Assembly (NCBI GenBank): GCA_020851635.1
Contig: JADZCJ010000124.1
Location: forward strand, 1-58,199
Length of the DNA: 58,199 nucleotides
Direction: 5' to 3'
Origin: Anaerolineae bacterium
Lineage (GTDB): Bacteria > Chloroflexota > Anaerolineae > UBA4142 > SHND01
The position numbers and the translations under genes were made by a program. How positions within the stretch are numbered: the first letter of the stretch is position 1; every line of letters begins with the position of its first letter. This document shows, piece after piece, positions 1 through 58,199 of the stretch. Below the pieces are notes generated by a model, which saw only the letters and a list, made by a program, of their open reading frames with translations, did no database searches and was not told the DNA's origin.

Positions 1-1
1 C

Positions 2-97
2 ACCAAGCCTAACTTTTCGGATGTAGCAATGGAATTGGCGTGTAGTTTGCATAATCTGCGCGTGCGTCAGCGCAAGCGACGACTCCGAAAATTGTAA
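2..97 (+). mobile_element. Possible transposase C-terminal tail (partial)
   Basis: An open frame enters from the left edge and ends at a TAA at 95-97, giving 31 residues. It contains MELACSLHNLRVRQRKRR, which resembles the basic C-terminal tails of DDE transposases (a helix rich in LHNxRVR followed by Arg/Lys). No catalytic residue lies inside the window, so this is a family resemblance only. The truncated hydrolase starting at 126 fits an insertion having removed the first half of that gene. The spacer 98-125 would hold the element end, but no inverted repeat can be paired because the other end is outside the window. It could also be an unrelated basic protein tail. Confidence 0.35.
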
Positions 98-125
98 CGC
101 CAAAAGTTATTTCCGATAAAGTCTA

Positions 126-1100
126 ATGAACTATGTGACCGCGCGCTCCAACACCCCCCCCGCCCGCCAGCCGCCCGCGTTTTTGACGCCGGGACAGGTG
201 CTGGAATTGTCCGCGCTGCCGGGCGTGCGCTTTTATGTCTTGGGTCCGCCGCGCGACGCCCTCCAACTCAACAACATGGGCACGCACTCGTCACCCGAGC
301 TGTATCATCTCGCGCGCCGCCAGAGCGCCGACCTCGCCCAAAGGATACGGTTCAATGGTTCTGACAAATCATTCGACAGTTACCGCGAGGGGCTGAGCGC
401 GTCCGAGCGCGAACAGTTTCAAGCCGACCTGCCGTTCGATCCTGTGTTCCGCATCGAGCTCGACAACCACTCGGCGCGCAAACAATTTCTAAAATCCTAC
501 GACCGACCGGACCAAGCGTGGCGCCGCATTGACTGTGACTGGCTCGCCGCCGCCGAGGACCTTGCCCTCCAACACGACAATATGATCAACAACACCAGTC
601 TCGTCCTCGCCATCGAATTGATCGCCGATGGACGCGTGCTGCTCTTTCCCGCCGACGCACAGCTGGGCAGCTGGCTTTCGTGGCAAGACCTCGAGTTTCA
701 AATCACCGAAAACGATTGTGTCACCCGCACCGTGCGCGCAAACGATCTGTTGGCGCGGACCGTCCTGTACAAGGTCGCTCATCATTCGAGCCACAACGCC
801 ACCATCAACACAAACGGGCTTGAAGCCATGACACGCCAGGACTTGGCCGCTTTTATTCCGGTAGACCGCAAGGTGGCGTTAAAAAAAGGAGGGAGCTGGC
901 AAATGCCCGCCAGGGCGCTCTACAAACGCCTCCTCGAAAAAACCAACGGGCGCGTCCTCCGCTCGGATATCGGCTGGTCCACCTTCCGTGAACCCAACCC
1001 CGCCATCTCAAAAGCTGATTGGGACCCCGCCTGGGACGCCGCCCGCAACGCTGAAAACATCAGCGTCGAGGACCTGTATATCGAATATCGGCTCGGCTGA
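126..1100 (+). pseudogene. Metallo-beta-lactamase-fold hydrolase, N-terminally truncated
   Basis: 324 residues resembling the C-terminal half of large MBL-fold hydrolases (ComEC/RNase Z-like superfamily). The block with YVLGPPRD near residues 37-44 and the metal-ligand-like VAHHSSHNAT near 215-224 are typical, as is LLFPADAQ near 170-180, where the bridging Asp of the fold would lie. The HxHxDH metal-binding motif that defines the N-terminal half is absent. An in-frame TAA at 117-119 closes the frame just upstream of the ATG, so no more of the gene can be read in this frame. The truncation next to a transposase-like tail suggests an inactivated remnant. A short functional protein cannot be excluded, but it would lack half of the metal site. 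Confidence 0.6.
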
Positions 1101-1158
1101 TGCGTGCTCTGCGATCGGTCTCTGCGTTGCGCGCCTCGCCAAAATATAAAGAGCTATC

Positions 1159-2955
1159 GTGTCCTTTGATGCCATCTTTGTCCTGATCGTTCTCGTGACC
1201 GCTTCTGTCCTGCTGGTCACCGAGTTTTTGCGCGCTGATTTGGTGGCGCTCCTGGTGCTGGCAGCGCTCGGCGCCAGTCGAGTGCTCACTCCGCAAGAAA
1301 CGCTCTCGGGATTCAGTCGCTCCGCCGTCATCACCATTCTCGCTATCTTTATCCTCACGGCGGGTTTGCAAAAGACGGGCGTGACCTCTCATCTGGGCAA
1401 ACAGCTTGTGCGTTTTGGCGGTTCTTCGGGGACCGGAATGCTGATTGTGTTGATGGCTGCCGCGGCGTTTCTCTCTTTGTTCATGAACAATATCGCGGCG
1501 GGCGCGGTCCTCCTGCCGGTTGCCGTCGGCGTGGCGCGCGAGCACAAGCTCTCGCCCTCCAAACTGATGATGCCGCTGGCGTTTGGAACGCTGCTCGGCG
1601 GCATGGCAACGCTCTTGACCACATCAAACATTCTGGCGAGTTCTATCCTGCGCGATAACAACCTGCCGCCCTTTGCGCTCTTGACTTTTGCGCCCATCGG
1701 CATCCCCGCCGTCCTTGTCGGAATCGCATACATGGTCTTGGTCGGGCGACGCCTGTTGCCGCGGCGCGCCCCAACCGATTGGACGCGGCTGACGCAAGCG
1801 GGACGCGAGCATCTCTCTGATATTTACGAGTTGCGCGAACGATGGTTCGAAGCGCATGTGCCCGACGCGTCGCAGCTCGTCGGCAAAACCCTGCCCGAAA
1901 CGGGTTTGGGACAGGAATTGGGGATAAATGTGATTGCCGTCATACACAACGGCAAAGCGCGACTTGCGCCGCCACCGTCCACCGTCCTGCACGCAGGGGA
2001 TTTGCTCTATTTGCAGGCGCGCCAGGAACAGCTCGAGACGCTGCGGGCACGCGGTCTCGAAGTGACCGCCCGGACGCCGCCTGCCGAGTTGGGCGGTGAA
2101 AACATTCGCCTCTTTGAAATCGTGCCTTCACCCCGCGCCACCATCATCGGCAAGACACTCCGCGAAATTCAATTTCGAGACAAGTATGGCTTGAGCGTGG
2201 TCGCCATCTGGCGCGCAGGACACCCGCGCCGGGTGGAACTCGGCAGTATGCCCCTGCAAGGCGGCGATGCTCTCCTCGTATTGGGCACGACCCAGCGCGC
2301 CCAAATCCTCCAGAACGAACCCGATTTTATTGTGTTGAGCAGCGCCATCGAGCAAGAGATTCGACACCACAAAGCAAAATGGGCTGCCGTCATCATGGTG
2401 GCGGCGCTTGTAGCCAGCGCGAGCGGCGTCGTTCAGATTGCCGAAGCAATGCTCATCGGCGCGTTGGCAATGGTTTTGGTCGGCGCACTCACAATGGATG
2501 AGGCATACGCCGCGATTGACTGGCGCGTCATCTTTTTGATTGCGGGTATGCTGCCGCTGGGGCTTGCCTTGACCAAGACCGGGGCGGCTGCATACATCGG
2601 CAACGGGATCGTGACCATGCTCGGCGGATTCGGTCCTCTCGTCGTGCTGGCAAGCATTCTTGTGGTGACGATTCTCTTGACGCAGGTAATGGGTGGGCAA
2701 GCAGCCATTGTGATTCTCGCGCCGATTGCCATCGCCGCCGCCGCGCAGCTGCACAGCAACGGCTATACGTTTGTCCTGGGCGCGGCGCTTGCCAGTTCAA
2801 TGGCCTTCCTGACACCGCTCGGACATCCGATAAATATGCTGGTAATGGGTCCCGGCGGTTACAAAGTGACGGATTATTTGCGGGTCGGCGCAGTCCTCAC
2901 GCTCTTGCTCTTTGGCTTGATCATGGTATTGCTTCCCGTGCTCTATGGAATCTGA
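1159..2955 (+). CDS. SLC13/DASS-type anion permease with two RCK_C domains
   Basis: 598 residues starting at a GTG. It is a polytopic permease split in two by a cytoplasmic insert. The first membrane half (about 1-200) holds the segment FMNNIAAGAVLLPVA and FGTLLGGMATLLTTSNIL, typical of the DASS/ArsB fold. Two TrkA-C (RCK_C) domains follow (about 215-290 and 310-390), and the second membrane half (about 395-598) ends in a repeat with MAFLTPLGHPINMLVMGPGGY. Proteins with this layout are usually annotated as sodium/sulfate, citrate or dicarboxylate symporters; the substrate cannot be told from sequence. The RCK_C domains suggest ligand regulation of transport. It stands alone on the plus strand, and a bidirectional hairpin terminator follows 50 bp after the stop. 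Confidence 0.85.
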   Translation: MSFDAIFVLIVLVTASVLLVTEFLRADLVALLVLAALGASRVLTPQETLSGFSRSAVITILAIFILTAGLQKTGVTSHLGKQLVRFGGSSGTGMLIVLMAAAAFLSLFMNNIAAGAVLLPVAVGVAREHKLSPSKLMMPLAFGTLLGGMATLLTTSNILASSILRDNNLPPFALLTFAPIGIPAVLVGIAYMVLVGRRLLPRRAPTDWTRLTQAGREHLSDIYELRERWFEAHVPDASQLVGKTLPETGLGQELGINVIAVIHNGKARLAPPPSTVLHAGDLLYLQARQEQLETLRARGLEVTARTPPAELGGENIRLFEIVPSPRATIIGKTLREIQFRDKYGLSVVAIWRAGHPRRVELGSMPLQGGDALLVLGTTQRAQILQNEPDFIVLSSAIEQEIRHHKAKWAAVIMVAALVASASGVVQIAEAMLIGALAMVLVGALTMDEAYAAIDWRVIFLIAGMLPLGLALTKTGAAAYIGNGIVTMLGGFGPLVVLASILVVTILLTQVMGGQAAIVILAPIAIAAAAQLHSNGYTFVLGAALASSMAFLTPLGHPINMLVMGPGGYKVTDYLRVGAVLTLLLFGLIMVLLPVLYGI

Positions 2956-3002
2956 TTTACAGACAACTCTCGCGTCATCATCTCCCGGTTCTGCTCGAAA
3001 AC

Positions 3003-3032
3003 AAAAAACCAGCCGCTCCCCGCGACTGGTTT
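3003..3032. terminator. Bidirectional hairpin terminator (repeat copy 1)
   Basis: AAACCAG (3006-3012) pairs with CTGGTTT (3026-3032), extended inward by a CGC/GCG step. Read on the minus strand, the hairpin is followed by a T run. It lies between the convergent ends of the permease (2955) and the unknown gene ending at 3090. An almost identical copy with the same flanks is at 5881-5910. Confidence 0.75.
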
Positions 3033-3089
3033 CAATTTCCATACTTTGCGCCCTTGCGAGACACCCTCTCCTCCCGGTCCAACCACACC

Positions 3090-4139
3090 TTAACGAGAAC
3101 CTCTGTCCATCCGGGATAATCCGTTGACCGGCTGACAGCGCCAGCCGCCGGGCACATGCTCATGTAACAGCCGCAGCAGGCGCTGAGACACCAACCAAAA
3201 CGGACGGCAAGACCGGATGTAAAAAGGATCGGGATTGTCGGCGTTACTCTGCAGAACCTCGGTCAGCTCGCGAACGCGTCCCTCATGCAGATCGGTTGCC
3301 CACAGGTCCCCGACAGGCAAAGACGCACAGTTCAGCGTCAACAACGCTTCCTCTTCATAGACCGTCCGACGGCCGGGACCAAAAGCGATGTCGGATGACG
3401 CCGTGTTCAACGCCACTGTCAAGGGACGGTCGCACGTCGGGCAGCGATCCCGCACCTGCAGCGGGGTGGGAGGCGCCATCACGCGTATCGTGCCCTGCGG
3501 CGGCGCCTGCCAAAGCGGTTGCCTTCCGCCAACTTGCTCGACCGGCAAGAACTGCGGCGACTCGTGCGCTGCCATCTCTTTCCAGAGGTGGCAGAGGCGT
3601 TCTGAAATGAGTATTTCGTAGTTTTCAGTGACAGCAATTTGATCACCGGGCTGCCAGAAATCGCCGCGCAGACCGGATTCGGGATCAGCATTGTCACGCA
3701 CACGCAGCGACTGCTGTTGGCGCAGATGCGCCTGACCGCAACTCGCACAATCGAAAGTTGGCTCGATTTCCACACGATAGATCCGGCTCAGGGGTGGCGC
3801 CAGTGCGATGATTCGGTCCAACAACAACTGCGCCACGGGGGCAGTCTGTAGATCGGCAAAGCTATAATCGCTCCAACGTCTGACCGTGCGCAACAGCGGA
3901 CCGCTATCGCCTTTCTGTCCAAGCCCGCCGGAACCCGGCTCGCTCACTCTCATCTGCTCGGCAAAGGACAGGAATTCTTTCAATGTCGGGTCCTCGCTGC
4001 CGAACAGCAGCCGCGCTGAAAGGATGCTGGACCGGTCCGGATCAACATATGGATTCAGCGTCGTAATCCAGTGTCGCGGCAGATACCTGGCAGTATCCGG
4101 CCAGGAACAGGCGAGATCAATAGAGGTGAAAGAGCGCAT
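3090..4139 (-). CDS. Unrecognised protein with two CxxC zinc-ribbon-like pairs
   Basis: 349 residues from the ATG at 4137-4139, which lies 17 nt after the stop of the upstream gene. An in-frame ATG at 4196 would overlap that gene by 40 nt and gives an N-terminus of shifted composition, so the downstream start is preferred. I do not recognise the family. Visible features are CxxC pairs at 131/134 (CASCGQ) and 233/236 (CPTCDR), which could bind one zinc, and a Trp-containing, mainly hydrophilic sequence without signal peptide or membrane helix. It follows the 180-residue gene closely in the same direction, so the two are probably cotranscribed. Both sit in a block of unknown genes bracketed by duplicated terminator repeats. 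Confidence 0.6.
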   Translation of the reverse strand: MRSFTSIDLACSWPDTARYLPRHWITTLNPYVDPDRSSILSARLLFGSEDPTLKEFLSFAEQMRVSEPGSGGLGQKGDSGPLLRTVRRWSDYSFADLQTAPVAQLLLDRIIALAPPLSRIYRVEIEPTFDCASCGQAHLRQQQSLRVRDNADPESGLRGDFWQPGDQIAVTENYEILISERLCHLWKEMAAHESPQFLPVEQVGGRQPLWQAPPQGTIRVMAPPTPLQVRDRCPTCDRPLTVALNTASSDIAFGPGRRTVYEEEALLTLNCASLPVGDLWATDLHEGRVRELTEVLQSNADNPDPFYIRSCRPFWLVSQRLLRLLHEHVPGGWRCQPVNGLSRMDRGSR

Positions 4140-4156
4140 GCGATCAGAACCAAAGG

Positions 4157-4699
4157 TCAGGGCGTTCCTACAGCGTTCTTTTTGTTCTGCCACCATTGCA
4201 TAAACTGGCGCGAGCGTTCTGCACTCCGCGCGTGTAGCACGGTCTGGATATCTGCCCAGACCGCAGACCAACGCGCCGGCTCGAACAGGACAAGCATGTC
4301 GCCGGTGATGGGTGCCAGTTGCCGCGCCAGTTCGCCGAGCGCCTCGCTTTGGCTCAAACCCAGTTGCGCTTGATCGGCGGCAAAGTTGACCGGCGGTTGG
4401 TTGAGATACGTCACCACGTCGTCTAGCTTGACCTGCTGGGCTTGCTGATCTGCCCCGACCGGCCAAGCCAACGCCTGCCACTCCCCCCCGCGCACGCTAA
4501 ACTGGATCATCACATGAACGTGCTCGTATTGCACAGACGTTGTATCGCCTGCGCGCCGCGACGCGCCTGCCGCAAAGGCAAACTCGTCCACGAGAAAGCT
4601 GAATTCGCGCTGAATCTGGGACACCAAATCGTCAAGCTCGATGTGCCGCATAATGTACTCCTGCGCTGTCTGATAGTCCAGAGCAGATTCCTGATTCAT
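4157..4699 (-). CDS. Unrecognised 180-residue soluble protein
   Basis: The frame runs from ATG at 4697-4699 to TGA at 4157-4159. The product is acidic to neutral and soluble, with a predicted helical N-terminus (about 10-45), a central segment with alternating hydrophobics that looks like beta strands (about 58-85), and a Trp-rich C-terminus (WSAVWADIQ near 145 and FMQWWQNKK near 167). No catalytic motif, signal sequence or metal site is visible. It precedes the CxxC protein with a 17-nt gap, so a joint role is likely, but the function is unknown to me. Codon use resembles that of the neighbours, and the competing overlapping frame reads as low-complexity Arg/Gly, which supports this frame. 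Confidence 0.6.
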   Translation of the reverse strand: MNQESALDYQTAQEYIMRHIELDDLVSQIQREFSFLVDEFAFAAGASRRAGDTTSVQYEHVHVMIQFSVRGGEWQALAWPVGADQQAQQVKLDDVVTYLNQPPVNFAADQAQLGLSQSEALGELARQLAPITGDMLVLFEPARWSAVWADIQTVLHARSAERSRQFMQWWQNKKNAVGTP

Positions 4700-4843
4700 C
4701 TGTAGGTTAGTGCCCTTTGAGGTTTTTCACGCGGATGCTTAATTTACGCGGATTATTAAAAAACCTCCAAGCTCTTGCCACCAATCCACATGGAATCCGC
4801 TCCAGGCAAACGATGCCAAAAGCTCTGCCATAAAAGGTCAGCA

Positions 4844-5578
4844 TCAGTCAAGGCGCGCCGCGCGGCTGTGAATCCGGGCAACGGCAAGCAGCGGCGCCAC
4901 CCAGGGCAACGCCAGCAGACCAAGGACCTGGGTCAGGAGCAGAAAAAAGGCGCCGGGTTCAGCCCGCGCCACAGGCGGCGCGGTGATCAGCACGCCCGTC
5001 AAGCCAATCGCCAATAGCAGGATGCGGTCAAGCACGCGGGCTGTGCGCGCGACACGTTGGGATCGCCCCACGATCAGCGCCAGCGCCGCCGGCAGTGCCA
5101 CAAAGCCCAGACTCAACGCCATGACAAAGACCAGACTACCCAGGACGCGCGTCATCGGCGAAAACAGCCAGGCATGCCATAGTCCCGACAGTCCAAGCAG
5201 TATCATCAGCCCCGCCGCCAGTCTTCTGTGCAGGGCGACCGCGCGATAGAGTTCAGGCGATGGTCCGCGCGGCGTCTGCTCCTGGCCGCGACGTAGCCGT
5301 CGAAGGACGACCAGGCCTGCCAGACCGCCAACCAACCCGATGAACAGCGAGACCCTCAGGACTGTGCCGACCGCGGCCGGGTCGCTGTGCGGCATGTCGG
5401 GAAAGAAGACGGAACCGAACAGGACGAACGTGACCGCGGCCAGCGAACCACCCCAAACGACGCCGGCCACGAACCAGCCCTCGCCCAACAGCGGAACGTG
5501 GGTGTTGCGGGCGACGGCATCAACCAGGTCGGCTGGCAAGGAATGACCAAAGATACGTTGTGAGGAAGGTGGCGACAT
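4844..5578 (-). CDS. Unrecognised six-helix membrane protein
   Basis: 244 residues with about six predicted transmembrane segments (near 34-59, 73-95, 119-138, 143-169, 185-203 and 209-236). The N-terminus is cytoplasmic or loop-like, and a basic linker follows the second helix (RRLRRGQ near 93). GLSGLWHAWLF near 127-138 contains a His inside a helix, but there is no recognisable heme, ion or transporter signature. The upstream sequence ends in an in-frame TAG abutting this ATG and reads as hydrophobic coding-like sequence, so a degraded partner gene may have preceded it. Same strand as the next two unknown genes, 144 bp away, with an imperfect hairpin (GAGGTTTTT paired with AAAAACCTC) in the gap. 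Confidence 0.6.
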   Translation of the reverse strand: MSPPSSQRIFGHSLPADLVDAVARNTHVPLLGEGWFVAGVVWGGSLAAVTFVLFGSVFFPDMPHSDPAAVGTVLRVSLFIGLVGGLAGLVVLRRLRRGQEQTPRGPSPELYRAVALHRRLAAGLMILLGLSGLWHAWLFSPMTRVLGSLVFVMALSLGFVALPAALALIVGRSQRVARTARVLDRILLLAIGLTGVLITAPPVARAEPGAFFLLLTQVLGLLALPWVAPLLAVARIHSRAARLD

Positions 5579-5880
5579 CTATCGAAATACCGGATGCTGT
5601 CCGGTGTGACCGCCGGAACACAAGCACCCCGGATCTGACCATTGTCCTTCGCCAGCGAGGATGCTAACCAGCGCCGTCCATGCCAGCCATGCGCCGAGCT
5701 GCGCCGGTCCGAATCACCGCGTCGGCAAGCCGATCAGAAAGACGAACTGTATCGCCGCAATCTCATGTTGTTGCGCTGCCGATGTGGGCTCGAAATTATT
5801 TCACAGTTTGGAGCGCGCGTCAATGCGTTTTGCTTTGGTCCTTTTCTCACGCGACCATCCCTGCAAACCGGGATCAAATC
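5579..5880 (-). other. Non-coding stretch with degraded coding-like sequence
   Basis: No intact gene is visible. On the minus strand, one frame ends in a TAG directly touching the ATG of the 244-residue membrane protein and reads as a hydrophobic helix (AQLGAWLAWTALVSILAGE) followed by a Cys-containing tail. An in-frame TGA about 14 codons after another hydrophobic run (AAIQFVFLIGLPT) interrupts it. A neighbouring frame bridges the stop with plausible residues, so two small frameshifts in an old membrane-protein gene would explain the pattern. No start codon or ribosome-binding site accompanies it. Confidence 0.3.
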
Positions 5881-5910
5881 AAAAACCAGCCGCATCTCCG
5901 CGACTGGTTT
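5881..5910 (-). terminator. Hairpin terminator (repeat copy 2)
   Basis: AAACCAG (5883-5889) pairs with CTGGTTT (5904-5910), with inner CGC/GCG pairing and a T run on the minus strand. It lies 43 bp past the stop of the HAF-repeat gene and matches the 3003-3032 hairpin and its flanks almost base for base. Confidence 0.75.
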
Positions 5911-5952
5911 CAATTCCCATATCTTGCGCTCGCAGCTCTCGAAAATTCACCT

Positions 5953-8900
5953 TTACGGTTTGATCGTGAAACTCCGCCACGCCGATTTGCTGCACCCATG
6001 CGTATTGCACGCGCTCGCCCGCCAATAATAGGTCTGCCCTCGCGTCAACTTTTTGGCTTGATATTGCGAAGCCGCCAGGTTTTTTTCTTTGACCACTTTG
6101 GTTCCCTTTTTGCTGCCCAACCGCACCAACACCCGGTACGAGTCGGCGCACGGGACGTCGTCCCAGTCCAAAAGCACTTTTTTCTTTTTGATTTTTTTGC
6201 CGTCCCTGGGCAGCGTCAGTATCGGTTTTGTCGGTTTGGCGTTGCAGCCCCCTCCCGTCGGCACGCCGTCATTGAGCGCTTCCAGCGTCACTTGGCCGTT
6301 CGCGACCTCGAGTTGGTATTCAAAACCCGGTTCCAGCCCGCTAATTTCCACGCTGTCGAACGCGCCCGTGACCGCGCCTCCGATGTCGAGAAACGTGAAC
6401 GTGTCGCCCTGTTTCGGCGCAAAGCCCTGGCTAAACTTGAGGGCGATCACGCCGTCCAGCGCAGCCGCGTCAGTGACCCCCAAACTGCCGTATTGACCTA
6501 CATTCTTGCCCGTCACCGGAATCTCCACCCGACCGGTGGGACCCATCGTCAATGTGCCGGACACTATAAGCGTTCCCGTCACGTCTTGCGTCTGAGCGAT
6601 GGATTCGCCTCCGGCGACCGGAGGAGCGGGTGGAAAGGACACGATAATGCCGGGGGACAAGACCCCATCAATGGTAAGCCCCAGAGCGCCCACATACAGC
6701 TTGCCGTCGCCGAGGATCCCGCCGTTGGGCGCGATGTATGTCCCGTTCGTCGCAACCACCGCTTCGTTCCCATCCCACGACATCTCTAGCCAGCCCGGGC
6801 CGCCGCTGCCCACTGTCCCCGCCCCGACCCGCAAAACATCCAGCACGCGCACAAAGCCGCCATTCACAATGAGCGTACCTGTGCCAAATGTGCCTGTGCC
6901 AGCCTGCCCCAGTTCCAGGGTCTGGCAGCGCAGCATACTGTATGCGCCAACGGTCGCGTTGCCATCATACGTACGGCCGATCGCGCAGAGTCCCGCCAGT
7001 GAGTGAACTGCTTCCAAGCGGGTCGGCCCACCCCCCGGCGCGCCCAACATAACGAAAGTGCCGACGCCATCCTGGCCGATAATCAGATTGCCGTCAATGT
7101 CGACCTCTGCCTCTTTCGTGACCCCCAGGAAGGATCGACTGCCATATCCACCGATAAAGACATTGCCCAACACATCCAGGTCGGAAGGGTCGCCGTTGGC
7201 GTTGCCGTTTACAATCCAGAGGCTGCCGTTCATGATCCGCACGTCCTGGGTGACGTAGATATCGCCGCCGTTCTCTGCCTCGGCATAGCCGAACGCCCCC
7301 TGCCCGATGACCAGATCGCCCAGGAGCGCCCACATCGAGGCCTGTCCCGTGCCGGGATGCACCCCCTCCACCAACACCTGGGAGTTTTTGCTGTCCGCGC
7401 CAAAAGCCACATAGCCAGAGTTAGAGTTCACCCGGCCGCCCATCTTGACTTCCATTGTGCCGCTGACCACGTAACCAACGGCGAGATTCCCCGTGTCCCA
7501 TAGACTGCCGTCACCGCCCACATCGGCGATACCCTCACTGATCACGCCCAAACGGGACTCGGCGCTGGTCAACTGCCCGCCGGCTGTCACAAACAGTTCG
7601 CCCCGCCCTTCCTCGCCGACGGTCAGGCGGCCTGTGCCAGCCAGACTGGCGCCGCTGCTCAACACCTGCAAACGGGCCAGGGGTGGGTTGAAAGGGTCCG
7701 TCGGAGGTTTCCCGCCGATGACGGCATGGGAGAAGGTGGCTGTGCCGGAATTGACAGCGGCTGTACCCCCGTCATTCACTTGTAAGGAGGGATCCGTGGT
7801 CGAATCGGACACCATATTCAGATTCATATTGTTGAGATAGACAAAGCCGTTGGAAGCGACGATTACACGGTCAACGCGCGAAGCGTTTGGCGCCAGTTTC
7901 TGATTGCTGGAAGCCATCGCGCTGACATCCACCGAATACTGTCCGTTCAGGTCAAAGACGACGGTATCGCCATCGCCGGGGTCGCCTTGCGGATCCCAGT
8001 TGGTAGCCAGATGCCACGCCCCGCCGTTGGGGTTGACCCAGTAATAGGCGCTCGGCTTGAGCAGAAAGGCGCGCGTCGCGCCGTTGAAGGAGCCCTTACC
8101 CACAATGTATCCCTTATCGTTGATGGCGCGGGCCGATTGCAGAGTCCAGCCCGAAGTGGGGTCAATCAGACTGTTCAGGTTCTTCATCTGCCCGTCTTCC
8201 CACAGGATGGCTTGCCCGTCCGACTCGCCGACAATCAGCCCGTCGTTGTTAATGTCCCAGGCGATGCTTTGGGTTCCGCCCAAGCTTTGCATCCCGCCGT
8301 TATACAGGAAGGCGCCAATGGTGACCGGGTAACCGTCCAGCGCTAAGCGGCCGACCACCTGCCCGTTGTCGTTCATGCCGTAGGCCCTACTGTGCGCCCA
8401 ACCGCCCGTGCCCAGGTCTTGCATCCCGCCGCTCCACCGAGTGGCGTGATCGGTGATGTCCGGAGAGACGCCGATAGTCGACGCGCCCACCGCAGCCCCA
8501 CTTTCGTTGATGCCATAGCCAAAGCTGTGGCCGCCGCCCAGAGCACCCAGATCCGTCATGCCGCCGCTCCACCGAAAGGCGTGCCATTTGTAGGCGGCGG
8601 TGTCTGATTGCCCCACGACCTGGCCCGCGTTATTGATGGCAAATGCCATGCTGATCTCGCCGCCGCTGAGCGTGCCCAGGTCTATCATCGTGCCGTTTTG
8701 CCATAGAAAGGCATGATTGTAGCCGCTGCTCTTTAGGGAATACCCGACCACCTGTCCGGCATCGTTGACGCCGCGCGCCTGACTCCTGGCGCCGCCCAAG
8801 GTGCCCAGCCCCTGCATCACCCCATCTTCCCAGAGGAACGCTTGTTCGTAAGCGCCGGGCGTGTACATGCCGGCCACCTTGCCGTTCTCGCTGATGGCAA

Positions 8901-9069
8901 ACGCCTCGCTGGCGCCGCCCAGTGTGCCCACGTCGGTGACGGTGTAGCGGGGTTTGGCGGGCGGGCTTGCCAACCCACTCGCCGATACTACCGCCGGTTC
9001 GCGCGGTCCTGCATTTGATATAGTTAGCAGCGCCGCCAGCAGCGCGATGGAAAAGAGGATTTGTTTCAT
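5953..9069 (-). CDS. Secreted HAF-repeat protein with autotransporter-type repeats and Fn3 domain
   Basis: 1038 residues; the ATG at 9067-9069 has GGAG eight bases upstream. A signal peptide (MKQILFSIALLAALLTISNA) starts the protein. Residues about 40-345 hold HAF-family repeats, each with a strand like INDAGQVVG, then HAFLWQNG and a LGTLGG turn. Residues about 345-880 hold beta-helix-like repeats resembling the T5SS/PEP-CTERM-associated repeat (blocks such as GNLAVGYVVSGTMEV and LVIGQGAFGYAEAENGG). A Lys-rich linker leads to a C-terminal Fn3-like domain (about 940-1038, ending TYYWRASACNTHGCSKS). No sortase, PEP-CTERM or outer-membrane anchor is seen, so it is probably an extracellular adhesive or structural protein. 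Tandem with a paralog sharing both ends. Confidence 0.85.
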   Translation of the reverse strand: MKQILFSIALLAALLTISNAGPREPAVVSASGLASPPAKPRYTVTDVGTLGGASEAFAISENGKVAGMYTPGAYEQAFLWEDGVMQGLGTLGGARSQARGVNDAGQVVGYSLKSSGYNHAFLWQNGTMIDLGTLSGGEISMAFAINNAGQVVGQSDTAAYKWHAFRWSGGMTDLGALGGGHSFGYGINESGAAVGASTIGVSPDITDHATRWSGGMQDLGTGGWAHSRAYGMNDNGQVVGRLALDGYPVTIGAFLYNGGMQSLGGTQSIAWDINNDGLIVGESDGQAILWEDGQMKNLNSLIDPTSGWTLQSARAINDKGYIVGKGSFNGATRAFLLKPSAYYWVNPNGGAWHLATNWDPQGDPGDGDTVVFDLNGQYSVDVSAMASSNQKLAPNASRVDRVIVASNGFVYLNNMNLNMVSDSTTDPSLQVNDGGTAAVNSGTATFSHAVIGGKPPTDPFNPPLARLQVLSSGASLAGTGRLTVGEEGRGELFVTAGGQLTSAESRLGVISEGIADVGGDGSLWDTGNLAVGYVVSGTMEVKMGGRVNSNSGYVAFGADSKNSQVLVEGVHPGTGQASMWALLGDLVIGQGAFGYAEAENGGDIYVTQDVRIMNGSLWIVNGNANGDPSDLDVLGNVFIGGYGSRSFLGVTKEAEVDIDGNLIIGQDGVGTFVMLGAPGGGPTRLEAVHSLAGLCAIGRTYDGNATVGAYSMLRCQTLELGQAGTGTFGTGTLIVNGGFVRVLDVLRVGAGTVGSGGPGWLEMSWDGNEAVVATNGTYIAPNGGILGDGKLYVGALGLTIDGVLSPGIIVSFPPAPPVAGGESIAQTQDVTGTLIVSGTLTMGPTGRVEIPVTGKNVGQYGSLGVTDAAALDGVIALKFSQGFAPKQGDTFTFLDIGGAVTGAFDSVEISGLEPGFEYQLEVANGQVTLEALNDGVPTGGGCNAKPTKPILTLPRDGKKIKKKKVLLDWDDVPCADSYRVLVRLGSKKGTKVVKEKNLAASQYQAKKLTRGQTYYWRASACNTHGCSKSAWRSFTIKP

Positions 9070-9084
9070 TTGTTGTCTCCGTGT

Positions 9085-9142
9085 AACTACTCAGTCCATC
9101 TGTCATTTCTCGCTCTGCTCGAAATGACACCAGAGTAGTCAC
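9085..9142. repeat. Short palindromic element
   Basis: TGTCATTTC (9101-9109) and GAAATGACA (9121-9129) form a perfect 9-bp inverted repeat. Outer arms with ACTACTC and GAGTAGT extend it. The same core (GTCATTTC/GAAATGAC) appears in the longer palindrome at 44643-44732. It sits between the two HAF genes and may act as a terminator of the upstream one. Confidence 0.6.
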
Positions 9143-9161
9143 GTCTCCGTTCAATAAGTCC

Positions 9162-12053
9162 TCACGGTTTGATCGTGAAACTCCGCCACGCCGACTTGGT
9201 GCAGCCGATTGAATTGCACGCGCTCGCGCGCCAGTAGTAGGTCTGTCCGCGCGTCAGCGCATCCGTCCGGTGGATCGTGTCGGGCAGGTTTTTCACCTTT
9301 TCCACCTTGCGCCCCTGCGGTCCTCCCTCGCGCACCAGCACCCGATACGAATCGGCGCACCCGCTCTCGCCCCAGTCCAACCACACCTTGCGCTTTTTGA
9401 CCGTCTTGCCATCCTTGGGCAGCATCAGCGTCGGCTTGGCGGGCTTGGCAGTACAGCTTGTCAATGAAATCGGAGTAGTTTTTGTCTCACCCGCCGCGAG
9501 ATAACCGCTGCTGACCGCGCCCCCGGCGGGCTTGCCCGCAAGTTCCACAGACGCCATCACATAGTGATCCTCTCCCAGCCCGGTCAGGTCCAGTCGAAGC
9601 GGTTCCACAACCGTTCCGCTGGAAAATCCAAAGCCGTCCGCCTCGCCAAACCAGACGCTGCCGGGAATTTCGGTCAGAACGCCGGTTGCCTGGCTGTACC
9701 CCAGGCGGCGACCTTGACCATCCACCAAGATTGTTTCGGCTGGGTCGCTTATCACAGAAATCGCGTTCACCAGACTTGCGCCTGTCCCAGTGGAAATATT
9801 CTGTGCTTGATACTTGACCTTGAGAATGTCGAGAATGGCGCTTTGCACATCCACGTTGGACATCAGCCCGGTGTGGTCCGCACTGGCGCCTGTGAACAGG
9901 CGTATGTCAATGCGCGCATCCCCAAGGAATTGCTCCTGGCAAGATTCCAGCGGCACGGTTTTGTCGCCGCCATTTGCCAGCCACAGGTCTTCAAACCACT
10001 CATCCGTCGCGCTTGCATCGTTGGCGAAAAAGTCTGTGAAAGGCAGCAGCACATCGTTTGCCGCCGTGCCGGTGCGCTCCATAACCAGATTGGCTGTGGT
10101 TCCGCTGGCGCCGCAAATGACGGTTGTCTCGGTTTGGCTGGCAAAGGAATTCGAATCCCCGCTAGGCGACAGGTCAAGTCCGGCGTTCAAATCCAGAATC
10201 GTATCGTTGCGTTGAGCCGGGTCATTATTCAGCGTGACATACCCGCTGCCAAAATTAATGAAATCGTACGTCGCCAACAGTGCGCGCAATGTTGGCACAT
10301 ATTTTTCGATAAAGAGCGTGGGACTCGGACTGCCATTGACCGTAATGGAGGCGCGGTCAATGTTATAGTCTGGTCCTTGAATCACTTGGCCCGCAAGCAC
10401 CTTTTGATAGGCGCGGTTGATGATTTTGCTCAACACAGCGCGGTACGCAACGTCAGCAATCCAGTTGTCGTGCAGCGGATTCCAGGCTTTGGATGCGCCT
10501 CGGTTGGGGACGCCGATCATGATGAACTGGTCTACCTCGGGCAGGTCGTAATGGTTGACCGCATCGTACTCGTCGCCGTAGGCGCCGCTCTGGATGTAGG
10601 CGCGGGCTACCAGACCGCCGGTGCTATGGGCAATGATGTTCACTTGCGGCAATGCGCCCCCGTATTCGGTCCGGTAGGCTTCGGCAGCCTGGCGCAGGTA
10701 ATAACCCAGGTAATCCACGGCGTAATTGAACTGATTGTCAGCCAGGGTTGAGGCATCAAGCCCGTTAATGTGACCATCGAAATTGCCATCGAGCGGACCG
10801 GGCATGAGCCGCCAATCGTACTTGACCACAAAGAGGTCTTTGCCCTCAACATAGCCCACGTTCTTCAGCGTCTGGATCAGGTCGTGGTAGACGCGCCCCA
10901 AGGGATCGACTTGCAGCTCGGAAGGCTGCACGCCGCGCTGGGTCAGCCAGCCGATGTCGCTGCCGGCATTGGCGGCGTAGGTGCCAGCAATCCCTGGGAT
11001 GATCAGCACCGGCAGGCGAGGTGTGAGTAGAAAAGCATGCGCCTGACCCCCGACATGACCCCAACCTGCGATCTGACCTTTTTCGTTGATGGCATGCGCC
11101 ACGCGCAACATCCAACCGGAGCCGGCGGGTATCAGGGTGTTGAGGTCCTTCATCTGGTTGTCCTCCCATAGAAAGGCGCGGCTGCCGTCCACCTTGGCGC
11201 TGCCGACCACTTGCCCGGCGTCGTTGATGTCGAAGGCAACGCTGGTGTCGCCTCCCAGGGTGTCCAGATCTTGCATCACGCCGTTTTCCCACAGGAAGGC
11301 GCGGCCATCCGATACTCCGACCACTTGCCTTGCATTGTTGATTGCCTGTGCCGAACTGCTATCACCGCCCCCCAAATCTTGCATCGTTCCGTTCTGCCAA
11401 AGAAAAGCATGGCTTTGCGTAGGACTGGCTGTCGATGCCTGGCCGACTATCTCACCGACGTCATTGATGTCCAATGCCGAACTCTGGGCCCCACCCAGGG
11501 TGCCCAGGTCTTGCATGGCGCCGTTCTGCCACAAGAAGGCGTGATACCGTGCAGGCGGACCTGTGATTTCTGCCGACCCCACCACCTGGCCGAAGTTGTT
11601 GATCGCCTCCGCCACACTCTGAGGCCCTCCAAAGGTGCCAAGGGGCTGCATCCCACCATTCTGCCAAAGGAAAGCGCTGTAATAGCCAACACTGTTGTTG
11701 TCAATGTGCAGCGAAGCACCGACTACCTGACCCGCGTCGTTGATTTCCATAGCAAAGCTTCGCTCCGTATCTGGTAGTGTCCCCAGGCCTGTCATCGTCC
11801 CGTCGTCCCATAAAAAGGCGTGGTACAAGGTGGATGCGAAGGTGGACTTGCCCACCACCTGGCCGTGTTCGTTAATTCCATCGGCCTGGCTGAAAGCATC
11901 GCCCAGCGTTCCCAGGTCGGTGACGGTGTAGCGGGGTTTGGCGGACGGGTTCGCTTGCCCGCTCGCCGCGACAGACGCGGGTTCGCGCGGTCCGCCACTT
12001 GATACGGTCAGCAGCGCCGCAAGCAGCGCGATGGAAAAGAGAAATTGTTTCAT
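9162..12053 (-). CDS. Secreted HAF-repeat/lipase fusion with C-terminal Fn3 domain
   Basis: 963 residues from the ATG at 12051-12053, chosen because it has GGAG upstream and begins the signal peptide MKQFLFSIALLAALLTV, matching the paralog; the open frame extends 31 codons further without a signal. HAF repeats fill about 40-345. An alpha/beta-hydrolase follows: LIIPGIAGTY near 348 (oxyanion region) and IIAHSTGG near 470-478, the nucleophile elbow in AxSxG form, then ARAYIQSG and a GVPNRGAS motif, as in LCAT/PGAP1-type lipases. The C-terminal Fn3 domain (about 868-963) is nearly the same as in the neighbour. It is probably an exported esterase or lipase with beta-propeller-like repeats that could bind surfaces or substrate. 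Catalytic Asp and His lie downstream but cannot be assigned with certainty. Confidence 0.8.
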   Translation of the reverse strand: MKQFLFSIALLAALLTVSSGGPREPASVAASGQANPSAKPRYTVTDLGTLGDAFSQADGINEHGQVVGKSTFASTLYHAFLWDDGTMTGLGTLPDTERSFAMEINDAGQVVGASLHIDNNSVGYYSAFLWQNGGMQPLGTFGGPQSVAEAINNFGQVVGSAEITGPPARYHAFLWQNGAMQDLGTLGGAQSSALDINDVGEIVGQASTASPTQSHAFLWQNGTMQDLGGGDSSSAQAINNARQVVGVSDGRAFLWENGVMQDLDTLGGDTSVAFDINDAGQVVGSAKVDGSRAFLWEDNQMKDLNTLIPAGSGWMLRVAHAINEKGQIAGWGHVGGQAHAFLLTPRLPVLIIPGIAGTYAANAGSDIGWLTQRGVQPSELQVDPLGRVYHDLIQTLKNVGYVEGKDLFVVKYDWRLMPGPLDGNFDGHINGLDASTLADNQFNYAVDYLGYYLRQAAEAYRTEYGGALPQVNIIAHSTGGLVARAYIQSGAYGDEYDAVNHYDLPEVDQFIMIGVPNRGASKAWNPLHDNWIADVAYRAVLSKIINRAYQKVLAGQVIQGPDYNIDRASITVNGSPSPTLFIEKYVPTLRALLATYDFINFGSGYVTLNNDPAQRNDTILDLNAGLDLSPSGDSNSFASQTETTVICGASGTTANLVMERTGTAANDVLLPFTDFFANDASATDEWFEDLWLANGGDKTVPLESCQEQFLGDARIDIRLFTGASADHTGLMSNVDVQSAILDILKVKYQAQNISTGTGASLVNAISVISDPAETILVDGQGRRLGYSQATGVLTEIPGSVWFGEADGFGFSSGTVVEPLRLDLTGLGEDHYVMASVELAGKPAGGAVSSGYLAAGETKTTPISLTSCTAKPAKPTLMLPKDGKTVKKRKVWLDWGESGCADSYRVLVREGGPQGRKVEKVKNLPDTIHRTDALTRGQTYYWRASACNSIGCTKSAWRSFTIKP

Positions 12054-12156
12054 TTGTCGTCTCCGTTCGCGAGTGTTGGGAGGTGTAAGATGTAATCGAG
12101 AATCCTTCATGGCGTTAGTGTTGGCGTTAGACGCTTCACGCGCCAACTACGCATCG

Positions 12157-13038
12157 TCACCTCGTCAACGCCCGTATCTGCGAAAGATGCGTCGGTTCAT
12201 GTGCGGCAAAGTAACTGACCTGCTGGCGGAGAGTCACCGTGCCGAATTCTTCATGCTCGCCTGTGCGCTGCCAATCGGACGAGGCAAACGATTCCAATTT
12301 GCGGAGCGTCTCTGCGCGCGAGGCGCGATAGGTCTCAAAAATGTCGCGCGCCGAGGGCGGACGTTTCGATTCATTTTTTGCCCACGCAAAGACGGCTTTC
12401 GATTCAAGGATGGGATGCGCCTCTTTGAGGAACAAGTCCACGCGGAAATCGAGCACGCCTTGCGCGTCGCGCAGATGGCTCAGCGTGTTGCGGATCGCCC
12501 AACCGCCATCGGACGCGGGTTGATTCATCACATCATCGGACAATCCCGCGATCAGTTTTTCCACAACGAGTGGCGTTTGACGGAGGCGTTCCCGCGCCGC
12601 TTCAGGTTCGAGCGCGTCGAACCAGTAATTGGGCATGAACTTTTGAAACGTCTCTGCCCATGCGCCGCAGGTGGGACATGGCTCGGTGGGCGGAGCAAGC
12701 GCGATGTATCCGCACGCGCGGCAAACGTACGGATGCGGCGTGACGGTGATAGGTGAGAGTTTTCCTTGCGCCATGAACTCTGCGCCCTGTTTCAACGCCG
12801 AGAGCAAATCCGCGCTCATGTTCAGGCGAGACAACGCGTCAATCGCTTTGCGAACTTCGACGGTCAGTTTGTCCGTGTCGCCGTGAATGTCGAGCGGATA
12901 CGTTTCGCGGCGACATGATGAGTCTGCCGCCGCTCGCGTCAGCTTGGCGAGATTGTATTGCCCTTCACCTTCCAGCCGCGCGGCGAGGGCGAAAAGATGA
13001 ACAAGAGTGTCTTGCCATTCCGCCTGGTGGGTTGTCAT
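12157..13038 (-). CDS. DinB-family protein with rubrerythrin-type zinc ribbon
   Basis: 293 residues. The N-terminal part is helical and contains a four-Cys zinc ribbon at C106, C109, C121 and C124 (YVCRACGYIA, then CPTCGAW), like the ribbons fused to rubrerythrin. The second half is a DinB/DUF664-type four-helix bundle with His ligands spread through it: LSHLRDAQG near 186 and HEPTHLSQIR at the C-terminus. DinB proteins bind a divalent metal and include thiol transferases (bacillithiol, mycothiol) and many of unknown activity. The reaction here cannot be predicted. It lies between the lipase gene and a SnoaL-like gene, all minus strand with about 100-bp gaps, so it may have its own promoter. 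Confidence 0.75.
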   Translation of the reverse strand: MTTHQAEWQDTLVHLFALAARLEGEGQYNLAKLTRAAADSSCRRETYPLDIHGDTDKLTVEVRKAIDALSRLNMSADLLSALKQGAEFMAQGKLSPITVTPHPYVCRACGYIALAPPTEPCPTCGAWAETFQKFMPNYWFDALEPEAARERLRQTPLVVEKLIAGLSDDVMNQPASDGGWAIRNTLSHLRDAQGVLDFRVDLFLKEAHPILESKAVFAWAKNESKRPPSARDIFETYRASRAETLRKLESFASSDWQRTGEHEEFGTVTLRQQVSYFAAHEPTHLSQIRALTR

Positions 13039-13140
13039 AGTTCTGGTCCAAGTGAAAATTGCGATATGCGCGCGCCGCGCTCACCGGTGTCGCGGTGGCT
13101 CGGCCGGTGAGCGGGCAGGTGTTTGCGCGTTGCGTGAAAG

Positions 13141-13536
13141 TCAACGCAGCCCAAGCTGCTGGAGCAGCGCGGGCATCTCGAAATAGACCCGCCCGCGTTT
13201 GATTTGGTCATTTTCGAGGTCATAGACCACGCACAATGGCACGCGCACGTCTTTGTTGGTGGCAGGAATCCCGGCGAATTCGCCAATGTGCTTGCCGACA
13301 AAGTCACCCTCGACCATAGCGTTGTGCTCACCAAAGAGCAGGGTGCGGGTGGTTGCGGTGGCGTCAAAGGCGATGTGATAAAAGTAATTGAGCATTCCCA
13401 GGACGCCCTCTCTGCCGTGATGCTCCTGGCCCGTGCCCATGATCGTGAACACGACGTCGTCCGCGAGCATACTCGCGTCCGAGTGTTCCGAGTCGAAATA
13501 CCTGGTCATGGTCTCGCGCGTAGATTCTGCTGACAT
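13141..13536 (-). CDS. SnoaL-like (NTF2-fold) protein
   Basis: 131 residues with the length and pattern of SnoaL-like/NTF2-superfamily proteins: an N-terminal helix (TMTRYFDSEHSDASM), a conserved-type strand VVFTIMGTGQEHHGREGV, LNYFYHIAFD, then a sheet with VEGDFVGKHIGEFAGIPATN and VPLCVVYDLENDQIKRGRVYF. Members include polyketide ester cyclases, ketosteroid isomerase-like enzymes and many small-molecule binders, so the substrate is unknown. It has GAGG six to nine bases upstream of the ATG. No operon partner is obvious. It is complete and uninterrupted. Confidence 0.75.
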   Translation of the reverse strand: MSAESTRETMTRYFDSEHSDASMLADDVVFTIMGTGQEHHGREGVLGMLNYFYHIAFDATATTRTLLFGEHNAMVEGDFVGKHIGEFAGIPATNKDVRVPLCVVYDLENDQIKRGRVYFEMPALLQQLGLR

Positions 13537-13628
13537 GGCTCACCTCCTGTGAGAATAATCATAGACCTGTAACGAGTTGAACATATTTCGTTAGGCTGCG
13601 CTATAGAAATTCTCCTTTCGAATTGTTG

Positions 13629-13886
13629 TCACCCTGTTGGCGGGGCTTGTTCCGTGTGGGGTTGCGCGGGCGGAACGGGAGGCGCGGGCAACGTCATAGT
13701 TTCCTGCAAAATCTCGACGAGCCGTTCGAACGAGACAAAGTGACGGGGCTGCTCCAAGCCAACCTGGCGCAGCGAGCCGCGCAGAACCATTCCTTCGGCT
13801 GCGCTTAGGACAGGCTCGCGCGTCGAGTCCTGACTCGTGTCGAGTACGCTGATTTTGAGGATGAAAGAAAAGGATTGTTCACGCAC
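13629..13886 (-). CDS. Small conserved-type protein interrupted by an inserted repeat
   Basis: 85 residues. The ends resemble a family of short bacterial proteins in which an N-terminal strand (SFSFILKISV) is followed by a Gly/Arg strand and a helix (GSLRQVGLEQPRHFVSFERLVEILQE). Between them lies DSTREPVLSAAEG, encoded by a repeat that elsewhere is intergenic (13792-13846). The repeat keeps the frame open, so the gene may still be made with an added loop. The C-terminal tail is Pro-rich. No function can be assigned. It lies upstream of nothing on the same strand for 90 bp and has a short hairpin between it and the regulator gene. Confidence 0.45.
   Translation of the reverse strand: MREQSFSFILKISVLDTSQDSTREPVLSAAEGMVLRGSLRQVGLEQPRHFVSFERLVEILQETMTLPAPPVPPAQPHTEQAPPTG
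13792..13846. repeat. Intergenic-type repeat inserted in a small ORF
   Basis: Contains CCTTCGGCTGCGCTTAGGAC followed by AGGCTCGCG, then a partly palindromic segment with CGAGTCCTGACTCG. The motif matches a repeat I know from several Chloroflexota genomes, where it often appears in frame as VLSAAEG. Only one copy is present in the window. Confidence 0.5.
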
Positions 13887-14014
13887 GATGATTGGCGTGA
13901 TAATAGCATAGCGCTCTCATTCGACTCTCGTCGTGAGAGATGGAACAACCGACTTTTGTAGCAAAATGAAATGCGCTTGCGCGAATGGAGCAAGCTGACG
14001 CGTCAGTGGAGGAT

Positions 14015-17000
14015 TCACTGATGACGCTTCATTTTGCGCCGCCGCGTGGTCGCGGCTTGCTCGGTTTGCGCGAGGGCTCGCATGTCCCGGAGAATCGTGT
14101 GGCGGCTCACGCCGAGGGCGCGAGCGAGGTCGTCATCCGTCGGCGCGGCGTTTTGTGCTTGCGCTTCCGCCAACAGGCGGCATAGGCGATAGCGCCGCCG
14201 CGCGGTCTTGGCGTCGAATGTCTCGTCTTCGGGAGCAGCCACCGTCCAGACCACCTCGACGCGTTCCTCACGCGCGAGCGTGCGCCCCAATGGTGCGGTC
14301 TTGCGCGCCAGCGCCACCGTCTGCGTCCTCGCGCGCCCAAACATGTCAAAATATGCTGCGCTGATGGCACGATTAACGGGCACGCGCTCGAAAAAGCGGC
14401 GGCGCATCTGGTCATCGTGGAGAATCCGCGCCTGTCGCTGCAGCACCGCAAAAGCCGCGGAAAGGACGCGGCCCGCGTCGTCGCCGCGCCCCAGGCCATC
14501 GAGCAGACGATACAACGCCCACAGTCCATATTGAGGGTCTTCGCCGCCGGGCGCACGCGTTTGAAAATCGCGCCACGCCTCGTCCGCCAACCGCGCCGCC
14601 CGCGCGTGAGCGCCCGAATTCAAGACCGCCAGACCCAACAGTGCGTGGCTGCGCCACAAGTTGGGCAGATCGCCATTCTCTTCAAACAGCGCCCGCGCGC
14701 GTTCGAGCATCGGGACCGCCTCCGCGCTCCGCTCTTGACGGATGCGCAACGCGCCGAGGTCTTGCTGAGCAAGAGCCGCATAGAGCAGCGCGCCGTGGCT
14801 TTGCGCCAGAGCCAGCGCAGTCTCGAAATGCGCCTCGGCTTCTTCCAGTTTGCCTTCGCGTTCCGCCACCTGTCCCAGACTCGTCGTATAGACGGCGACG
14901 CCGTCCAAATCAGCCATCGAACGGAGGGGCTCAACCGCCGCAGAGATGAGGGAGCGTGCGGTATCGAAATCACCGAGCGCGCACGCGGCCAGTCCCTGCG
15001 CCGCGCGCACCACCGCCGCGCCGAGGCGATAGCCAATCGCCTCGTTCGCCGCCAGGGCTTGCTCGCTCAATTCCATCACGCGGTCGAACGCGCCGCTCGT
15101 TTGCAGAAACGCCAGCAAGTTTGCCAACGAACGCGCCTCGCCAAAACGGTCGCCGCTCGCGCGGCGCACTTGAAGCGCTTCCAAAAGATACCTTTCCGCC
15201 TGTTCAGGCGAACCACCCACGGCAGGCAGCACGAAACCCAACCCATCCAACCCCAGAGCTTCCTGAACGCGGCTGCCGCACTGCCGCGCCAAGTCTAACC
15301 CTTGACCGTAGTTTTGCTTGGCAGCATGGACATCGCCGGTACGCACTTGCAGGTCGCCAAGTTGAATCAAAATCTCGGCCTGCTGCTCTAGGTTCGCGGC
15401 GCGGCGCGCCCGCGCGAGCGCGTCATTGAGAAACGCGGAGGCTTTCTCGTGCTGCCCGGTTTTGGTCGCCAAATCACCGGCTGCCAACAAGACGCGCGTC
15501 TGCGCAGTCGAATCGCGCAGCGCGTCGAGATGCTGCAGCGCGTCGTCAATCGCGCGCGCCTGCGGCTCACGGTCGCCCGTAACGTCATACGCGCGAATGA
15601 GTTCGAGCAGGAGAGACATGCGTTCCTTGTTTGCGCCGGCAGGGGTCAGCGCCAGCGCGCGCTCGAGCGCGTGCTGCGCTTCACGAAAGGCAAACTGCGC
15701 CATTGCCTGCGCGCCCACCTGACGATACAGCGCGGCGGCTTGCGCATTCGCGCCAGCCCGGTCAGATTGAAACGCGCGCGCGCGCAGATTTTCTGGCTCG
15801 AGCGCGGCTAATGCGCGCGCGGCGCGCGCGTGCAAGCTCTGCCGTTGCGCGGGTTCGATCAATTCGTACACTGCGGTGTGGATGACATCGTGCGTAAACG
15901 CATAGCCCGTTTCCGTCGGCTGGAGCAAATATTTCGCGGTCAGTTCTTCGCTCGCCGCCGCCAGCGCAAGCGGCGATTCTCCTGTAACCATTGCCCACAC
16001 GCGAAAAGGAACCTGGTCGCCTAGCGCCGCCGCCGCTTTGAGAGTCGCGCGCGCCGACTCGGACAAGGCGGCAATGCGCGTTTCGAAGGGGTCTCGACGG
16101 GACAGATATTCCCCGACATAAAACGGATTGCCCGCGGTCAGCGCGACCACGCGCGCCGCGTCAGCGCGTTCCGCTTCAGGCAAGAGTTGCGCCACGTCCG
16201 GCGCGTTCAGCGGGTCGAGCCGGACCGGCTGAAGATACCCCCCGCGCTCCCAACACTGCAAGAATTTCCACCCCGGATTTTTCTCGATGCCGGGCCGGCG
16301 ATAGGCGAGGAACAACAAGAGTGGACAGGCGCTCAAGTGAGATGTGAGCGCGTCCAGCAGGTCCCACAGCGCCTCGTCCGCCCAGTGCATATCGTCGAGC
16401 ATCAAGACGAGCGGCGCGAACTGCGCCAGCGTTTGCATCAAGGTGACGAAATGCTGATGGAAACGCTGGCGCGCTGCCTCGGGCGGAAGTTCGGGGAGCG
16501 CAGCCAGATTGCGCCACGGTTCGTGGAATAACGTCAACGCGGCGAGAGTTTCTGCGGGCAAGAGATTCTGCAGATGCGCCGCCCGCGCGCCGCGCACGAG
16601 CGGCTCCAGCGCGGCGGCAAGGGGAGAAAAAGGCGTTGCGTCGGGATACTCGCTCGCGCGCCCAAAAGTTGTCGCCGCGCCGCGCCAGCGCGCGCTTGAT
16701 GCCAATTCGCGCAGCAGCCGACTCTTGCCCATCCCCGCTTCACCCTCGATGCACAACAAGCCACCGCGTCTGACCATGACTTGTTCGATGCGCTCCACGC
16801 CCAAGCCGCGTTCGAACACCCTGCCGACAAAACGCGTCTGTTCCAAGAGAGGTGATACGCTGGGGGCAGTTTCGGCTTCGCGCCGCATCGCTTCAACCAG
16901 CGCCCCTGTCTCTGCTAACGGTTCGACGCCAAGTTCGCTCTGGAACAATTGGCGCACGTAATCGTAATGGGCGAAAGCTTGGGCGCGGCGGTTGAGTCGT

Positions 17001-17635
17001 CCCAACAGACGCAAGTACGTTTGGTGCCCCGATTCGCGCAAGGGGTCCACGGTGATCAGCTGCCGCGCGTACGAAAGCGCGCGCGGCAAATCGTTTTGCG
17101 TTTCCAGCGCCGCCGCGCAAGTCTCGAGGAGCGCGAAATATTTTTCTTGCAGGGCGAGACGCGGCAACAGAATCCAGTCGTCATAAATTTCGGGTAGGAG
17201 GTCGCCCGTGTACAGCGCCGCGGCTTGTTCGAGTGATGACACATCGTCACGCGACAGATTTTGGGCGGGGCGCGTGCGCGACGACGCACCCAAACCGCGC
17301 TCACCTTGTGCGGCGAGCCGTTCAAACTCCCACACATCCACCCACAGCGCGTCGTCCGGGCGCAAGCCCACGCGGTCCGCGTCCACCCCGAGCCAATCCG
17401 GTCCGAGCGTCTGGCGCAAACGGTAGAGCGCGTCAGAAAAATTGCGCCTTGCGCGTTCGGGCGGCGCGTCCGGCGAGAGCAGCTCGGTAAGAGCTTCGCG
17501 CGGGTGCAGGGTGTGGGGATGCAGCACGAGATACACGAGCAGACTTGCGACTCGGCTGCCAGACACTAATAGAGGATGTTCGTGGTCCGCGACGCGGAGG
17601 GCGCCAAACAACCAAATACGGCGACTGTGGCTCAT
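14015..17635 (-). CDS. SARP/BTAD-type transcriptional regulator with AAA and TPR domains
   Basis: 1206 residues. Order of domains: an OmpR-like winged helix (about 1-95, IWLFGALRV at the start), a BTAD helical domain (about 145-245, with ARQLITVDPLRESGHQTYL), an AAA/STAND ATPase with Walker A GEAGMGKSRLL near 295 and Walker B LVLMLDDMHWADE near 415, TPR-like helices (about 640-1080), and a C-terminal helix-turn-helix (LARALGVSRHTILRDMRAL near 1165-1190). Such giant regulators integrate a signal through the TPR/ATPase part and activate nearby or distant operons. The extra C-terminal HTH is less common. Its ATG overlaps by 4 nt the stop of a small upstream fragment, so the two are translationally coupled. 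The regulated genes are unknown. Confidence 0.85.
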   Translation of the reverse strand: MSHSRRIWLFGALRVADHEHPLLVSGSRVASLLVYLVLHPHTLHPREALTELLSPDAPPERARRNFSDALYRLRQTLGPDWLGVDADRVGLRPDDALWVDVWEFERLAAQGERGLGASSRTRPAQNLSRDDVSSLEQAAALYTGDLLPEIYDDWILLPRLALQEKYFALLETCAAALETQNDLPRALSYARQLITVDPLRESGHQTYLRLLGRLNRRAQAFAHYDYVRQLFQSELGVEPLAETGALVEAMRREAETAPSVSPLLEQTRFVGRVFERGLGVERIEQVMVRRGGLLCIEGEAGMGKSRLLRELASSARWRGAATTFGRASEYPDATPFSPLAAALEPLVRGARAAHLQNLLPAETLAALTLFHEPWRNLAALPELPPEAARQRFHQHFVTLMQTLAQFAPLVLMLDDMHWADEALWDLLDALTSHLSACPLLLFLAYRRPGIEKNPGWKFLQCWERGGYLQPVRLDPLNAPDVAQLLPEAERADAARVVALTAGNPFYVGEYLSRRDPFETRIAALSESARATLKAAAALGDQVPFRVWAMVTGESPLALAAASEELTAKYLLQPTETGYAFTHDVIHTAVYELIEPAQRQSLHARAARALAALEPENLRARAFQSDRAGANAQAAALYRQVGAQAMAQFAFREAQHALERALALTPAGANKERMSLLLELIRAYDVTGDREPQARAIDDALQHLDALRDSTAQTRVLLAAGDLATKTGQHEKASAFLNDALARARRAANLEQQAEILIQLGDLQVRTGDVHAAKQNYGQGLDLARQCGSRVQEALGLDGLGFVLPAVGGSPEQAERYLLEALQVRRASGDRFGEARSLANLLAFLQTSGAFDRVMELSEQALAANEAIGYRLGAAVVRAAQGLAACALGDFDTARSLISAAVEPLRSMADLDGVAVYTTSLGQVAEREGKLEEAEAHFETALALAQSHGALLYAALAQQDLGALRIRQERSAEAVPMLERARALFEENGDLPNLWRSHALLGLAVLNSGAHARAARLADEAWRDFQTRAPGGEDPQYGLWALYRLLDGLGRGDDAGRVLSAAFAVLQRQARILHDDQMRRRFFERVPVNRAISAAYFDMFGRARTQTVALARKTAPLGRTLAREERVEVVWTVAAPEDETFDAKTARRRYRLCRLLAEAQAQNAAPTDDDLARALGVSRHTILRDMRALAQTEQAATTRRRKMKRHQ

Positions 17636-17889
17636 AGGAACCCAAATTTCCGAAATCGAGCGAACAGTATTGGCAAGAGCTTGCGGAGGTTGGTGCGCGC
17701 TTGCGCTTTGGTGGAATCGGGCCAGAGGACGAACGCAAGATGACGGCGCAGCTGTGACGCGTCGCGATGGAGGACGAGATACGCGAACAAAGCTTGCAGA
17801 CGCGCGGTCTTGATTCCGGTGACCGGCGTTTCGCCATCGGTCACGCGAAAATCGCCGAGCAAACGAATTCCCAAATATCTCGGGGTCAC
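17632..17889 (-). pseudogene. Truncated winged-helix domain of a second SARP-type regulator
   Basis: 85 residues from a GTG at 17887-17889. The sequence IRLLGDFRVTDG, then TARLQALFAYLVLHRDA and LAFVLWPDSTKAQARTNLRKLL is the DNA-binding domain start of a Chloroflexota-type BTAD regulator. It stops just where the recognition helix and wing should follow; the remaining residues (ILFARFRKFGFL) look like out-of-family sequence. The stop overlaps the next ATG (ATGA). It is probably a remnant left by deletion or recombination between two adjacent regulators. The overlap would also allow a small coupled protein, so inactivity is inferred, not shown. Confidence 0.6.
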
Positions 17890-17954
17890 GATTGCTGCCT
17901 TTGCCGCGTCATGAGATCACTCGATGAACGGGGCAATCATAGCACAATTCAAAA

Positions 17955-18569
17955 TTAAATTGTCGTTCCGGGCGTGGGGGATAGAGTTACGGCAGGGAGC
18001 GCAAGATAATAAACATCGCCCGCGCAGCTGCGGCACACGATCCGGTCCTGGTGGGCGACTTGACGACCGTTGATAATCTCTTCGCCGCAAACATCACACT
18101 GGACGCGCACACCCTCCGCGCCAACCAGCGTCTGGACCGCCGTCGTGAGGGCGACGGGCTGCCAGACAAACAACAATGGATTGGGGATTTCTTGATAGGC
18201 GGCGAGTTGCGCCTGCCAGTGATTCGCGGCGTCCGGCGCATATTCTTGTGCCAGCGCCCGCGACTCGCTGCGCGGCGCGATCCGCACCGCGCGTTCGGTA
18301 TGCGTGTCCACAAACGTCGCCGCGACCTTGCCCCGGTCCTCGAATCGCATGGTGCGTTTGCCGATGCGACATCCCGTCGCGACCGTAATTCCATCCGCCG
18401 CACAACCATCTGTCTCGATGATCGCGAGCAGACGTTTGTCCGTGCGCGGGAGTTCGAGCTCCAGCAAGCGTCCGGCAAGCAGCCCCATTCTGACGCCGAG
18501 AACCTGACGGGGGCACAGATGCGAGTGCAGCGCCGCGCTCGCCTGTAAAAGCTCAGCCAATGTTTGCAT
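17955..18569 (-). CDS. fmdE: FmdE-family protein
   Basis: 204 residues matching the FmdE family named after formylmethanofuran dehydrogenase operons: ALHSHLCPRQVLGVRMG near 14-30 (conserved His and Cys), ETDGCAADGITVATGCRIGKRTM near 52-74 in which the two Cys are conserved, and a C-terminal treble-clef zinc ribbon (CDVCGEE near 158 and CRSCAG near 178). FmdE proteins accompany molybdenum or tungsten enzymes and are thought to help cofactor or metal handling; the exact role is unsettled. Here the gene is last in a molybdoenzyme operon and overlaps the preceding membrane-protein gene by 17 nt, which supports an accessory function for that enzyme. Confidence 0.8.
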   Translation of the reverse strand: MQTLAELLQASAALHSHLCPRQVLGVRMGLLAGRLLELELPRTDKRLLAIIETDGCAADGITVATGCRIGKRTMRFEDRGKVAATFVDTHTERAVRIAPRSESRALAQEYAPDAANHWQAQLAAYQEIPNPLLFVWQPVALTTAVQTLVGAEGVRVQCDVCGEEIINGRQVAHQDRIVCRSCAGDVYYLALPAVTLSPTPGTTI

Positions 18570-19587
18570 GCAGCTCCTCCGCGTCGGGGCGGGTCAACAA
18601 CCAAAGAGCGATGAGGGCGAGAAACAGGTGCGTCGTCAACGCCGGCGCATAACCTGCCGCAATCAACAACAAGAGCGCCCATACGCGCGGGTCACGGTCG
18701 CGCCACATTGCCAATAGGGTCGCACCCATCAGCCACGCCGCCAGAGCATACAGCGCCCACGGCAGATACAACGAGATTCCGAGCGACCACATCGCCACAA
18801 TTCCGGTGAGCGCGGGACCGCGCCAATATGCAGCCACAAACACCAAAGCCGGCATTGCAGCTGCCAAATACATCGGGACGCTCGCGCGGCGCCGTCCCAG
18901 ACACCACCAAAAGATAAATGCTGCCGCCACAACGATCAATTCGCCCGCGTTGAATAGCGCGGAATGCCACGGCATCACCGTTTGCAGCTGCAGCGCGTTC
19001 GCCGCTGCGCCGCTCAGCCAATACAGCTCTCCGATCATTAGCGCCGCCGCCGGAGCGATCCATACAAGCGGACGACGGTTCTGAACTGCTCGGATGGCAA
19101 TCAGTCCCAGCACACTCAACGTCGCGATATGATACGCCGCGCCCATCCAAGCCGAGGGCGCAACAAACACAAACAGCACACTGACGCTGAGGAGGAGGAC
19201 AATCAGACCCGAGAAAACGCCGCGCCACTCGGCGCGGGTGCGCCACGCGATCCAGCCCAAAACGCCAAGCGCCAACACTCCGGTGAGCGTGAACGCAAAC
19301 TGCCCGAGCAGCGCCAGCCCCTGATAGAGTTCGAGTATCGGCGAGGTCTTGGGGATAAAATGCGCGCCGCGCGTGAGCGTTCGCCCGACCAGCCATTCGA
19401 CAACCGCAGCCGCGACGAGCCAGCGCAAAAGCGGCGGATAAGCGAGCGAGTCGTCCGCATCCGTCCGCGCCTCTGCGCGCGGCAGCGTTTGCAGGTCGTC
19501 ATGCGCCCTGTCCGGGATCAGACGTGTGATTGCGTGTGACAACCGCCTGCGCTGCAAACTCAGAGAGTGTGAAAACGACGCGCTCAT
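18553..19587 (-). CDS. Polytopic membrane protein of the molybdoenzyme operon
   Basis: 344 residues from the ATG at 19585-19587, which overlaps the TGA of the gamma-subunit gene (ATGA); an upstream TTG two codons earlier is possible. After a basic N-terminal region of about 55 residues come roughly ten hydrophobic helices. His occurs in or near several of them (PSAWMGAAYHIATL near 150, MPWHSALFNAGEL near 205, TTHLFLALIALWLL near 318), so heme or quinol chemistry is conceivable but unproven. I do not recognise the family with certainty; it vaguely resembles NnrS-like heme-copper membrane proteins in layout. Its place between the heme-b subunit and FmdE suggests electron transfer or assembly. 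Confidence 0.6.
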   Translation of the reverse strand: MSASFSHSLSLQRRRLSHAITRLIPDRAHDDLQTLPRAEARTDADDSLAYPPLLRWLVAAAVVEWLVGRTLTRGAHFIPKTSPILELYQGLALLGQFAFTLTGVLALGVLGWIAWRTRAEWRGVFSGLIVLLLSVSVLFVFVAPSAWMGAAYHIATLSVLGLIAIRAVQNRRPLVWIAPAAALMIGELYWLSGAAANALQLQTVMPWHSALFNAGELIVVAAAFIFWWCLGRRRASVPMYLAAAMPALVFVAAYWRGPALTGIVAMWSLGISLYLPWALYALAAWLMGATLLAMWRDRDPRVWALLLLIAAGYAPALTTHLFLALIALWLLTRPDAEELHANIG

Positions 19588-20639
19588 TCCCAATTCCCCC
19601 GCGCCTTTAACACCAGCGCGGCGAGCAGCGTCAAGCCGCCGAGAATGATGAATACGACGAGGGTGGATGTAGTATCGGGCGGCGTCCCCGGCTCGACGAT
19701 ACGCATCGCCGGTTCCGTGACGGTTACCTCCGGGCTTGTGGGCTGTGTCGCTTGCGCCACCGCCCCTTCAAATTGCAGATTTGCCCACTGTGACGCAGAT
19801 TTTTGTCCGTTCCGTTCGCCGTTTGCGCCGTCCCACGCGGCAAACGCGATAGGATACAGTTTCGCCGGATCAAAACTCACATTGTCCGCGCCCGTTGTGG
19901 CAAGGTCGCGCGTAAAAATCACTCGCCAGGTGTTATTATCCCATGCGCCAAAGCCCCCGACGATCTGCCCGGCAGGCGGCTGTGACGTCAAGGTGCCGTA
20001 CCCCCCCGCGACGAGATTCTCAACCGGCGAGACGCGCGGCATCGCAAACAGATTGTTTGCCGCAAACGCGGGCACATAGTTGGGGTCGTCATACTCGGAG
20101 GGCGCGGGCATCGCCACGCGCGCAAACGGATACTGGTCCACGTTCATGTTGGGATACGCCGTTTGCATATCCTGCCATGCCGTCGAATCCTTTTGCCAGT
20201 CCGCTTTCCACTGCCAGATATTGACATTGCCGCCCACCTGCCCCATACAGATAAACAGCGGCTGATCGCCAATCGGAAATTGCACCGCTACCGCATCTCG
20301 AAAATCCTGGACCCGCACCATCGAGTCATTCTGCGTCGTGTCGTTCCATTCGACCAGGATTGCCAACTGTGAATCGTTATACAGCGCCCGCGCAGTGACG
20401 GCTTTGACGTTCGTTTCGAGCAGGACGGGCGCGGCAACCGCTTGCGCGCTCAACGGCACCTCGAGCGGCGTCGCCGTTTGCCACAATGCGGCGGTGGGGT
20501 CCTTGAGCGGCAGCGGCTCGGTCACGCGCGCCGCGACCAGCGTTGCTCCTTGCGAACTCGCGATGGGAATGTTGAAAAACAAGAGCGCAAGGGCGCCAAG
20601 AACAATACCGACAAAGAGGACTATATTTCGCTTGTGCAT
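19584..20639 (-). CDS. Ethylbenzene dehydrogenase-type heme-b gamma subunit
   Basis: 351 residues from the ATG at 20637-20639; the longer open frame upstream overlaps another gene and is not coding. A signal peptide or anchor (about 6-28) is followed by the EB_dh domain typical of EbdC, DdhC, SerC and ClrC, and of the NxrC-like subunits of periplasmic nitrite oxidoreductases. LFICMGQVGGNVNIWQWK (about 129-145) is the family's signature, and Met132 lies where a heme ligand would be expected by analogy. A C-terminal helix (about 320-343, TSTLVVFIILGGLTLLAAL) then anchors it to the membrane with a short basic tail. It should carry electrons between the Fe-S subunit and a membrane or periplasmic carrier. 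Confidence 0.8.
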   Translation of the reverse strand: MHKRNIVLFVGIVLGALALLFFNIPIASSQGATLVAARVTEPLPLKDPTAALWQTATPLEVPLSAQAVAAPVLLETNVKAVTARALYNDSQLAILVEWNDTTQNDSMVRVQDFRDAVAVQFPIGDQPLFICMGQVGGNVNIWQWKADWQKDSTAWQDMQTAYPNMNVDQYPFARVAMPAPSEYDDPNYVPAFAANNLFAMPRVSPVENLVAGGYGTLTSQPPAGQIVGGFGAWDNNTWRVIFTRDLATTGADNVSFDPAKLYPIAFAAWDGANGERNGQKSASQWANLQFEGAVAQATQPTSPEVTVTEPAMRIVEPGTPPDTTSTLVVFIILGGLTLLAALVLKARGNWE

Positions 20640-20692
20640 TGAATTCGCTCCATCTTGTGGATCGGCTTGCCAAAAACCAAGCACGCGCCAAA

Positions 20693-21568
20693 TCAAGCTT
20701 GGCATAACTCGTACCGTTCGACGCAGCGCGCACACGCGCCCTGCCGGACATTCCAACCGCGAAAATCGCTTTGGATCGCGTTTACCGTCTCGGGCGCGAT
20801 CTCTTTTGCCCACTCGAACGTCGGGAATCTGCACAGGGGACAGCGCGTGCCGGGGCGCGGCGCGGGGTCGGAGCTGTCCGGTATCTGGCGCGCCAGTTCC
20901 ATCAAGTCCGCATGAGTCAGGGCAACATTTGGCTCTTGCGCGGATAACGCCGCCAGCTGCTCGACGGCAAGCGCCGGAAATGCGCGCTTGAGCTCCCGGA
21001 GCCGTGCCTCCGGGGACACGAGCGGTTCGACGCCGCGCCGCGCCAATCGCGCATCCACATAGCTGCACCACAACGCCCGGTAACGCTCTGCCAGCGCATT
21101 TGCCTCTGTGAACGTATCCTGACGCTCGATGCGATAGCCGAACGCGGGATCGAGCATATCGCTCGCGTGCAGAAATTCGTGACGTACGAACGTCGCGAGA
21201 CGCTGGCGGTCCGCAAAGCGAGCGGGCAGCGCCCGCAGGCATACGCCCGCGCCGTCGCGCCCCAGGACCGCGCCTTCGTCCTGTTTGTGCCGCGCCGCCA
21301 AAACCAGCAAGCCCTCCGCACGTCCAAGTTCGGGAAATTCCGCCCACAATTCGGCGAACCATTCACGCCACCCACGCTGGTCAAACCAGACCAGATGAAT
21401 CTGCGCAAAGGCATTTTCGCGTTCTTCAGGCGCAAGCCGCTCATAGAGCGGGTCCGCCAGCGAATGATAGTCGCGCAACAATGCGCGCTCCCCCGCGCGT
21501 TCTGCGCGGTCGAGCTCGGCAGCGACGAGCGTCTCGAGCAATTGCGGTTCAATACGCAGTTTCGGCAT
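20693..21568 (-). CDS. HExxH-like zinc protein with C-terminal zinc ribbon (operon accessory)
   Basis: 291 residues. FVRHEFLHASDMLDP near 145-160 is an HExxH-type metal motif (HEFLH) with a following Asp, as in gluzincin-like or minimal zinc peptidases. The C-terminal quarter carries CPLCRFPTFEW and CARCVERYELC, a four-Cys ribbon. I do not recognise a named family. The start at 21566-21568 overlaps the chaperone gene by 20 nt, and the gene lies in the middle of a molybdoenzyme operon. It may therefore cleave, assemble or quality-check a subunit such as the Tat-exported catalytic chain. That is inference from context; peptidase activity is not established by the motif alone. Confidence 0.6.
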   Translation of the reverse strand: MPKLRIEPQLLETLVAAELDRAERAGERALLRDYHSLADPLYERLAPEERENAFAQIHLVWFDQRGWREWFAELWAEFPELGRAEGLLVLAARHKQDEGAVLGRDGAGVCLRALPARFADRQRLATFVRHEFLHASDMLDPAFGYRIERQDTFTEANALAERYRALWCSYVDARLARRGVEPLVSPEARLRELKRAFPALAVEQLAALSAQEPNVALTHADLMELARQIPDSSDPAPRPGTRCPLCRFPTFEWAKEIAPETVNAIQSDFRGWNVRQGACARCVERYELCQA

Positions 21569-22274
21569 ATTCCATCACCGGGCAGCCACCGCAGACCAGG
21601 TCCTCGGGCGGCGGAGTGGGAAGCACCTGGGTCAGCGAGCGCGCCTGAACCTCCGCCCCCATCCGCTCCGCGTCCGCACGCACGAACGCGACCGCAAACG
21701 CGGCGAGCTGTTGATACACGCCGTCCGGCGTGTTTTTTGTGACGCGCTCTGCAAACAGGTTCACCCAGCGACCGAGATGATCGCGCAGAAATTTGCGCTG
21801 GGCATCGGCACAGATTGAAGCGTCATCGGCGCGTCCCGGATTGCCCGCCGCCGCGTGCGCCTCCTTGATGGCAAGCACATACATGAATTCCAATTCCATT
21901 GCGAGATGATCGGGGCGCTCGCGCACTTGGCCCCCCACCCGGAACCCGAACGCGTTATAAAAACCCGCAATGTCCGCCAGCTCCTGGCTCTGCCGAAATT
22001 CATGCGGCAGCCCATACTCGGTCTCGTAGCACAACGAGCCGGTCACGCCCAGCGCGCGACGATACTCGAGCTGCAGTTCGGCAAGCGACAGCGAATAAAA
22101 TTCGGGCAAAAAGAGCGTACCGCGTGACGATGGGGAGTCTTGGCTCTCCAACTCGCGCAAAATAGGTTCCAGCGCGGGCACATCCTCGAGCCAGTTGTCC
22201 GTCGGATAAAGCAGCGCGTCAGAGAGAAAGCGATACATTTGCGCGCGGCGAATGGTGATTTCAATTGGTAACAT
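21549..22274 (-). CDS. TorD/NarJ-family molybdoenzyme chaperone
   Basis: 241 residues from the ATG at 22272-22274; a TTG seven codons earlier is also open. It is all-helical and matches the TorD/DmsD/NarJ family: RRAQMYRFLSDALLYP at the N-terminus, LQLEYRRALGV near 85-95, then ELEFMYVLAIKEAHA near 126 and FLRDHLGRWVNLFAERV near 163. Such chaperones bind the Tat signal of the catalytic subunit and hold it until the molybdenum cofactor is inserted. The C-terminal CGGCPVMEYAE pair of cysteines is unusual and might bind metal. The gene sits between the Fe-S subunit and the zinc protein and is clearly part of the operon. Confidence 0.8.
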   Translation of the reverse strand: MLPIEITIRRAQMYRFLSDALLYPTDNWLEDVPALEPILRELESQDSPSSRGTLFLPEFYSLSLAELQLEYRRALGVTGSLCYETEYGLPHEFRQSQELADIAGFYNAFGFRVGGQVRERPDHLAMELEFMYVLAIKEAHAAAGNPGRADDASICADAQRKFLRDHLGRWVNLFAERVTKNTPDGVYQQLAAFAVAFVRADAERMGAEVQARSLTQVLPTPPPEDLVCGGCPVMEYAETAY

Positions 22275-22329
22275 GGTAAAAATGGGGATTGACAACCGGA
22301 GCTTGGAAATTCATCCAAACTCCAGTCTC

Positions 22330-23589
22330 CTAGATCGAATTGAGGCGCGCTGTCGGTCGTTCGTGTACCGGCTCGACCACGCTCAAACGCGCGACTTCGC
22401 GGTCTTTGGCATCGAATCCGATGACCGTGTCGTTATACATTTGCCACGGCTTGCCGTTTACCGGCACCTCGTGCACGAGCGGACCCGCTTCAATCTCGAA
22501 ACGAAAGATCATCTTTTGAGTCGCGCGGAAAAGCTGCAGGACCGCCAGCAGTTCGCGCGAAGGCGCGGCGTATCGCGCAATCGCCTCGTCCACGCCGGGA
22601 CCAAACATCTGGCGCAAATACGGGCGCGGCGCCCAGCGCGGCGGGATATAATAGATATTCGGCTCGGTGCCGAACTGCGGATACAGCGGCAGCGCGACCT
22701 TTTCGACCTTGACGAGATGATACAGCGGGTGCTTGGGGTTCTCGACCCAACTGCCATCCGCCGCAATATCCACCAACCCATTCATCCGAATCTTGCCCGG
22801 ACAAACTGCCATACAGCGCGTTTCCATCGGCACGCCATCGCTCAAAGGGTCGGCGCCTTCGACGCGCGGGTAACACGCCACACATTTTTCACTCGTCCGC
22901 GTGGTGCCGCGAAACATGCTCTTTTTGTACGGACACGCCTCGACACATTTGCGATAGCCGCGACAGCGCGCCTGGTCAATCAAGACGATGCCATCTTCGG
23001 GGCGCTTGTAGATAGCTTGGCGCGGACACGCCGCCAGACAGCCCGGATACGTGCAGTGGTTGCACAGCCGCTGAAGATAAAAGAACCAGGTCTGATGTTC
23101 GGGCAGCGACGCGCCCTCTGTGCTGATGCCGAGATCGTCGCCCTTGTACGCGGTCGAGGTGTCTTCATAGAAATTCGGCGCGCGCCATTCCGTATCGGGC
23201 GGCAAATATCCCAGCACATTTTGCATTTGCGGCGCGGCTTCAAAGATCGTCATCCCGTTATACGCCCCATAGGGCGCGGCGTCGCCCGTCACGGTCGAGT
23301 CCCATGTGGCAGTTGTGCCGGCAGCTTGCTGTGCCGCGTCGAGTTGTTCCAGGATCCGAATGTCCCACTGCTGCGGATAGCCGCCATACGGTTTGGACTC
23401 GACGTTGTTCCACCACATATACTCTTGCCCTTTGGAAAACGTCCAGGTTGCCTTGCATGCGCCCGTGCAGGTCTGACACCCGATACAGCGGTTGATATTA
23501 AACACGGCTGCAAATTGTTTTTGCGGATGTGCTTCCGGAAACGGGTAGGGCATCTTGCGTCCCAGCTGCCAGTTATAGACCTCTGCCAT
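22330..23589 (-). CDS. Type II DMSO reductase family iron-sulfur subunit (NxrB/NarH-like)
   Basis: 419 residues; GGAGGAG precedes the ATG. Four cluster motifs are visible: C35/C38/C41/C45 (CIGCQTCTGAC), C176/C179/C184/C188 (CNHCTYPGCLAACP), C209/C215/C219 with Tyr212 in the fourth position, and C236/C239/C259/C263. Tyr in place of Cys is the mark of the [3Fe-4S] cluster of the type II family, so three [4Fe-4S] and one [3Fe-4S] are expected. No export signal is present; it would be carried by its Tat-bearing partner. The blocks YNWQLGRKM, FSKGQEYMWWNNVESKPYGG and FFYLQRLCNHCTYPG resemble what I recall of Nitrospira and anammox NxrB more than cytoplasmic NarH. It transfers electrons from the alpha subunit to the heme-b subunit. 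Confidence 0.88.
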   Translation of the reverse strand: MAEVYNWQLGRKMPYPFPEAHPQKQFAAVFNINRCIGCQTCTGACKATWTFSKGQEYMWWNNVESKPYGGYPQQWDIRILEQLDAAQQAAGTTATWDSTVTGDAAPYGAYNGMTIFEAAPQMQNVLGYLPPDTEWRAPNFYEDTSTAYKGDDLGISTEGASLPEHQTWFFYLQRLCNHCTYPGCLAACPRQAIYKRPEDGIVLIDQARCRGYRKCVEACPYKKSMFRGTTRTSEKCVACYPRVEGADPLSDGVPMETRCMAVCPGKIRMNGLVDIAADGSWVENPKHPLYHLVKVEKVALPLYPQFGTEPNIYYIPPRWAPRPYLRQMFGPGVDEAIARYAAPSRELLAVLQLFRATQKMIFRFEIEAGPLVHEVPVNGKPWQMYNDTVIGFDAKDREVARLSVVEPVHERPTARLNSI

Positions 23590-23935
23590 AATCTCCTCCG
23601 TCCTGCGTCGGTTGCATCATCTCATCCATGATGGCACAGGCGGGCGGCGCCTCGCGCACGAGAATATCCGCAAATTTATAGCCGCCCCATTTTGCCAGGA
23701 CCTGCCCAATCAATTCGCGCACCCACGGCTCACCCTTTTGGCGATAAATGCGATGCGTCGCCAGAAACATCGGACTGCGAAAAATCGTCATCAGTCGCTT
23801 TTCATCCCAACCCAGACGCACATATTCTTCGATGATACATTCCGCCATCAGCTCCAGCTCTCCCGGCTCGCCGGCCAAGACCATCCCCACCAATTCCAGA
23901 GGGTCATCGGATTCAGTTTCTTTGTGCGGCATCAT
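23573..23935 (-). CDS. Small conserved-type protein of the molybdoenzyme operon
   Basis: 120 residues, acidic and helical, without signal peptide. GAGG lies just upstream of a double ATG (23930-23935); the second ATG would remove one residue. The pattern LMAECIIEEYVRLGWDEKRL followed by LMTIFRSPMFLATHRIYRQKGE looks like a compact helical accessory protein; I have seen comparable small proteins beside nitrate-reductase-like genes but cannot name a family. The start of the Fe-S subunit gene overlaps its end by 17 nt, so they are cotranscribed and translationally coupled. A role in assembly of the enzyme is inferred from position only. Confidence 0.6.
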   Translation of the reverse strand: MMPHKETESDDPLELVGMVLAGEPGELELMAECIIEEYVRLGWDEKRLMTIFRSPMFLATHRIYRQKGEPWVRELIGQVLAKWGGYKFADILVREAPPACAIMDEMMQPTQDGGDYGRGL

Positions 23936-23940
23936 TCACC

Positions 23941-24138
23941 TCAATGCTCGTGCGGCTCTAACGATTCCGCGCCCGCCAGTTTGCCCACCAACCTTTGCGG
24001 CTGATGAATTAATATCGGCAAACATTGCGGACAGATATGTGCCTGTCCATGCTTGTGCACGATCGGGACCAGCGGCACCTCTTGCGCTGTGCGTTCGCAA
24101 TTTACACACTTGAAATTCTGATTCTCATTCTCATTCAT
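23941..24138 (-). CDS. Small zinc-ribbon protein of the molybdoenzyme operon
   Basis: 65 residues. Two CxxC pairs (CVNCERT near 11-14 and CPQCLPIL near 36-39) with a His/Gly-rich linker (IVHKHGQAHI) form a likely small zinc ribbon. The N-terminus is Asn/Glu-rich and the tail ends in EPHEH. The gene follows the catalytic-subunit gene by 58 bp and precedes the 120-residue gene by 5 bp, so it belongs to the same transcript. The function is unknown; a metal-binding accessory or protein-interaction role is plausible. It is short but the spacing and Cys pattern make it credible. Confidence 0.6.
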   Translation of the reverse strand: MNENENQNFKCVNCERTAQEVPLVPIVHKHGQAHICPQCLPILIHQPQRLVGKLAGAESLEPHEH

Positions 24139-24196
24139 TGCCTTTACCTCGTGTCCGTGCTTTTTGTATGGGGCATCAACTCTCTACGCCGCATTG

Positions 24197-27100
24197 TTAC
24201 GCCAGACGTTTCACCTCGATCGCGCCGCCGCTCAAATACTTGGTCATAAACTCGTTCTCGTGTCCGGGCGTGAACCCGGTTTCTACCGCTTCCCATTTGC
24301 CTTTGCCGTCCAGTCCGCCGTCTTCCGCCTTGGTAACCTTGACCAGCGTCTCCTTGGGCACCGTGTTGAGCGCGTGATTGTCCGCCTCGCCGCCAAAAAT
24401 AAACTGCATGCCCGTTTTTTGTTTGTGGAACAATGTATCGGTTTGATGCATCGGCATTGACCAGTCGCGCGTCACAGACTGCTGCGACCCGTACCGCAGG
24501 TTCGCCTGGTAGCCCGTGCCTTCGGACATTGCCAGACCGTCCGGACGTGTCTCGTGCGCGCGGACCGATCTTTCGGTTGCCATAAAGGGCGAGTGTTTGA
24601 GCATGACAATGTGATACGGGTAGGCGGGGTTGTATTTTGCGCGCAGCATCAGGCGCGATACCTTGTAGAATGGGTCGTCGGGTTTCCAGCCGATATACGG
24701 ACGGTCGGCGGGGTTGGCGTCCAGATAGACGTAATCGCCATCCTCGATCCCCAGGTCTTTGGCAGCTTGCGGATTGATATGCAGTTGATGATCGCCGGGT
24801 CCAGGCAGCCGTTTGTCCATCCGGTAGGGGTCGCCAAAGTTCGAATCGAGAATGATCGTCCAGTCCACCGTGCTCCATGAGGAATGGACGCGATGCCGCG
24901 TTTTGGGTGTGAGACAGTAAAACGAATACCCTTTTGCCCATAACGGGTTTTGCGTGCCTTTGACCTTGTCCCAACTCATCGCGATATTGCGTACCGTGCG
25001 TTCTTCCCAACCGAGCGCATCCTGCGGAATCCCATAATCGTCGGGTTTGAGAAACCGCGAGGTGCTGACGATCACGTTCGGCAAATACGGCGTCGCCTCG
25101 GGTCCTTCGCGGTGTGAGATCATGTTTTCGCCATACTCGATCGCCTCGGGAATATCGCAGTAGGCATCGAGCCGTCCTGTCGCCGTATAGAATGGGACCG
25201 AATCATGAATCTGTTCCCAGAACGGGACGCGCGGATAGGTGCGAAAGAGCATCAGCGCCGCGCCCGGCTCGCCATACTTGCCCGCCATAATGTCCTCCAG
25301 CTTGTAGCCGCTCGTCGTCAACGATGAATCGAGCAGACGCTGGATATACACGTCGGGTTTGCCTTCGTGGATAAACTTCCAGTAATCAGAGAATCTCGAA
25401 TCTCCAATCTCTTTTCCAATCGCCTGCGCCACCTCCGCCAGGATGCGCGAATCGTCGCGCGTGTCATACAGCGGTTGGATGCCGCCTTTCCAGATTTGAA
25501 GAAACGGGTTCGAACAGGACGCGGTGATTTCCAGAGTCTCGAATTCTGCCCATGAATTTGCCGCCAGCGCAAAATCGGCGTATTCGACCGTCGCGGTCAT
25601 CTCGATGTCGGTGGTGATGATCAATTCGAGATTGGGATTGACGTTCTTGATCATCTCGTAATGATGTTTTGCATTGTTGAGCAAATTGACATTGGTGACG
25701 AACTGCACTTTGGTCGGCGTGGGCATATGCGTCTTGCCGGTAAACACTTTGCGCCCATAGCGGGGTGTCTCGACGATCAAGGGGCGTTCCGAATGATTCC
25801 AGTACGCGGGTTCCTCGTCGCGAGAATACGCGTGCGCGTGAATCTCTTTGCCCGGCGCGCTCGCGTCGAGGGTCATGTGGAACGGGTCTTCGGCGACCCA
25901 GCCCTTGAAACCGGGTCCCGTCTCGGGCGACCCCTGAAAGAGCGCGGATTTATAGTTGCCCGCCCATGTGTAACATCCCGCGCCGAGCTTGCCGATATTT
26001 CCCGTCAGCATCAACGGCAAAAACTGCGCGCGGTTGGCGAGCGTGGCATGGAACCAGTGATTGATCCCCTCGCCGATGTGAATCGCCGCGGGTTGAATCG
26101 TCGCAATGTCGTTCGCCAATCTTTCGATGAGCGGTTTGGGCGCGTGTGTGATCTCGGCGACAGTGTCGAGGTCGTAATCCTTGAGATGTTCCTTGTACAT
26201 TACCCACAACGTCAAGACTTCGACTTGAGACCCGTCTGCCAGCTGCACCTGTCCCGACCAATCGAGTTCAGGAGTGATTCCTTTTTGTGTCAGCTGTTCC
26301 CCCACATCGCCGCGCGTGACCGCCACGAGTTCGCCGCGCTTGGCGTCACGCACCACATAATCGCCCAAAACCTCGTACTGCTCTTGGGTCAGCCCCTGCG
26401 TCTTGAAACTGTAGCTATCCGCTTCAAGCCCCAGCTTGTAGTCCGGGAACACGTCGCTCGCGCTCAGGCGTTTGAGGTTGTCCGCGCGCACGAGCAGCGG
26501 AAAATCGGTAAAGCGGGTGACAAAGTCCTCGTCATAACGCCGATTGTCCATGAGCCAGCGCGTTACGCCCAAAAAGAGCGCCGTATCGGTCTCGGGACGA
26601 ATCGGAATCCAATAATCCGCTTTGGTCGCAGGCGGCGAGTATTCGGGCGTGATGGCGACGATTTTTGCCCCGCGCTCCATCGCCTCGATAAAAAAGTGCG
26701 ACTCGGGCATTTTGTTTTCGACCAGATTCTTGCCGCACTGGATATGCAAAAGCGAATTGCGTAGATCGTTAAAATCCTCGTCGGACGCCTGCAAGCCCGT
26801 CGTAAACGGATGTCCCGGCGCCTGATCGCCGTGCCAGGTGTAATTCGACCAATTGCGCCCGCCCAGCGCCTCCTCTTCACTCACCCCGCGTACTTTTTCG
26901 TCCAGCAGCGCGAGCGTGTTGGCAAAACGATACATGCCGTATTTGCCGATCACACCGAGCAAGCCCATCCCGCCGCGACACTTGAAGGTGCGCGTGCCCG
27001 CCTCACCCATCGCCTCGACCATCTCTGGAGGATACCCCTGCCGGAGCAACAATTCTGCGCCCGCTTTGCCCGAATAGCGTTTCGCAATCGCAACCATGCC

Positions 27101-27646
27101 GCGCGCGAGATAGCTGTATGCCGTGTCCCACGAGACGGGCAGCAGTTCGTCTGATCCGCGCGCGTCGAACTTGAATTTGGTCTTGTTCGCCGCGTCCAGC
27201 TCGGGAAAACCCGCATCCGCCCATTCCTGCCAACCCTTGCGCATCAACGGACCCTTGAGCCGGTGGGGACCATACAAGCGACGATGAAAGGTCTGCCCCT
27301 TTTTGCAGCCGCGCGGGTGCCAGTGCGGAGTTGCCGTATTGCCATAGAGGTCGGCATACTTGGCTACGTCATAATTCGGCTCTGCGCGCAGGATGATGCC
27401 ATTGCGCACAAAAGCGCGCATCCGGCACGCATGCGTGTCATTCGGCGAACAGACAAAGGCAAAAGACGAGTCGTAGCGATATTGATCGCGATAAATCTTT
27501 TCCCACGCGCGATCGGGATACTCTGACAGCGGATTGCCCACCGAGATTGGCTCGAGCAATTTGATGTCGAGGTCGGCGAATGGCAGGGTGATGACTGCAG
27601 CCGCAGAAAGCTTGAGAAACGAGCGACGCGAGAGATTATAAGACAT
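24197..27646 (-). CDS. Tat-exported molybdopterin oxidoreductase catalytic subunit (NxrA/pNarG-like)
   Basis: 1149 residues; GGAG lies seven bases before the ATG. The N-terminus has a twin-arginine signal (SRRSFLKLSAAAVITLPF, residues 6-23). The cluster region has C66, Asp70, C74 and C114 in the spacing where NarG has His-x3-Cys-x3-Cys and a later Cys. NYTWHGDQAPGHP (268-280) holds Asp274, the expected aspartate molybdenum ligand of type II enzymes. Length, the HWHPRGCKKGQTFHRRLYGP block and the association with an EB_dh subunit point to the periplasmic nitrate reductase/nitrite oxidoreductase branch, not cytoplasmic NarG. It would oxidise nitrite or reduce nitrate (or chlorate, selenate or similar) outside the membrane with bis-MGD. 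Direction and substrate cannot be read from sequence. Confidence 0.85.
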   Translation of the reverse strand: MSYNLSRRSFLKLSAAAVITLPFADLDIKLLEPISVGNPLSEYPDRAWEKIYRDQYRYDSSFAFVCSPNDTHACRMRAFVRNGIILRAEPNYDVAKYADLYGNTATPHWHPRGCKKGQTFHRRLYGPHRLKGPLMRKGWQEWADAGFPELDAANKTKFKFDARGSDELLPVSWDTAYSYLARGMVAIAKRYSGKAGAELLLRQGYPPEMVEAMGEAGTRTFKCRGGMGLLGVIGKYGMYRFANTLALLDEKVRGVSEEEALGGRNWSNYTWHGDQAPGHPFTTGLQASDEDFNDLRNSLLHIQCGKNLVENKMPESHFFIEAMERGAKIVAITPEYSPPATKADYWIPIRPETDTALFLGVTRWLMDNRRYDEDFVTRFTDFPLLVRADNLKRLSASDVFPDYKLGLEADSYSFKTQGLTQEQYEVLGDYVVRDAKRGELVAVTRGDVGEQLTQKGITPELDWSGQVQLADGSQVEVLTLWVMYKEHLKDYDLDTVAEITHAPKPLIERLANDIATIQPAAIHIGEGINHWFHATLANRAQFLPLMLTGNIGKLGAGCYTWAGNYKSALFQGSPETGPGFKGWVAEDPFHMTLDASAPGKEIHAHAYSRDEEPAYWNHSERPLIVETPRYGRKVFTGKTHMPTPTKVQFVTNVNLLNNAKHHYEMIKNVNPNLELIITTDIEMTATVEYADFALAANSWAEFETLEITASCSNPFLQIWKGGIQPLYDTRDDSRILAEVAQAIGKEIGDSRFSDYWKFIHEGKPDVYIQRLLDSSLTTSGYKLEDIMAGKYGEPGAALMLFRTYPRVPFWEQIHDSVPFYTATGRLDAYCDIPEAIEYGENMISHREGPEATPYLPNVIVSTSRFLKPDDYGIPQDALGWEERTVRNIAMSWDKVKGTQNPLWAKGYSFYCLTPKTRHRVHSSWSTVDWTIILDSNFGDPYRMDKRLPGPGDHQLHINPQAAKDLGIEDGDYVYLDANPADRPYIGWKPDDPFYKVSRLMLRAKYNPAYPYHIVMLKHSPFMATERSVRAHETRPDGLAMSEGTGYQANLRYGSQQSVTRDWSMPMHQTDTLFHKQKTGMQFIFGGEADNHALNTVPKETLVKVTKAEDGGLDGKGKWEAVETGFTPGHENEFMTKYLSGGAIEVKRLA

Positions 27647-27699
27647 GGGTATCTCCGAGAAATGGTGCCGTGACAGGTGATGGATTCACAAAGACAGTG

Positions 27700-28104
27700 T
27701 CACCGCTCACTCTGACGCGGCGCCAACGAATCCTTTTTTGGCAGTTCCGTCAAAGCATGAATCAATTCGGCGGGACGCGCATCAATCTGTTTGCATGTGA
27801 TCAAGAGCAGGGTGTCGGCGGCGAGGTCGGCGCGAATGAGCGGAATATTGGGAAATTGCACGAGCAATTGCTCCCAATGGCGCGCGGTCGTTTCATTTGG
27901 AGACGGGGGCACGCGCTCATCTTCGGAACCGGACGCGCTCGCCACAATGATCGCTTCGGGACATGTTTCAAGGATATGCGCCAGCGCCGCCCGCGGCGTT
28001 GGCGCACAGCCGACGACCCGCACGGTCGGGCTGTTGGCAAACATCCCCGCCAGCGTGTCGGCAAAAATAGAGTCCCCGACGATAAATAGTCCCCGCGCAT
28101 CCAC
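27700..28104 (-). CDS. Degenerate receiver-like protein upstream of the molybdoenzyme
   Basis: 134 residues resembling a CheY-like fold: a first strand GLFIVGDS, helix FADTLAGMFAN, strand VRVVGCAP, helix RAALAHILETC and strand EAIIVASASG. The phospho-acceptor Asp expected after the third strand is replaced by Ala/Ser, and no conserved late Lys is visible, so it is a pseudo-receiver at best. It is transcribed toward the catalytic subunit with a 53-bp gap and may be the first gene of that operon. It might sense or bind a regulator without phosphorylation. The family is uncertain and function is unknown. Confidence 0.5.
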   Translation of the reverse strand: MDARGLFIVGDSIFADTLAGMFANSPTVRVVGCAPTPRAALAHILETCPEAIIVASASGSEDERVPPSPNETTARHWEQLLVQFPNIPLIRADLAADTLLLITCKQIDARPAELIHALTELPKKDSLAPRQSER

Positions 28105-28164
28105 GCCATGAGCATAGAGCTGTCGCCGGACAATTTCTATCCGTCATGTTTGGCACAAAGAATG

Positions 28165-28190
28165 AAAAAAGAGCGATCCGCGATCGCTCT
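28165..28190 (-). terminator. Intrinsic terminator after the NarL-like gene
   Basis: Perfect 9-bp stem: AGAGCGATC (28170-28178) with GATCGCTCT (28182-28190), a three-base loop, and a T run on the minus strand (28165-28170). It ends the NarXL-like transcript 93 bp after the response regulator stop and separates it from the molybdoenzyme operon. Confidence 0.9.
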
Positions 28191-28282
28191 TGGGGCTGCA
28201 AGAACTAGTGCAAAAATATTCTGAAATTGCCGGTTGCGTCCGGCATCGGCTGTCTGCCGGGAGGATCGCAAGACAAACGGGA

Positions 28283-28948
28283 TTATCCGTTTGCCACGAG
28301 ACCCCCTTGCGCCGCCAGCCGGGCGGCGTGTCTTCGATTTACGGCATGCAGCTTGCTCAAAATACTCCGCACATGGCTCTTGACCGTATACACGCTCAGT
28401 GACAACTGCGCGGCAATCTCTTTGTCACTCGCGCCCGCTGCGACGAGGTTCAGCACCTGGCGTTCGCGCGGCGAAAGATCGGACGAATCCGTTTCGGGCG
28501 CTGCGCCGGGCGACGTCCGCGAAATACGCGCAAATTCGTCAACCAGGCGCGCGGCGAGTCTGGGCGGCAGCGCCGCGTCACCCGCCAGCACATGCCGCAC
28601 CGACCGCAGAAACTCTGCCGCGTTTGTGTTTTTGAGCAGATAGCCGCTCGCTCCGGCTTTGATCGCTTCGAACAGTTTGTCGTCTTCGTCGTGCACCGTC
28701 AGCATCAGTATTCGCGCGCCCGGGATTTCCGCGCAAATGAGGCGCGTGGATTCCAAACCGTCACAGATCGGCATTTTTATGTCCATCACGATCAATTCGG
28801 GGTGGAGCGCGCGGGCGAGCGCAAACGCTTCCAGCCCATCCGACGCCTGCCCCACAACCTCCAAATCGGCTTGCGCGTTCACCAGACCCGCCAGCCCCGC
28901 GCGAAAGAGCTCGTGGTCGTCGCACAACAAAATACTCGAGCGTTTCAT
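28283..28948 (-). CDS. NarL/FixJ-type response regulator
   Basis: 221 residues from the ATG at 28946-28948, one base after the kinase stop; the open frame continues upstream only through the kinase gene. The receiver has DD near 10-11, phospho-acceptor Asp56 (LIVMDIKMP) and the late Lys in YLLKNTN. The LuxR-type helix-turn-helix occupies about 150-215, with LSPRERQVLNLVAAGASDKE followed by YTVKSHVRSIL. Paired with a NarX-like kinase and adjacent to a nitrate/nitrite-type molybdoenzyme operon, it most likely controls that operon in response to nitrate, nitrite or redox state. Target sites are not identified. Confidence 0.88.
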   Translation of the reverse strand: MKRSSILLCDDHELFRAGLAGLVNAQADLEVVGQASDGLEAFALARALHPELIVMDIKMPICDGLESTRLICAEIPGARILMLTVHDEDDKLFEAIKAGASGYLLKNTNAAEFLRSVRHVLAGDAALPPRLAARLVDEFARISRTSPGAAPETDSSDLSPRERQVLNLVAAGASDKEIAAQLSLSVYTVKSHVRSILSKLHAVNRRHAARLAAQGGLVANG

Positions 28949-28949
28949 T

Positions 28950-30797
28950 TCAACAGGTCTCCAGTGGAAACCGCGCGGCAATGCGCGTCCCTTTTCCCGG
29001 CGCCGAAAACACCTCAAGCCGTCCGCCACAACGCTCGGCGCGCGTGCGCATTATCGCGAGACCGAGGTGGTGTCCGCTGTCCAACCTCTGCGGGTCAAAA
29101 CCACAGCCGTCGTCCTCGATACAAAACTGCGCGTCGCCCCCCATGCATGTCGCGCACACGCTTATGTGTTGCGCTCGCGCATGACGGTATGTATTCGCAA
29201 GCGCTTCGCGGACAATATGAACGACCTGCGTTTGAACGACCGGCGCGAGCAAGAGCGCGCCCTCCTGCACTTGCAGTTCGACGGTGGGCGCACGGTCCCG
29301 GCTCTGCGCCTCGACACATTCCCGCAGCCGCTGCGCGAAATCTTGACCGTTCGGCGGCGGCTCACGCAAGCCGACGAGGGCGGCGCGCACTTGCAAATAG
29401 GCGCTGTTGATCGCCGCACGCGCGCCGCCGAGCTCTGCTGCCGAGCGCGCGTCCTTTCCCGCCGCGAGCAGCTCCTGGGCATGTTCGACCTTGAGATTCA
29501 AGAACCCCAGGGTCTGGGCAAGATTGTCGTGCAGGTCGGCGGCGAGACTCTGCCGTTCGGCAAGCGCAGCGTTCTGTTCGGCTTGCAATTTGCCGCTTTC
29601 GATCAAGCGCGCGTTGGCAATGGCGACGGCAGCTGAATTGGCGAGCAGGGTCAAGGCGCGAGCTTCATCGGTCGAGAATGGCTCTGCCGTATCGCGCAGC
29701 ACACACAGCGCGCCCAGCGTCTCTTTGCCCGCGCGGAGCGGCGCGGCGGCGCAGTTGCCCGGCGCGCGCGCACGCAAGAACGCGCACGACGCGCACTCGG
29801 CGCTTTCGAGGACCGTTGTCCCGCCCAGCACACACAGCGCAAACCCGCGATCCGACGCCTGACGAAATTCTCTCGAAAGCGCGCCGTTCCCGCTGGTCGC
29901 TTTGAGGACTAGGTCGCCCGCATCCGATTCGAGCAGACACACCGCAGCGGCGCGTGCGCGGGTGAGCGCGCGCGCACGCGCTGTAACGGAATCAAACAGC
30001 GCGCCGAGGTCCAGTTCGGCGACGATTGCCTGACTCAGCTCGAACGCGGCATCCAATTCCTGCGTGCGCTGCGCCACGCGCGCTTCGAGGTGGTCTCGCG
30101 CGGCGACCGTTTCAACGCGCATCGCGTCGAACGCGCGCGCCAACGCGCCGATCTCATCCTCACCCATCGGGGCAACAGCCGCTGCAAGTTCACCTCCTGC
30201 GATCCTTTGCGCGGCAGAGTCGAGCCGCGCGAGCCGCTCGACAATCTGTGTCTTGGTGAGGTGATAGCCGAATGCCAGCACAGCCAGCGCGCCGATGAGC
30301 GACGCAAATTGAATCAGTTGCAGCTGTGCGATTTTAGTCTGTGCCTGCGCCTCGAACGCGCTGACGATGGCGTCGAGTTCGACGAGAATTTGCGGCGCGG
30401 TCCTCTCTAGCGCGGCGGTATCCCGGGCGACGAGCGCGGCGCGCAAGACGTTCCATGTTTCGTAAACGTCGTCGAGTTGCCCGCGCAGCGCGGCGGGGGC
30501 GGCGGCGAGCGTGACATTGCGCCCCTGCGCGTCCGTCGTGGCTCCGCCATCACGCAGCGCGTGCCACGTCTGCTCAAAGCGCCGGATCGAGGTATCGAGT
30601 TCGGGGGTGTCGGCTTGAGCGAGCGCCAGCCACGTCATCCTTTGGGTGAGCATACGCTGGCGTCCCGCGAGATTGATTACGAGCGCGTCCGTCCGCTGCG
30701 AATCGAGCGCCCACAAGGTCGCGCCGACAGAGACCAGCACGAGGGCGACAAACGCGAGGAATAACAGACCCAATTTTGCGCGCAGGGTGACGGACAT
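28950..30797 (-). CDS. NarX-like sensor histidine kinase with Cys-containing GAF domain
   Basis: 615 residues: transmembrane helix about 9-30, a PilJ/NIT-type periplasmic sensor with LVINLAGRQRMLTQRMTWLA (39-58), the P-box-like segment seen in NarX/NarQ; second helix about 162-180; HAMP (about 181-235) and coiled coil to 260; GAF-like domain 260-395 with Cys at 287, 322, 335, 338, 349 and 365; HisKA_3 with His423 (LAADLHDNLAQTLG); and an HATPase_c domain (REALANTYRHARA near 523, DDGCGFD near 555). It should sense nitrate or nitrite outside the cell and phosphorylate the adjacent regulator. The cluster of cysteines recalls the Cys-rich central module of NarX and may add a redox or Fe-S input. 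Confidence 0.85.
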   Translation of the reverse strand: MSVTLRAKLGLLFLAFVALVLVSVGATLWALDSQRTDALVINLAGRQRMLTQRMTWLALAQADTPELDTSIRRFEQTWHALRDGGATTDAQGRNVTLAAAPAALRGQLDDVYETWNVLRAALVARDTAALERTAPQILVELDAIVSAFEAQAQTKIAQLQLIQFASLIGALAVLAFGYHLTKTQIVERLARLDSAAQRIAGGELAAAVAPMGEDEIGALARAFDAMRVETVAARDHLEARVAQRTQELDAAFELSQAIVAELDLGALFDSVTARARALTRARAAAVCLLESDAGDLVLKATSGNGALSREFRQASDRGFALCVLGGTTVLESAECASCAFLRARAPGNCAAAPLRAGKETLGALCVLRDTAEPFSTDEARALTLLANSAAVAIANARLIESGKLQAEQNAALAERQSLAADLHDNLAQTLGFLNLKVEHAQELLAAGKDARSAAELGGARAAINSAYLQVRAALVGLREPPPNGQDFAQRLRECVEAQSRDRAPTVELQVQEGALLLAPVVQTQVVHIVREALANTYRHARAQHISVCATCMGGDAQFCIEDDGCGFDPQRLDSGHHLGLAIMRTRAERCGGRLEVFSAPGKGTRIAARFPLETC

Positions 30798-30866
30798 CTT
30801 GGCGCCTCAAACCTACGGTCAATCCGAAATAACATCCAGCATACCGCCAAGTCGGCATCAAACAAC

Positions 30867-30895
30867 GGGACATATGTCCCTTGATGCGCGGGACA
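30867..30895. promoter_or_regulatory. Palindromic candidate operator upstream of the NarX-like gene
   Basis: GGGACATATGTCCC (30867-30880) is a perfect 14-bp palindrome located 70 bp before the kinase ATG, and a third GGGACA half-site begins at 30890. Three half-sites in 29 bp suggest a binding site for a dimeric regulator. The regulator is unknown; no second copy of the palindrome was noticed in the window. Confidence 0.35.
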
Positions 30896-30952
30896 ATTTA
30901 CATCGCCGGTGACAGGATGATAGCTGCTCGTCCGACACACTACCCGGCAATT

Positions 30953-32275
30953 TCACCGCAGAGTCAGCCCTTTTTCTTCCCGTTCGGACGCCCGGGTTTG
31001 ATTTAGCCACAGACCCACACTCTTGGGCTGCATCGTTTCATTTACCACATCCAGCAATTCGTTCGTCAATTTCTCAAGGTCTGTTTCATCGCGCACGGTC
31101 TCGGAAAATTTCTGCAGCACTTGCCGCGCGTCATATTTTTTGCGATAGAACCGCTTGTCAATCATCGCCTGCACGCGATTGCGCAGCGGCACAAAGAGCG
31201 CGGCGATGGCAAGCGTCGAAAGCACAGTGACCAGCTCGGAACGCTGATTGCTGATGGTCGCAAAAAGTTGTTGCAGCAGAATCACCGAGCCGAAATATAC
31301 GATCGCCAGCAGCGCCGCCACGAGCGCATAGGTCAACGTCTTGCGAATGATGACATCAATGTCCCACAGACGATAGCGCACGATGGCGATCCCAATCGAA
31401 AGCGGCAAAAATAGGAACGTCAGGTTGGCGAGAAAGTAGATCAAGTCCGCCGTCACGCCGACCGCCGGATTGAATTCTGCGACCGGCAGAAGGAGATAGG
31501 TCAGCATGCTCGTCATCAAGAGAAGGAGCACGATCATTGCCAACGCATAGATGAGCCATTTTGTTTGCTGTTTTTGCAGCGGCGTCGAGTAATGCCGATA
31601 GCGCCACACCTGCGCATACAGACTCCCTCCAAAGATAATCAGTCCTCCGACGCTGACAAACACAAGGAGCGGGCCCTCCGCCGCGCCAAATTGGGCGGGA
31701 AACAAACCAAACCCAAAACTAAAGCAAAACCCAAAGAGCGCGACCCAGCGACTCCAGCCCGGCACAAAGCGCCCATCCGGAAAAAGCGCCAGAAACGCGC
31801 CAAGAAACCCCCACGAAAATAGATTGTTGACAAGATACGTAACATGAAAAAGCGTCGGGGCAGTTGCCCAGCTCGCGGCGAATTCGACTGACAGCGGATA
31901 GGCGATTTCGCCTCCGAACGCGATCAGCAGAATGGAGGCGAACCAAGCCATCCGTTCGTTCGGGCGCCAAAGATAGATCAACATCCCGACCGCAAAATAG
32001 CAAACAAAACTTAACCCCATAAAAGCGGCGTGAAACCAAAAATAATTCTCGTTCGTCCACCCCAACCGGCTCAATCCATCGGCGAGGCGCGCGGGGAGGT
32101 TTTCGGAAAATCGGCGCGTCAGGAAAATCATCAAAACAAAGGTGAGAATACTGTTCAGAGCGATGACCATCCATAGCGCGCGCATCCACGGCAGCCACCT
32201 GGGATTTAGAGTGGCGACGGATTCACGAAGGTTGGGAACAGACCCGATGCTTGCGGATTTCATTCGATTGCTCAA
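30953..32275 (-). CDS. Multi-helix sensor-like membrane protein without kinase domain
   Basis: 440 residues with about nine transmembrane segments between 30 and 350, then a short cytoplasmic region. The segment RYRLWDIDVIIRKTLTYALV (about 300-320) followed by a helix pair and VPLRNRVQAMIDKRFYRKKYDA is a pattern common in Chloroflexota sensor proteins, where histidine kinase, GAF or cyclase domains usually follow. Here only a coiled linker with DETDLEKLTNELLDVVNETMQPKS and a 15-residue tail remain, so it lacks any obvious output module. It may act as a stand-alone signalling partner or be a truncated receptor. The downstream NarX-like gene lies 155 bp away on the same strand. Confidence 0.65.
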   Translation of the reverse strand: MSNRMKSASIGSVPNLRESVATLNPRWLPWMRALWMVIALNSILTFVLMIFLTRRFSENLPARLADGLSRLGWTNENYFWFHAAFMGLSFVCYFAVGMLIYLWRPNERMAWFASILLIAFGGEIAYPLSVEFAASWATAPTLFHVTYLVNNLFSWGFLGAFLALFPDGRFVPGWSRWVALFGFCFSFGFGLFPAQFGAAEGPLLVFVSVGGLIIFGGSLYAQVWRYRHYSTPLQKQQTKWLIYALAMIVLLLLMTSMLTYLLLPVAEFNPAVGVTADLIYFLANLTFLFLPLSIGIAIVRYRLWDIDVIIRKTLTYALVAALLAIVYFGSVILLQQLFATISNQRSELVTVLSTLAIAALFVPLRNRVQAMIDKRFYRKKYDARQVLQKFSETVRDETDLEKLTNELLDVVNETMQPKSVGLWLNQTRASEREEKGLTLR

Positions 32276-32337
32276 TTCGCCCTTGTTTCACTCGCGCATC
32301 GAACCAGCTGCGCCGTGGCGGGCGCTGCGCGGCAGGA

Positions 32338-32721
32338 TCATTTGCGCAAGTTCTGTTCGCCGTCCATCCAGGCGACCTGACTATTGAGCGTGCGGATGCG
32401 CGCGGACATTTTTTCGAGGAGATTGAACGCGAGCGTCGGGTCAACCGTGATTTGACGCAGCAAACCCTTTTTGTCCACCGTCAGCACGCGCGCATTCGTG
32501 AGCGCGCGCACCGTCGCGCCGCGCGGCTGTTTCTCAAACACGCACATCTCGCCAAAAAAATCGCCGGGGCCCAACAGCCCCAGCATGCTCTCCTGTCCAT
32601 CCTGTTCGATTGTCGCCGCGACCTGTCCCTCTTGTACGACAAACATGCAATCGCCCGTTTCGCCCTGCCGCACAATGACCGTCCCCGCTTCATACTCTTT
32701 GCCCAGCGCCCCTTTGTCCAT
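32338..32721 (-). CDS. Single-domain cyclic-nucleotide-binding protein
   Basis: 127 residues forming one CNB domain: VIVRQGETGDCMFVVQEGQV near 15-35, and the phosphate-binding cassette FGEMCVFEKQPRGATVRAL near 60-78, which has the Glu and the Arg-Ala-Thr expected of cAMP-binding members. There is no helix-turn-helix and no enzymatic domain, so it would act by binding a partner. CNB-only proteins often sit beside transporters or redox proteins. It lies between a flavoprotein gene and the sensor-like membrane protein, all same strand with about 60-bp gaps. The C-terminal helix (FNLLEKMSARIRTLNSQ) could mediate dimerisation. Confidence 0.8.
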   Translation of the reverse strand: MDKGALGKEYEAGTVIVRQGETGDCMFVVQEGQVAATIEQDGQESMLGLLGPGDFFGEMCVFEKQPRGATVRALTNARVLTVDKKGLLRQITVDPTLAFNLLEKMSARIRTLNSQVAWMDGEQNLRK

Positions 32722-32778
32722 GATGACCCCCGTAAAAACTCGAACGACAATGTCGCGCGTGCCGCGTTCAGCCGCGCC

Positions 32779-34188
32779 CTATTGATTCCCGCTCTCTAAT
32801 GCGCTCTGTGTTGGGCGTGAGACGTCTTGGCGTCCCACAAGACAAACCGCCATATTCCAAGCCAGGTTCGACCAGAATACAGGATGCAGAGTTCGCTTGA
32901 ACACATCCCCATACGGCGCGCTCCCCGTAAACATGTCCCACAGCACCATGCTCATCCCGCCGTGCGCGGTGGGCGGACGTTTTTGTTCCTCCATCGCCAT
33001 TCGCAAAATCGCGCGCCGCGAAAAACGAAAGCGTTGGATTTGGCGCACCACCGCAAACATAAACTTGCCCAAATTGTTGTCCGATTCCATCGCGCGGCAG
33101 AATGCGCCGTAATGTTTCGCCAAATCCTCGCGCGCAATGCCGTGAAAAACGACGTTGGTCGAAGCCGCTTTTGCCGCGCGATACGCCGCGCCGATGCCAT
33201 CTTTATAGAGTCGCGTTACCCCGCTGTCGCCGACAAAGACGATGCGGTCACCATACGGCTGCGCGCTGCCCGCCAGATTGATGCGCGGTCCGCACCAGCA
33301 CGCAATCTTGTCAAACTCAAAACCGGGCGGCATACACTGTTTCACGGCGGGGTCCGCCATGAACGCATCCACCGTCGCGTTGTCAATGTCCTCTCCCAAC
33401 AACGCCAACGTGACATATTCGCCCTTGGGCACAATCGCGGCAAATTCGATATTGGGTAGTGTCGGCAAAAAGGCGTGGAATGAGGCGCCGATATATTTCT
33501 CGATCGCCTGGTCGCCCAGATAGTATTCACGAATATGCGCTTTGGTTGTGCGCGGCATGTCATAGCCGATATTCAATTCCTGAAATACCTTCAAGAGCGC
33601 GGTATTTACCCCGGTGGTGACGGCGACAAAATCATACGTTTGGCTTTTGCCATCCTGCGTCTTGAGCGTCAGTCGCCGCTCCGCCAAAGGAATAGTCGCG
33701 GGGTCCGCGTCCCACTCGACCTTGTTCACCCGCGCGCGAATGTGCTTGGCTCCCTTGTCTCGCGCGAGGTTCATCAGGTAGCCGTCCAGCGAGTCCCATT
33801 TGACATCTTTGACATCGCGCGGACCACTGCCGCGAAAGGTTGCGCCGATTCTTGCCTCGCGCCGCGAGGAATCAATGCGGACCGCGCCGACATCCATATA
33901 CAACACATACGAATCTATCCCGCGCTGCACCACGCTCGGCGGAAAATTGATGCCCTCTGCCGCCATGTTTTGCACCAGCGATTCCGACACAATGCCCGCG
34001 CACATGTTACACCCCGGCGGACCGACCAACGAAAAATCGCGCGGTTCATAAATGTCCACTTCAAGGTCCAACCCAACGCGGTCCGCCAACATCAGGGTGA
34101 AATAGGCAAAGAACGACCCTGCCGGTCCGCCGCCGATCACGGCAATGCGGGAACCATCCTGGAGTTTCAGATCACCTGGCTTGGCCAT
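32779..34188 (-). CDS. FAD-dependent oxidoreductase, geranylgeranyl reductase-like
   Basis: 469 residues. The N-terminal Rossmann fold has IAVIGGGPAGSFFAYF (about 14-29) and an acidic end-of-strand (DIYEPRDF near 45). A CxxC pair in GPPGCNMCAGIV (about 56-66) resembles the cysteine motif of archaeal-type geranylgeranyl reductases. GDRIVFVGDSGVTRLYKDGIG (about 321-341) is the second flavin-binding motif. The family includes geranylgeranyl reductases, halogenases and other p-hydroxybenzoate hydroxylase-like enzymes; the substrate here is unknown. A role in reduced lipid or quinone chains is possible. The long C-terminal region, rich in aromatic and Met residues, may contact the membrane. It precedes the CNB-protein gene by 57 bp. 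Confidence 0.7.
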   Translation of the reverse strand: MAKPGDLKLQDGSRIAVIGGGPAGSFFAYFTLMLADRVGLDLEVDIYEPRDFSLVGPPGCNMCAGIVSESLVQNMAAEGINFPPSVVQRGIDSYVLYMDVGAVRIDSSRREARIGATFRGSGPRDVKDVKWDSLDGYLMNLARDKGAKHIRARVNKVEWDADPATIPLAERRLTLKTQDGKSQTYDFVAVTTGVNTALLKVFQELNIGYDMPRTTKAHIREYYLGDQAIEKYIGASFHAFLPTLPNIEFAAIVPKGEYVTLALLGEDIDNATVDAFMADPAVKQCMPPGFEFDKIACWCGPRINLAGSAQPYGDRIVFVGDSGVTRLYKDGIGAAYRAAKAASTNVVFHGIAREDLAKHYGAFCRAMESDNNLGKFMFAVVRQIQRFRFSRRAILRMAMEEQKRPPTAHGGMSMVLWDMFTGSAPYGDVFKRTLHPVFWSNLAWNMAVCLVGRQDVSRPTQSALESGNQ

Positions 34189-34525
34189 GTCGTTACCTTT
34201 TTCCCATCTTCCGGCGGTCGCCCGTAAGGATTCGTAAATTTACAATTTCCCGAATTTGCTTGAATGAGCCAGATACTGGAAAACGCGAATCCTCGCGAAT
34301 CATTACGAATTTACGCGAATTCTATTTTGTCCCAAGCATTTTGTGGAGATTCGTGCAAGCCGCAGTTTGGCGAACGATTCGCGCCGATTCGCGTTCCAGG
34401 GACTAACCCCGGTTTCCGTTTCGGCAAGCAAGTTATACTTGTACGAACCCCAAGAGACGCTGCAAACGACCCGGAGCGTGGCATGCTTTTGCAGCACACG
34501 CCCCGGGACCGTTACCACAAATCGT
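34189..34525. other. 337-bp gap with degenerate CGCGAATT-type repeats
   Basis: No gene is visible. The stretch 34210-34410 contains many imperfect copies of ATTCGCGAATT, ACGAATTTACGCGAAT and GATTCGCGCCGATTCGCG, which can fold in many ways. Similar wording recurs near 52329-52348 (ATTCGCGCCGATCCGCG), so it is probably a dispersed degenerate repeat. The promoter of the flavoprotein gene must lie here, but I cannot pick a convincing one. Confidence 0.5.
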
Positions 34526-35482
34526 TTATTGCGCGCTTTTGAGATATTCGTAGAGCGCGCCCAGGTCCTCATCGTTCATTTGGGCGGCGTTTTCCCACGG
34601 CATTTTGAGATCCGAACCATCGGGACGCTTGCCCGTGCGCATCATTTTGACAAAATCCTCGTGCGAAATCTGCGCTGTAAAGAGGCGCGCATTGGGCACA
34701 CCCACCGGGTCCATGGCGCTCGGTTCGGCGCCGGTCATGTTCGGTCCATGACAGCCGCGACATTCGCCAAAGGTCGCCACGTATTTCCCATACTCGGCAT
34801 TTGCGCCCGGCGCAGGCGCGGTGATGACCCCCATGCGCGCTTCAGGAATCGGAAACATCCCCGCCCCCATAAACAACAATCCCAGCGCATTGAATTGCGT
34901 GCCTTGCGCAAGATCGTTGCCGTTCGGCGTCGGCGGCTGCGAACGCATATAGGCGATCAGCGCCTTGGTGTCGTCGTCGCTCAAATCACGATACGGCATA
35001 AAACTCATAAACCCGGCAAGAGACCCGTCCTTGGTAACGCCGTGACGGATCGCCCGAAACAGTTCCCCGTCCGTGCGCTCTGCCAGGATGCCCGCCGGAG
35101 TGAGGTTGCGCGAGACCATGTTCCCAATAGGGATTGGAATCTCTTTGCTAAAATCCATGCCGCCGACCAACACGCCGGTCTTGTCCGGGTCATGACAGCC
35201 CGCGCAGCTCACCTGGGCGATATATTTGCCGCGGGCGATCTGTTCGGGCGTCGCTTCGACCTTGAGATTCGCGTCCAGCGCCGAAGGCGGCATATACACC
35301 GTCATAAACCCCTTGCCGACGCCAAAAGTGATCGCGGCAAAAAGCAGCGTCGCCAATGTGCCCAAAATGCCGCCGACAATTTTTACCCACATCTTTTTCG
35401 AACGGATCGCGCGATAGGTGAGCCAGCCAAAGAGGACGACCAGCGCGATGAGAATGACTAGCACGATGAGATTGCCGAACAT
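34526..35482 (-). CDS. Membrane-anchored diheme cytochrome c
   Basis: 318 residues. Two hydrophobic helices (about 4-22 and 33-55) anchor a periplasmic part with two CxxCH sites: C93/C96/H97 (CAGCH) and C241/C244/H245 (CRGCH). Downstream Met residues in FMPYRD (about 161) and MPWENAAQMND (about 293) are candidate distal ligands, one per domain. It looks like a class I diheme cytochrome of the type that donates to or accepts from terminal oxidoreductases. It follows a cupredoxin gene by 12 bp on the same strand, so both are probably cotranscribed and share a redox route, possibly with the molybdoenzyme encoded 7 kb downstream; that last link is inference. Confidence 0.85.
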   Translation of the reverse strand: MFGNLIVLVILIALVVLFGWLTYRAIRSKKMWVKIVGGILGTLATLLFAAITFGVGKGFMTVYMPPSALDANLKVEATPEQIARGKYIAQVSCAGCHDPDKTGVLVGGMDFSKEIPIPIGNMVSRNLTPAGILAERTDGELFRAIRHGVTKDGSLAGFMSFMPYRDLSDDDTKALIAYMRSQPPTPNGNDLAQGTQFNALGLLFMGAGMFPIPEARMGVITAPAPGANAEYGKYVATFGECRGCHGPNMTGAEPSAMDPVGVPNARLFTAQISHEDFVKMMRTGKRPDGSDLKMPWENAAQMNDEDLGALYEYLKSAQ

Positions 35483-35494
35483 GATGTTACCCCC

Positions 35495-35863
35495 TTATGG
35501 TTTGACCTCAATGGTCCCGCGCATGTTGGGATGCGGCAGGCAGACAAGCGCATAGACGCCTGTAGTCTGCGGTGTAAACTCGACTACCGCATTGCCGCGT
35601 GCGGGGATATTTTGATTGACGCCGAGTTCCTGGATGGTAAAAGTGTGACTCACCGCATCGTCATTGCGGACAACGAGCCGTGTGATTTCGCCGGGGTGGG
35701 CGTACAGCGTCTGCGGCGCAAATTGATAATTCTTCATGGCGATCTGTGCGCCGCCCGCACCCCCGCTTGCCCCACAGCCCATGACGCTTGATGCCCCGAG
35801 CAGAATCCCGAGCGCGACAACAGCGTGTTTGGTCCGAATTGCAAAAAACGTGCGACTCGTCAT
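35495..35863 (-). CDS. Cupredoxin-domain lipoprotein
   Basis: 122 residues from the ATG at 35861-35863, chosen over an ATG 12 codons upstream because AAGGGGG precedes it at a good distance and the signal then starts properly. A lipobox-like SSVMGC puts the lipidated Cys at 30. The rest is a cupredoxin fold with a full type 1 copper set: His73 (SHTFTI), Cys108, His111 and Met114 (CLPHPNM). It would be an outer-leaflet or periplasmic electron carrier. Its short mature length (about 92) fits plastocyanin/amicyanin-like domains. The diheme cytochrome gene follows by 12 bp. Confidence 0.85.
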   Translation of the reverse strand: MTSRTFFAIRTKHAVVALGILLGASSVMGCGASGGAGGAQIAMKNYQFAPQTLYAHPGEITRLVVRNDDAVSHTFTIQELGVNQNIPARGNAVVEFTPQTTGVYALVCLPHPNMRGTIEVKP

Positions 35864-35972
35864 ACGGCACCCCCTTGCCAGGATTGGCGTTGCATTCAAC
35901 TCTTTCCCGCATAGGGTACCGCATGAGCGTAACGGGAGCGTTACGAAAGGCGTTACGGCGCGCCAACAAACC

Positions 35973-36461
35973 TCAAAATGGTTTGAACATCATCAACCAC
36001 AAAAGCGCCAGCAGCCCCGCCCATCCGATCAGCGAGCTATACATCGCTCGCGGCGATTCCAACATCCGCGCCAATTCCGCATCGCCAATGGGCGGCTCTT
36101 GCGGCTGCGGTTTGCCTTTGATTCTGTATGGCAGTCCCGCCGCTTTCCGCAGACCGCTATAATACGGCTCGGCATAGACCGACATGGCGACGATGATGAC
36201 GACCAAAAGCGCCAGCGATGCCCAAATCCAGCCCTGCCCCCACCAATTCAACAGGAATCCGCCCGCGATCCCCGTCACCAGAATGAGCAGCAGCCCGCCC
36301 CACATCATCCCATATGTGCTCGGCGAAAGCAGCAAGAGCGCGCGCACCCGTTCCATATTCTGTTCGCGGCGCAAGGCAAATGCGACCGCGTTCGAAGCGC
36401 CGTGCGCAAGCAGAAACACAAATACTCCGACAACGTGCAGAAAAATAACGAGGTCGTACAT
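35973..36461 (-). CDS. Four-helix membrane protein (DUF2269-like)
   Basis: 162 residues from the ATG at 36459-36461, which has AAAAGGAG eight bases upstream; an earlier ATG nine codons upstream lacks this. About four helices (near 2-22, 44-65, 74-96, 140-160). LVIFLHVVGVFVFLLAHGAS at the start, with two His in helix one, is typical of DUF2269-type small membrane proteins of unknown function, some of which look heme-binding. A cytoplasmic Pro-rich loop lies near 115-128. It precedes the cupredoxin gene by 109 bp on the same strand and may belong to the same respiratory cluster. Confidence 0.65.
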   Translation of the reverse strand: MYDLVIFLHVVGVFVFLLAHGASNAVAFALRREQNMERVRALLLLSPSTYGMMWGGLLLILVTGIAGGFLLNWWGQGWIWASLALLVVIIVAMSVYAEPYYSGLRKAAGLPYRIKGKPQPQEPPIGDAELARMLESPRAMYSSLIGWAGLLALLWLMMFKPF

Positions 36462-36573
36462 GGTGATTGGCTCCTTTTGGTCGTGCAATGTAGAGTGTCT
36501 ATAGAACCAATATACCGCGCAAGCGCAACGAATTCGTTACCAAAACCGTTACCGACCCGGACGTCAAGGACGC

Positions 36574-36609
36574 AAAAAATGCCGGCGCGACCACAAGGAT
36601 CGCGCCGGC
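36574..36609 (-). terminator. Strong intrinsic terminator
   Basis: GCCGGCGCGA (36581-36590) pairs perfectly with TCGCGCCGGC (36600-36609) around a nine-base loop, and the minus strand follows it with a T run (36574-36579). It ends the aminotransferase/epimerase operon after the stop at 36756 and insulates the small membrane-protein gene. The rest of 36462-36755 shows nothing else. Confidence 0.9.
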
Positions 36610-36755
36610 ACAAGACAGCCGCGCTGCGACACTGAATGCGATTGTCGAACAGAGAATACGGGCAAAGCCACTACAGCGAAAGAGATCATTGTCTGGCATT
36701 GGCTCCCCTCTTTTGGGTTGCGCCCGGTTTGCACTCGGACGGTCGAGCAAAAGGG

Positions 36756-37193
36756 TCAGGTCTGCGCCGGCTTTTTCTCCGCCAGGTGAATGAGCACCCC
36801 GAATGCCTCTTTCGGATGCACAAACGCCTCGCGCCACACCTTGCCCTCGAACGTGACGCCCGGGGCATAGTTGTGACGATACGCGATTTTTCCCCCGCGC
36901 GCTTCAAACTCCCGCACCGCCGCGTCGAGGTCGTCCACCTCAAAGGTGATGTGATGCACGCCCGGTCCGCCGCGCGCCTTGAGAAAACGCGCGACCGGTG
37001 AATCGTCGCGCGTCGCCTGCAAAAGTTCCATTCTGCTTTCACCCACATTAAAGGGTTGATAGCGAATGCCCATATCCTCGATGTTTTCGATGGGCAAAAA
37101 TTCAGCGCCAAAACACTGTTCAAAAAAGGCGCGGGCTTGTTCCAGGTCCGGGACCGCCAGCGCCACGCGTTCGATGCGTTTTACAAATGTCAT
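36756..37193 (-). CDS. Methylmalonyl-CoA epimerase-like glyoxalase-fold protein
   Basis: 145 residues with the paired beta-alpha-beta-beta-beta units of the vicinal oxygen chelate fold: IERVALAVPDLEQARAFFEQ near 6-25 and GVHHITFEVDDLDAAVREFEARGG near 77-100. His near 80 and the C-terminal AFGVLIHLAEK carry the usual metal-binding positions. The length and the GPGVHHITFEV block resemble methylmalonyl-CoA epimerase, but lactoylglutathione lyase-type relatives cannot be excluded. Its ATG region overlaps the end of the aminotransferase gene by 4 nt, so it is the last gene of the long operon that begins with iorA. A strong terminator follows. Confidence 0.7.
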   Translation of the reverse strand: MTFVKRIERVALAVPDLEQARAFFEQCFGAEFLPIENIEDMGIRYQPFNVGESRMELLQATRDDSPVARFLKARGGPGVHHITFEVDDLDAAVREFEARGGKIAYRHNYAPGVTFEGKVWREAFVHPKEAFGVLIHLAEKKPAQT

Positions 37194-38329
37194 GCCTGCT
37201 GCTCCGTGTGATTATTGTGCAAAACATCCTGCAACGCGCGCAAAAACATCTCATTCTGTGTGTGCGTGCCAATGGTGACGCGCAGCGCGTCCGGCAGCCC
37301 AAAACCGGCAGGCACGCGCACAATCACGCCTCGCTTGAGCAATTCCTCATAAATGAATTGCGCGGGACGCGGCAGGTCCACGAGCAGAATAAAATTTGCG
37401 GCAGTGGGAATAAACGTCAGGTCGAGCTCAGAGAAACCCTCATACAAATAGTGTTTTTCGGTGGCAATCAATTCGCGCACGCGGGCGATGTGCGCATGAT
37501 CGTCCAATGCAGCCATGGCAGCGTAAAAAACCGGGTCGCCCGTGTTGAACACAATTTGCGCGTGATGCAAATACTCGATCATTGCCGGCGTTCCCAGCGC
37601 ATAACCGAGTCGCAGGTTCGCCATGCCGTGCACTTTGGAAAAACCGCGCAGCAGCAAAACCTGGTCGCGTCCCTGTTGGATATACGCGACCGCGTTGGAA
37701 TAGTGGGGGTCCTCGACCAGTTCGTAATACGATTCGTCAAAGACGACGACCACATGCGGGGGCACGCGCGCCATGAACTCGTCCACGTGGTCGCGTGAAA
37801 TCAGGGTGCCGGTCGGATTGTTTGGGTTGCAGAGGATGACCAACCGCGTGTCGGGTGTGATGGCGTCGAGCATCGCGTCCAGATCGTGGTGATAGTGCTT
37901 GTGCGGAACGGGGATGCAATTGCCGCCGAATTGCGTGGTGAGAATGCGATAGAGCGGAAATGTCGGGCTGGAATAAACCGTTTCGCCGCCGTCAAAGAGA
38001 AACGCTTCCGCGATCATGCGCAAAATGTCGCCGATGCCGTTCCCCGTCATGAAATTCGCCTGCGTGAGTGTCGTATCGTATTGCGCGTTATAAAGCGTCG
38101 CAAGTTTGCAGCGCAGGTTGCGGTCTCCCATCGCGGGATAACGGTGCGCGTCACGCAAGGCGACTTGGAACGCGGACAGCGCCAGCGGCGACAAGCCGAG
38201 CGGGTTTTCGTTGGACGCCAGCTTGACTACCTCGGTCAACCCATATTCTTCTTGCACCTCTTCGATGGGCTTGCCCGCGATATATAGCGGCACGTCGAGC
38301 AGATTAGGGTTCAGTTTGAGATGCTGCAT
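37190..38329 (-). CDS. hisC: Histidinol-phosphate aminotransferase-type PLP enzyme
   Basis: 379 residues of fold-type I aminotransferase. KLASNENPLGLSPLAL near 35-50 is the family N-terminal motif, LCNPNNPTGTLIS near 160-172 binds PLP, DESYYEL near 197 and LRGFSKVHGMANLRLGYALG near 225-243 carry the cofactor Asp and Lys, with the Arg of the last block holding the substrate. These are HisC features. However, the gene is embedded between a molybdenum hydroxylase and an epimerase downstream of iorAB, and HisC-like enzymes often transaminate aromatic amino acids. Thus an aromatic aminotransferase feeding arylpyruvate to IorAB is a real alternative. It overlaps the previous gene by 26 nt. Confidence 0.8.
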   Translation of the reverse strand: MQHLKLNPNLLDVPLYIAGKPIEEVQEEYGLTEVVKLASNENPLGLSPLALSAFQVALRDAHRYPAMGDRNLRCKLATLYNAQYDTTLTQANFMTGNGIGDILRMIAEAFLFDGGETVYSSPTFPLYRILTTQFGGNCIPVPHKHYHHDLDAMLDAITPDTRLVILCNPNNPTGTLISRDHVDEFMARVPPHVVVVFDESYYELVEDPHYSNAVAYIQQGRDQVLLLRGFSKVHGMANLRLGYALGTPAMIEYLHHAQIVFNTGDPVFYAAMAALDDHAHIARVRELIATEKHYLYEGFSELDLTFIPTAANFILLVDLPRPAQFIYEELLKRGVIVRVPAGFGLPDALRVTIGTHTQNEMFLRALQDVLHNNHTEQQA

Positions 38330-40655
38330 TGCTCTCGCCCTTGATTATTGCCGCCAGCACGCGTTCCCCCGTCATCGGCAAGCGGCGCAGCCGCACACCG
38401 GTGGCGTCAAAGATCGCGTTGGCAATGGCAGCCGCGGTCGGTGTCCCGCCCATTTCACCCACGCCTTTTGCCCCGAACGGTCCTTCCGGGTCGGCGGTCT
38501 CGATCAACACGGTTTCGATCTCTGGCATATCGAGCGCGGTCGGCACACGATAGTCCAAAAAGGTCGGATTCAGGATCTGTCCGTCGCGCACCAGCAATTC
38601 TTCGGTGAGGGCATAGCCCACGCCCATCTGCACCCCCCCTTCGATTTGCCCCTCGCAATACATCGGGTTGATCGCGCGTCCGACGTCGTGCGCGGCAACC
38701 AGTCTCAACACGCGCACCTTGCCCGTTTCCATATCCACCAGGACCTCCACCGCTTGCGCGCCAAAGCCGAACGCGGCGGAAATATTTCCCTTATAAGTAT
38801 CCTTGTCCACCAACTGCGTCGGCGGGTCATACCAACCGGTGCCGATCACAAACGTGCCGCCCTCGCGATAATGCAGCGCGCGCACGACCTTGTCGAACGC
38901 CACTTGCCTGCCGTCATCTTTGACCCGCACGATCCGATCGCCGATTTCAAGCGCGTCGGCTGAAACATTCAACATCTGCGCCGCGTGCGCGAGAATCTGC
39001 CGTTTTGCGTCTTGTGCCGCGCGCCACGCCGCATTTCCCGCAATAAAGGTCGTCCGACTGGCGTGCACACCCACATCCCAGGGCTTGACAGAGGTGTCGG
39101 AATTGATGACCGTCACATCTTCGAGACGCACCCCCATCGCTTCGGCAACGATCTGCGCGAGCGCCGTTTCGGAACCCTGTCCGATCTCGGTCGAACCCGT
39201 CACCAGCGTCACCCGCCCAAAATCATCCACCTTGACCGTCGCCCCACAACCGTCACTCCGATAAATTCGCGCGCCCCCTCCGACATTGAGCGTGCACGCG
39301 ATGCCGACCCCGCGGCGCACATGGGGTTCGTCCGTCTCAAACCGTCGTTCGTCCGTTGCCGCCCGCGACTCCCATCCAATCCGCTGCGCCGCTTCCGTGA
39401 TGCACTCGCGCAGACCGCAGCTGGTGATTTTCAACCCTTGCGGTGTCTCTTCGTTCGGCTGGTTCGCGTTTTTCAGACGAAACTCGACCGGGTCCATGCC
39501 CAATTTCTCTGCGAGTTCGTCCATTTGCACTTCGGTAAAAAAAGTGGACTGGGGATTGCCATAGCCGCGCATTGCGCCCGTAGGCAGATTGTTTGTATAC
39601 ACCACGTCGGCGACAAACTTGGCGTGCGGCACGCGATACAAACTGGCAACCGTCTCCATCATGACGAGCGGCGTGACCGCGCCCCATGAAATATATGCGC
39701 CCGCGTCGAGCACGAGCCGCGCCTCGCGCGCCCACAACGTCCCATCGTGCCGGGCAGCGCTGCGCATCCGCACGATGGCGGGCTGACGATGCGCGCTGGC
39801 AAAAAATTCTTCGGTGCGCGAAAAAGAGATGCGTACCGGCTTGCCCGTTGCCTGGGCGAGTTGGACGGTGATCGGCTCGAACGGATAAACATCCAGCCCC
39901 CGCCCGAACGAGCCGCCGATCGTGGGCTGAATGACGCGAATTTCGCGCCCCGGAATGCCCAGCGCCTCGGACAGGTCACGCTGCAAGAGAAAGGGAATCT
40001 GGGTCGTGCTCCAGACCGTCAAATGCCCCTGCAAATCAAATGCGGCGAGACAAAACGCCGTTTCCATCGCGCTGTGTGTGACATACGGCAGGTCAAAATC
40101 ACCCTCGACGACAACGTCGGCAGAATCAAAAGCGCGTTCCGCATCGCCATGCGAATAATCATACCGGGTAAACAGGTTCGAGGGCTTGTCGTGGTGGATT
40201 TTCGGCGCGCCCTCGACCAGCGCGGCGCGCGGGTCAAAGACCGCAGGCAGCTCGTCATACTCGACACGAATCAGCTCCAACGCCTCGTTCGCGGTATCCT
40301 CGTCAACGGCGGCGACCGCTGCCACTTCATCCCGCCGACAGCGCACCTTGTCGCCCTTGAGGGGCGTATTGTCAGTGCCATAACCGAATTTGCGCCCGGG
40401 ATTGTTTGCGCCCGTGATGACGGCTCTGACGCCGCGCAGTTTCTGCGCGCGCGCAATATCTACCGAGACGATGCGCGCGTGCGGCACATTGGCATAGAGA
40501 ATTTTGCCGACGAGCATCCCGGGCAGAGTCACATCATGCCCATACTGCGCGCGTCCCGTCGCCTTGTCCAGCGCATCCAGTTTCGGGACCCGTTTGCCGA
40601 TGATGCCCGGTGATTGGCTGCCGGAGCCATTGGGTGGTTTTGTCGCGTCTGACAC
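38304..40655 (-). CDS. Xanthine dehydrogenase-family molybdopterin subunit
   Basis: 783 residues from the GTG at 40653-40655, which has GAGG just upstream and follows the stop of the Fe-S subunit by 7 nt; the open frame extends upstream but through that gene. The aldehyde oxidase/xanthine dehydrogenase a/b hammerhead begins at KRVPKLDALDKATGRAQYG. GGSFGRG near 258 and PTGAMRGYGNPQSTFF near 365 are cofactor-binding blocks, and GAKGVGEMGGTPTAAAIA near 735-752 contains the catalytic Glu. The AYRCSFR loop of CO dehydrogenase is not present, so CoxL is unlikely. Substrate may be a purine, aldehyde or aromatic N-heterocycle. Operon position next to iorAB favours an aldehyde or aryl compound. Confidence 0.85.
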   Translation of the reverse strand: MSDATKPPNGSGSQSPGIIGKRVPKLDALDKATGRAQYGHDVTLPGMLVGKILYANVPHARIVSVDIARAQKLRGVRAVITGANNPGRKFGYGTDNTPLKGDKVRCRRDEVAAVAAVDEDTANEALELIRVEYDELPAVFDPRAALVEGAPKIHHDKPSNLFTRYDYSHGDAERAFDSADVVVEGDFDLPYVTHSAMETAFCLAAFDLQGHLTVWSTTQIPFLLQRDLSEALGIPGREIRVIQPTIGGSFGRGLDVYPFEPITVQLAQATGKPVRISFSRTEEFFASAHRQPAIVRMRSAARHDGTLWAREARLVLDAGAYISWGAVTPLVMMETVASLYRVPHAKFVADVVYTNNLPTGAMRGYGNPQSTFFTEVQMDELAEKLGMDPVEFRLKNANQPNEETPQGLKITSCGLRECITEAAQRIGWESRAATDERRFETDEPHVRRGVGIACTLNVGGGARIYRSDGCGATVKVDDFGRVTLVTGSTEIGQGSETALAQIVAEAMGVRLEDVTVINSDTSVKPWDVGVHASRTTFIAGNAAWRAAQDAKRQILAHAAQMLNVSADALEIGDRIVRVKDDGRQVAFDKVVRALHYREGGTFVIGTGWYDPPTQLVDKDTYKGNISAAFGFGAQAVEVLVDMETGKVRVLRLVAAHDVGRAINPMYCEGQIEGGVQMGVGYALTEELLVRDGQILNPTFLDYRVPTALDMPEIETVLIETADPEGPFGAKGVGEMGGTPTAAAIANAIFDATGVRLRRLPMTGERVLAAIIKGESNAASQTEP

Positions 40656-40662
40656 ATTTGCC

Positions 40663-41151
40663 TCATTTCGCCGCAGCCAAGACTGCTTCCACGATTTTCT
40701 GATACCCCGTGCAGCGACACAGATTTCCCGCAATCGCTTCGCGCACCTCCGCCTCGTTCGGGTTCGGATTTGCGCGCAACAGCGCAACGGACGATACGAC
40801 AATGCCCGGCGTGCAGTATCCGCATTGAATCCCGCCCTGCGCGACCAGCGCCTTTTGTACGGCGTGCGGTTCGCCGTTCTGCAGCAGCCCTTCCACCGTC
40901 ACGATCGCGCGCCCGTCGCAGTCCGCCGCCAGCACGAGACACGACGGCGCAGGTTCGCCATCCAACAGCACCGTACAGGCGCCACAGTCGCCGCTGTCGC
41001 ACCCCAAATGCGTGCCGCCCAGCTCCAATTCCTCCCGCAGCGTCTGGAGCAGCGTGCGGCGCGGATCAATTTCGAGCTCGTGTTCCTCGCCGTTCACCAC
41101 AAGTAAGATTGGAAAACGCATTTTTGCCATCCGTAAGAGATTGTCCCGCAT
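40663..41151 (-). CDS. 2Fe-2S subunit of molybdenum hydroxylase
   Basis: 162 residues if started at the ATG 41149-41151, which overlaps the preceding TGA in a TGATG arrangement; ATGs ten codons later would also serve. The plant-type [2Fe-2S] cluster uses C51, C56, C59 and C71 (LGCDSGDCGACTV), and the second, helical cluster uses CGYCTPG and NLCRCTGYQ near 110-150. This is the standard small subunit of xanthine dehydrogenase/CO dehydrogenase-type trimeric enzymes. The order FAD, Fe-S, Mo subunit is intact. It relays electrons from the molybdenum site to FAD. Confidence 0.88.
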   Translation of the reverse strand: MRDNLLRMAKMRFPILLVVNGEEHELEIDPRRTLLQTLREELELGGTHLGCDSGDCGACTVLLDGEPAPSCLVLAADCDGRAIVTVEGLLQNGEPHAVQKALVAQGGIQCGYCTPGIVVSSVALLRANPNPNEAEVREAIAGNLCRCTGYQKIVEAVLAAAK

Positions 41152-42023
41152 CACAGCGGGGCGGTCATCAATGCCAACAACTGCCGTCGCGTCAACACCT
41201 CGATCATTTGACGCCGATACCATGCACTGCCGCGCACATCGTCAATGGGCTGCGCCTCGCTCGCCGCCAGACGCGCCGCTTCCTGAATCCGCTCCCGTGT
41301 CAAGTCATTGCCGCGCAGAATCTCTTCGGCGCGCTTGGCGCGGCGCGGCACGGGCGCGACCGCGCCCAACACAATCCGCACATCCAGGCAATTTCGAATC
41401 TCGGCGGCGGACTTTGCAAGTTGCGCCGAAACGGCAACCCCCGCAATCGCAATATCCATCGCCTCACGATGCTCGAGCTTGACATAGGAACAAAAAAATC
41501 CGTCCGCAGGGCGCGGGATAAAAATGGCGCGCAAAATTTCGCCGGGAACGAGCGCGTTCTGTCCGGGTCCGACAAAAAAATCCTCGAGCGGCAGGATGCG
41601 CTCATGGTCTCTGCCGGCAATATCTGCGCGCGCGCCCAGAGCGATCAACGGCGGCGCCATGTCGGCGGAAGGTGACGCATTGCACAAATTCCCGCCGACG
41701 GTCGCCAGCGAACGCACCTGGACGCCCGCCATTTTTGACGCGGTGCGCGCCAGTACGGGAAATTGTCCTCGCGCCTCCGCTGACCGGATGATCTCGCCCA
41801 GCGTCACACGCGCGCCGAGCTGCAGTTCGCCGTTCATTTCCATCGCGCGCAGCGCGGCGATGCGATTGAGACTGACCACCGCACGCGGCGTCCATTGACC
41901 GCGTTTCATCCGTATCAGCAGGTCGGTGCCGCCCGCCAGCGCGCGTCCCTCTCGACCGTAATCGGCAAGGATTTTGCTCGCGTCGCCGATCGTGGCGGGC
42001 TTGAAAAATTCAAACGGTTTCAT
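41151..42023 (-). CDS. FAD-binding subunit of molybdenum hydroxylase
   Basis: 290 residues from the ATG at 42021-42023, which overlaps the stop of iorB (ATGA). The FAD-binding motifs are ALAGGTDLLIRMKRG near 28-42 and SLATVGGNLCNASPSADMAPPL near 103-124 (TVGGN is the classic second motif). The C-terminal CO_deh_flav_C domain follows from about 175. Together with the next two genes it makes an alpha-beta-gamma hydroxylase. Overlapping stops and starts from iorB through the three subunits show tight cotranslation. Confidence 0.88.
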   Translation of the reverse strand: MKPFEFFKPATIGDASKILADYGREGRALAGGTDLLIRMKRGQWTPRAVVSLNRIAALRAMEMNGELQLGARVTLGEIIRSAEARGQFPVLARTASKMAGVQVRSLATVGGNLCNASPSADMAPPLIALGARADIAGRDHERILPLEDFFVGPGQNALVPGEILRAIFIPRPADGFFCSYVKLEHREAMDIAIAGVAVSAQLAKSAAEIRNCLDVRIVLGAVAPVPRRAKRAEEILRGNDLTRERIQEAARLAASEAQPIDDVRGSAWYRRQMIEVLTRRQLLALMTAPL

Positions 42024-42646
42024 GTGTTCGAAATTTGGCGCTGAGAAACCGGCGATGCGGCAGCATCCTGTTCCGGGGTCTCCCAACTCCAACTTGGCGC
42101 TCCCGCCTGCCATCCCATGTCAAATGCTTCCAGGTCAATCTGCGCAAAACGGGCAGGAGCGACGCGCGCAATCGTCTCCCGCACTGCCGCGCGCGTAAAG
42201 GGAAAATTCTCGCAATGACAGGCATAACCGAGCAAGGCGAGATTTGCGACCGAGGCGCGCCCCAGCTGCTGCGCCGCGCGGTCGGCGTCAAACATCGCAA
42301 GCGTAATATCCAACGCATCGAGCCGCGCGCGCACCCGCACATCCGGAAAATCGGCGAGCGCCGTGTTGACTATCGCCGTGCCGCCCGGACGCACAAAGGC
42401 GAGATTCCGGTACGCTTCGCCCACGTCATGCGCGATCAAAAAATCGGCGGTGCCTTTGCGAATCAACGGCGCATCCGAATCGCCCATTTTCAGGTGCGAA
42501 ACCACCGAACCGCCACGCTGACTCATTCCGTGCGTCTCGGCGCCGGTCACCTGCCAGCCCTGCGTAACAGCGCACTCTGCCAGCACTTGATGCGCAAACA
42601 ACACACCCTGACCGCCAATCCCTGCAAGAATAATATTTGTTCCCAT
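42020..42646 (-). CDS. iorB: Indolepyruvate:ferredoxin oxidoreductase beta subunit
   Basis: 208 residues. The N-terminus MGTNIILAGIGGQGVLFAHQ and the following TGAETHGMSQRGGSVVSHLK are diagnostic of IorB (the gamma-type domain of 2-oxoacid:ferredoxin oxidoreductases). With IorA it oxidatively decarboxylates arylpyruvates from Trp, Phe and Tyr to aryl-acetyl-CoA with reduction of ferredoxin. The C-terminal about 30 residues are Ser/Gln-rich and overrun into the next gene by 4 nt. The gene follows iorA by 56 bp on the same strand. Oxygen sensitivity of the pair suggests anaerobic or micro-oxic growth. Confidence 0.9.
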   Translation of the reverse strand: MGTNIILAGIGGQGVLFAHQVLAECAVTQGWQVTGAETHGMSQRGGSVVSHLKMGDSDAPLIRKGTADFLIAHDVGEAYRNLAFVRPGGTAIVNTALADFPDVRVRARLDALDITLAMFDADRAAQQLGRASVANLALLGYACHCENFPFTRAAVRETIARVAPARFAQIDLEAFDMGWQAGAPSWSWETPEQDAAASPVSQRQISNT

Positions 42647-42702
42647 CGCAAAAGGCGACGGATGGTGAGCTCTTTGGCTTCGCCACCCGTCTCTTGTTCA
42701 CC

Positions 42703-44628
42703 TCACGGCGCCAGTCCCTGTTCCGCCCCGACTTTGGTCGCCAACTCGAAAATCGTCATCGGCTGCGACTCGACGATAAAACCCTTGTAGCAGGCGTCAA
42801 TACATTCCCCGCAATCTACGCAGCTGCGCCGGTCAACTTCTACCTTGTTCGTCTGAATGTTCATCACGAGCGCGGGACATTCGAACGCGACCAGACAATA
42901 CTTGCAGCCGTCACACTCATCCGTGACCTCGACTTTGATTGGATGCGCATCGAGCGGCGCGCGGTCATACAAAACGCACGGACGCTGCGCGAGCACCACC
43001 GCAATCCCGCCCGTGTTGACGCGCGTGAATGCATCCGCCTCTTTCAAGGTCCGGGTGAACCCTTCGTGGTCATATGGGTCCGCCTCGACGAGAAATTTTA
43101 CGCCGCACGCGCGCACGACGTCGGCAATGCTCACGCGCGCCCCTTGCGTCCCATCGGCAAGCTGCGCCGTATCGGCGGTCGGCTGAAAGCCGGTCATCGC
43201 CGTCGTCGAATTGTCGAGAATGACCAGCACAAAACGCGCGCCGGTGTGGACCGCATTCGCCAAACCCGTCATCCCGGAATGCAAAAAGGTCGAGTCGCCG
43301 ATTGTGGCGACAATCGGCGGCTGCTTGCCGTCCAGGTGGTGCGCGTGATACATTCCCGCCGCCACCGTAATCGCCGCGCCCATATCGAGACACGTGTCCA
43401 CCGCGCGCAAGTTCGTGCCCAGTGTATAACACCCGATATCGCTCGAATAAATCGCGCCGGGAAAGACACGCCGAATCTGATAAAACGCGGAACGATGCCC
43501 GCAGCCGGGACAGAGTCGCGGCGCGCGCACGGGCAGCTGCAGAGTCTTGAGCAGCTCATCCCATCCTGAGTCGGGCGGCGGCGGCACACTTGTCAGCGCT
43601 TGCGTCTCGACGAGCAGTTCTCCGATCACAGAACGCAGCACTTCGGGCGTCAGCTCGCCCGCGTTCGGCACGGTCCCGTCGAGACGCCCCAGCACACGCC
43701 GCCGGTCCGGGACTTGGTACTCGATTGCGGCATCCGGTTCCTCCAGCACGAGCACCCGTTCACAGCGCTCGACAAATTCATTCACCAGGGCGCGCGGCAG
43801 AGGATACACCGTCCCGATTTTCAAAATGGGCGTCTCGACGCCAAATTCGTCCAACAACTCGTGCGCGGTCGTATAGGGCACCCCCGCCGCAATGATGCCA
43901 AGCGGATAACGGCGCGACTCTCGCCCCGTCGTCGGTTCTTTGAGCGCATTAAGCTCTGACGATTCAAAATCGTTCTCTATATTTTTTAGTTTTTCATTGA
44001 GCTCGCGATGCAGCAACAGACGATAGCGCGGCGTAGCTGCCCAGCGGGTGGGGTCTTTTTGAAAGCGCGCCTTGCGCGCCGTTACGTCTATCGTGTCCAG
44101 CGTGATGTTTTGCCGCGCGTGCGAAACGCGCAGCGCCGAGCGCAAAATCACAGGGATGCGATATTTTTCCGAGACCGCAAATGCCTCGTGCACCATCGCC
44201 TTCGCTTGGCGCGGCGTGCTCGGGTCCAGCGTCGGTATTTTGGCAAACAAGGCAAAGAGCCGGGTATCCTGTTCGGTCTGCGACGAGTACGGTCCCGGGT
44301 CGTCGCACACGACCAGCACCAGTCCGCCGACCACTCCCGTATATGCCGCGCTCAAAAGGGGGTCGCTGGCGACGTTCAGCCCCACCTGCTTCATCGTCAC
44401 CGCCGCGCGCTTGCCCGTCCAACTCGCCGCGAGCGCGACTTCGAGCGCGGTCTTTTCATTCACAGACCATTCGACATAGGTATCAAGCCCCAGTTTCTTT
44501 TTCCACGCAATCACCGACGGCACGATTTCCGAACTCGGCGTGCCCGGATAAGCGGTTACGACGTTCACGCCCGCTTCGATCAGTCCGCGCGCGATAGCTT
44601 GATTCCCTAAAACAACCTGCTGGTTCAT
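42703..44628 (-). CDS. iorA: Indolepyruvate:ferredoxin oxidoreductase alpha subunit
   Basis: 641 residues. N-terminal pyrimidine-type domain with VTAYPGTPSSEIVPSV (about 24-40) and ALEVALAASWTGKRAAVTMKQ (about 62-80); a transketolase-C-like linker; a thiamine diphosphate domain from about 370 with CPGCGHR, then GDSTFLHSGMTGLANAV and LDNSTTAMTGF, the metal/TPP motif; and a C-terminal ferredoxin-like domain with CDGCKYCLVAFECPA and CVDCGECIDAC, giving two [4Fe-4S] clusters. This is the full-length IorA layout. It is first of a tightly packed operon with iorB, a molybdenum hydroxylase, an aminotransferase and an epimerase. A 90-bp palindromic repeat lies just upstream, between it and serA. Confidence 0.92.
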   Translation of the reverse strand: MNQQVVLGNQAIARGLIEAGVNVVTAYPGTPSSEIVPSVIAWKKKLGLDTYVEWSVNEKTALEVALAASWTGKRAAVTMKQVGLNVASDPLLSAAYTGVVGGLVLVVCDDPGPYSSQTEQDTRLFALFAKIPTLDPSTPRQAKAMVHEAFAVSEKYRIPVILRSALRVSHARQNITLDTIDVTARKARFQKDPTRWAATPRYRLLLHRELNEKLKNIENDFESSELNALKEPTTGRESRRYPLGIIAAGVPYTTAHELLDEFGVETPILKIGTVYPLPRALVNEFVERCERVLVLEEPDAAIEYQVPDRRRVLGRLDGTVPNAGELTPEVLRSVIGELLVETQALTSVPPPPDSGWDELLKTLQLPVRAPRLCPGCGHRSAFYQIRRVFPGAIYSSDIGCYTLGTNLRAVDTCLDMGAAITVAAGMYHAHHLDGKQPPIVATIGDSTFLHSGMTGLANAVHTGARFVLVILDNSTTAMTGFQPTADTAQLADGTQGARVSIADVVRACGVKFLVEADPYDHEGFTRTLKEADAFTRVNTGGIAVVLAQRPCVLYDRAPLDAHPIKVEVTDECDGCKYCLVAFECPALVMNIQTNKVEVDRRSCVDCGECIDACYKGFIVESQPMTIFELATKVGAEQGLAP

Positions 44629-44642
44629 CTTATTGACTCATG

Positions 44643-44732
44643 TTACGCAGTAAATGTCATTTCGAGCCGTTTTTGCGAGAAATCTCTCCGGGAAACCGAG
44701 ATTTCTCACTGCGTTCGAAATGACATGCGTAA
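44643..44732. repeat. 90-bp palindromic intergenic repeat (MITE-like)
   Basis: Nested inverted repeats: TTACGC (44643-44648) with GCGTAA (44727-44732), ATGTCATTTCGA (44654-44665) with TCGAAATGACAT (44715-44726), and GCGAGAAATCTC (44675-44686) with GAGATTTCTCAC (44698-44709, one mismatch). The core matches the shorter palindrome at 9085-9142. It fills the gap between serA and iorA and would form a long hairpin in RNA. Confidence 0.75.
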
Positions 44733-44738
44733 GGTGAA

Positions 44739-45650
44739 TTATTGACTCAGAATCTTGACGACCTGTTCCGCCATTTCTATGGCAGCTTTGGTCTGCGCGT
44801 CTTCGGTTTGCGCCCCGAGATGGGGCGTGACGACAATGCGCGGGTGATGCAAAATCGGATTTGCGCCGGGCGGTTCATTCTCAAAGACATCGAGCGCCGC
44901 GCCGACGATGCGTCCTTGATCGAGCGCTTCGAGCAGGGCGCGCTCGTCCACCACGCCGCCGCGCGCACAAAAGATCAGGCGCGCGTTGGGTTTCATTTTG
45001 TCCAGTTCAGCCCGACCAAACATCCCGCGCGTTGTCGGCAAAAGCGGCGTGTGAATCGAAACAAAGTCGCTCTCGCCGAGCAGCTCCTCCAGCGAGTCCG
45101 CTAGCCGCGCCCCGCACACCATAGCCCGGACGCGCGTAATATAGGGGTCGAACGCGACGACATACATCCCAAAAGCATGTGCCCGCAAGGCGACCTGGGT
45201 GCCAATCCGCCCCAAGCCGATGATGCCCAGCGTCTTGCCGTTGAGCTCGGTGCCCATGAATTTCTGTTTGTTCCACTCGCCTTGTTTGAGTGATGCGTCA
45301 GCTTGGGGGATAAAACGCGCGACGGCGAGCATCAACGCCAGCGTATGCTCCGCCACCGATATCGTGACGCTCGTCGGGCTGTTGACGACGGCGACGCCCC
45401 GCGCCGACGCGGCATCCATGTCAATATTGTCGGTGCCGACGCCCGCGCGCCCAATCACGCGCAGCCGCGTGCCCGCATGGATCAGCGGCGCGGAAACCTG
45501 GGTGCGGCTGCGAACGATCAACGCATCGTAATCGGGAATTACCGCTTGCAGCATGTCCGCGCCGATCTGGGGGTGCACATCCACCCGTGCCGCGCTCTGC
45601 AAGATTTCAATGCCCTGGCGGGCGATTGGGTCAGAAACGAGAATTTGCAT
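44739..45650 (-). CDS. serA: D-3-phosphoglycerate dehydrogenase-type dehydrogenase (short form)
   Basis: 303 residues of the D-2-hydroxyacid dehydrogenase family. GRAGVGTDNIDMDAASARGV near 69-88 is the catalytic-domain block; LGIIGLGRIGTQVALRAHAFG near 144-164 is the NAD site; catalytic Arg and Glu are in FCARGGVVDERALLEAL near 228-244, and the catalytic His in VVTPHLGAQTEDAQ near 277-290. The C-terminal ACT and ASB domains of long SerA enzymes are missing, as in many short bacterial forms. It would make phosphohydroxypyruvate for serine synthesis, although hydroxypyruvate or phenyllactate-type substrates are possible. It follows trpB2 by 58 bp, linking serine supply with tryptophan synthesis, since TrpB uses serine. 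Confidence 0.8.
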   Translation of the reverse strand: MQILVSDPIARQGIEILQSAARVDVHPQIGADMLQAVIPDYDALIVRSRTQVSAPLIHAGTRLRVIGRAGVGTDNIDMDAASARGVAVVNSPTSVTISVAEHTLALMLAVARFIPQADASLKQGEWNKQKFMGTELNGKTLGIIGLGRIGTQVALRAHAFGMYVVAFDPYITRVRAMVCGARLADSLEELLGESDFVSIHTPLLPTTRGMFGRAELDKMKPNARLIFCARGGVVDERALLEALDQGRIVGAALDVFENEPPGANPILHHPRIVVTPHLGAQTEDAQTKAAIEMAEQVVKILSQ

Positions 45651-45708
45651 CAGCAGCTCTCAACGCGGATGGTTCGGGCGATCCCGGGGATTGCCCGAGC
45701 CATCCCTG

Positions 45709-47097
45709 TTACGCGGGGACCGACATTTGCGGCAATGTCACGTCCGGCAGGTGCGCCATCGCCTCTTCGATCGCTTCTTGCGGATATTCGTAATCTTCCA
45801 ACTGTCCGTGCAGATACGATTCATACGCGCCCATGTCAAAGTGACCGTGACCGGAGAGATTGAACGCGATCACTTTTTTCTCGCCGCGTGTTTTACATTC
45901 CAATGCTTCGTCAATCGCCACACGGATGGCGTGCGCCGATTCGGGCGCGGGAATGATGCCCTCGGCGCGCGAAAACTGGACAGCCGCTTCGAATGTAGCC
46001 AGTTGTCTCACCGCCCGCCCTTCGATGTCGCCGTGCTCGACCAGCGCGCTGACGCTGGGGGACATGCCGTGATAGCGCAAACCGCCCGCATGAATCCCCG
46101 GCGGGACGAACGTATGCCCGAGCGTATGCATTCGGACGATCGGCGCCATCGCGGCAGTATCGCCATAATCGAACGCATATTTGCCTTTGGTGACGCTCGG
46201 ACACGAAGCGGGTTCGGCGGCGATCACGCGCACATTCTTGCCCTCGGTGAATTTTTTCCACAAAAACGGATAGGTGAATCCTGCAAAGTTCGACCCGCCG
46301 CCGATACAGCCAATCACAATATCGGGATATTCGCCCGCCATTTCGAGCTGGTCGAGCGATTCCAGCCCGATGACCGTCTGGTGCATCAACACATGCCCCA
46401 GCACCGACCCGATGCCGTATTTTTTCGTTCCGCCCGATGTCGCCGCCGCTTCGACCGCCTCCGAGATGGCGATGCCGAGCGAACCGGGTGAATCCGGATG
46501 CTCAGAGAGCAGCGCGCGTCCAAAACTCGTGCGGTCGGTCGGACTGGCAAACACCTGCGCGCCGAAATTTTCCATAATGATACGGCGGTATGGCTTTTGA
46601 AAATACGAGACCTTGACCATATACACTTCGAGGTCAATGCCAAAGAAATTGCACGCCATCGCCAATGCGCTGCCCCACTGCCCCGCGCCCGTTTCGGTAG
46701 TGAGCGCTTTGGTCCCCGCCTCTTTGTTGAAATATGCCTGCGCGACTGCCGTGTTCGGTTTGTGCGAACCGACCGGACTGACGCCTTCGTACTTGTAATA
46801 AATATGCGCCGGCGTATCGAGCATCTTTTCCAAATTCAGAGCGCGATACAGAGGTGTAGGACGCCACAACTTGTACACGTCGCGCACGGGATCGGGGATT
46901 TCGATCCAGCGCTCGGGGCTGACCTCTTGCAAAATAATGTTCATCGGGAAAAGGACTGCAAGAAAATCGGGCGTGACCGGCTCTTTGGTCATCGGATGCA
47001 GAATCGGTTCGGGGGGCACCGGCAGGTCGGCATTAATGTTGTACCAGGCACGGGGCAGGCGCGTTTCATCCAGGATGAATTTGTGTTGTCCGCTCAT
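45709..47097 (-). CDS. trpB2: TrpB2-type tryptophan synthase beta chain
   Basis: 462 residues from the ATG at 47095-47097, which has GAGGAGG close upstream; an earlier in-frame ATG lacks this. Length and the N-terminal block [13 protein letters not shown] with [13 protein letters not shown] mark the TrpB2 subgroup, larger than TrpB1. The PLP lysine is Lys113 ([14 protein letters not shown]) and [16 protein letters not shown] near 275-290 binds the phosphate. TrpB2 enzymes act on indole, often without a TrpA partner, and none is seen here. The leader 47205-47326 looks like a T-box with a Trp specifier, which fits regulation by uncharged tRNA-Trp. The downstream serA may supply the serine co-substrate. 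Confidence 0.88.
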
Positions 47098-47204
47098 GCT
47101 CCTCCTCTTTCCTTTCTGAATTCCAAAATGCAGCGCTTGGCGAATTATACGAAATTGCAGCGCGCGTGACCCCACTCGCGGCGGTAGTGACGCGTATCCG
47201 AATG

Positions 47205-47326
47205 GACAGTTGTCCGTCTGAAATTGCCTGGCGGGACCACCCGTTCGGGCATTGTCTTGCTCGACTTACTACCCATTCAGGTAAATCGCGCCTGCGGATA
47301 GCGCGCTCCCGCTATTCATTCGTCCC
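47205..47326 (-). promoter_or_regulatory. Candidate T-box leader with Trp specifier, upstream of trpB2
   Basis: On the minus strand, from 47326: GGGACGAATGAATAGCGGG resembles the conserved start of T-box stem I. GAATGG at 47273-47278 fits the specifier-loop pattern GAA plus codon, here TGG for tryptophan. CGGGTGGTCCCGCC (47230-47243) matches 11 of 14 positions of the T-box sequence AGGGTGGNACCGCG, including the UGG that pairs with the tRNA end. A GGACAACTGTCC hairpin follows. Against it: no clear U-run terminator precedes the gene, and a TATAAT at 47144-47149 could mark a downstream promoter. The match to TrpB2 makes the assignment plausible. Confidence 0.45.
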
Positions 47327-47388
47327 GCATGGTGACAGAGTGACGCTCCAAAAAACGTCCGCGCCGCGCGCAACTGAACCAAGGATAA

Positions 47389-47413
47389 AGACCAGCCCAA
47401 AGTGGGCTGGTCT
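47389..47413 (-). terminator. Intrinsic terminator after ferritin
   Basis: AGACCAGCCCA (47389-47399) and TGGGCTGGTCT (47403-47413) form a perfect 11-bp stem with a three-base loop, followed on the minus strand by TTTAT. It lies 80 bp after the ferritin stop. The remaining part of 47098-47493 holds the candidate T-box leader and no gene. Confidence 0.85.
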
Positions 47414-47493
47414 CGTATGATAGACTCGTGACCTCGCAGCAAGAGCAAGCCCCGGCACGCGACCTTTCTCCGAACAGCGAGACGCGCTGACCC

Positions 47494-48009
47494 CTACGTC
47501 GCGTCCTCGCCTTCCGCTTCCGGCGACCGCGCTCCCAACTCTCTATCCAGAATCAAAGTCGCGCTCGCGCTGTCTCCTGCCATCTTGAGCTGGTCCACGA
47601 TCAATTTCGCGCTCTTTTCCTCTTCCACCTGCTCGCTGATAAACCACTGCATCAGCACCAGCGTCGCATAGTCCGGCTCTTTTTGCGCTTGCGCATAGAG
47701 CGCGTTGATCATCGCCGTCACTTTTTGCTCGTGTGCATACGAATTCTCAAACACATCGAGCGGCGACTTCCAATCCGCGGGCGGCGCATCGAACCCGAGC
47801 ACAAGCGCGCGTCCGTCACGGTCATTGATAAAATCAAAAATTTTCAGCCCGTGCTCCAATTCCTCCCCATACTGCACCCGCATCCATTTCGCAAAACCGG
47901 GCAGCCCCTTGTCCTCGAACCATGACGACATGGCTAGGTAAACATGGGCCGAATAGAATTCGTTTTTTATCTGTTCGTTCAGTGCATCCTGCAAAGATTT
48001 GCTCAACAT
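47494..48009 (-). CDS. ftnA: Non-heme ferritin
   Basis: 171 residues with the standard bacterial ferritin four-helix bundle: LNEQIKNEFYSAHVYLAMSSWFEDK near 10-34, in which Glu17 and nearby Tyr are ferroxidase residues, YGEELEHGLKIFDFINDR near 47-64 (Glu50 and His53), then HEQKVTAMINALYAQA and QWFISEQVEEEKSAKLIVDQL. All ferroxidase ligands appear conserved, so it should oxidise and store iron. It is transcribed 27 bp after the cysteine desulfurase gene, and the two may form an iron and sulfur supply unit for the many Fe-S proteins encoded in this window. A terminator follows the stop. Confidence 0.92.
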   Translation of the reverse strand: MLSKSLQDALNEQIKNEFYSAHVYLAMSSWFEDKGLPGFAKWMRVQYGEELEHGLKIFDFINDRDGRALVLGFDAPPADWKSPLDVFENSYAHEQKVTAMINALYAQAQKEPDYATLVLMQWFISEQVEEEKSAKLIVDQLKMAGDSASATLILDRELGARSPEAEGEDAT

Positions 48010-48036
48010 GATATTCTGCTCCTTGTAATTTTCTTT

Positions 48037-49182
48037 TTACCCCCGCACGCGCTTTACCGTTTCCGGAATCAACACCGCCGCGCGTTCCAATTCCTCATCC
48101 GTATTCCCCCGCCCCAACGTCACCCGCAGCGCGCCGCGCGCCTTGTCGGGCGCATATCCCATCGCCGCCAAAACATGCGACGGTTCCGGCGAACCTGCCG
48201 TGCACGCCGACCCGGTCGAAACTGCCACACCCGCCAGGTCCAGCGCAAAGACCATCTCGTCCCCGATCACGCCGGGCACCACAAAACTGGAATGTCCCGG
48301 CAAACGCGCGTCCGGCGCGCCCGTCAATTCCGCGCCCGGAATCCCTTCCAACAATCGCTCCACCAACTTTTCGCGGTTTTCGCGCAATTTCGCGTTATTC
48401 GCGTTTCGCCCCCCCTGCGCCAACTCTAACGCTTTGGCGAATCCCACCATGTACGGCACATTTTCCGTTCCCGCGCGTCGTCCCCGTTCCTGGTTCCCGC
48501 CCGTTTGCGCCGGCAGAATCGGCACGCCGTTCCGTAAATACAAAACCCCTACGCCTTTTGGTCCGTGAAACTTGTGTGCGCCCAACGACATCAAATCCAC
48601 ATTCAACTCGCGCACGTTCACATTCAAATAGCCGCCCGCCTGCACCGCATCGGTGTGAAAATAAACCCCCTTGCGCCGCGCCAGCGCTCCGATCTCTGCA
48701 ACCGGCTCAATCGTCCCCACCTCGTTGTTGGCATACATTACCGAAATCAAAATCGTTCGGTCGGTAATCGCGCGTTCGACCTCGTCCGGCTCCACGGCAC
48801 CCCGGCGGTCCACCGGCACATACGTGATCTCGAACCCAAACTCCCGTTCCAACTGTTCGCATGTCCGCAAAATCGCATGATGCTCGATCGGCGTCGTAAT
48901 GATCTGGTTCCGCCGCGAATCGCGCGCACACACCGCCTGCGCCACCCCGCGCAGCGCCAGATTGTTCGCTTCCGTCCCGTTCCCCGTAAACACAATCTCG
49001 CGCGGCTCGCAGCCCAAAATATCCGCCACCGTCTGCCGCGCCCCATCCACCGCCGCCAGCGCCGCCTGCCCAAAACGATGCAGCGACGACGGGTTGCCAA
49101 ACACCTCTGTAAAATACGGCAGCATCGCGTCGCGCACCCGCGCGTCAACCAGCGTGGTTGCCGAATGGTCCAGGTAAATCAT
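48037..49182 (-). CDS. Cysteine desulfurase (NifS/IscS type)
   Basis: 381 residues from the ATG at 49180-49182, giving the typical start MIYLDHSATT. PLP is bound by the Lys in SLGAHKFHGPKGVGVLY (about 201), with HTDAVQAGGYL before it and GNGTEANNLALRG near 66-78 binding the phosphate. The catalytic Cys lies in STGSACTAGSPEPSHVL near 322-338, whose length and context match IscS/NifS-like group I enzymes. It supplies sulfane sulfur for Fe-S clusters or tRNA thiolation. No IscU, IscA or tRNA-modification gene is adjacent, but ferritin follows. A divergent promoter region (135 bp) separates it from corA. Confidence 0.9.
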   Translation of the reverse strand: MIYLDHSATTLVDARVRDAMLPYFTEVFGNPSSLHRFGQAALAAVDGARQTVADILGCEPREIVFTGNGTEANNLALRGVAQAVCARDSRRNQIITTPIEHHAILRTCEQLEREFGFEITYVPVDRRGAVEPDEVERAITDRTILISVMYANNEVGTIEPVAEIGALARRKGVYFHTDAVQAGGYLNVNVRELNVDLMSLGAHKFHGPKGVGVLYLRNGVPILPAQTGGNQERGRRAGTENVPYMVGFAKALELAQGGRNANNAKLRENREKLVERLLEGIPGAELTGAPDARLPGHSSFVVPGVIGDEMVFALDLAGVAVSTGSACTAGSPEPSHVLAAMGYAPDKARGALRVTLGRGNTDEELERAAVLIPETVKRVRG

Positions 49183-49281
49183 GATTTCATTGTAACAAAC
49201 AATCAGCGCGCATCCAAACAACAATTGCGGTTTTTGTTTGGATGGGCAAACAGTTTGGTGTTTGTGAGCTTACAACGCCCA

Positions 49282-49310
49282 TTTACATACCCTATCGTCC
49301 CGAGTACAAT
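49282..49310 (+). promoter_or_regulatory. Sigma-70-type promoter of corA (probably leaderless)
   Basis: TTTACA (49282-49287), 17 bp, TACAAT (49305-49310). The ATG of corA begins at 49318, only seven bases after the -10 box, so transcription would start at or next to the start codon. No ribosome-binding site precedes the ATG, which fits a leaderless mRNA. Confidence 0.6.
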
Positions 49311-49317
49311 ATCCCGC

Positions 49318-50277
49318 ATGTCCGTTCCTGTTCCCCCGACCATCGCCAATAACTCGGAACCCGGTCCCGACGGTTCGCGCTTTGTCGAGCTTGGGCGCGG
49401 TCGCCACGCTTTCAAGTGGCACGAATTCCTCAACCCCACCCCCGAACAACTCGACGCCCTCCAACGAAACTTTCGACTCGACCCCCTCGCCATGGAGGAT
49501 GTCCGCTCTTTTGACGAGCGCGCCAAAGTCCTCGATTTTGGCAATTATCTTTTCATCACCGTCCATGTCCTCGTCCGCGAGGATGGCGAGATGCACGATC
49601 ACGAGCTCGAAGTTTTTCTCGGCCGCGATTTCATCATCACCATCCATAACGATCCCCTGCCCGAGATTGATCACGCCTTGAGACGTTGTCTTGCCGACCC
49701 CAGACGCCAGGAGCTCGGTCCCGATTACCTGCTCTATCTCATCGTTGACGAAATGACCGATTCCCTCTTTCCCATGCTCGACAAAATGGACGACGAGATT
49801 GATCTCATCGAAGACGAGACTCTGACCAGAGCGACCCCCCAAACGCTCAGCCGCATCTTTCAACTCAAACAAGAATACATTCAGATGCGCCGCAGTGTCG
49901 CCCCGATGCGCGACGTCATGAACGCCCTCGCGGGCACGCGCTATGGCATCATTGACGCCAAGACCGCCCTCTATTTTCGCGATGTCTATGACCGTCTCTC
50001 GCGTATTTACGAACTCATCGAGACCGGGCGCGACCTGCTCGGCAACGCGCTCGACACCTATCTCTCGGTCCAGTCAAACCAACTCAACCAGATCACCAAA
50101 ACCCTCACCATCATCGCCACCATCTTTCTTCCCATCTCGTTCATTGTCGGCTGGGGCGGCATGAATTTCGAACTCATGCCCTTTCGCGAATCCGTCGCCT
50201 TTTGGATTGTAAATATCTCCCTCATCGCCATCCCCGTCGGCATGCTCATCTATTTCAAAAAACAAGGTTGGTTCTGA
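49318..50277 (+). CDS. corA: CorA-type magnesium/divalent cation transporter
   Basis: 319 residues. The open frame extends 251 codons upstream through the opposite-strand gene, but the promoter position and family length support the ATG at 49318. The cytoplasmic funnel domain occupies about 1-250 (LDALQRNFRLDPLAMEDV near 46, LFITVHVLV near 78). Two C-terminal helices (about 257-278 and 289-310) carry the signature GMN in SFIVGWGGMNFELMPF, followed by a basic tail. It would form a pentameric channel for Mg2+, Co2+ or Ni2+. Its stop overlaps the ATG of radC (TGATG), so the two genes are translationally coupled, which is not a usual pairing. Confidence 0.9.
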   Translation: MSVPVPPTIANNSEPGPDGSRFVELGRGRHAFKWHEFLNPTPEQLDALQRNFRLDPLAMEDVRSFDERAKVLDFGNYLFITVHVLVREDGEMHDHELEVFLGRDFIITIHNDPLPEIDHALRRCLADPRRQELGPDYLLYLIVDEMTDSLFPMLDKMDDEIDLIEDETLTRATPQTLSRIFQLKQEYIQMRRSVAPMRDVMNALAGTRYGIIDAKTALYFRDVYDRLSRIYELIETGRDLLGNALDTYLSVQSNQLNQITKTLTIIATIFLPISFIVGWGGMNFELMPFRESVAFWIVNISLIAIPVGMLIYFKKQGWF

Positions 50278-50984
50278 TGCCCCGCAAAGCACGCGAACAT
50301 CCCGCCCACACCATTCAAGCCATGCAGCACGACGAGCGCCCGCGCGAACGCCTCTGGCATCTCGGCCCGAGCGTCATGTCCGATGCCGAACTCATTGCCA
50401 TCCTCTTGCGCACGGGCTACAAGGGCGTCAACGTCATGCAAGTGTCCGCCCATCTCCTCGAAGAGTGCGGCCGCCTCGCCGGTCTCGCCCGCGTGCCCAT
50501 CCGCGAACTCGCCGCCATCAAGGGCATCGGACAGGTCAAGGCGATCGAGCTCTATGCCTGTTTCGAACTGGGGCGCCGTATCGCCGCCGCCAACCCCGAA
50601 GAAAAACCGCGCATCTCGTCTCCCGCCGACGCCGCGCGCATGTTATCCGACATGGGCGTGCTCGAACAAGAAGAAATGCGAATCCTCCTGCTCAACACCA
50701 AGAATCAGGTCCTCGCCCGCCCGCGCGCCTATCAGGGTTCCGTCCACACCACCGTCGTCCGCATCAGCGAACTCTTTCGCGAAGCCGTCCGCCAGAACGC
50801 CACCGGCATCATCCTCGCCCACAACCATCCCAGCGGCGACCCCACCCCGTCGCCCGAAGACGCCGCCATCACCCGCGAAATCATCAAAGCCGGGACCCTT
50901 CTGGATATCGAAGTCCTCGACCATCTCGTCATCGGCGCGCACGGCAAATTTGTCTCGCTCAAAGAACGCGGTCTCGGCTTTTGA
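50277..50984 (+). CDS. radC: RadC family JAB/MPN-domain protein
   Basis: 235 residues. An N-terminal helix-hairpin-helix-like region contains LIAILLRTGYKGVNVM and AIKGIGQVKAIELYACFELGRR. The C-terminal JAMM domain has RISELFREAVRQNATGIILAHNHPSGDPTPSPEDAAIT near 160-195, with the His-x-His and Asp metal ligands and the conserved Glu upstream. RadC is a DUF2466 protein linked to recombination repair but without proven activity in vivo. The start is fixed by the TGATG overlap with corA. It is the standard length for the family. Confidence 0.9.
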   Translation: MPRKAREHPAHTIQAMQHDERPRERLWHLGPSVMSDAELIAILLRTGYKGVNVMQVSAHLLEECGRLAGLARVPIRELAAIKGIGQVKAIELYACFELGRRIAAANPEEKPRISSPADAARMLSDMGVLEQEEMRILLLNTKNQVLARPRAYQGSVHTTVVRISELFREAVRQNATGIILAHNHPSGDPTPSPEDAAITREIIKAGTLLDIEVLDHLVIGAHGKFVSLKERGLGF

Positions 50985-51027
50985 CCCGATTGGCTTTTTG
51001 ATTTTCCACTTATCCGCCTGCACATTT

Positions 51028-51072
51028 CAAATCAAAAGTTCAAAATCATCAATCCAAAATCATCAATCCATC
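51028..51072. repeat. Heptameric repeat array abutting a start codon
   Basis: Six to seven degenerate heptamers such as AAAATCA and TCAATCC, each seven bases apart, end exactly at the ATG of the DUF89 gene (51073). The array replaces any Shine-Dalgarno sequence. Related arrays are at 51525-51566, 52379-52427 and 57909-57957. Confidence 0.8.
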
Positions 51073-52302
51073 ATGCCCTCCCGCCCTCACCTTCCCAAAC
51101 CGCTCATTGATCTCGCCACCGTCCCGCCCCTGCTCTCTACCGGCGACCCAAACTCGTTCGCTCACAACACGCTCAAGGTCCGCGACCCCAACATCCTGCA
51201 AGGGCTGATTGACGCCCCCTATTTTTCACCCGACCTCAAACGCGCGTTCAAAAAATTCCACGCCGAGCTCCTTGCGGGCACAATTGAACCCTTGCGCGAA
51301 AACACACCCGACCACGATTTTTGGCGCGACGCCTCCAAGCCATACATCGGACGCAGTTGGCTCGACGTCCCTTGGTATTGGGCGGAGACCTTTTTCTATC
51401 GCCGCATCCTCGAAATCGTCGGCTATTTCCAACTCGGCGCCTGGCACGAAAAAGACCCCTTTTTTCATGACAAACAAGCCGAACTCGTCCCCACCGCCGC
51501 CCCCGCCCGCGTCGCAACAGTCCTGGAATCAACAATCAGCAATCAGCGAGCAGCAATCAGCAATCTTTTACACGCCGCTCTCTGGGGCAACCGCGTTGAC
51601 CTCTCGTATAACGTCGAACAAACCGTCGGGCGCGCCGCGCGCCCCGAGGACGAGCACGCCAACCTCCTTGTGGACGATGCGCCGCGCGTCCTCGCCTTTC
51701 TCACCGCGCGTCCCCTCGATCAGCTCGCCTATGTCGCCGACAACGCCGGAACCGAGCTCGCGCTCGATCTCGCGCTCATTGACCAATGCCTGACCTCTGA
51801 CCTTGTCAAAAAAATCACGCTCCATCTCAAACCCCAACCCTTTTACGTGTCCGACGCCATGCCGCAGGATGTCGAGCACACCCTCCGCGCGTTCGAGAAC
51901 GCCAACGCCGATACGCGCGGCGTGGCCCAACGCCTGCGCGCTCATCTCAAAAACAATCGTCTCGAACTGCGCGTCCACTGGTTCTATCCCACATCCCTGC
52001 ATTATTTCGAAATGCCCGACGACCTCTACAAACTCTTTCAGACCGCCGATTTCTCAATCCTGAAAGGCGATGTAAACTATCGTCGTCTCGTCGGCGACGC
52101 GCACTGGAAACCCACCATCGCCTTTGACTATACCACCCGCTATTTTCCGACGCCGTTCGTCGCCCTCCGCACCATGAAATCCGAACTCGTCGTCGGTCTT
52201 GAAGCCACACAGGTCCAACACCTCGACCAACTCGACCCTCACTGGCGCACCAACGGCAAACGCGGCGTCATCCAGGCGAACTTGAGCATCGCGCATTCAT
52301 AA
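51073..52302 (+). CDS. DUF89/ARMT1-like damage-control phosphatase
   Basis: 409 residues; the frame is open further upstream through radC, but the ATG at 51073 begins family-like sequence. IGRSWLDVPWYWAETFFYRRIL near 92-112 and YVADNAGTELALDLALID near 218-235 carry the conserved Asp-Asn metal site of DUF89 proteins; LKGDVNYRRLVGD near 330-342 holds the second Asp and the conserved Arg. These enzymes hydrolyse phosphate from damaged or overflow sugar phosphates. Residues about 150-167 (ESTISNQRAAISNLLH) are encoded by a heptamer repeat inserted in frame, probably a surface loop. The upstream sequence has no ribosome-binding site, so initiation is unclear. Confidence 0.8.
   Translation: MPSRPHLPKPLIDLATVPPLLSTGDPNSFAHNTLKVRDPNILQGLIDAPYFSPDLKRAFKKFHAELLAGTIEPLRENTPDHDFWRDASKPYIGRSWLDVPWYWAETFFYRRILEIVGYFQLGAWHEKDPFFHDKQAELVPTAAPARVATVLESTISNQRAAISNLLHAALWGNRVDLSYNVEQTVGRAARPEDEHANLLVDDAPRVLAFLTARPLDQLAYVADNAGTELALDLALIDQCLTSDLVKKITLHLKPQPFYVSDAMPQDVEHTLRAFENANADTRGVAQRLRAHLKNNRLELRVHWFYPTSLHYFEMPDDLYKLFQTADFSILKGDVNYRRLVGDAHWKPTIAFDYTTRYFPTPFVALRTMKSELVVGLEATQVQHLDQLDPHWRTNGKRGVIQANLSIAHS
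51525..51566 (+). repeat. Heptameric repeat inserted in frame within the DUF89 gene
   Basis: Six heptamers (GGAATCA, ACAATCA, GCAATCA, GCGAGCA, GCAATCA, GCAATCT) total 42 nt, so the reading frame is kept. They encode STISNQRAAISN. The other arrays of the same type are intergenic. Confidence 0.85.
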
Positions 52303-52378
52303 ATTATTCCTTTGCAATCATTTGCAATTATTCGCGCCGATCCGCGCTAAAATACCTTCATTCATTCTCCTTTCATCC

Positions 52379-52427
52379 TCAATCAGCAATCAAAAATCGA
52401 AAATCGAAAATCAAAAATCGAAAATCC
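52379..52427. repeat. Heptameric repeat array upstream of the DUF2207 gene
   Basis: Seven heptamers of the type TCAATCA, GCAATCA, AAAATCG, AAAATCC, in perfect 7-nt register, ending six bases before the ATG at 52434. Just upstream (52303-52350) is a short stretch with ATTCGCGCCGATCCGCG, resembling the degenerate repeats near 34400. Confidence 0.85.
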
Positions 52428-52433
52428 GTACCC

Positions 52434-54488
52434 ATGAAACCCTCACGCCTCCTCCTACTCGTATTCTTTCTATTCGCGCTTTTCCCTTTACAAGCCAACG
52501 CCCAGGACCGCTCCGTCACCGTCCGGCAGCGCGATGCCGACATGACCATCAACAGCGACGGCAGCGTCAACGTCGTCGAAACGTGGGTCGTGGATTTTCA
52601 GGGCGGACCCTTTCGCTTTGCCTTTCGCGCCATCCCTTTTAACCGCGTCTCGTCCCTGGTCTTTCAGGGCGTCAGCGAAAACGGACAGCCCTACACGCGC
52701 GCCGACACCGAGGAGCCCAACACCTTTAGCGTCGAGTCGGGGAGCGGCGAGCGCACCATCACCTGGTATTTCTCGCCCACCACCGACGCCGTTCGCACCT
52801 TTCAGCTCCGCTACACCCTGTCCGATGCGCTCCGCATCTATGACGGCGGCGACCAGTTCTGGTGGAAATTTATCGAGGCCGACCGCGGCTATCCCATTCA
52901 TCAATCAGTCGTCACCGTCCATCTGCCCGGGAATTTTCCCACCGACCAAATTCTCGCCGAGACCTATACCGACGGCAGCGCGTCGGGCGGCGCGCAAATC
53001 ATTGACGGGGGAACCGTCCAATTCACCGGCGGTCCCTTTCCTCCCGACACCGAATGGGAAATCCGCGTCCAGTTTCCCCACGGCGTCGTCACCCAGTCCG
53101 TCCAACCCTGGCAGCGCGCCGAGGACCTCGCCGACGCGCAAGCCGAGATTGACGCCATCGCCGCCGAGCAGTTCAATTTCTATTCCACCGTCACCACCTG
53201 GCTCCTGCTCATCGGCGGCAGCTTGTCCCTGCTCCTCCTCTGGTATCTCGGCGGACGCGACCGCGCGACCGCCCTCCCCGCCGAATTTATCGCCGAACCG
53301 CCCCAGGACCCGCCCGGCTCGGGCAATGTCCTCACTCCCGCGCTCGCCGGGACCCTGATTGACGAAGAGGCAAACGTCCGCGACATCCTCGCCACCCTCG
53401 TGGACTGGGCGCGGCGCGGCATCATCACCATCACCGCCCTGCCCGCGGGCGCCAAAACCTCCGACCTCAACGATGATTACGTCTACGAGCGCATCGGCGC
53501 CGATGCCCCCCCCCTTCAACATCAATACGAACGCGAGCTCATGCTCAAACTCTTTCGCGGCGAGACCAGCCGCAATATCGGCTATATCCGCGAAAAATTC
53601 ACCGCCTCGCGCGACGAAATGTTCGACGCGCTCTATGCCGAACTCGTGCGACTCGGCTATTTCAAGACGCGGCCCGATCACGTCCGCGCCGCGTTCTATC
53701 GCTTTGGCTGGGTCCTTCTCGCGCTCCTCTGTCCCGCCGCCTTTCTCTTTCAAATCTTTATCGGCATCGCCTACACCTCCGGCCTCGCCTTTTCCTGGTC
53801 CGCGCTCGCCCCGTGGGTCGTTCTCTTTATCCTCTGTCTCGCCCTCATGCATCTCGCCCGCTACATGCCGCGCAAAACGCCGCAGGGGTCCCAAGCCGCC
53901 GCGCGCTGGAACGCCTTTCGTCGCTATCTCGAGCGCATTGACAAATACACCAACGTCGCCGACGCTCAAGAACAATTTGAAAAATATCTCCCCTACGCCG
54001 TCGCCTTTGGCATTGACAAAAAATGGGTCGAACAATTCGCGCGCGTGGACACCCCCGCCCCGCGCTGGTATATCCCCCTCCCCTCCATGGGCATCCCCGC
54101 CACCCGCTCGACCCGCACATCCGGCGGCGGTCGCCGCGCCGACCCCTTCCCCTCCACCTCCTCTTCCGCAGGCAACCGGGAGACTTTGGCCGGCGGTCAG
54201 GCGCGCGCCGGGGGTCAGGCGCAAACGCCCGTCTTGCCCACCCTCAACGACGCCGCGGGCGCAAGTTTCAATTCGCTCAACAGCATTTCCGCCGGTTTCT
54301 TTTCCATGCTCAACACCACCGCCGAATCCTTTGTCAAAAGCAACCCCTCCTTCAGCCCCTCGCGCGGCAGCTCGCGCAGCGGAAGCGGCGGGCGCAGCAG
54401 TTGGAGCGGCGGCGGCGGCGGCGGTTTCCGCTCCTCCGGTGGCGGCGGCTCCCGCGGCGGCGGCGGCGGTCGCTCCGGTTTCGGCTAA
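52434..54488 (+). CDS. DUF2207-domain membrane protein with Gly/Ser-rich tail
   Basis: 684 residues. A signal peptide (about 1-23, ending NAQ) leads to an extracellular DUF2207 domain (about 25-190, ADMTINSDGSVNVVETWVVDF near 35-55). A transmembrane helix lies near 245-262 (WLLLIGGSLSLLLLWYLGG). A cytoplasmic part follows, with winged-helix-like segments (about 300-410), then a helical pair (about 425-480), and a C-terminal region ending in a long Gly/Ser tract (GGGGGFRSSGGGGSRGGGGG, about 658-681). DUF2207 proteins are widespread predicted membrane proteins of unknown function; the Gly tail is typical. A heptamer array sits directly before the ATG, so the ribosome-binding site is unusual. 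Confidence 0.85.
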   Translation: MKPSRLLLLVFFLFALFPLQANAQDRSVTVRQRDADMTINSDGSVNVVETWVVDFQGGPFRFAFRAIPFNRVSSLVFQGVSENGQPYTRADTEEPNTFSVESGSGERTITWYFSPTTDAVRTFQLRYTLSDALRIYDGGDQFWWKFIEADRGYPIHQSVVTVHLPGNFPTDQILAETYTDGSASGGAQIIDGGTVQFTGGPFPPDTEWEIRVQFPHGVVTQSVQPWQRAEDLADAQAEIDAIAAEQFNFYSTVTTWLLLIGGSLSLLLLWYLGGRDRATALPAEFIAEPPQDPPGSGNVLTPALAGTLIDEEANVRDILATLVDWARRGIITITALPAGAKTSDLNDDYVYERIGADAPPLQHQYERELMLKLFRGETSRNIGYIREKFTASRDEMFDALYAELVRLGYFKTRPDHVRAAFYRFGWVLLALLCPAAFLFQIFIGIAYTSGLAFSWSALAPWVVLFILCLALMHLARYMPRKTPQGSQAAARWNAFRRYLERIDKYTNVADAQEQFEKYLPYAVAFGIDKKWVEQFARVDTPAPRWYIPLPSMGIPATRSTRTSGGGRRADPFPSTSSSAGNRETLAGGQARAGGQAQTPVLPTLNDAAGASFNSLNSISAGFFSMLNTTAESFVKSNPSFSPSRGSSRSGSGGRSSWSGGGGGGFRSSGGGGSRGGGGGRSGFG

Positions 54489-54490
54489 AC

Positions 54491-54516
54491 CCGGGACCGC
54501 AAATCTCCCGATTTGC
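54491..54516 (+). repeat. 26-nt direct repeat, left copy, with hairpin
   Basis: The 26 bases are identical to 55810-55835. The inner part GCAAATCTCCCGATTTGC is a perfect 7-bp hairpin with a four-base loop. The two copies bracket the pair of PqqD-like genes and are on the same strand. Confidence 0.85.
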
Positions 54517-54531
54517 GATTTGCCCTCCCCA

Positions 54532-54561
54532 TTGACACCGCTCAACTTGCGGGCTTATACT
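54532..54561 (+). promoter_or_regulatory. Strong sigma-70 promoter for the PqqD-like gene pair
   Basis: TTGACA (54532-54537), 18-bp spacer, TATACT (54556-54561): one of the best consensus promoters in the window. The expected start of transcription is about 54568, leaving a 32-nt leader that includes AAGGAGG eight bases before the ATG at 54600. Confidence 0.75.
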
Positions 54562-54599
54562 GATCGTCAGTTCCGGTCAACCTCAAGCAAGGAGGGAAT

Positions 54600-55121
54600 A
54601 TGAGTCGCACGACGCTACCTCTGGCTCGCAAGGACGGGCTTCAAATCCAAACCGTCCCGGGTGAAACGCTGGTCTATGACGGCAGCACGGACAAGGCGTA
54701 TGTCCTTTCGCCTTCGGCAGCTGCCGTATGGCGCGCCTGCAACGGCGCTCGCTCGGTGCAAGAGATTGCGCAGTACTTGTCCGCCGACACGCCAACAAAC
54801 GAACAGGTCGTGTGGTATGCGCTCGGACAGTTGAACGATTTGCTCGTCGAACCGGTCACCTTGCCAAAAGAGTTGGCGGGCATTTCTCGGCGGCAGTTCC
54901 TCAAACGCGCGAGCGTGGTCGCCGGTGCGGTTGCAATTCCCGTTGTCGTCAGCATTGTCGCCCCCTCACCCGCCCACGCCCAGTCGGTTAACATATGGTG
55001 CTGTATGTGCGCGAACGGAATCGGCAACAGCTATACCAACTGCGATCAATGTGATAGTTTTTGCCAAACGGTCGGGTCCACTTTGGCAAATTGTCTTCCC
55101 GGGCTATGCCCTCCCCCCTGA
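54600..55121 (+). CDS. PqqD-like domain fused to Tat signal and eight-Cys peptide (copy 1)
   Basis: 173 residues in three parts. Residues 15-88 form a PqqD-like (winged-helix, peptide-binding) domain: GETLVYDGSTDKAYVLSPSA, then AVWRACNGARSVQEIAQYL. Residues 95-127 are a twin-arginine signal in the middle of the protein: ISRRQFLKRA, a hydrophobic stretch to 121, and an AHA-Q cleavage site after 127. Residues 128-173 are a Cys-rich peptide with Cys at 134, 135, 137, 148, 151, 155, 165 and 170. Cleavage would export a 46-residue mature peptide and leave the PqqD part inside. The promoter and Shine-Dalgarno are strong, so expression is probably high. I know no characterised family with this arrangement; it is a possible modified-peptide (RiPP-like) or metal-binding precursor. 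Confidence 0.8.
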   Translation: MSRTTLPLARKDGLQIQTVPGETLVYDGSTDKAYVLSPSAAAVWRACNGARSVQEIAQYLSADTPTNEQVVWYALGQLNDLLVEPVTLPKELAGISRRQFLKRASVVAGAVAIPVVVSIVAPSPAHAQSVNIWCCMCANGIGNSYTNCDQCDSFCQTVGSTLANCLPGLCPPP

Positions 55122-55160
55122 TGGGGACATCCGCGCGATCGTTTTTCTCAGGCAACAGAC

Positions 55161-55679
55161 ATGTCACACACCATCCTCCCCCTCGCGCGCCGCGACGACC
55201 TCGTCATCCAAACGGCATCCGACGAAACGCTTGTGTTTGACCGCAAGACCGATAAAGCATACGTCCTTTCTCCCGCCGCCGCTGCCGTTTGGCGCGCCTG
55301 TGACGGCAAACGCAGCGTCCGAGAGATCGCGCACACCTTGCAGCTCGAGTCATCCGCAAACGAGCAAACGGTCTGGTATGCGTTGGGGCAGCTGAACGAG
55401 CTGCTGCAAGAACCCGTAACCTTGCCGCATGAAATGCGCGGCATCTCGCGGCGGCAGTTTTTGAAACGCGCGGGCATCGTCGCGGGGGCGGCGGCGATTC
55501 CCATCGTCGTCAGTGTCGTCGCGCCCACGCCCGCACACGCGCAATCCGGTCCCCCTATTTGCTGTGTCTGTAACGACGGGTTCTTTGACGTACAACCCGG
55601 TTGCGCGGATTGCGCCACAGTTTGCGCCGCACACGCCGGAGTCAACGCCTGCGACCCCGTCACCTCGTGTACCAACTGA
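55161..55679 (+). CDS. PqqD-like domain fused to Tat signal and eight-Cys peptide (copy 2)
   Basis: 172 residues, paralog of the preceding gene and only 39 bp after it. The PqqD-like part (DETLVFDRKTDKAYVLSPAA, AVWRACDGKRSVREIAHTL) and the Tat signal (ISRRQFLKRAGIVAGAAAIP, AHAQ at 125-128) line up residue for residue with copy 1. The mature peptide (128-172) differs in most residues but keeps all eight cysteines at 134, 135, 137, 148, 151, 155, 164 and 170. No maturase, radical SAM or peptidase gene lies within the window beside it. It is probably in the same transcript as copy 1; its own ribosome-binding site is weak. A terminator and the direct repeat follow. Confidence 0.8.
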   Translation: MSHTILPLARRDDLVIQTASDETLVFDRKTDKAYVLSPAAAAVWRACDGKRSVREIAHTLQLESSANEQTVWYALGQLNELLQEPVTLPHEMRGISRRQFLKRAGIVAGAAAIPIVVSVVAPTPAHAQSGPPICCVCNDGFFDVQPGCADCATVCAAHAGVNACDPVTSCTN

Positions 55680-55763
55680 GATGCCCCCTCCGGCTTGCGC
55701 TCATGCCACCTCGAACGCCGCTGCACTAACCTATATTACCGAGATCCTTCTTGCACCTGCAAA

Positions 55764-55799
55764 AAAAAATTCGCGTGAACCCACTCACACGAATTTTTT
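55764..55799. terminator. Bidirectional terminator after the PqqD-like pair
   Basis: AAAAAATTCG (55764-55773) and CGAATTTTTT (55790-55799) form the arms, continued by GTG/CAC with one mismatch and an eight-base loop. Poly-A and poly-T flanks allow termination in both directions, so it ends the PqqD-like transcript and the opposing methyltransferase transcript. Confidence 0.8.
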
Positions 55800-55809
55800 C
55801 ATTCTCCCC

Positions 55810-55883
55810 CCGGGACCGCAAATCTCCCGATTTGCCCTCTCCCGATTTGCCCTCTCCCGATTTGCCCTCTCCCGATTTGCCCC
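55810..55883 (+). repeat. Right copy of 26-nt repeat plus 15-bp tandem array
   Basis: 55810-55835 duplicates 54491-54516. From 55824 the unit CTCCCGATTTGCCCT repeats four times with 15-bp periodicity (55824-55838, 55839-55853, 55854-55868 and 55869-55883, the last with one change). The array ends 16 bp before the methyltransferase stop. Confidence 0.9.
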
Positions 55884-55898
55884 TCCCCTTTTTCGCAT

Positions 55899-56735
55899 TT
55901 AACTTTTAGCTTTTAGCTTTTTACTTGCCATTTTATACTTGGCGCGCCCCTCCCTCACCACCGAATGCCGTATCCGCGAAAAATCCTCGTCCGCGCGCGG
56001 TTTCCTCAGCACAAACAAATGCTCGTGCATGATCAAATAAAAGCGATAACTGCGCGCCGCCCCCGTCCACCGCCCCGCATACGTCGTATTGTGCTGCGTC
56101 TTGATAATCTCTTCCTTGAGCGCAAACCCGACCTTCAAGCACCGGTCCAGCACAAAATGTGACAGCGGCACATAATGCTGTCCCTTGCGCGTGTCCCCGA
56201 TCAAAATCGCGCAATAGCGGTCCTTTTTCAGCACGCGGAAACATTCCGCCAGCCCCTTTTCCAGCTCGTCCAGAAATTCATGAATGTTGCTGATGGACGA
56301 CAGGTCCGCGGGGTTCGCCCCGTCCGAATATTTCACAATGTTTGCATACGGCGGATGCGTCAAAATCAGGTCCACCGTCTCGTCACCCAGCGCCGCCAAA
56401 TCGCGCACATCCCCCTGTTGCACTGCCTGTTTGCTCGCGTTCTCGACCGCAAAATCAATCCGTTGAGTTGTGATATCAACTGCATTTTGGTTGATATCGC
56501 AACCAAGCGCATTACGATTCAGCAGCCGCGCCTCGATCAGCGTCGTCCCGCTTCCCACCATCGGGTCGAGCACCAGTTCCCCTTCCGCCGAATAATTCAA
56601 TATGACGTTCCGCGCAATCTGCGGCGCAAAGTTGCCGCGATAATCGCCCTTGTGCGTCGCCCAGTCCCCCCGCACCGGAAAATCCCAGACGGTCGTGCGC
56701 TCTGCGCGAAATTGCTCCAGCGTCCGATTGCTCAT
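55899..56735 (-). CDS. DNA methyltransferase of a restriction-modification system
   Basis: 278 residues. SAM-binding motif I is DPMVGSGTT (57-65) and the catalytic motif IV is LTHPPY (125-130), in the order I then IV. HPPY is an uncommon but known form of the (D/N/S)PPY motif of N4-cytosine/N6-adenine methyltransferases. CAILIGDTRKGQHYVPLS near 170-187 and HEHLFVLRKPR near 240-250 belong to the same fold. GGAGG precedes the ATG, and the start overlaps the stop of the controller gene (4 nt). Target specificity is unknown; it protects DNA against the endonuclease encoded at 57087-57815. Confidence 0.85.
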   Translation of the reverse strand: MSNRTLEQFRAERTTVWDFPVRGDWATHKGDYRGNFAPQIARNVILNYSAEGELVLDPMVGSGTTLIEARLLNRNALGCDINQNAVDITTQRIDFAVENASKQAVQQGDVRDLAALGDETVDLILTHPPYANIVKYSDGANPADLSSISNIHEFLDELEKGLAECFRVLKKDRYCAILIGDTRKGQHYVPLSHFVLDRCLKVGFALKEEIIKTQHNTTYAGRWTGAARSYRFYLIMHEHLFVLRKPRADEDFSRIRHSVVREGRAKYKMASKKLKAKS

Positions 56736-56974
56736 CCCCTATCCTCCCCTCGCCTCGCCAGATTCTCAACAAAAAATTCCAATTCCTTGCCATACACCCG
56801 CGCAAATTCCGCCAGTTCAAACACATCCAACCGATGCAAGCCCGCCTCACACCGCGAGACGTACGATTGCGACCTGCCCAACCGCGCGGCGCTCTCCATC
56901 TGGCTCAGCCTCGCCCCCCGCCGCGCTTCTCGCAGTCGCCGCGCCAACATGAGCACTCGTTTACAGTCTTGCAT
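56732..56974 (-). CDS. Xre-type controller protein of the restriction-modification system
   Basis: 80 residues with an HTH_3 domain: LARRLREARRGARLSQMESAARLGRSQSYVSRCEAGLHRLDVFELAEFARVYG is the classical five-helix form, helices two and three being MESAARLG and RSQSYVSRCEAG. Its length, place before the methyltransferase and the 4-nt overlap with it match C proteins, which delay endonuclease expression after entry into a new host. Candidate operator sites are the phased GATC repeats at 57841-57870. A terminator separates it from the endonuclease gene. Confidence 0.8.
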   Translation of the reverse strand: MQDCKRVLMLARRLREARRGARLSQMESAARLGRSQSYVSRCEAGLHRLDVFELAEFARVYGKELEFFVENLARRGEDRG

Positions 56975-57012
56975 CTTTCATCTCTCCATGCCAACCTATG
57001 CAACAACCGCAT

Positions 57013-57049
57013 AAAAAGAGATCAGCGCCCTCTTGCGAGAACGCTGACC
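57013..57049 (-). terminator. Terminator between endonuclease and controller genes
   Basis: On the minus strand, 57049-57037 and 57032-57020 form a 13-bp stem with three G-T pairs around a GCAA tetraloop, followed by TCTTTTT (57013-57019). It lies just after the endonuclease stop (57087), so C and M must have another promoter or read-through. Confidence 0.85.
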
Positions 57050-57086
57050 GTTTTCAATCCTCTGTAATTCTGTTCCATCCATACCC

Positions 57087-57815
57087 CTACAATCGGCTCT
57101 CCACCGCCGCCAACTCGTGCGCCTTGCTATGCCATTCCGAAACAGCATCATAGCTCATAAATTTCACACGCTTTACCACCGATTCAAATTGTGTGCGCCC
57201 AACTTTTGTCGCATACTCTCGTTCACGCGCCTTGGGAGCCACAATCCAAAAATTCGCGTAAAAATCCTGCAAGTCCACAAATTTCCCCAACGAGTTTTGA
57301 ATATCCGTCGAATGTTCCACCTCAAAAAAAGCGCTGGGCATATTGCGCGGATTAAACCACGTAACATCAATTGTCTCTGCGCGGTCAACCAGCTTCGGAA
57401 ACGTAAACGCATACATGCTCGGCACTGTTACCACGCTCGCCAGTGGGCGTTCCAGAAATTTACGATTCTTGTCCTGGTTCGGCACAAACGTTTGAAAATG
57501 TTTCACGTTCCCGATTTCCACCAGCAGCCCTTGATAGTACGAGTGGTCAAATTCTTCCGTCGCTCTTGCCGTGACTTTTCCTTGCGCCAAAATCTCCGAT
57601 GGAATCTTTTTCTCCCAACCCTTGAGCGCCCACAGTCCCGGTCGAATCTTGAAAAAATATTTGGGGTCCTGCACAATCCGCCGCATCGAAGCAAACGGCG
57701 ATTTCGTCTTCCATTCCACACCCGGGATCTTGAGCACATTCCCATATAAATGCCCGAGCGTCGCATACCCGCCGTTCTCTTGCATCACCTGTATGACTGC
57801 ATCGCGTTGATTCAT
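57087..57815 (-). CDS. Probable type II restriction endonuclease
   Basis: 242 residues from the ATG at 57813-57815 (GGAG 11 bases upstream); an ATG eight codons earlier is possible. The N-terminal about 70 residues form a winged-helix domain (VIQVMQENGGYATLGHLYGNV near 8-28, PKYFFKIRPGLWALKG near 51-66), like HARE-HTH domains found in restriction enzymes. The C-terminal half has IDVTWF (149-154) and FFEVEHSTDIQNSL (163-176), a PD-(D/E)xK-like core in which Asp150, Glu165 and Glu167 would be metal ligands and no Lys follows. Position next to an Xre protein and a methyltransferase supports the endonuclease role. The sequence alone does not reveal its site. Confidence 0.7.
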   Translation of the reverse strand: MNQRDAVIQVMQENGGYATLGHLYGNVLKIPGVEWKTKSPFASMRRIVQDPKYFFKIRPGLWALKGWEKKIPSEILAQGKVTARATEEFDHSYYQGLLVEIGNVKHFQTFVPNQDKNRKFLERPLASVVTVPSMYAFTFPKLVDRAETIDVTWFNPRNMPSAFFEVEHSTDIQNSLGKFVDLQDFYANFWIVAPKAREREYATKVGRTQFESVVKRVKFMSYDAVSEWHSKAHELAAVESRL

Positions 57816-57840
57816 TCTCCACTCGTCTCCATCGAACAAA

Positions 57841-57870
57841 TGATCTTTTCTGATCTTGTACGATCAATTG
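57841..57870. promoter_or_regulatory. Three GATC-containing decamers with 10-bp period
   Basis: TGATCTTTTC, TGATCTTGTA and CGATCAATTG follow each other directly, placing GATC at 57842, 57852 and 57862, one helical turn apart. They lie 27-56 bp upstream of the endonuclease ATG. They could be operators for the Xre protein or methylation-sensitive sites; neither is shown. Confidence 0.4.
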
Positions 57871-57908
57871 TTTTTTGTCAAGGGACCTTTCACCCCCCGC
57901 GCCGTTTC

Positions 57909-57957
57909 CAATCCAAAATCACCAATCCAAAATCAGAAATCAAAAATCAGCAATCAA
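57909..57957. repeat. Heptameric repeat array
   Basis: Seven heptamers (CAATCCA, AAATCAC, CAATCCA, AAATCAG, AAATCAA, AAATCAG, CAATCAA) in perfect register, the same type as the arrays at 51028, 51525 and 52379. Confidence 0.85.
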
Positions 57958-58024
57958 AAAACGCCCGCCGGGTCTCCCCAACGCGCGTCCCCTGCTTCAC
58001 CCTTTCTCCACACCCCACACCCCA

Positions 58025-58074
58025 CACCCTGCAACCTGCAACTTGTACCCCTGCACCCTGCAACTTGTAACCCT
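58025..58074. repeat. Second-type heptameric repeat array next to an IS end
   Basis: Heptamers CACCCTG, CAACCTG, CAACTTG, then an eight-base unit, CACCCTG, CAACTTG and TAACCCT. The motif differs from the AATC type but the 7-nt period is the same. It lies 20 bp from the stop of the IS630-like transposase. Confidence 0.75.
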
Positions 58075-58094
58075 AGAGCGAATTCCTCTTTGAC

Positions 58095-58199
58095 TCAAGG
58101 CGAAAGATAACCGCAGTGTTCGAACCAAGCGCGCGCATCTTCGGGCGTAATGGATTGGAATGCCAGATTGAGTGCTTCAACGAGCTCATCGAAGGTCCG
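58095..58199 (-). mobile_element. IS630-family transposase, C-terminal end (partial)
   Basis: Minus-strand frame entering from the right edge and ending at TGA 58095-58097, giving 34 residues. ITPEDARAWFEHCGYL near the end is the C-terminal signature of IS630-type DDE transposases, in which the last lines usually read ITPEDAxxWFxHCGY. The rest of the gene, with its DDE residues, lies outside the window. The element end would be near 58075-58094, but no inverted repeat can be shown without its partner. Confidence 0.8.

Follow-up and report, generated by a model that had tools for sequence, protein, structure and literature searches.

The window, that is, the whole stretch of 58,199 nucleotides analysed from a bacterium of the Anaerolineae, contains two adjacent paralogous genes, each of which encodes a PqqD-like domain, an internal twin-arginine (Tat) signal and a cysteine-rich tail in a single chain. 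We consider it rather probable that these genes encode precursors of secreted, disulfide-rich peptides of a pathway which operates with an RRE, an HprK-like kinase and an NTP_transf_5 enzyme, according to the logic of the LPP and paeninodin systems, the RRE being fused in cis to its own precursor. The relatives collected in this work suggest that the family is large and, it seems, undescribed, its members being secreted disulfide peptides which are probably phosphorylated.

The two-gene unit

Gene 1 (54600..55121) encodes a protein of 173 amino acids and gene 2 (55161..55679), which follows after a gap of 39 bp, a paralog of 172 amino acids; both are ORFs on the forward strand with Pfam and NCBIfam matches, and gene 1 was modelled with AlphaFold as well. 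An earlier, sequence-only reading had described them as tandem paralogs made of a PqqD part, an internal Tat signal and a cysteine-rich tail of 45-46 residues, and the coordinates, the reading frames and the domain matches all agree with that description. In gene 1 the PqqD/RRE domain comprises residues 5-88 (54612..54863, forward strand) and the Tat signal residues 95-127 (54882..54980, forward strand), with the twin arginines at 97-98, the motif P114-x3-S118-x3-P122 and a predicted cleavage after A127. The predicted exported peptide, QSVNIWCCMC..., has 46 residues and 8 cysteines (54981..55118, forward strand). In gene 2 the corresponding parts, likewise on the forward strand, are found at 55173..55424 (PqqD/RRE domain), 55443..55541 (Tat signal) and 55542..55676 (predicted exported peptide QSGPPICCVC..., 45 residues, 8 cysteines). 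Since the first 128 residues of the two proteins are equal in length and 73% identical, the N-terminal parts align without a gap, as had been stated before, and both proteins carry RR at 97-98 and the AHA-Q cleavage motif at 125-128.

A sigma-70-type promoter-like site, TTGACA-18-TATACT (54532..54561, forward strand; 11/12 matches, against a chance expectation of 0.4 in the scanned region), is located 38 bp 5' of the start codon of gene 1. On the 3' side of gene 2 a terminator-like hairpin with an A/T-rich stem was predicted (55764..55799, with arms at 55764-55778 and 55785-55799; 66 nt, -19.7 kcal/mol, z -5.7). Because of the promoter-like site upstream and the strong hairpin downstream, the two genes look like a single two-gene transcription unit. 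Neither a kinase nor a nucleotidyltransferase nor a third PqqD gene was found in the window, so the earlier remark that no maturation enzyme lies there was correct. Searches among plasmids, viral contigs and PHROGs gave no match, thus there is no sign of phage or plasmid origin.

Two further features of the window may be recorded. The 27-nt sequence CCCGGGACCGCAAATCTCCCGATTTGC flanks the two-gene unit on either side (54490-54516 and 55809-55897), and its right-hand copy is followed by a 15-nt tandem repeat; this is perhaps a REP-like element or a mobile boundary. At 24197-27646 a protein of 1149 amino acids with an N-terminal Tat-like signal and a ferredoxin-like neighbour gene is encoded, which resembles a molybdopterin oxidoreductase, an ordinary Tat substrate.

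The PqqD/RRE domain and the Tat signal

The assignment of the first 90 residues to PqqD held in the profile search: the Pfam PqqD model PF05402 gave 29.1 bits (1.3e-6) for gene 1 and 30.7 bits (4.2e-7) for gene 2, both above its gathering score of 23.4 bits. The cut-off of the PQQ biosynthesis protein PqqD model TIGR03859 (46 bits) was not reached (17.5 and 18.4 bits). The AlphaFold model of gene 1, computed with 58 relatives in the alignment, had a mean pLDDT of 91. Its N-terminal part has the bbb-aaa fold (strands 14-19, 22-27 and 32-36; helices 38-46, 53-60 and 68-77), with pLDDT mostly above 90. The best solved match was the lasso B1 protein 6jx3 (Z 8.4, 79 aligned residues, rmsd 2.3), and TbiB1 (5v1v) matched similarly (Z 8.0, 82 aligned, rmsd 2.3); these Z values are middling and are to be read together with the Pfam match. 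The N-terminal part, as modelled for gene 1, is an RRE, closest to the lasso RREs that were solved with leader peptides.

The NCBIfam Tat signal model TIGR01409 matched gene 1 at 3e-6 and gene 2 at 2e-5, above the model cut-off. Judged by sequence, both proteins have what is expected of a Tat substrate, that is, the twin-arginine motif, a hydrophobic stretch and an AxA site, and TatC is encoded in the same genome. In the model of gene 1 the signal contains a predicted strand (116-120) framed by P114, S118 and P122. These residues were conserved in 56/58, 41/58 and 58/58 members of the first alignment, and in 70/70, 64/70 and 70/70 proteins of the fresh set defined below. We judge such conservation inside an export signal to be unusual, and for this reason the RRE may bind its own signal, the predicted strand 116-120 being the candidate docking segment.

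Lasso and LPP RREs bind a [YW]xxP motif. The aligned fusions showed no such motif in their signal part. Unfused versions also occur in the phylum, in which a standalone PqqD gene stands beside a small Tat precursor with [YW]xxP in its signal (WIKP in L041, WSKP in L042, YVKP in L044 and again in L046). These are four of the seven Tat peptides beside a standalone PqqD, and the automatic control for the motif is small, its two 'other' matches (L053, L055) coming likewise from loci chosen for a PqqD match. Such pairs suggest, in a small sample of sequences, the route by which the fusion may have arisen.

Size and distribution of the family

The genome to which the window belongs holds five fusion copies, namely the two window genes and those at C44:84645, C46:125106 (reverse strand) and C46:44306. 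Fusions were present in all five congener genomes searched (5/5), and clear fusions (E 3e-17 or better) in 9 of 400 genomes sampled from the phylum; the named records with fusions belong to Chloroflexota and Acidobacteriota. The copy number can be much higher in Pyrinomonadaceae, where 79 of 119 genomes had at least one fusion match, one of them (G421) having 44 and another (G430) at least 35. Two sets of relatives were used below: the first set consists of 69 non-redundant fusions from the first loci, the fresh set of 70 fusions from 60 further genomes. As relatives were collected in these numbers in two sets (69 and 70), a chance origin of the architecture is excluded.

Linkage to an HprK-like kinase and a nucleotidyltransferase

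In most relatives the genes that accompany the fusions were those of an HprK_rel_A-like kinase and an NTP_transf_5 protein (PF14907). Both flank the precursor in L059, L061, L065, L066, L070, L074, L077, L078 and L081; in L083 they stand at about 3 kb from the fusion, while the kinase is found beside the precursor without NTP_transf_5 in L075, L076, L080 and L084. In the fresh test of 60 further genomes, counted per locus, the kinase was present at 45/60 loci and the kinase or NTP_transf_5 at 55/60, the kinase being usually on the same strand as the fusion. The sequence-only reading had expected maturation enzymes among the co-occurring genes and had named radical SAM proteins and oxidases among the candidates to look for. 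The expectation itself was borne out, since candidate enzymes co-occur in the relatives and one is encoded elsewhere in the own genome, but they are the kinase and NTP_transf_5 and not radical SAM proteins or oxidases. A sulfotransferase or thiol-redox proteins are linked in a few loci; in the own genome one paralog (L007) overlaps with the 5' end of such a sulfotransferase gene.

The kinase subfamily (E<=1e-50) was detected in nine genomes of the 400 sampled from the phylum, and these are precisely the genomes that carry fusions (hypergeometric 1.5e-18). Neighbours of fusions were among the sequences from which the kinase model was made, and five of these nine genomes match it by construction, therefore the informative part is the absence of the kinase from the other 391 genomes, and the P values overstate independence because the sequences are related. 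Against its 44 fusion matches, G421 has one kinase-NTP_transf_5 pair, with no precursor between, so any action of the kinase on these 44 copies must be in trans.

The own genome has one kinase of the subfamily (C107:29837-30655, locus L120), on a different contig from the window, with no precursor adjoining it. Its GKS P-loop and the invariant HAG, SDE and D positions are intact, and its gene setting is that of L070 in congener G004, where kinase, precursor and NTP_transf_5 stand together. No NTP_transf_5 of the cognate subfamily was recognised in the own genome, where four PF14907 matches fit the model only at 3e-4 to 3e-47.

Serine or threonine beside the predicted cleavage site

In the alignment column of residue 129, the second position after the AxA site, Ser or Thr was found in 53 of 58 aligned members. 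The automatic cleavage-site finder had misplaced several sites, and for this reason the column of these 58 members and, in case of the fresh set, a motif-based cut were used. With the latter, Ser or Thr occurred somewhere in +1 to +3 in 60/64 proteins as compared with 38% of Sec proteins. Only this Sec control is informative, the Tat-protein control for +2 having six sequences and not reaching significance (P 0.09). The residue is missing at +1 to +3 in L075, L077 and L081, and its position shifts among +1, +2 and +3 in many Acidobacteriota.

In the LPP system Ser3 of the core AQSNWK is the residue that LppK phosphorylates (PMC13381572), and in the case of pseudomycoidin PsmK phosphorylates a serine to which a hexose is added, for which PsmN is needed (PMC9266682). 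By analogy, and from its conservation, Ser129 of gene 1 (54984..54986, forward strand; +2 in the mature peptide), or the equivalent Ser/Thr, is the proposed phosphoacceptor of the HprK-like kinase (cf. PMC13381572).

The linkage and this residue also bear on two other explanations. According to the first, the proteins would be plain secreted disulfide mini-proteins, the PqqD part serving the Tat signal only as a chaperone of export or as a handle against folding and the peptide staying chemically unmodified, and the kinase and the NTP transferase would belong to other processes, e.g. signalling or polysaccharide synthesis. Many copies indeed lie far from any kinase (in the own genome, in G001-G003 and in the 20 G421 regions examined), and the kinase loci are often situated among polysaccharide genes. 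Nevertheless we regard this explanation as unlikely, because the kinase subfamily is nearly exclusive to genomes with fusions, the kinase or NTP_transf_5 accompanies 55/60 fresh loci with the kinase mostly on the same strand, and the Ser/Thr beside the cleavage site is conserved though the tails are otherwise hypervariable. According to the second, the kinase would have the PqqD domain or some separate polymer as its target; the domain would thus regulate an HprK-NTP surface-glycan system as one of its subunits (cf. NCBIfam 'HPr-rel-A'), and the cysteine tail would be an unrelated passenger that is exported with it. Polysaccharide genes surround the kinase at several loci, and the HprK_rel_A and HPr-rel-A PqqD models give matches, which are below cut-off. 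The RRE fold, however, is nearest to leader-binding lasso RREs, the unfused pairs (L041, L042, L044 and L046) join a standalone PqqD to a small Tat precursor with [YW]xxP, and in LPP and lasso clusters it is the precursor that HprK-like kinases target (PMC13381572, PMC9266682); the explanation is thus improbable.

The exported tails

The cysteine spacing reported for the two window tails, CCxC-x10-CxxCxxxC-x8/9-C-x4/5-C, was exact and was found again in two more paralogs of the own genome, so that the eight-cysteine scaffold is common to 4/5 of its copies. The gap lengths in these four are 0-1-10-2-3-9-4, 0-1-10-2-3-8-5, 0-1-10-2-3-9-4 and 0-1-10-2-3-8-4, and apart from the eight cysteines only the Ser at +2 is invariant in their exported parts. 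Over both sets of relatives the spacings differ wholly, but the number of cysteines remains even: among tails with at least 4 Cys it was even in 63/63 of the first set and in 68/69 of the fresh set, i.e. in 131/132 together, with counts from 4 to 22. For comparison, even numbers were obtained in 36/63 of the PqqD parts of the same proteins and in 62% of other proteins with at least 4 Cys. Such even numbers favour disulfides and disfavour metal ligands and lanthionines; judged from the sequences, the cysteines of tails with at least 4 Cys are probably all disulfide-bonded. Thiol-redox neighbours were identified at three loci, L077 (MauE and a MauD/TlpA-like protein), L085 (DUF4395 and thioredoxin) and L076, where a redoxin/TlpA-like domain is fused to the HprK-like kinase adjoining a PqqD-Tat-Cys precursor (L076:8111-9502, G172:C118).

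The sequence-only reading had taken the use of Tat to imply folding or cofactor insertion in the cytoplasm, and the even cysteine numbers (63/63 and 68/69) speak against this and point to disulfides formed after export. Accordingly, a tail which binds a metal or cofactor and is loaded with it in the cytoplasm ahead of Tat export is very improbable, for although Tat export and the CxxC and CxxxC spacings of the four-paralog scaffold would suit it, the cysteine number is even in 131/132 tails of entirely different spacings, the identified linked genes include no cofactor-biogenesis gene and their redox members are thiol-disulfide proteins, and the shortest tails resemble disulfide knottins. Chemistry of the radical SAM, lanthionine or thiazole type was also considered, and is unlikely given the even cysteine number and the identified linked genes.

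That a conserved carrier bears a variable cysteine cargo, as had been supposed, is well illustrated by the syntenic orthologs L061 and L065: their identity is 91% over the PqqD part and 97% over the signal, but falls to 33% over the tail. Among the G421 copies the mean identities are 44%, 52% and 23%, respectively. The tails range from 27-residue knottin-like peptides up to those with 16-22 Cys, and some have no cysteine at all: a collagen-like tail in L071, Pro/Thr repeats in L074 and L083 and a Gly-rich tail in L078. Since such tails exist, disulfides are not the unifying function.

The tail of gene 1 modelled alone gave a predicted small strand-helix-strand fold (pLDDT 83), and its comparison with the PDB by sequence and by fold revealed no notable match. 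The sequence-only reading had named a tail that is a known domain as a refuting result, and the comparison of the gene 1 tail gave no such result for the window tails; some of the knottin-like tails of relatives weakly match venom knottins. One tail in G421 (L173:7524-, C37) contains repeated NCGxCGxxC units and weakly matches Stig1 (E 0.029).

Proposed pathway

We propose that the PqqD/RRE domain folds first. The hydrophobic P-x3-S-x3-P stretch of the attached Tat signal would be bound to it as an additional strand, after the model of a discrete RRE holding a leader peptide. The trans-acting HprK-like kinase would then phosphorylate the RRE-held precursor at the Ser/Thr beside the cleavage site (Ser129, +2); we infer this step from the kinase linkage, the conservation of that residue and LPP biochemistry. 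The NTP_transf_5 enzyme, or a sulfotransferase in single loci, may modify the product further. The motifs, and the TatC encoded in the genome, are consistent with a subsequent Tat export, in which a signal peptidase would cut after AxA and remove the RRE and the signal together. Finally the tail cysteines, whose number is even, would all pair outside the cell, aided in some loci by MauE/TlpA-like helpers. The hypervariable mature peptides probably have an extracellular site of action, candidate roles being those of antimicrobials, inhibitors, or matrix- or capsule-bound peptides.

The RREs known so far are either discrete proteins or domains fused to modifying enzymes. Their fusion to a precursor and a Tat signal, for which no earlier report was found in the literature searched, reverses the recognition logic and would allow a single kinase to act on numerous unlinked precursors. 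If the proposal is true, the family is a source of bacterial disulfide mini-proteins, knottin-like ones included, in two widespread and poorly cultivated phyla, and it gives a direct test of the roles of the HprK-like kinase and NTP_transf_5, which are not fully resolved for LPP and paeninodin peptides. More tentatively, with a confidence that falls a little short of even, we suggest a distinct class of ribosomal mini-proteins: hypervariable, disulfide-rich and often knottin-like, with a cis RRE and a shared trans HprK-like kinase acting on Ser/Thr near the signal cleavage site, exported by Tat and not by a dedicated transporter, and reaching dozens of copies per genome in Acidobacteriota.

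Comparison with known systems

In paeninodin-type lasso peptides and in LPP RiPPs, phosphorylation and glycosylation have been connected with the pair of HprK-like kinase and NTP_transf_5. The LPPs are linear polyphosphorylated peptide RiPPs of Bacillota, described in 2026 with the genes LppA/K/B/S/N, whose lpp set comprises an RRE, HprK, an NTP transferase and an SpI-type peptidase (PMC13381572). LPP clusters and the fusion relatives have the RRE, the HprK-like kinase and the NTP transferase in common, and the linkage of the last two to the RRE/precursor, which characterises LPP, was found in the relatives (45/60 and 55/60 as above), whereas in the own genome only the unlinked kinase was found. 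In both, the N-terminal part of the precursor is conserved and the C-terminal part highly variable, a Ser stands directly behind the site of leader cleavage (AQS in the LPP core, AHA-QS in the window), and the clusters occur near polysaccharide genes. In contrast to LPP, the fusions have a Tat signal (AxA) as leader, mostly disulfide-rich tails, up to dozens of precursors in one genome with a trans-acting kinase, and hosts in Chloroflexota and Acidobacteriota; neither a dedicated SpI peptidase nor an MsbA-type transporter was seen at the fusion loci, apart from an NTP_transf_5-signal peptidase fusion in G035. Since the RRE is fused, the leader is a Tat signal with P-x3-S-x3-P, and the LPP leader motif YxxPxVLxHQxIxFETxxS is absent, the family was filed as LPP-like and not as LPP. 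Judged by sequence, the pathway is LPP-like in its enzymes and in the Ser position, and not LPP by definition.

The G035 protein just mentioned (L082:1478-3190, G035:C21) is an NTP_transf_5 fused to a signal peptidase S26 domain; an HprK-like kinase adjoins it, and a PqqD-Tat gene that encodes hardly any tail lies at a distance of about 4 kb. Another locus, in a genome of the window's order (L132:3571-7103, G018:C125), has PqqD, an HprK-like kinase, a small protein that is signal peptidase I-like by sequence and NTP_transf_5 in a row, that is, an LPP-like cluster, while LPP is said to be restricted to Bacillota.

The NCBIfam HPr-rel-A models (TIGR04352 for the kinase, TIGR04353 for PqqD) gave significant or weak partial matches; however, the kinases reached 47-73 of 200 bits and the PqqD 15.3 of 35. 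Since all scores were far under the curated cut-offs, the kinases of the relatives and the window PqqD are not members of HPr-rel-A.

In case of the knottins (inhibitor cystine knots) of animal venoms and plants, the C-C-CC-C-C framework occurs in 12/69 first-set tails, and the L059 tail weakly matches omega-atracotoxin (E 0.012). The fusion tails differ in being bacterial and Tat-exported behind an RRE, and they are known from sequence, with no fold solved and with knottin Pfam matches below the curated cut-offs; the two window tails have another cysteine scaffold, in which the C-C-CC-C-C framework is absent.

Lasso peptides of the paeninodin/pseudomycoidin type, which have a discrete B1 RRE, an HprK-like kinase and a nucleotidyltransferase, share with the window family the RRE fold (TbiB1 and the lasso B1 6jx3) and with its relatives the pair of tailoring enzymes. 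They differ in that the RRE is fused to the precursor in the window family and that in lasso peptides the kinase acts on the C-terminal Ser; moreover, neither the asparagine-synthase-like macrolactam synthetase nor the B2 protease was noticed near the fusions, as judged from the gene sequence starts. Congeners of the window's genome contain apparent lasso clusters with a sulfotransferase (L135:5951-11620 and L137:5010-10839), in which NTP, HprK-like kinase, sulfotransferase and PqqD genes were found together with apparent asparagine synthetase and lasso B2 genes.
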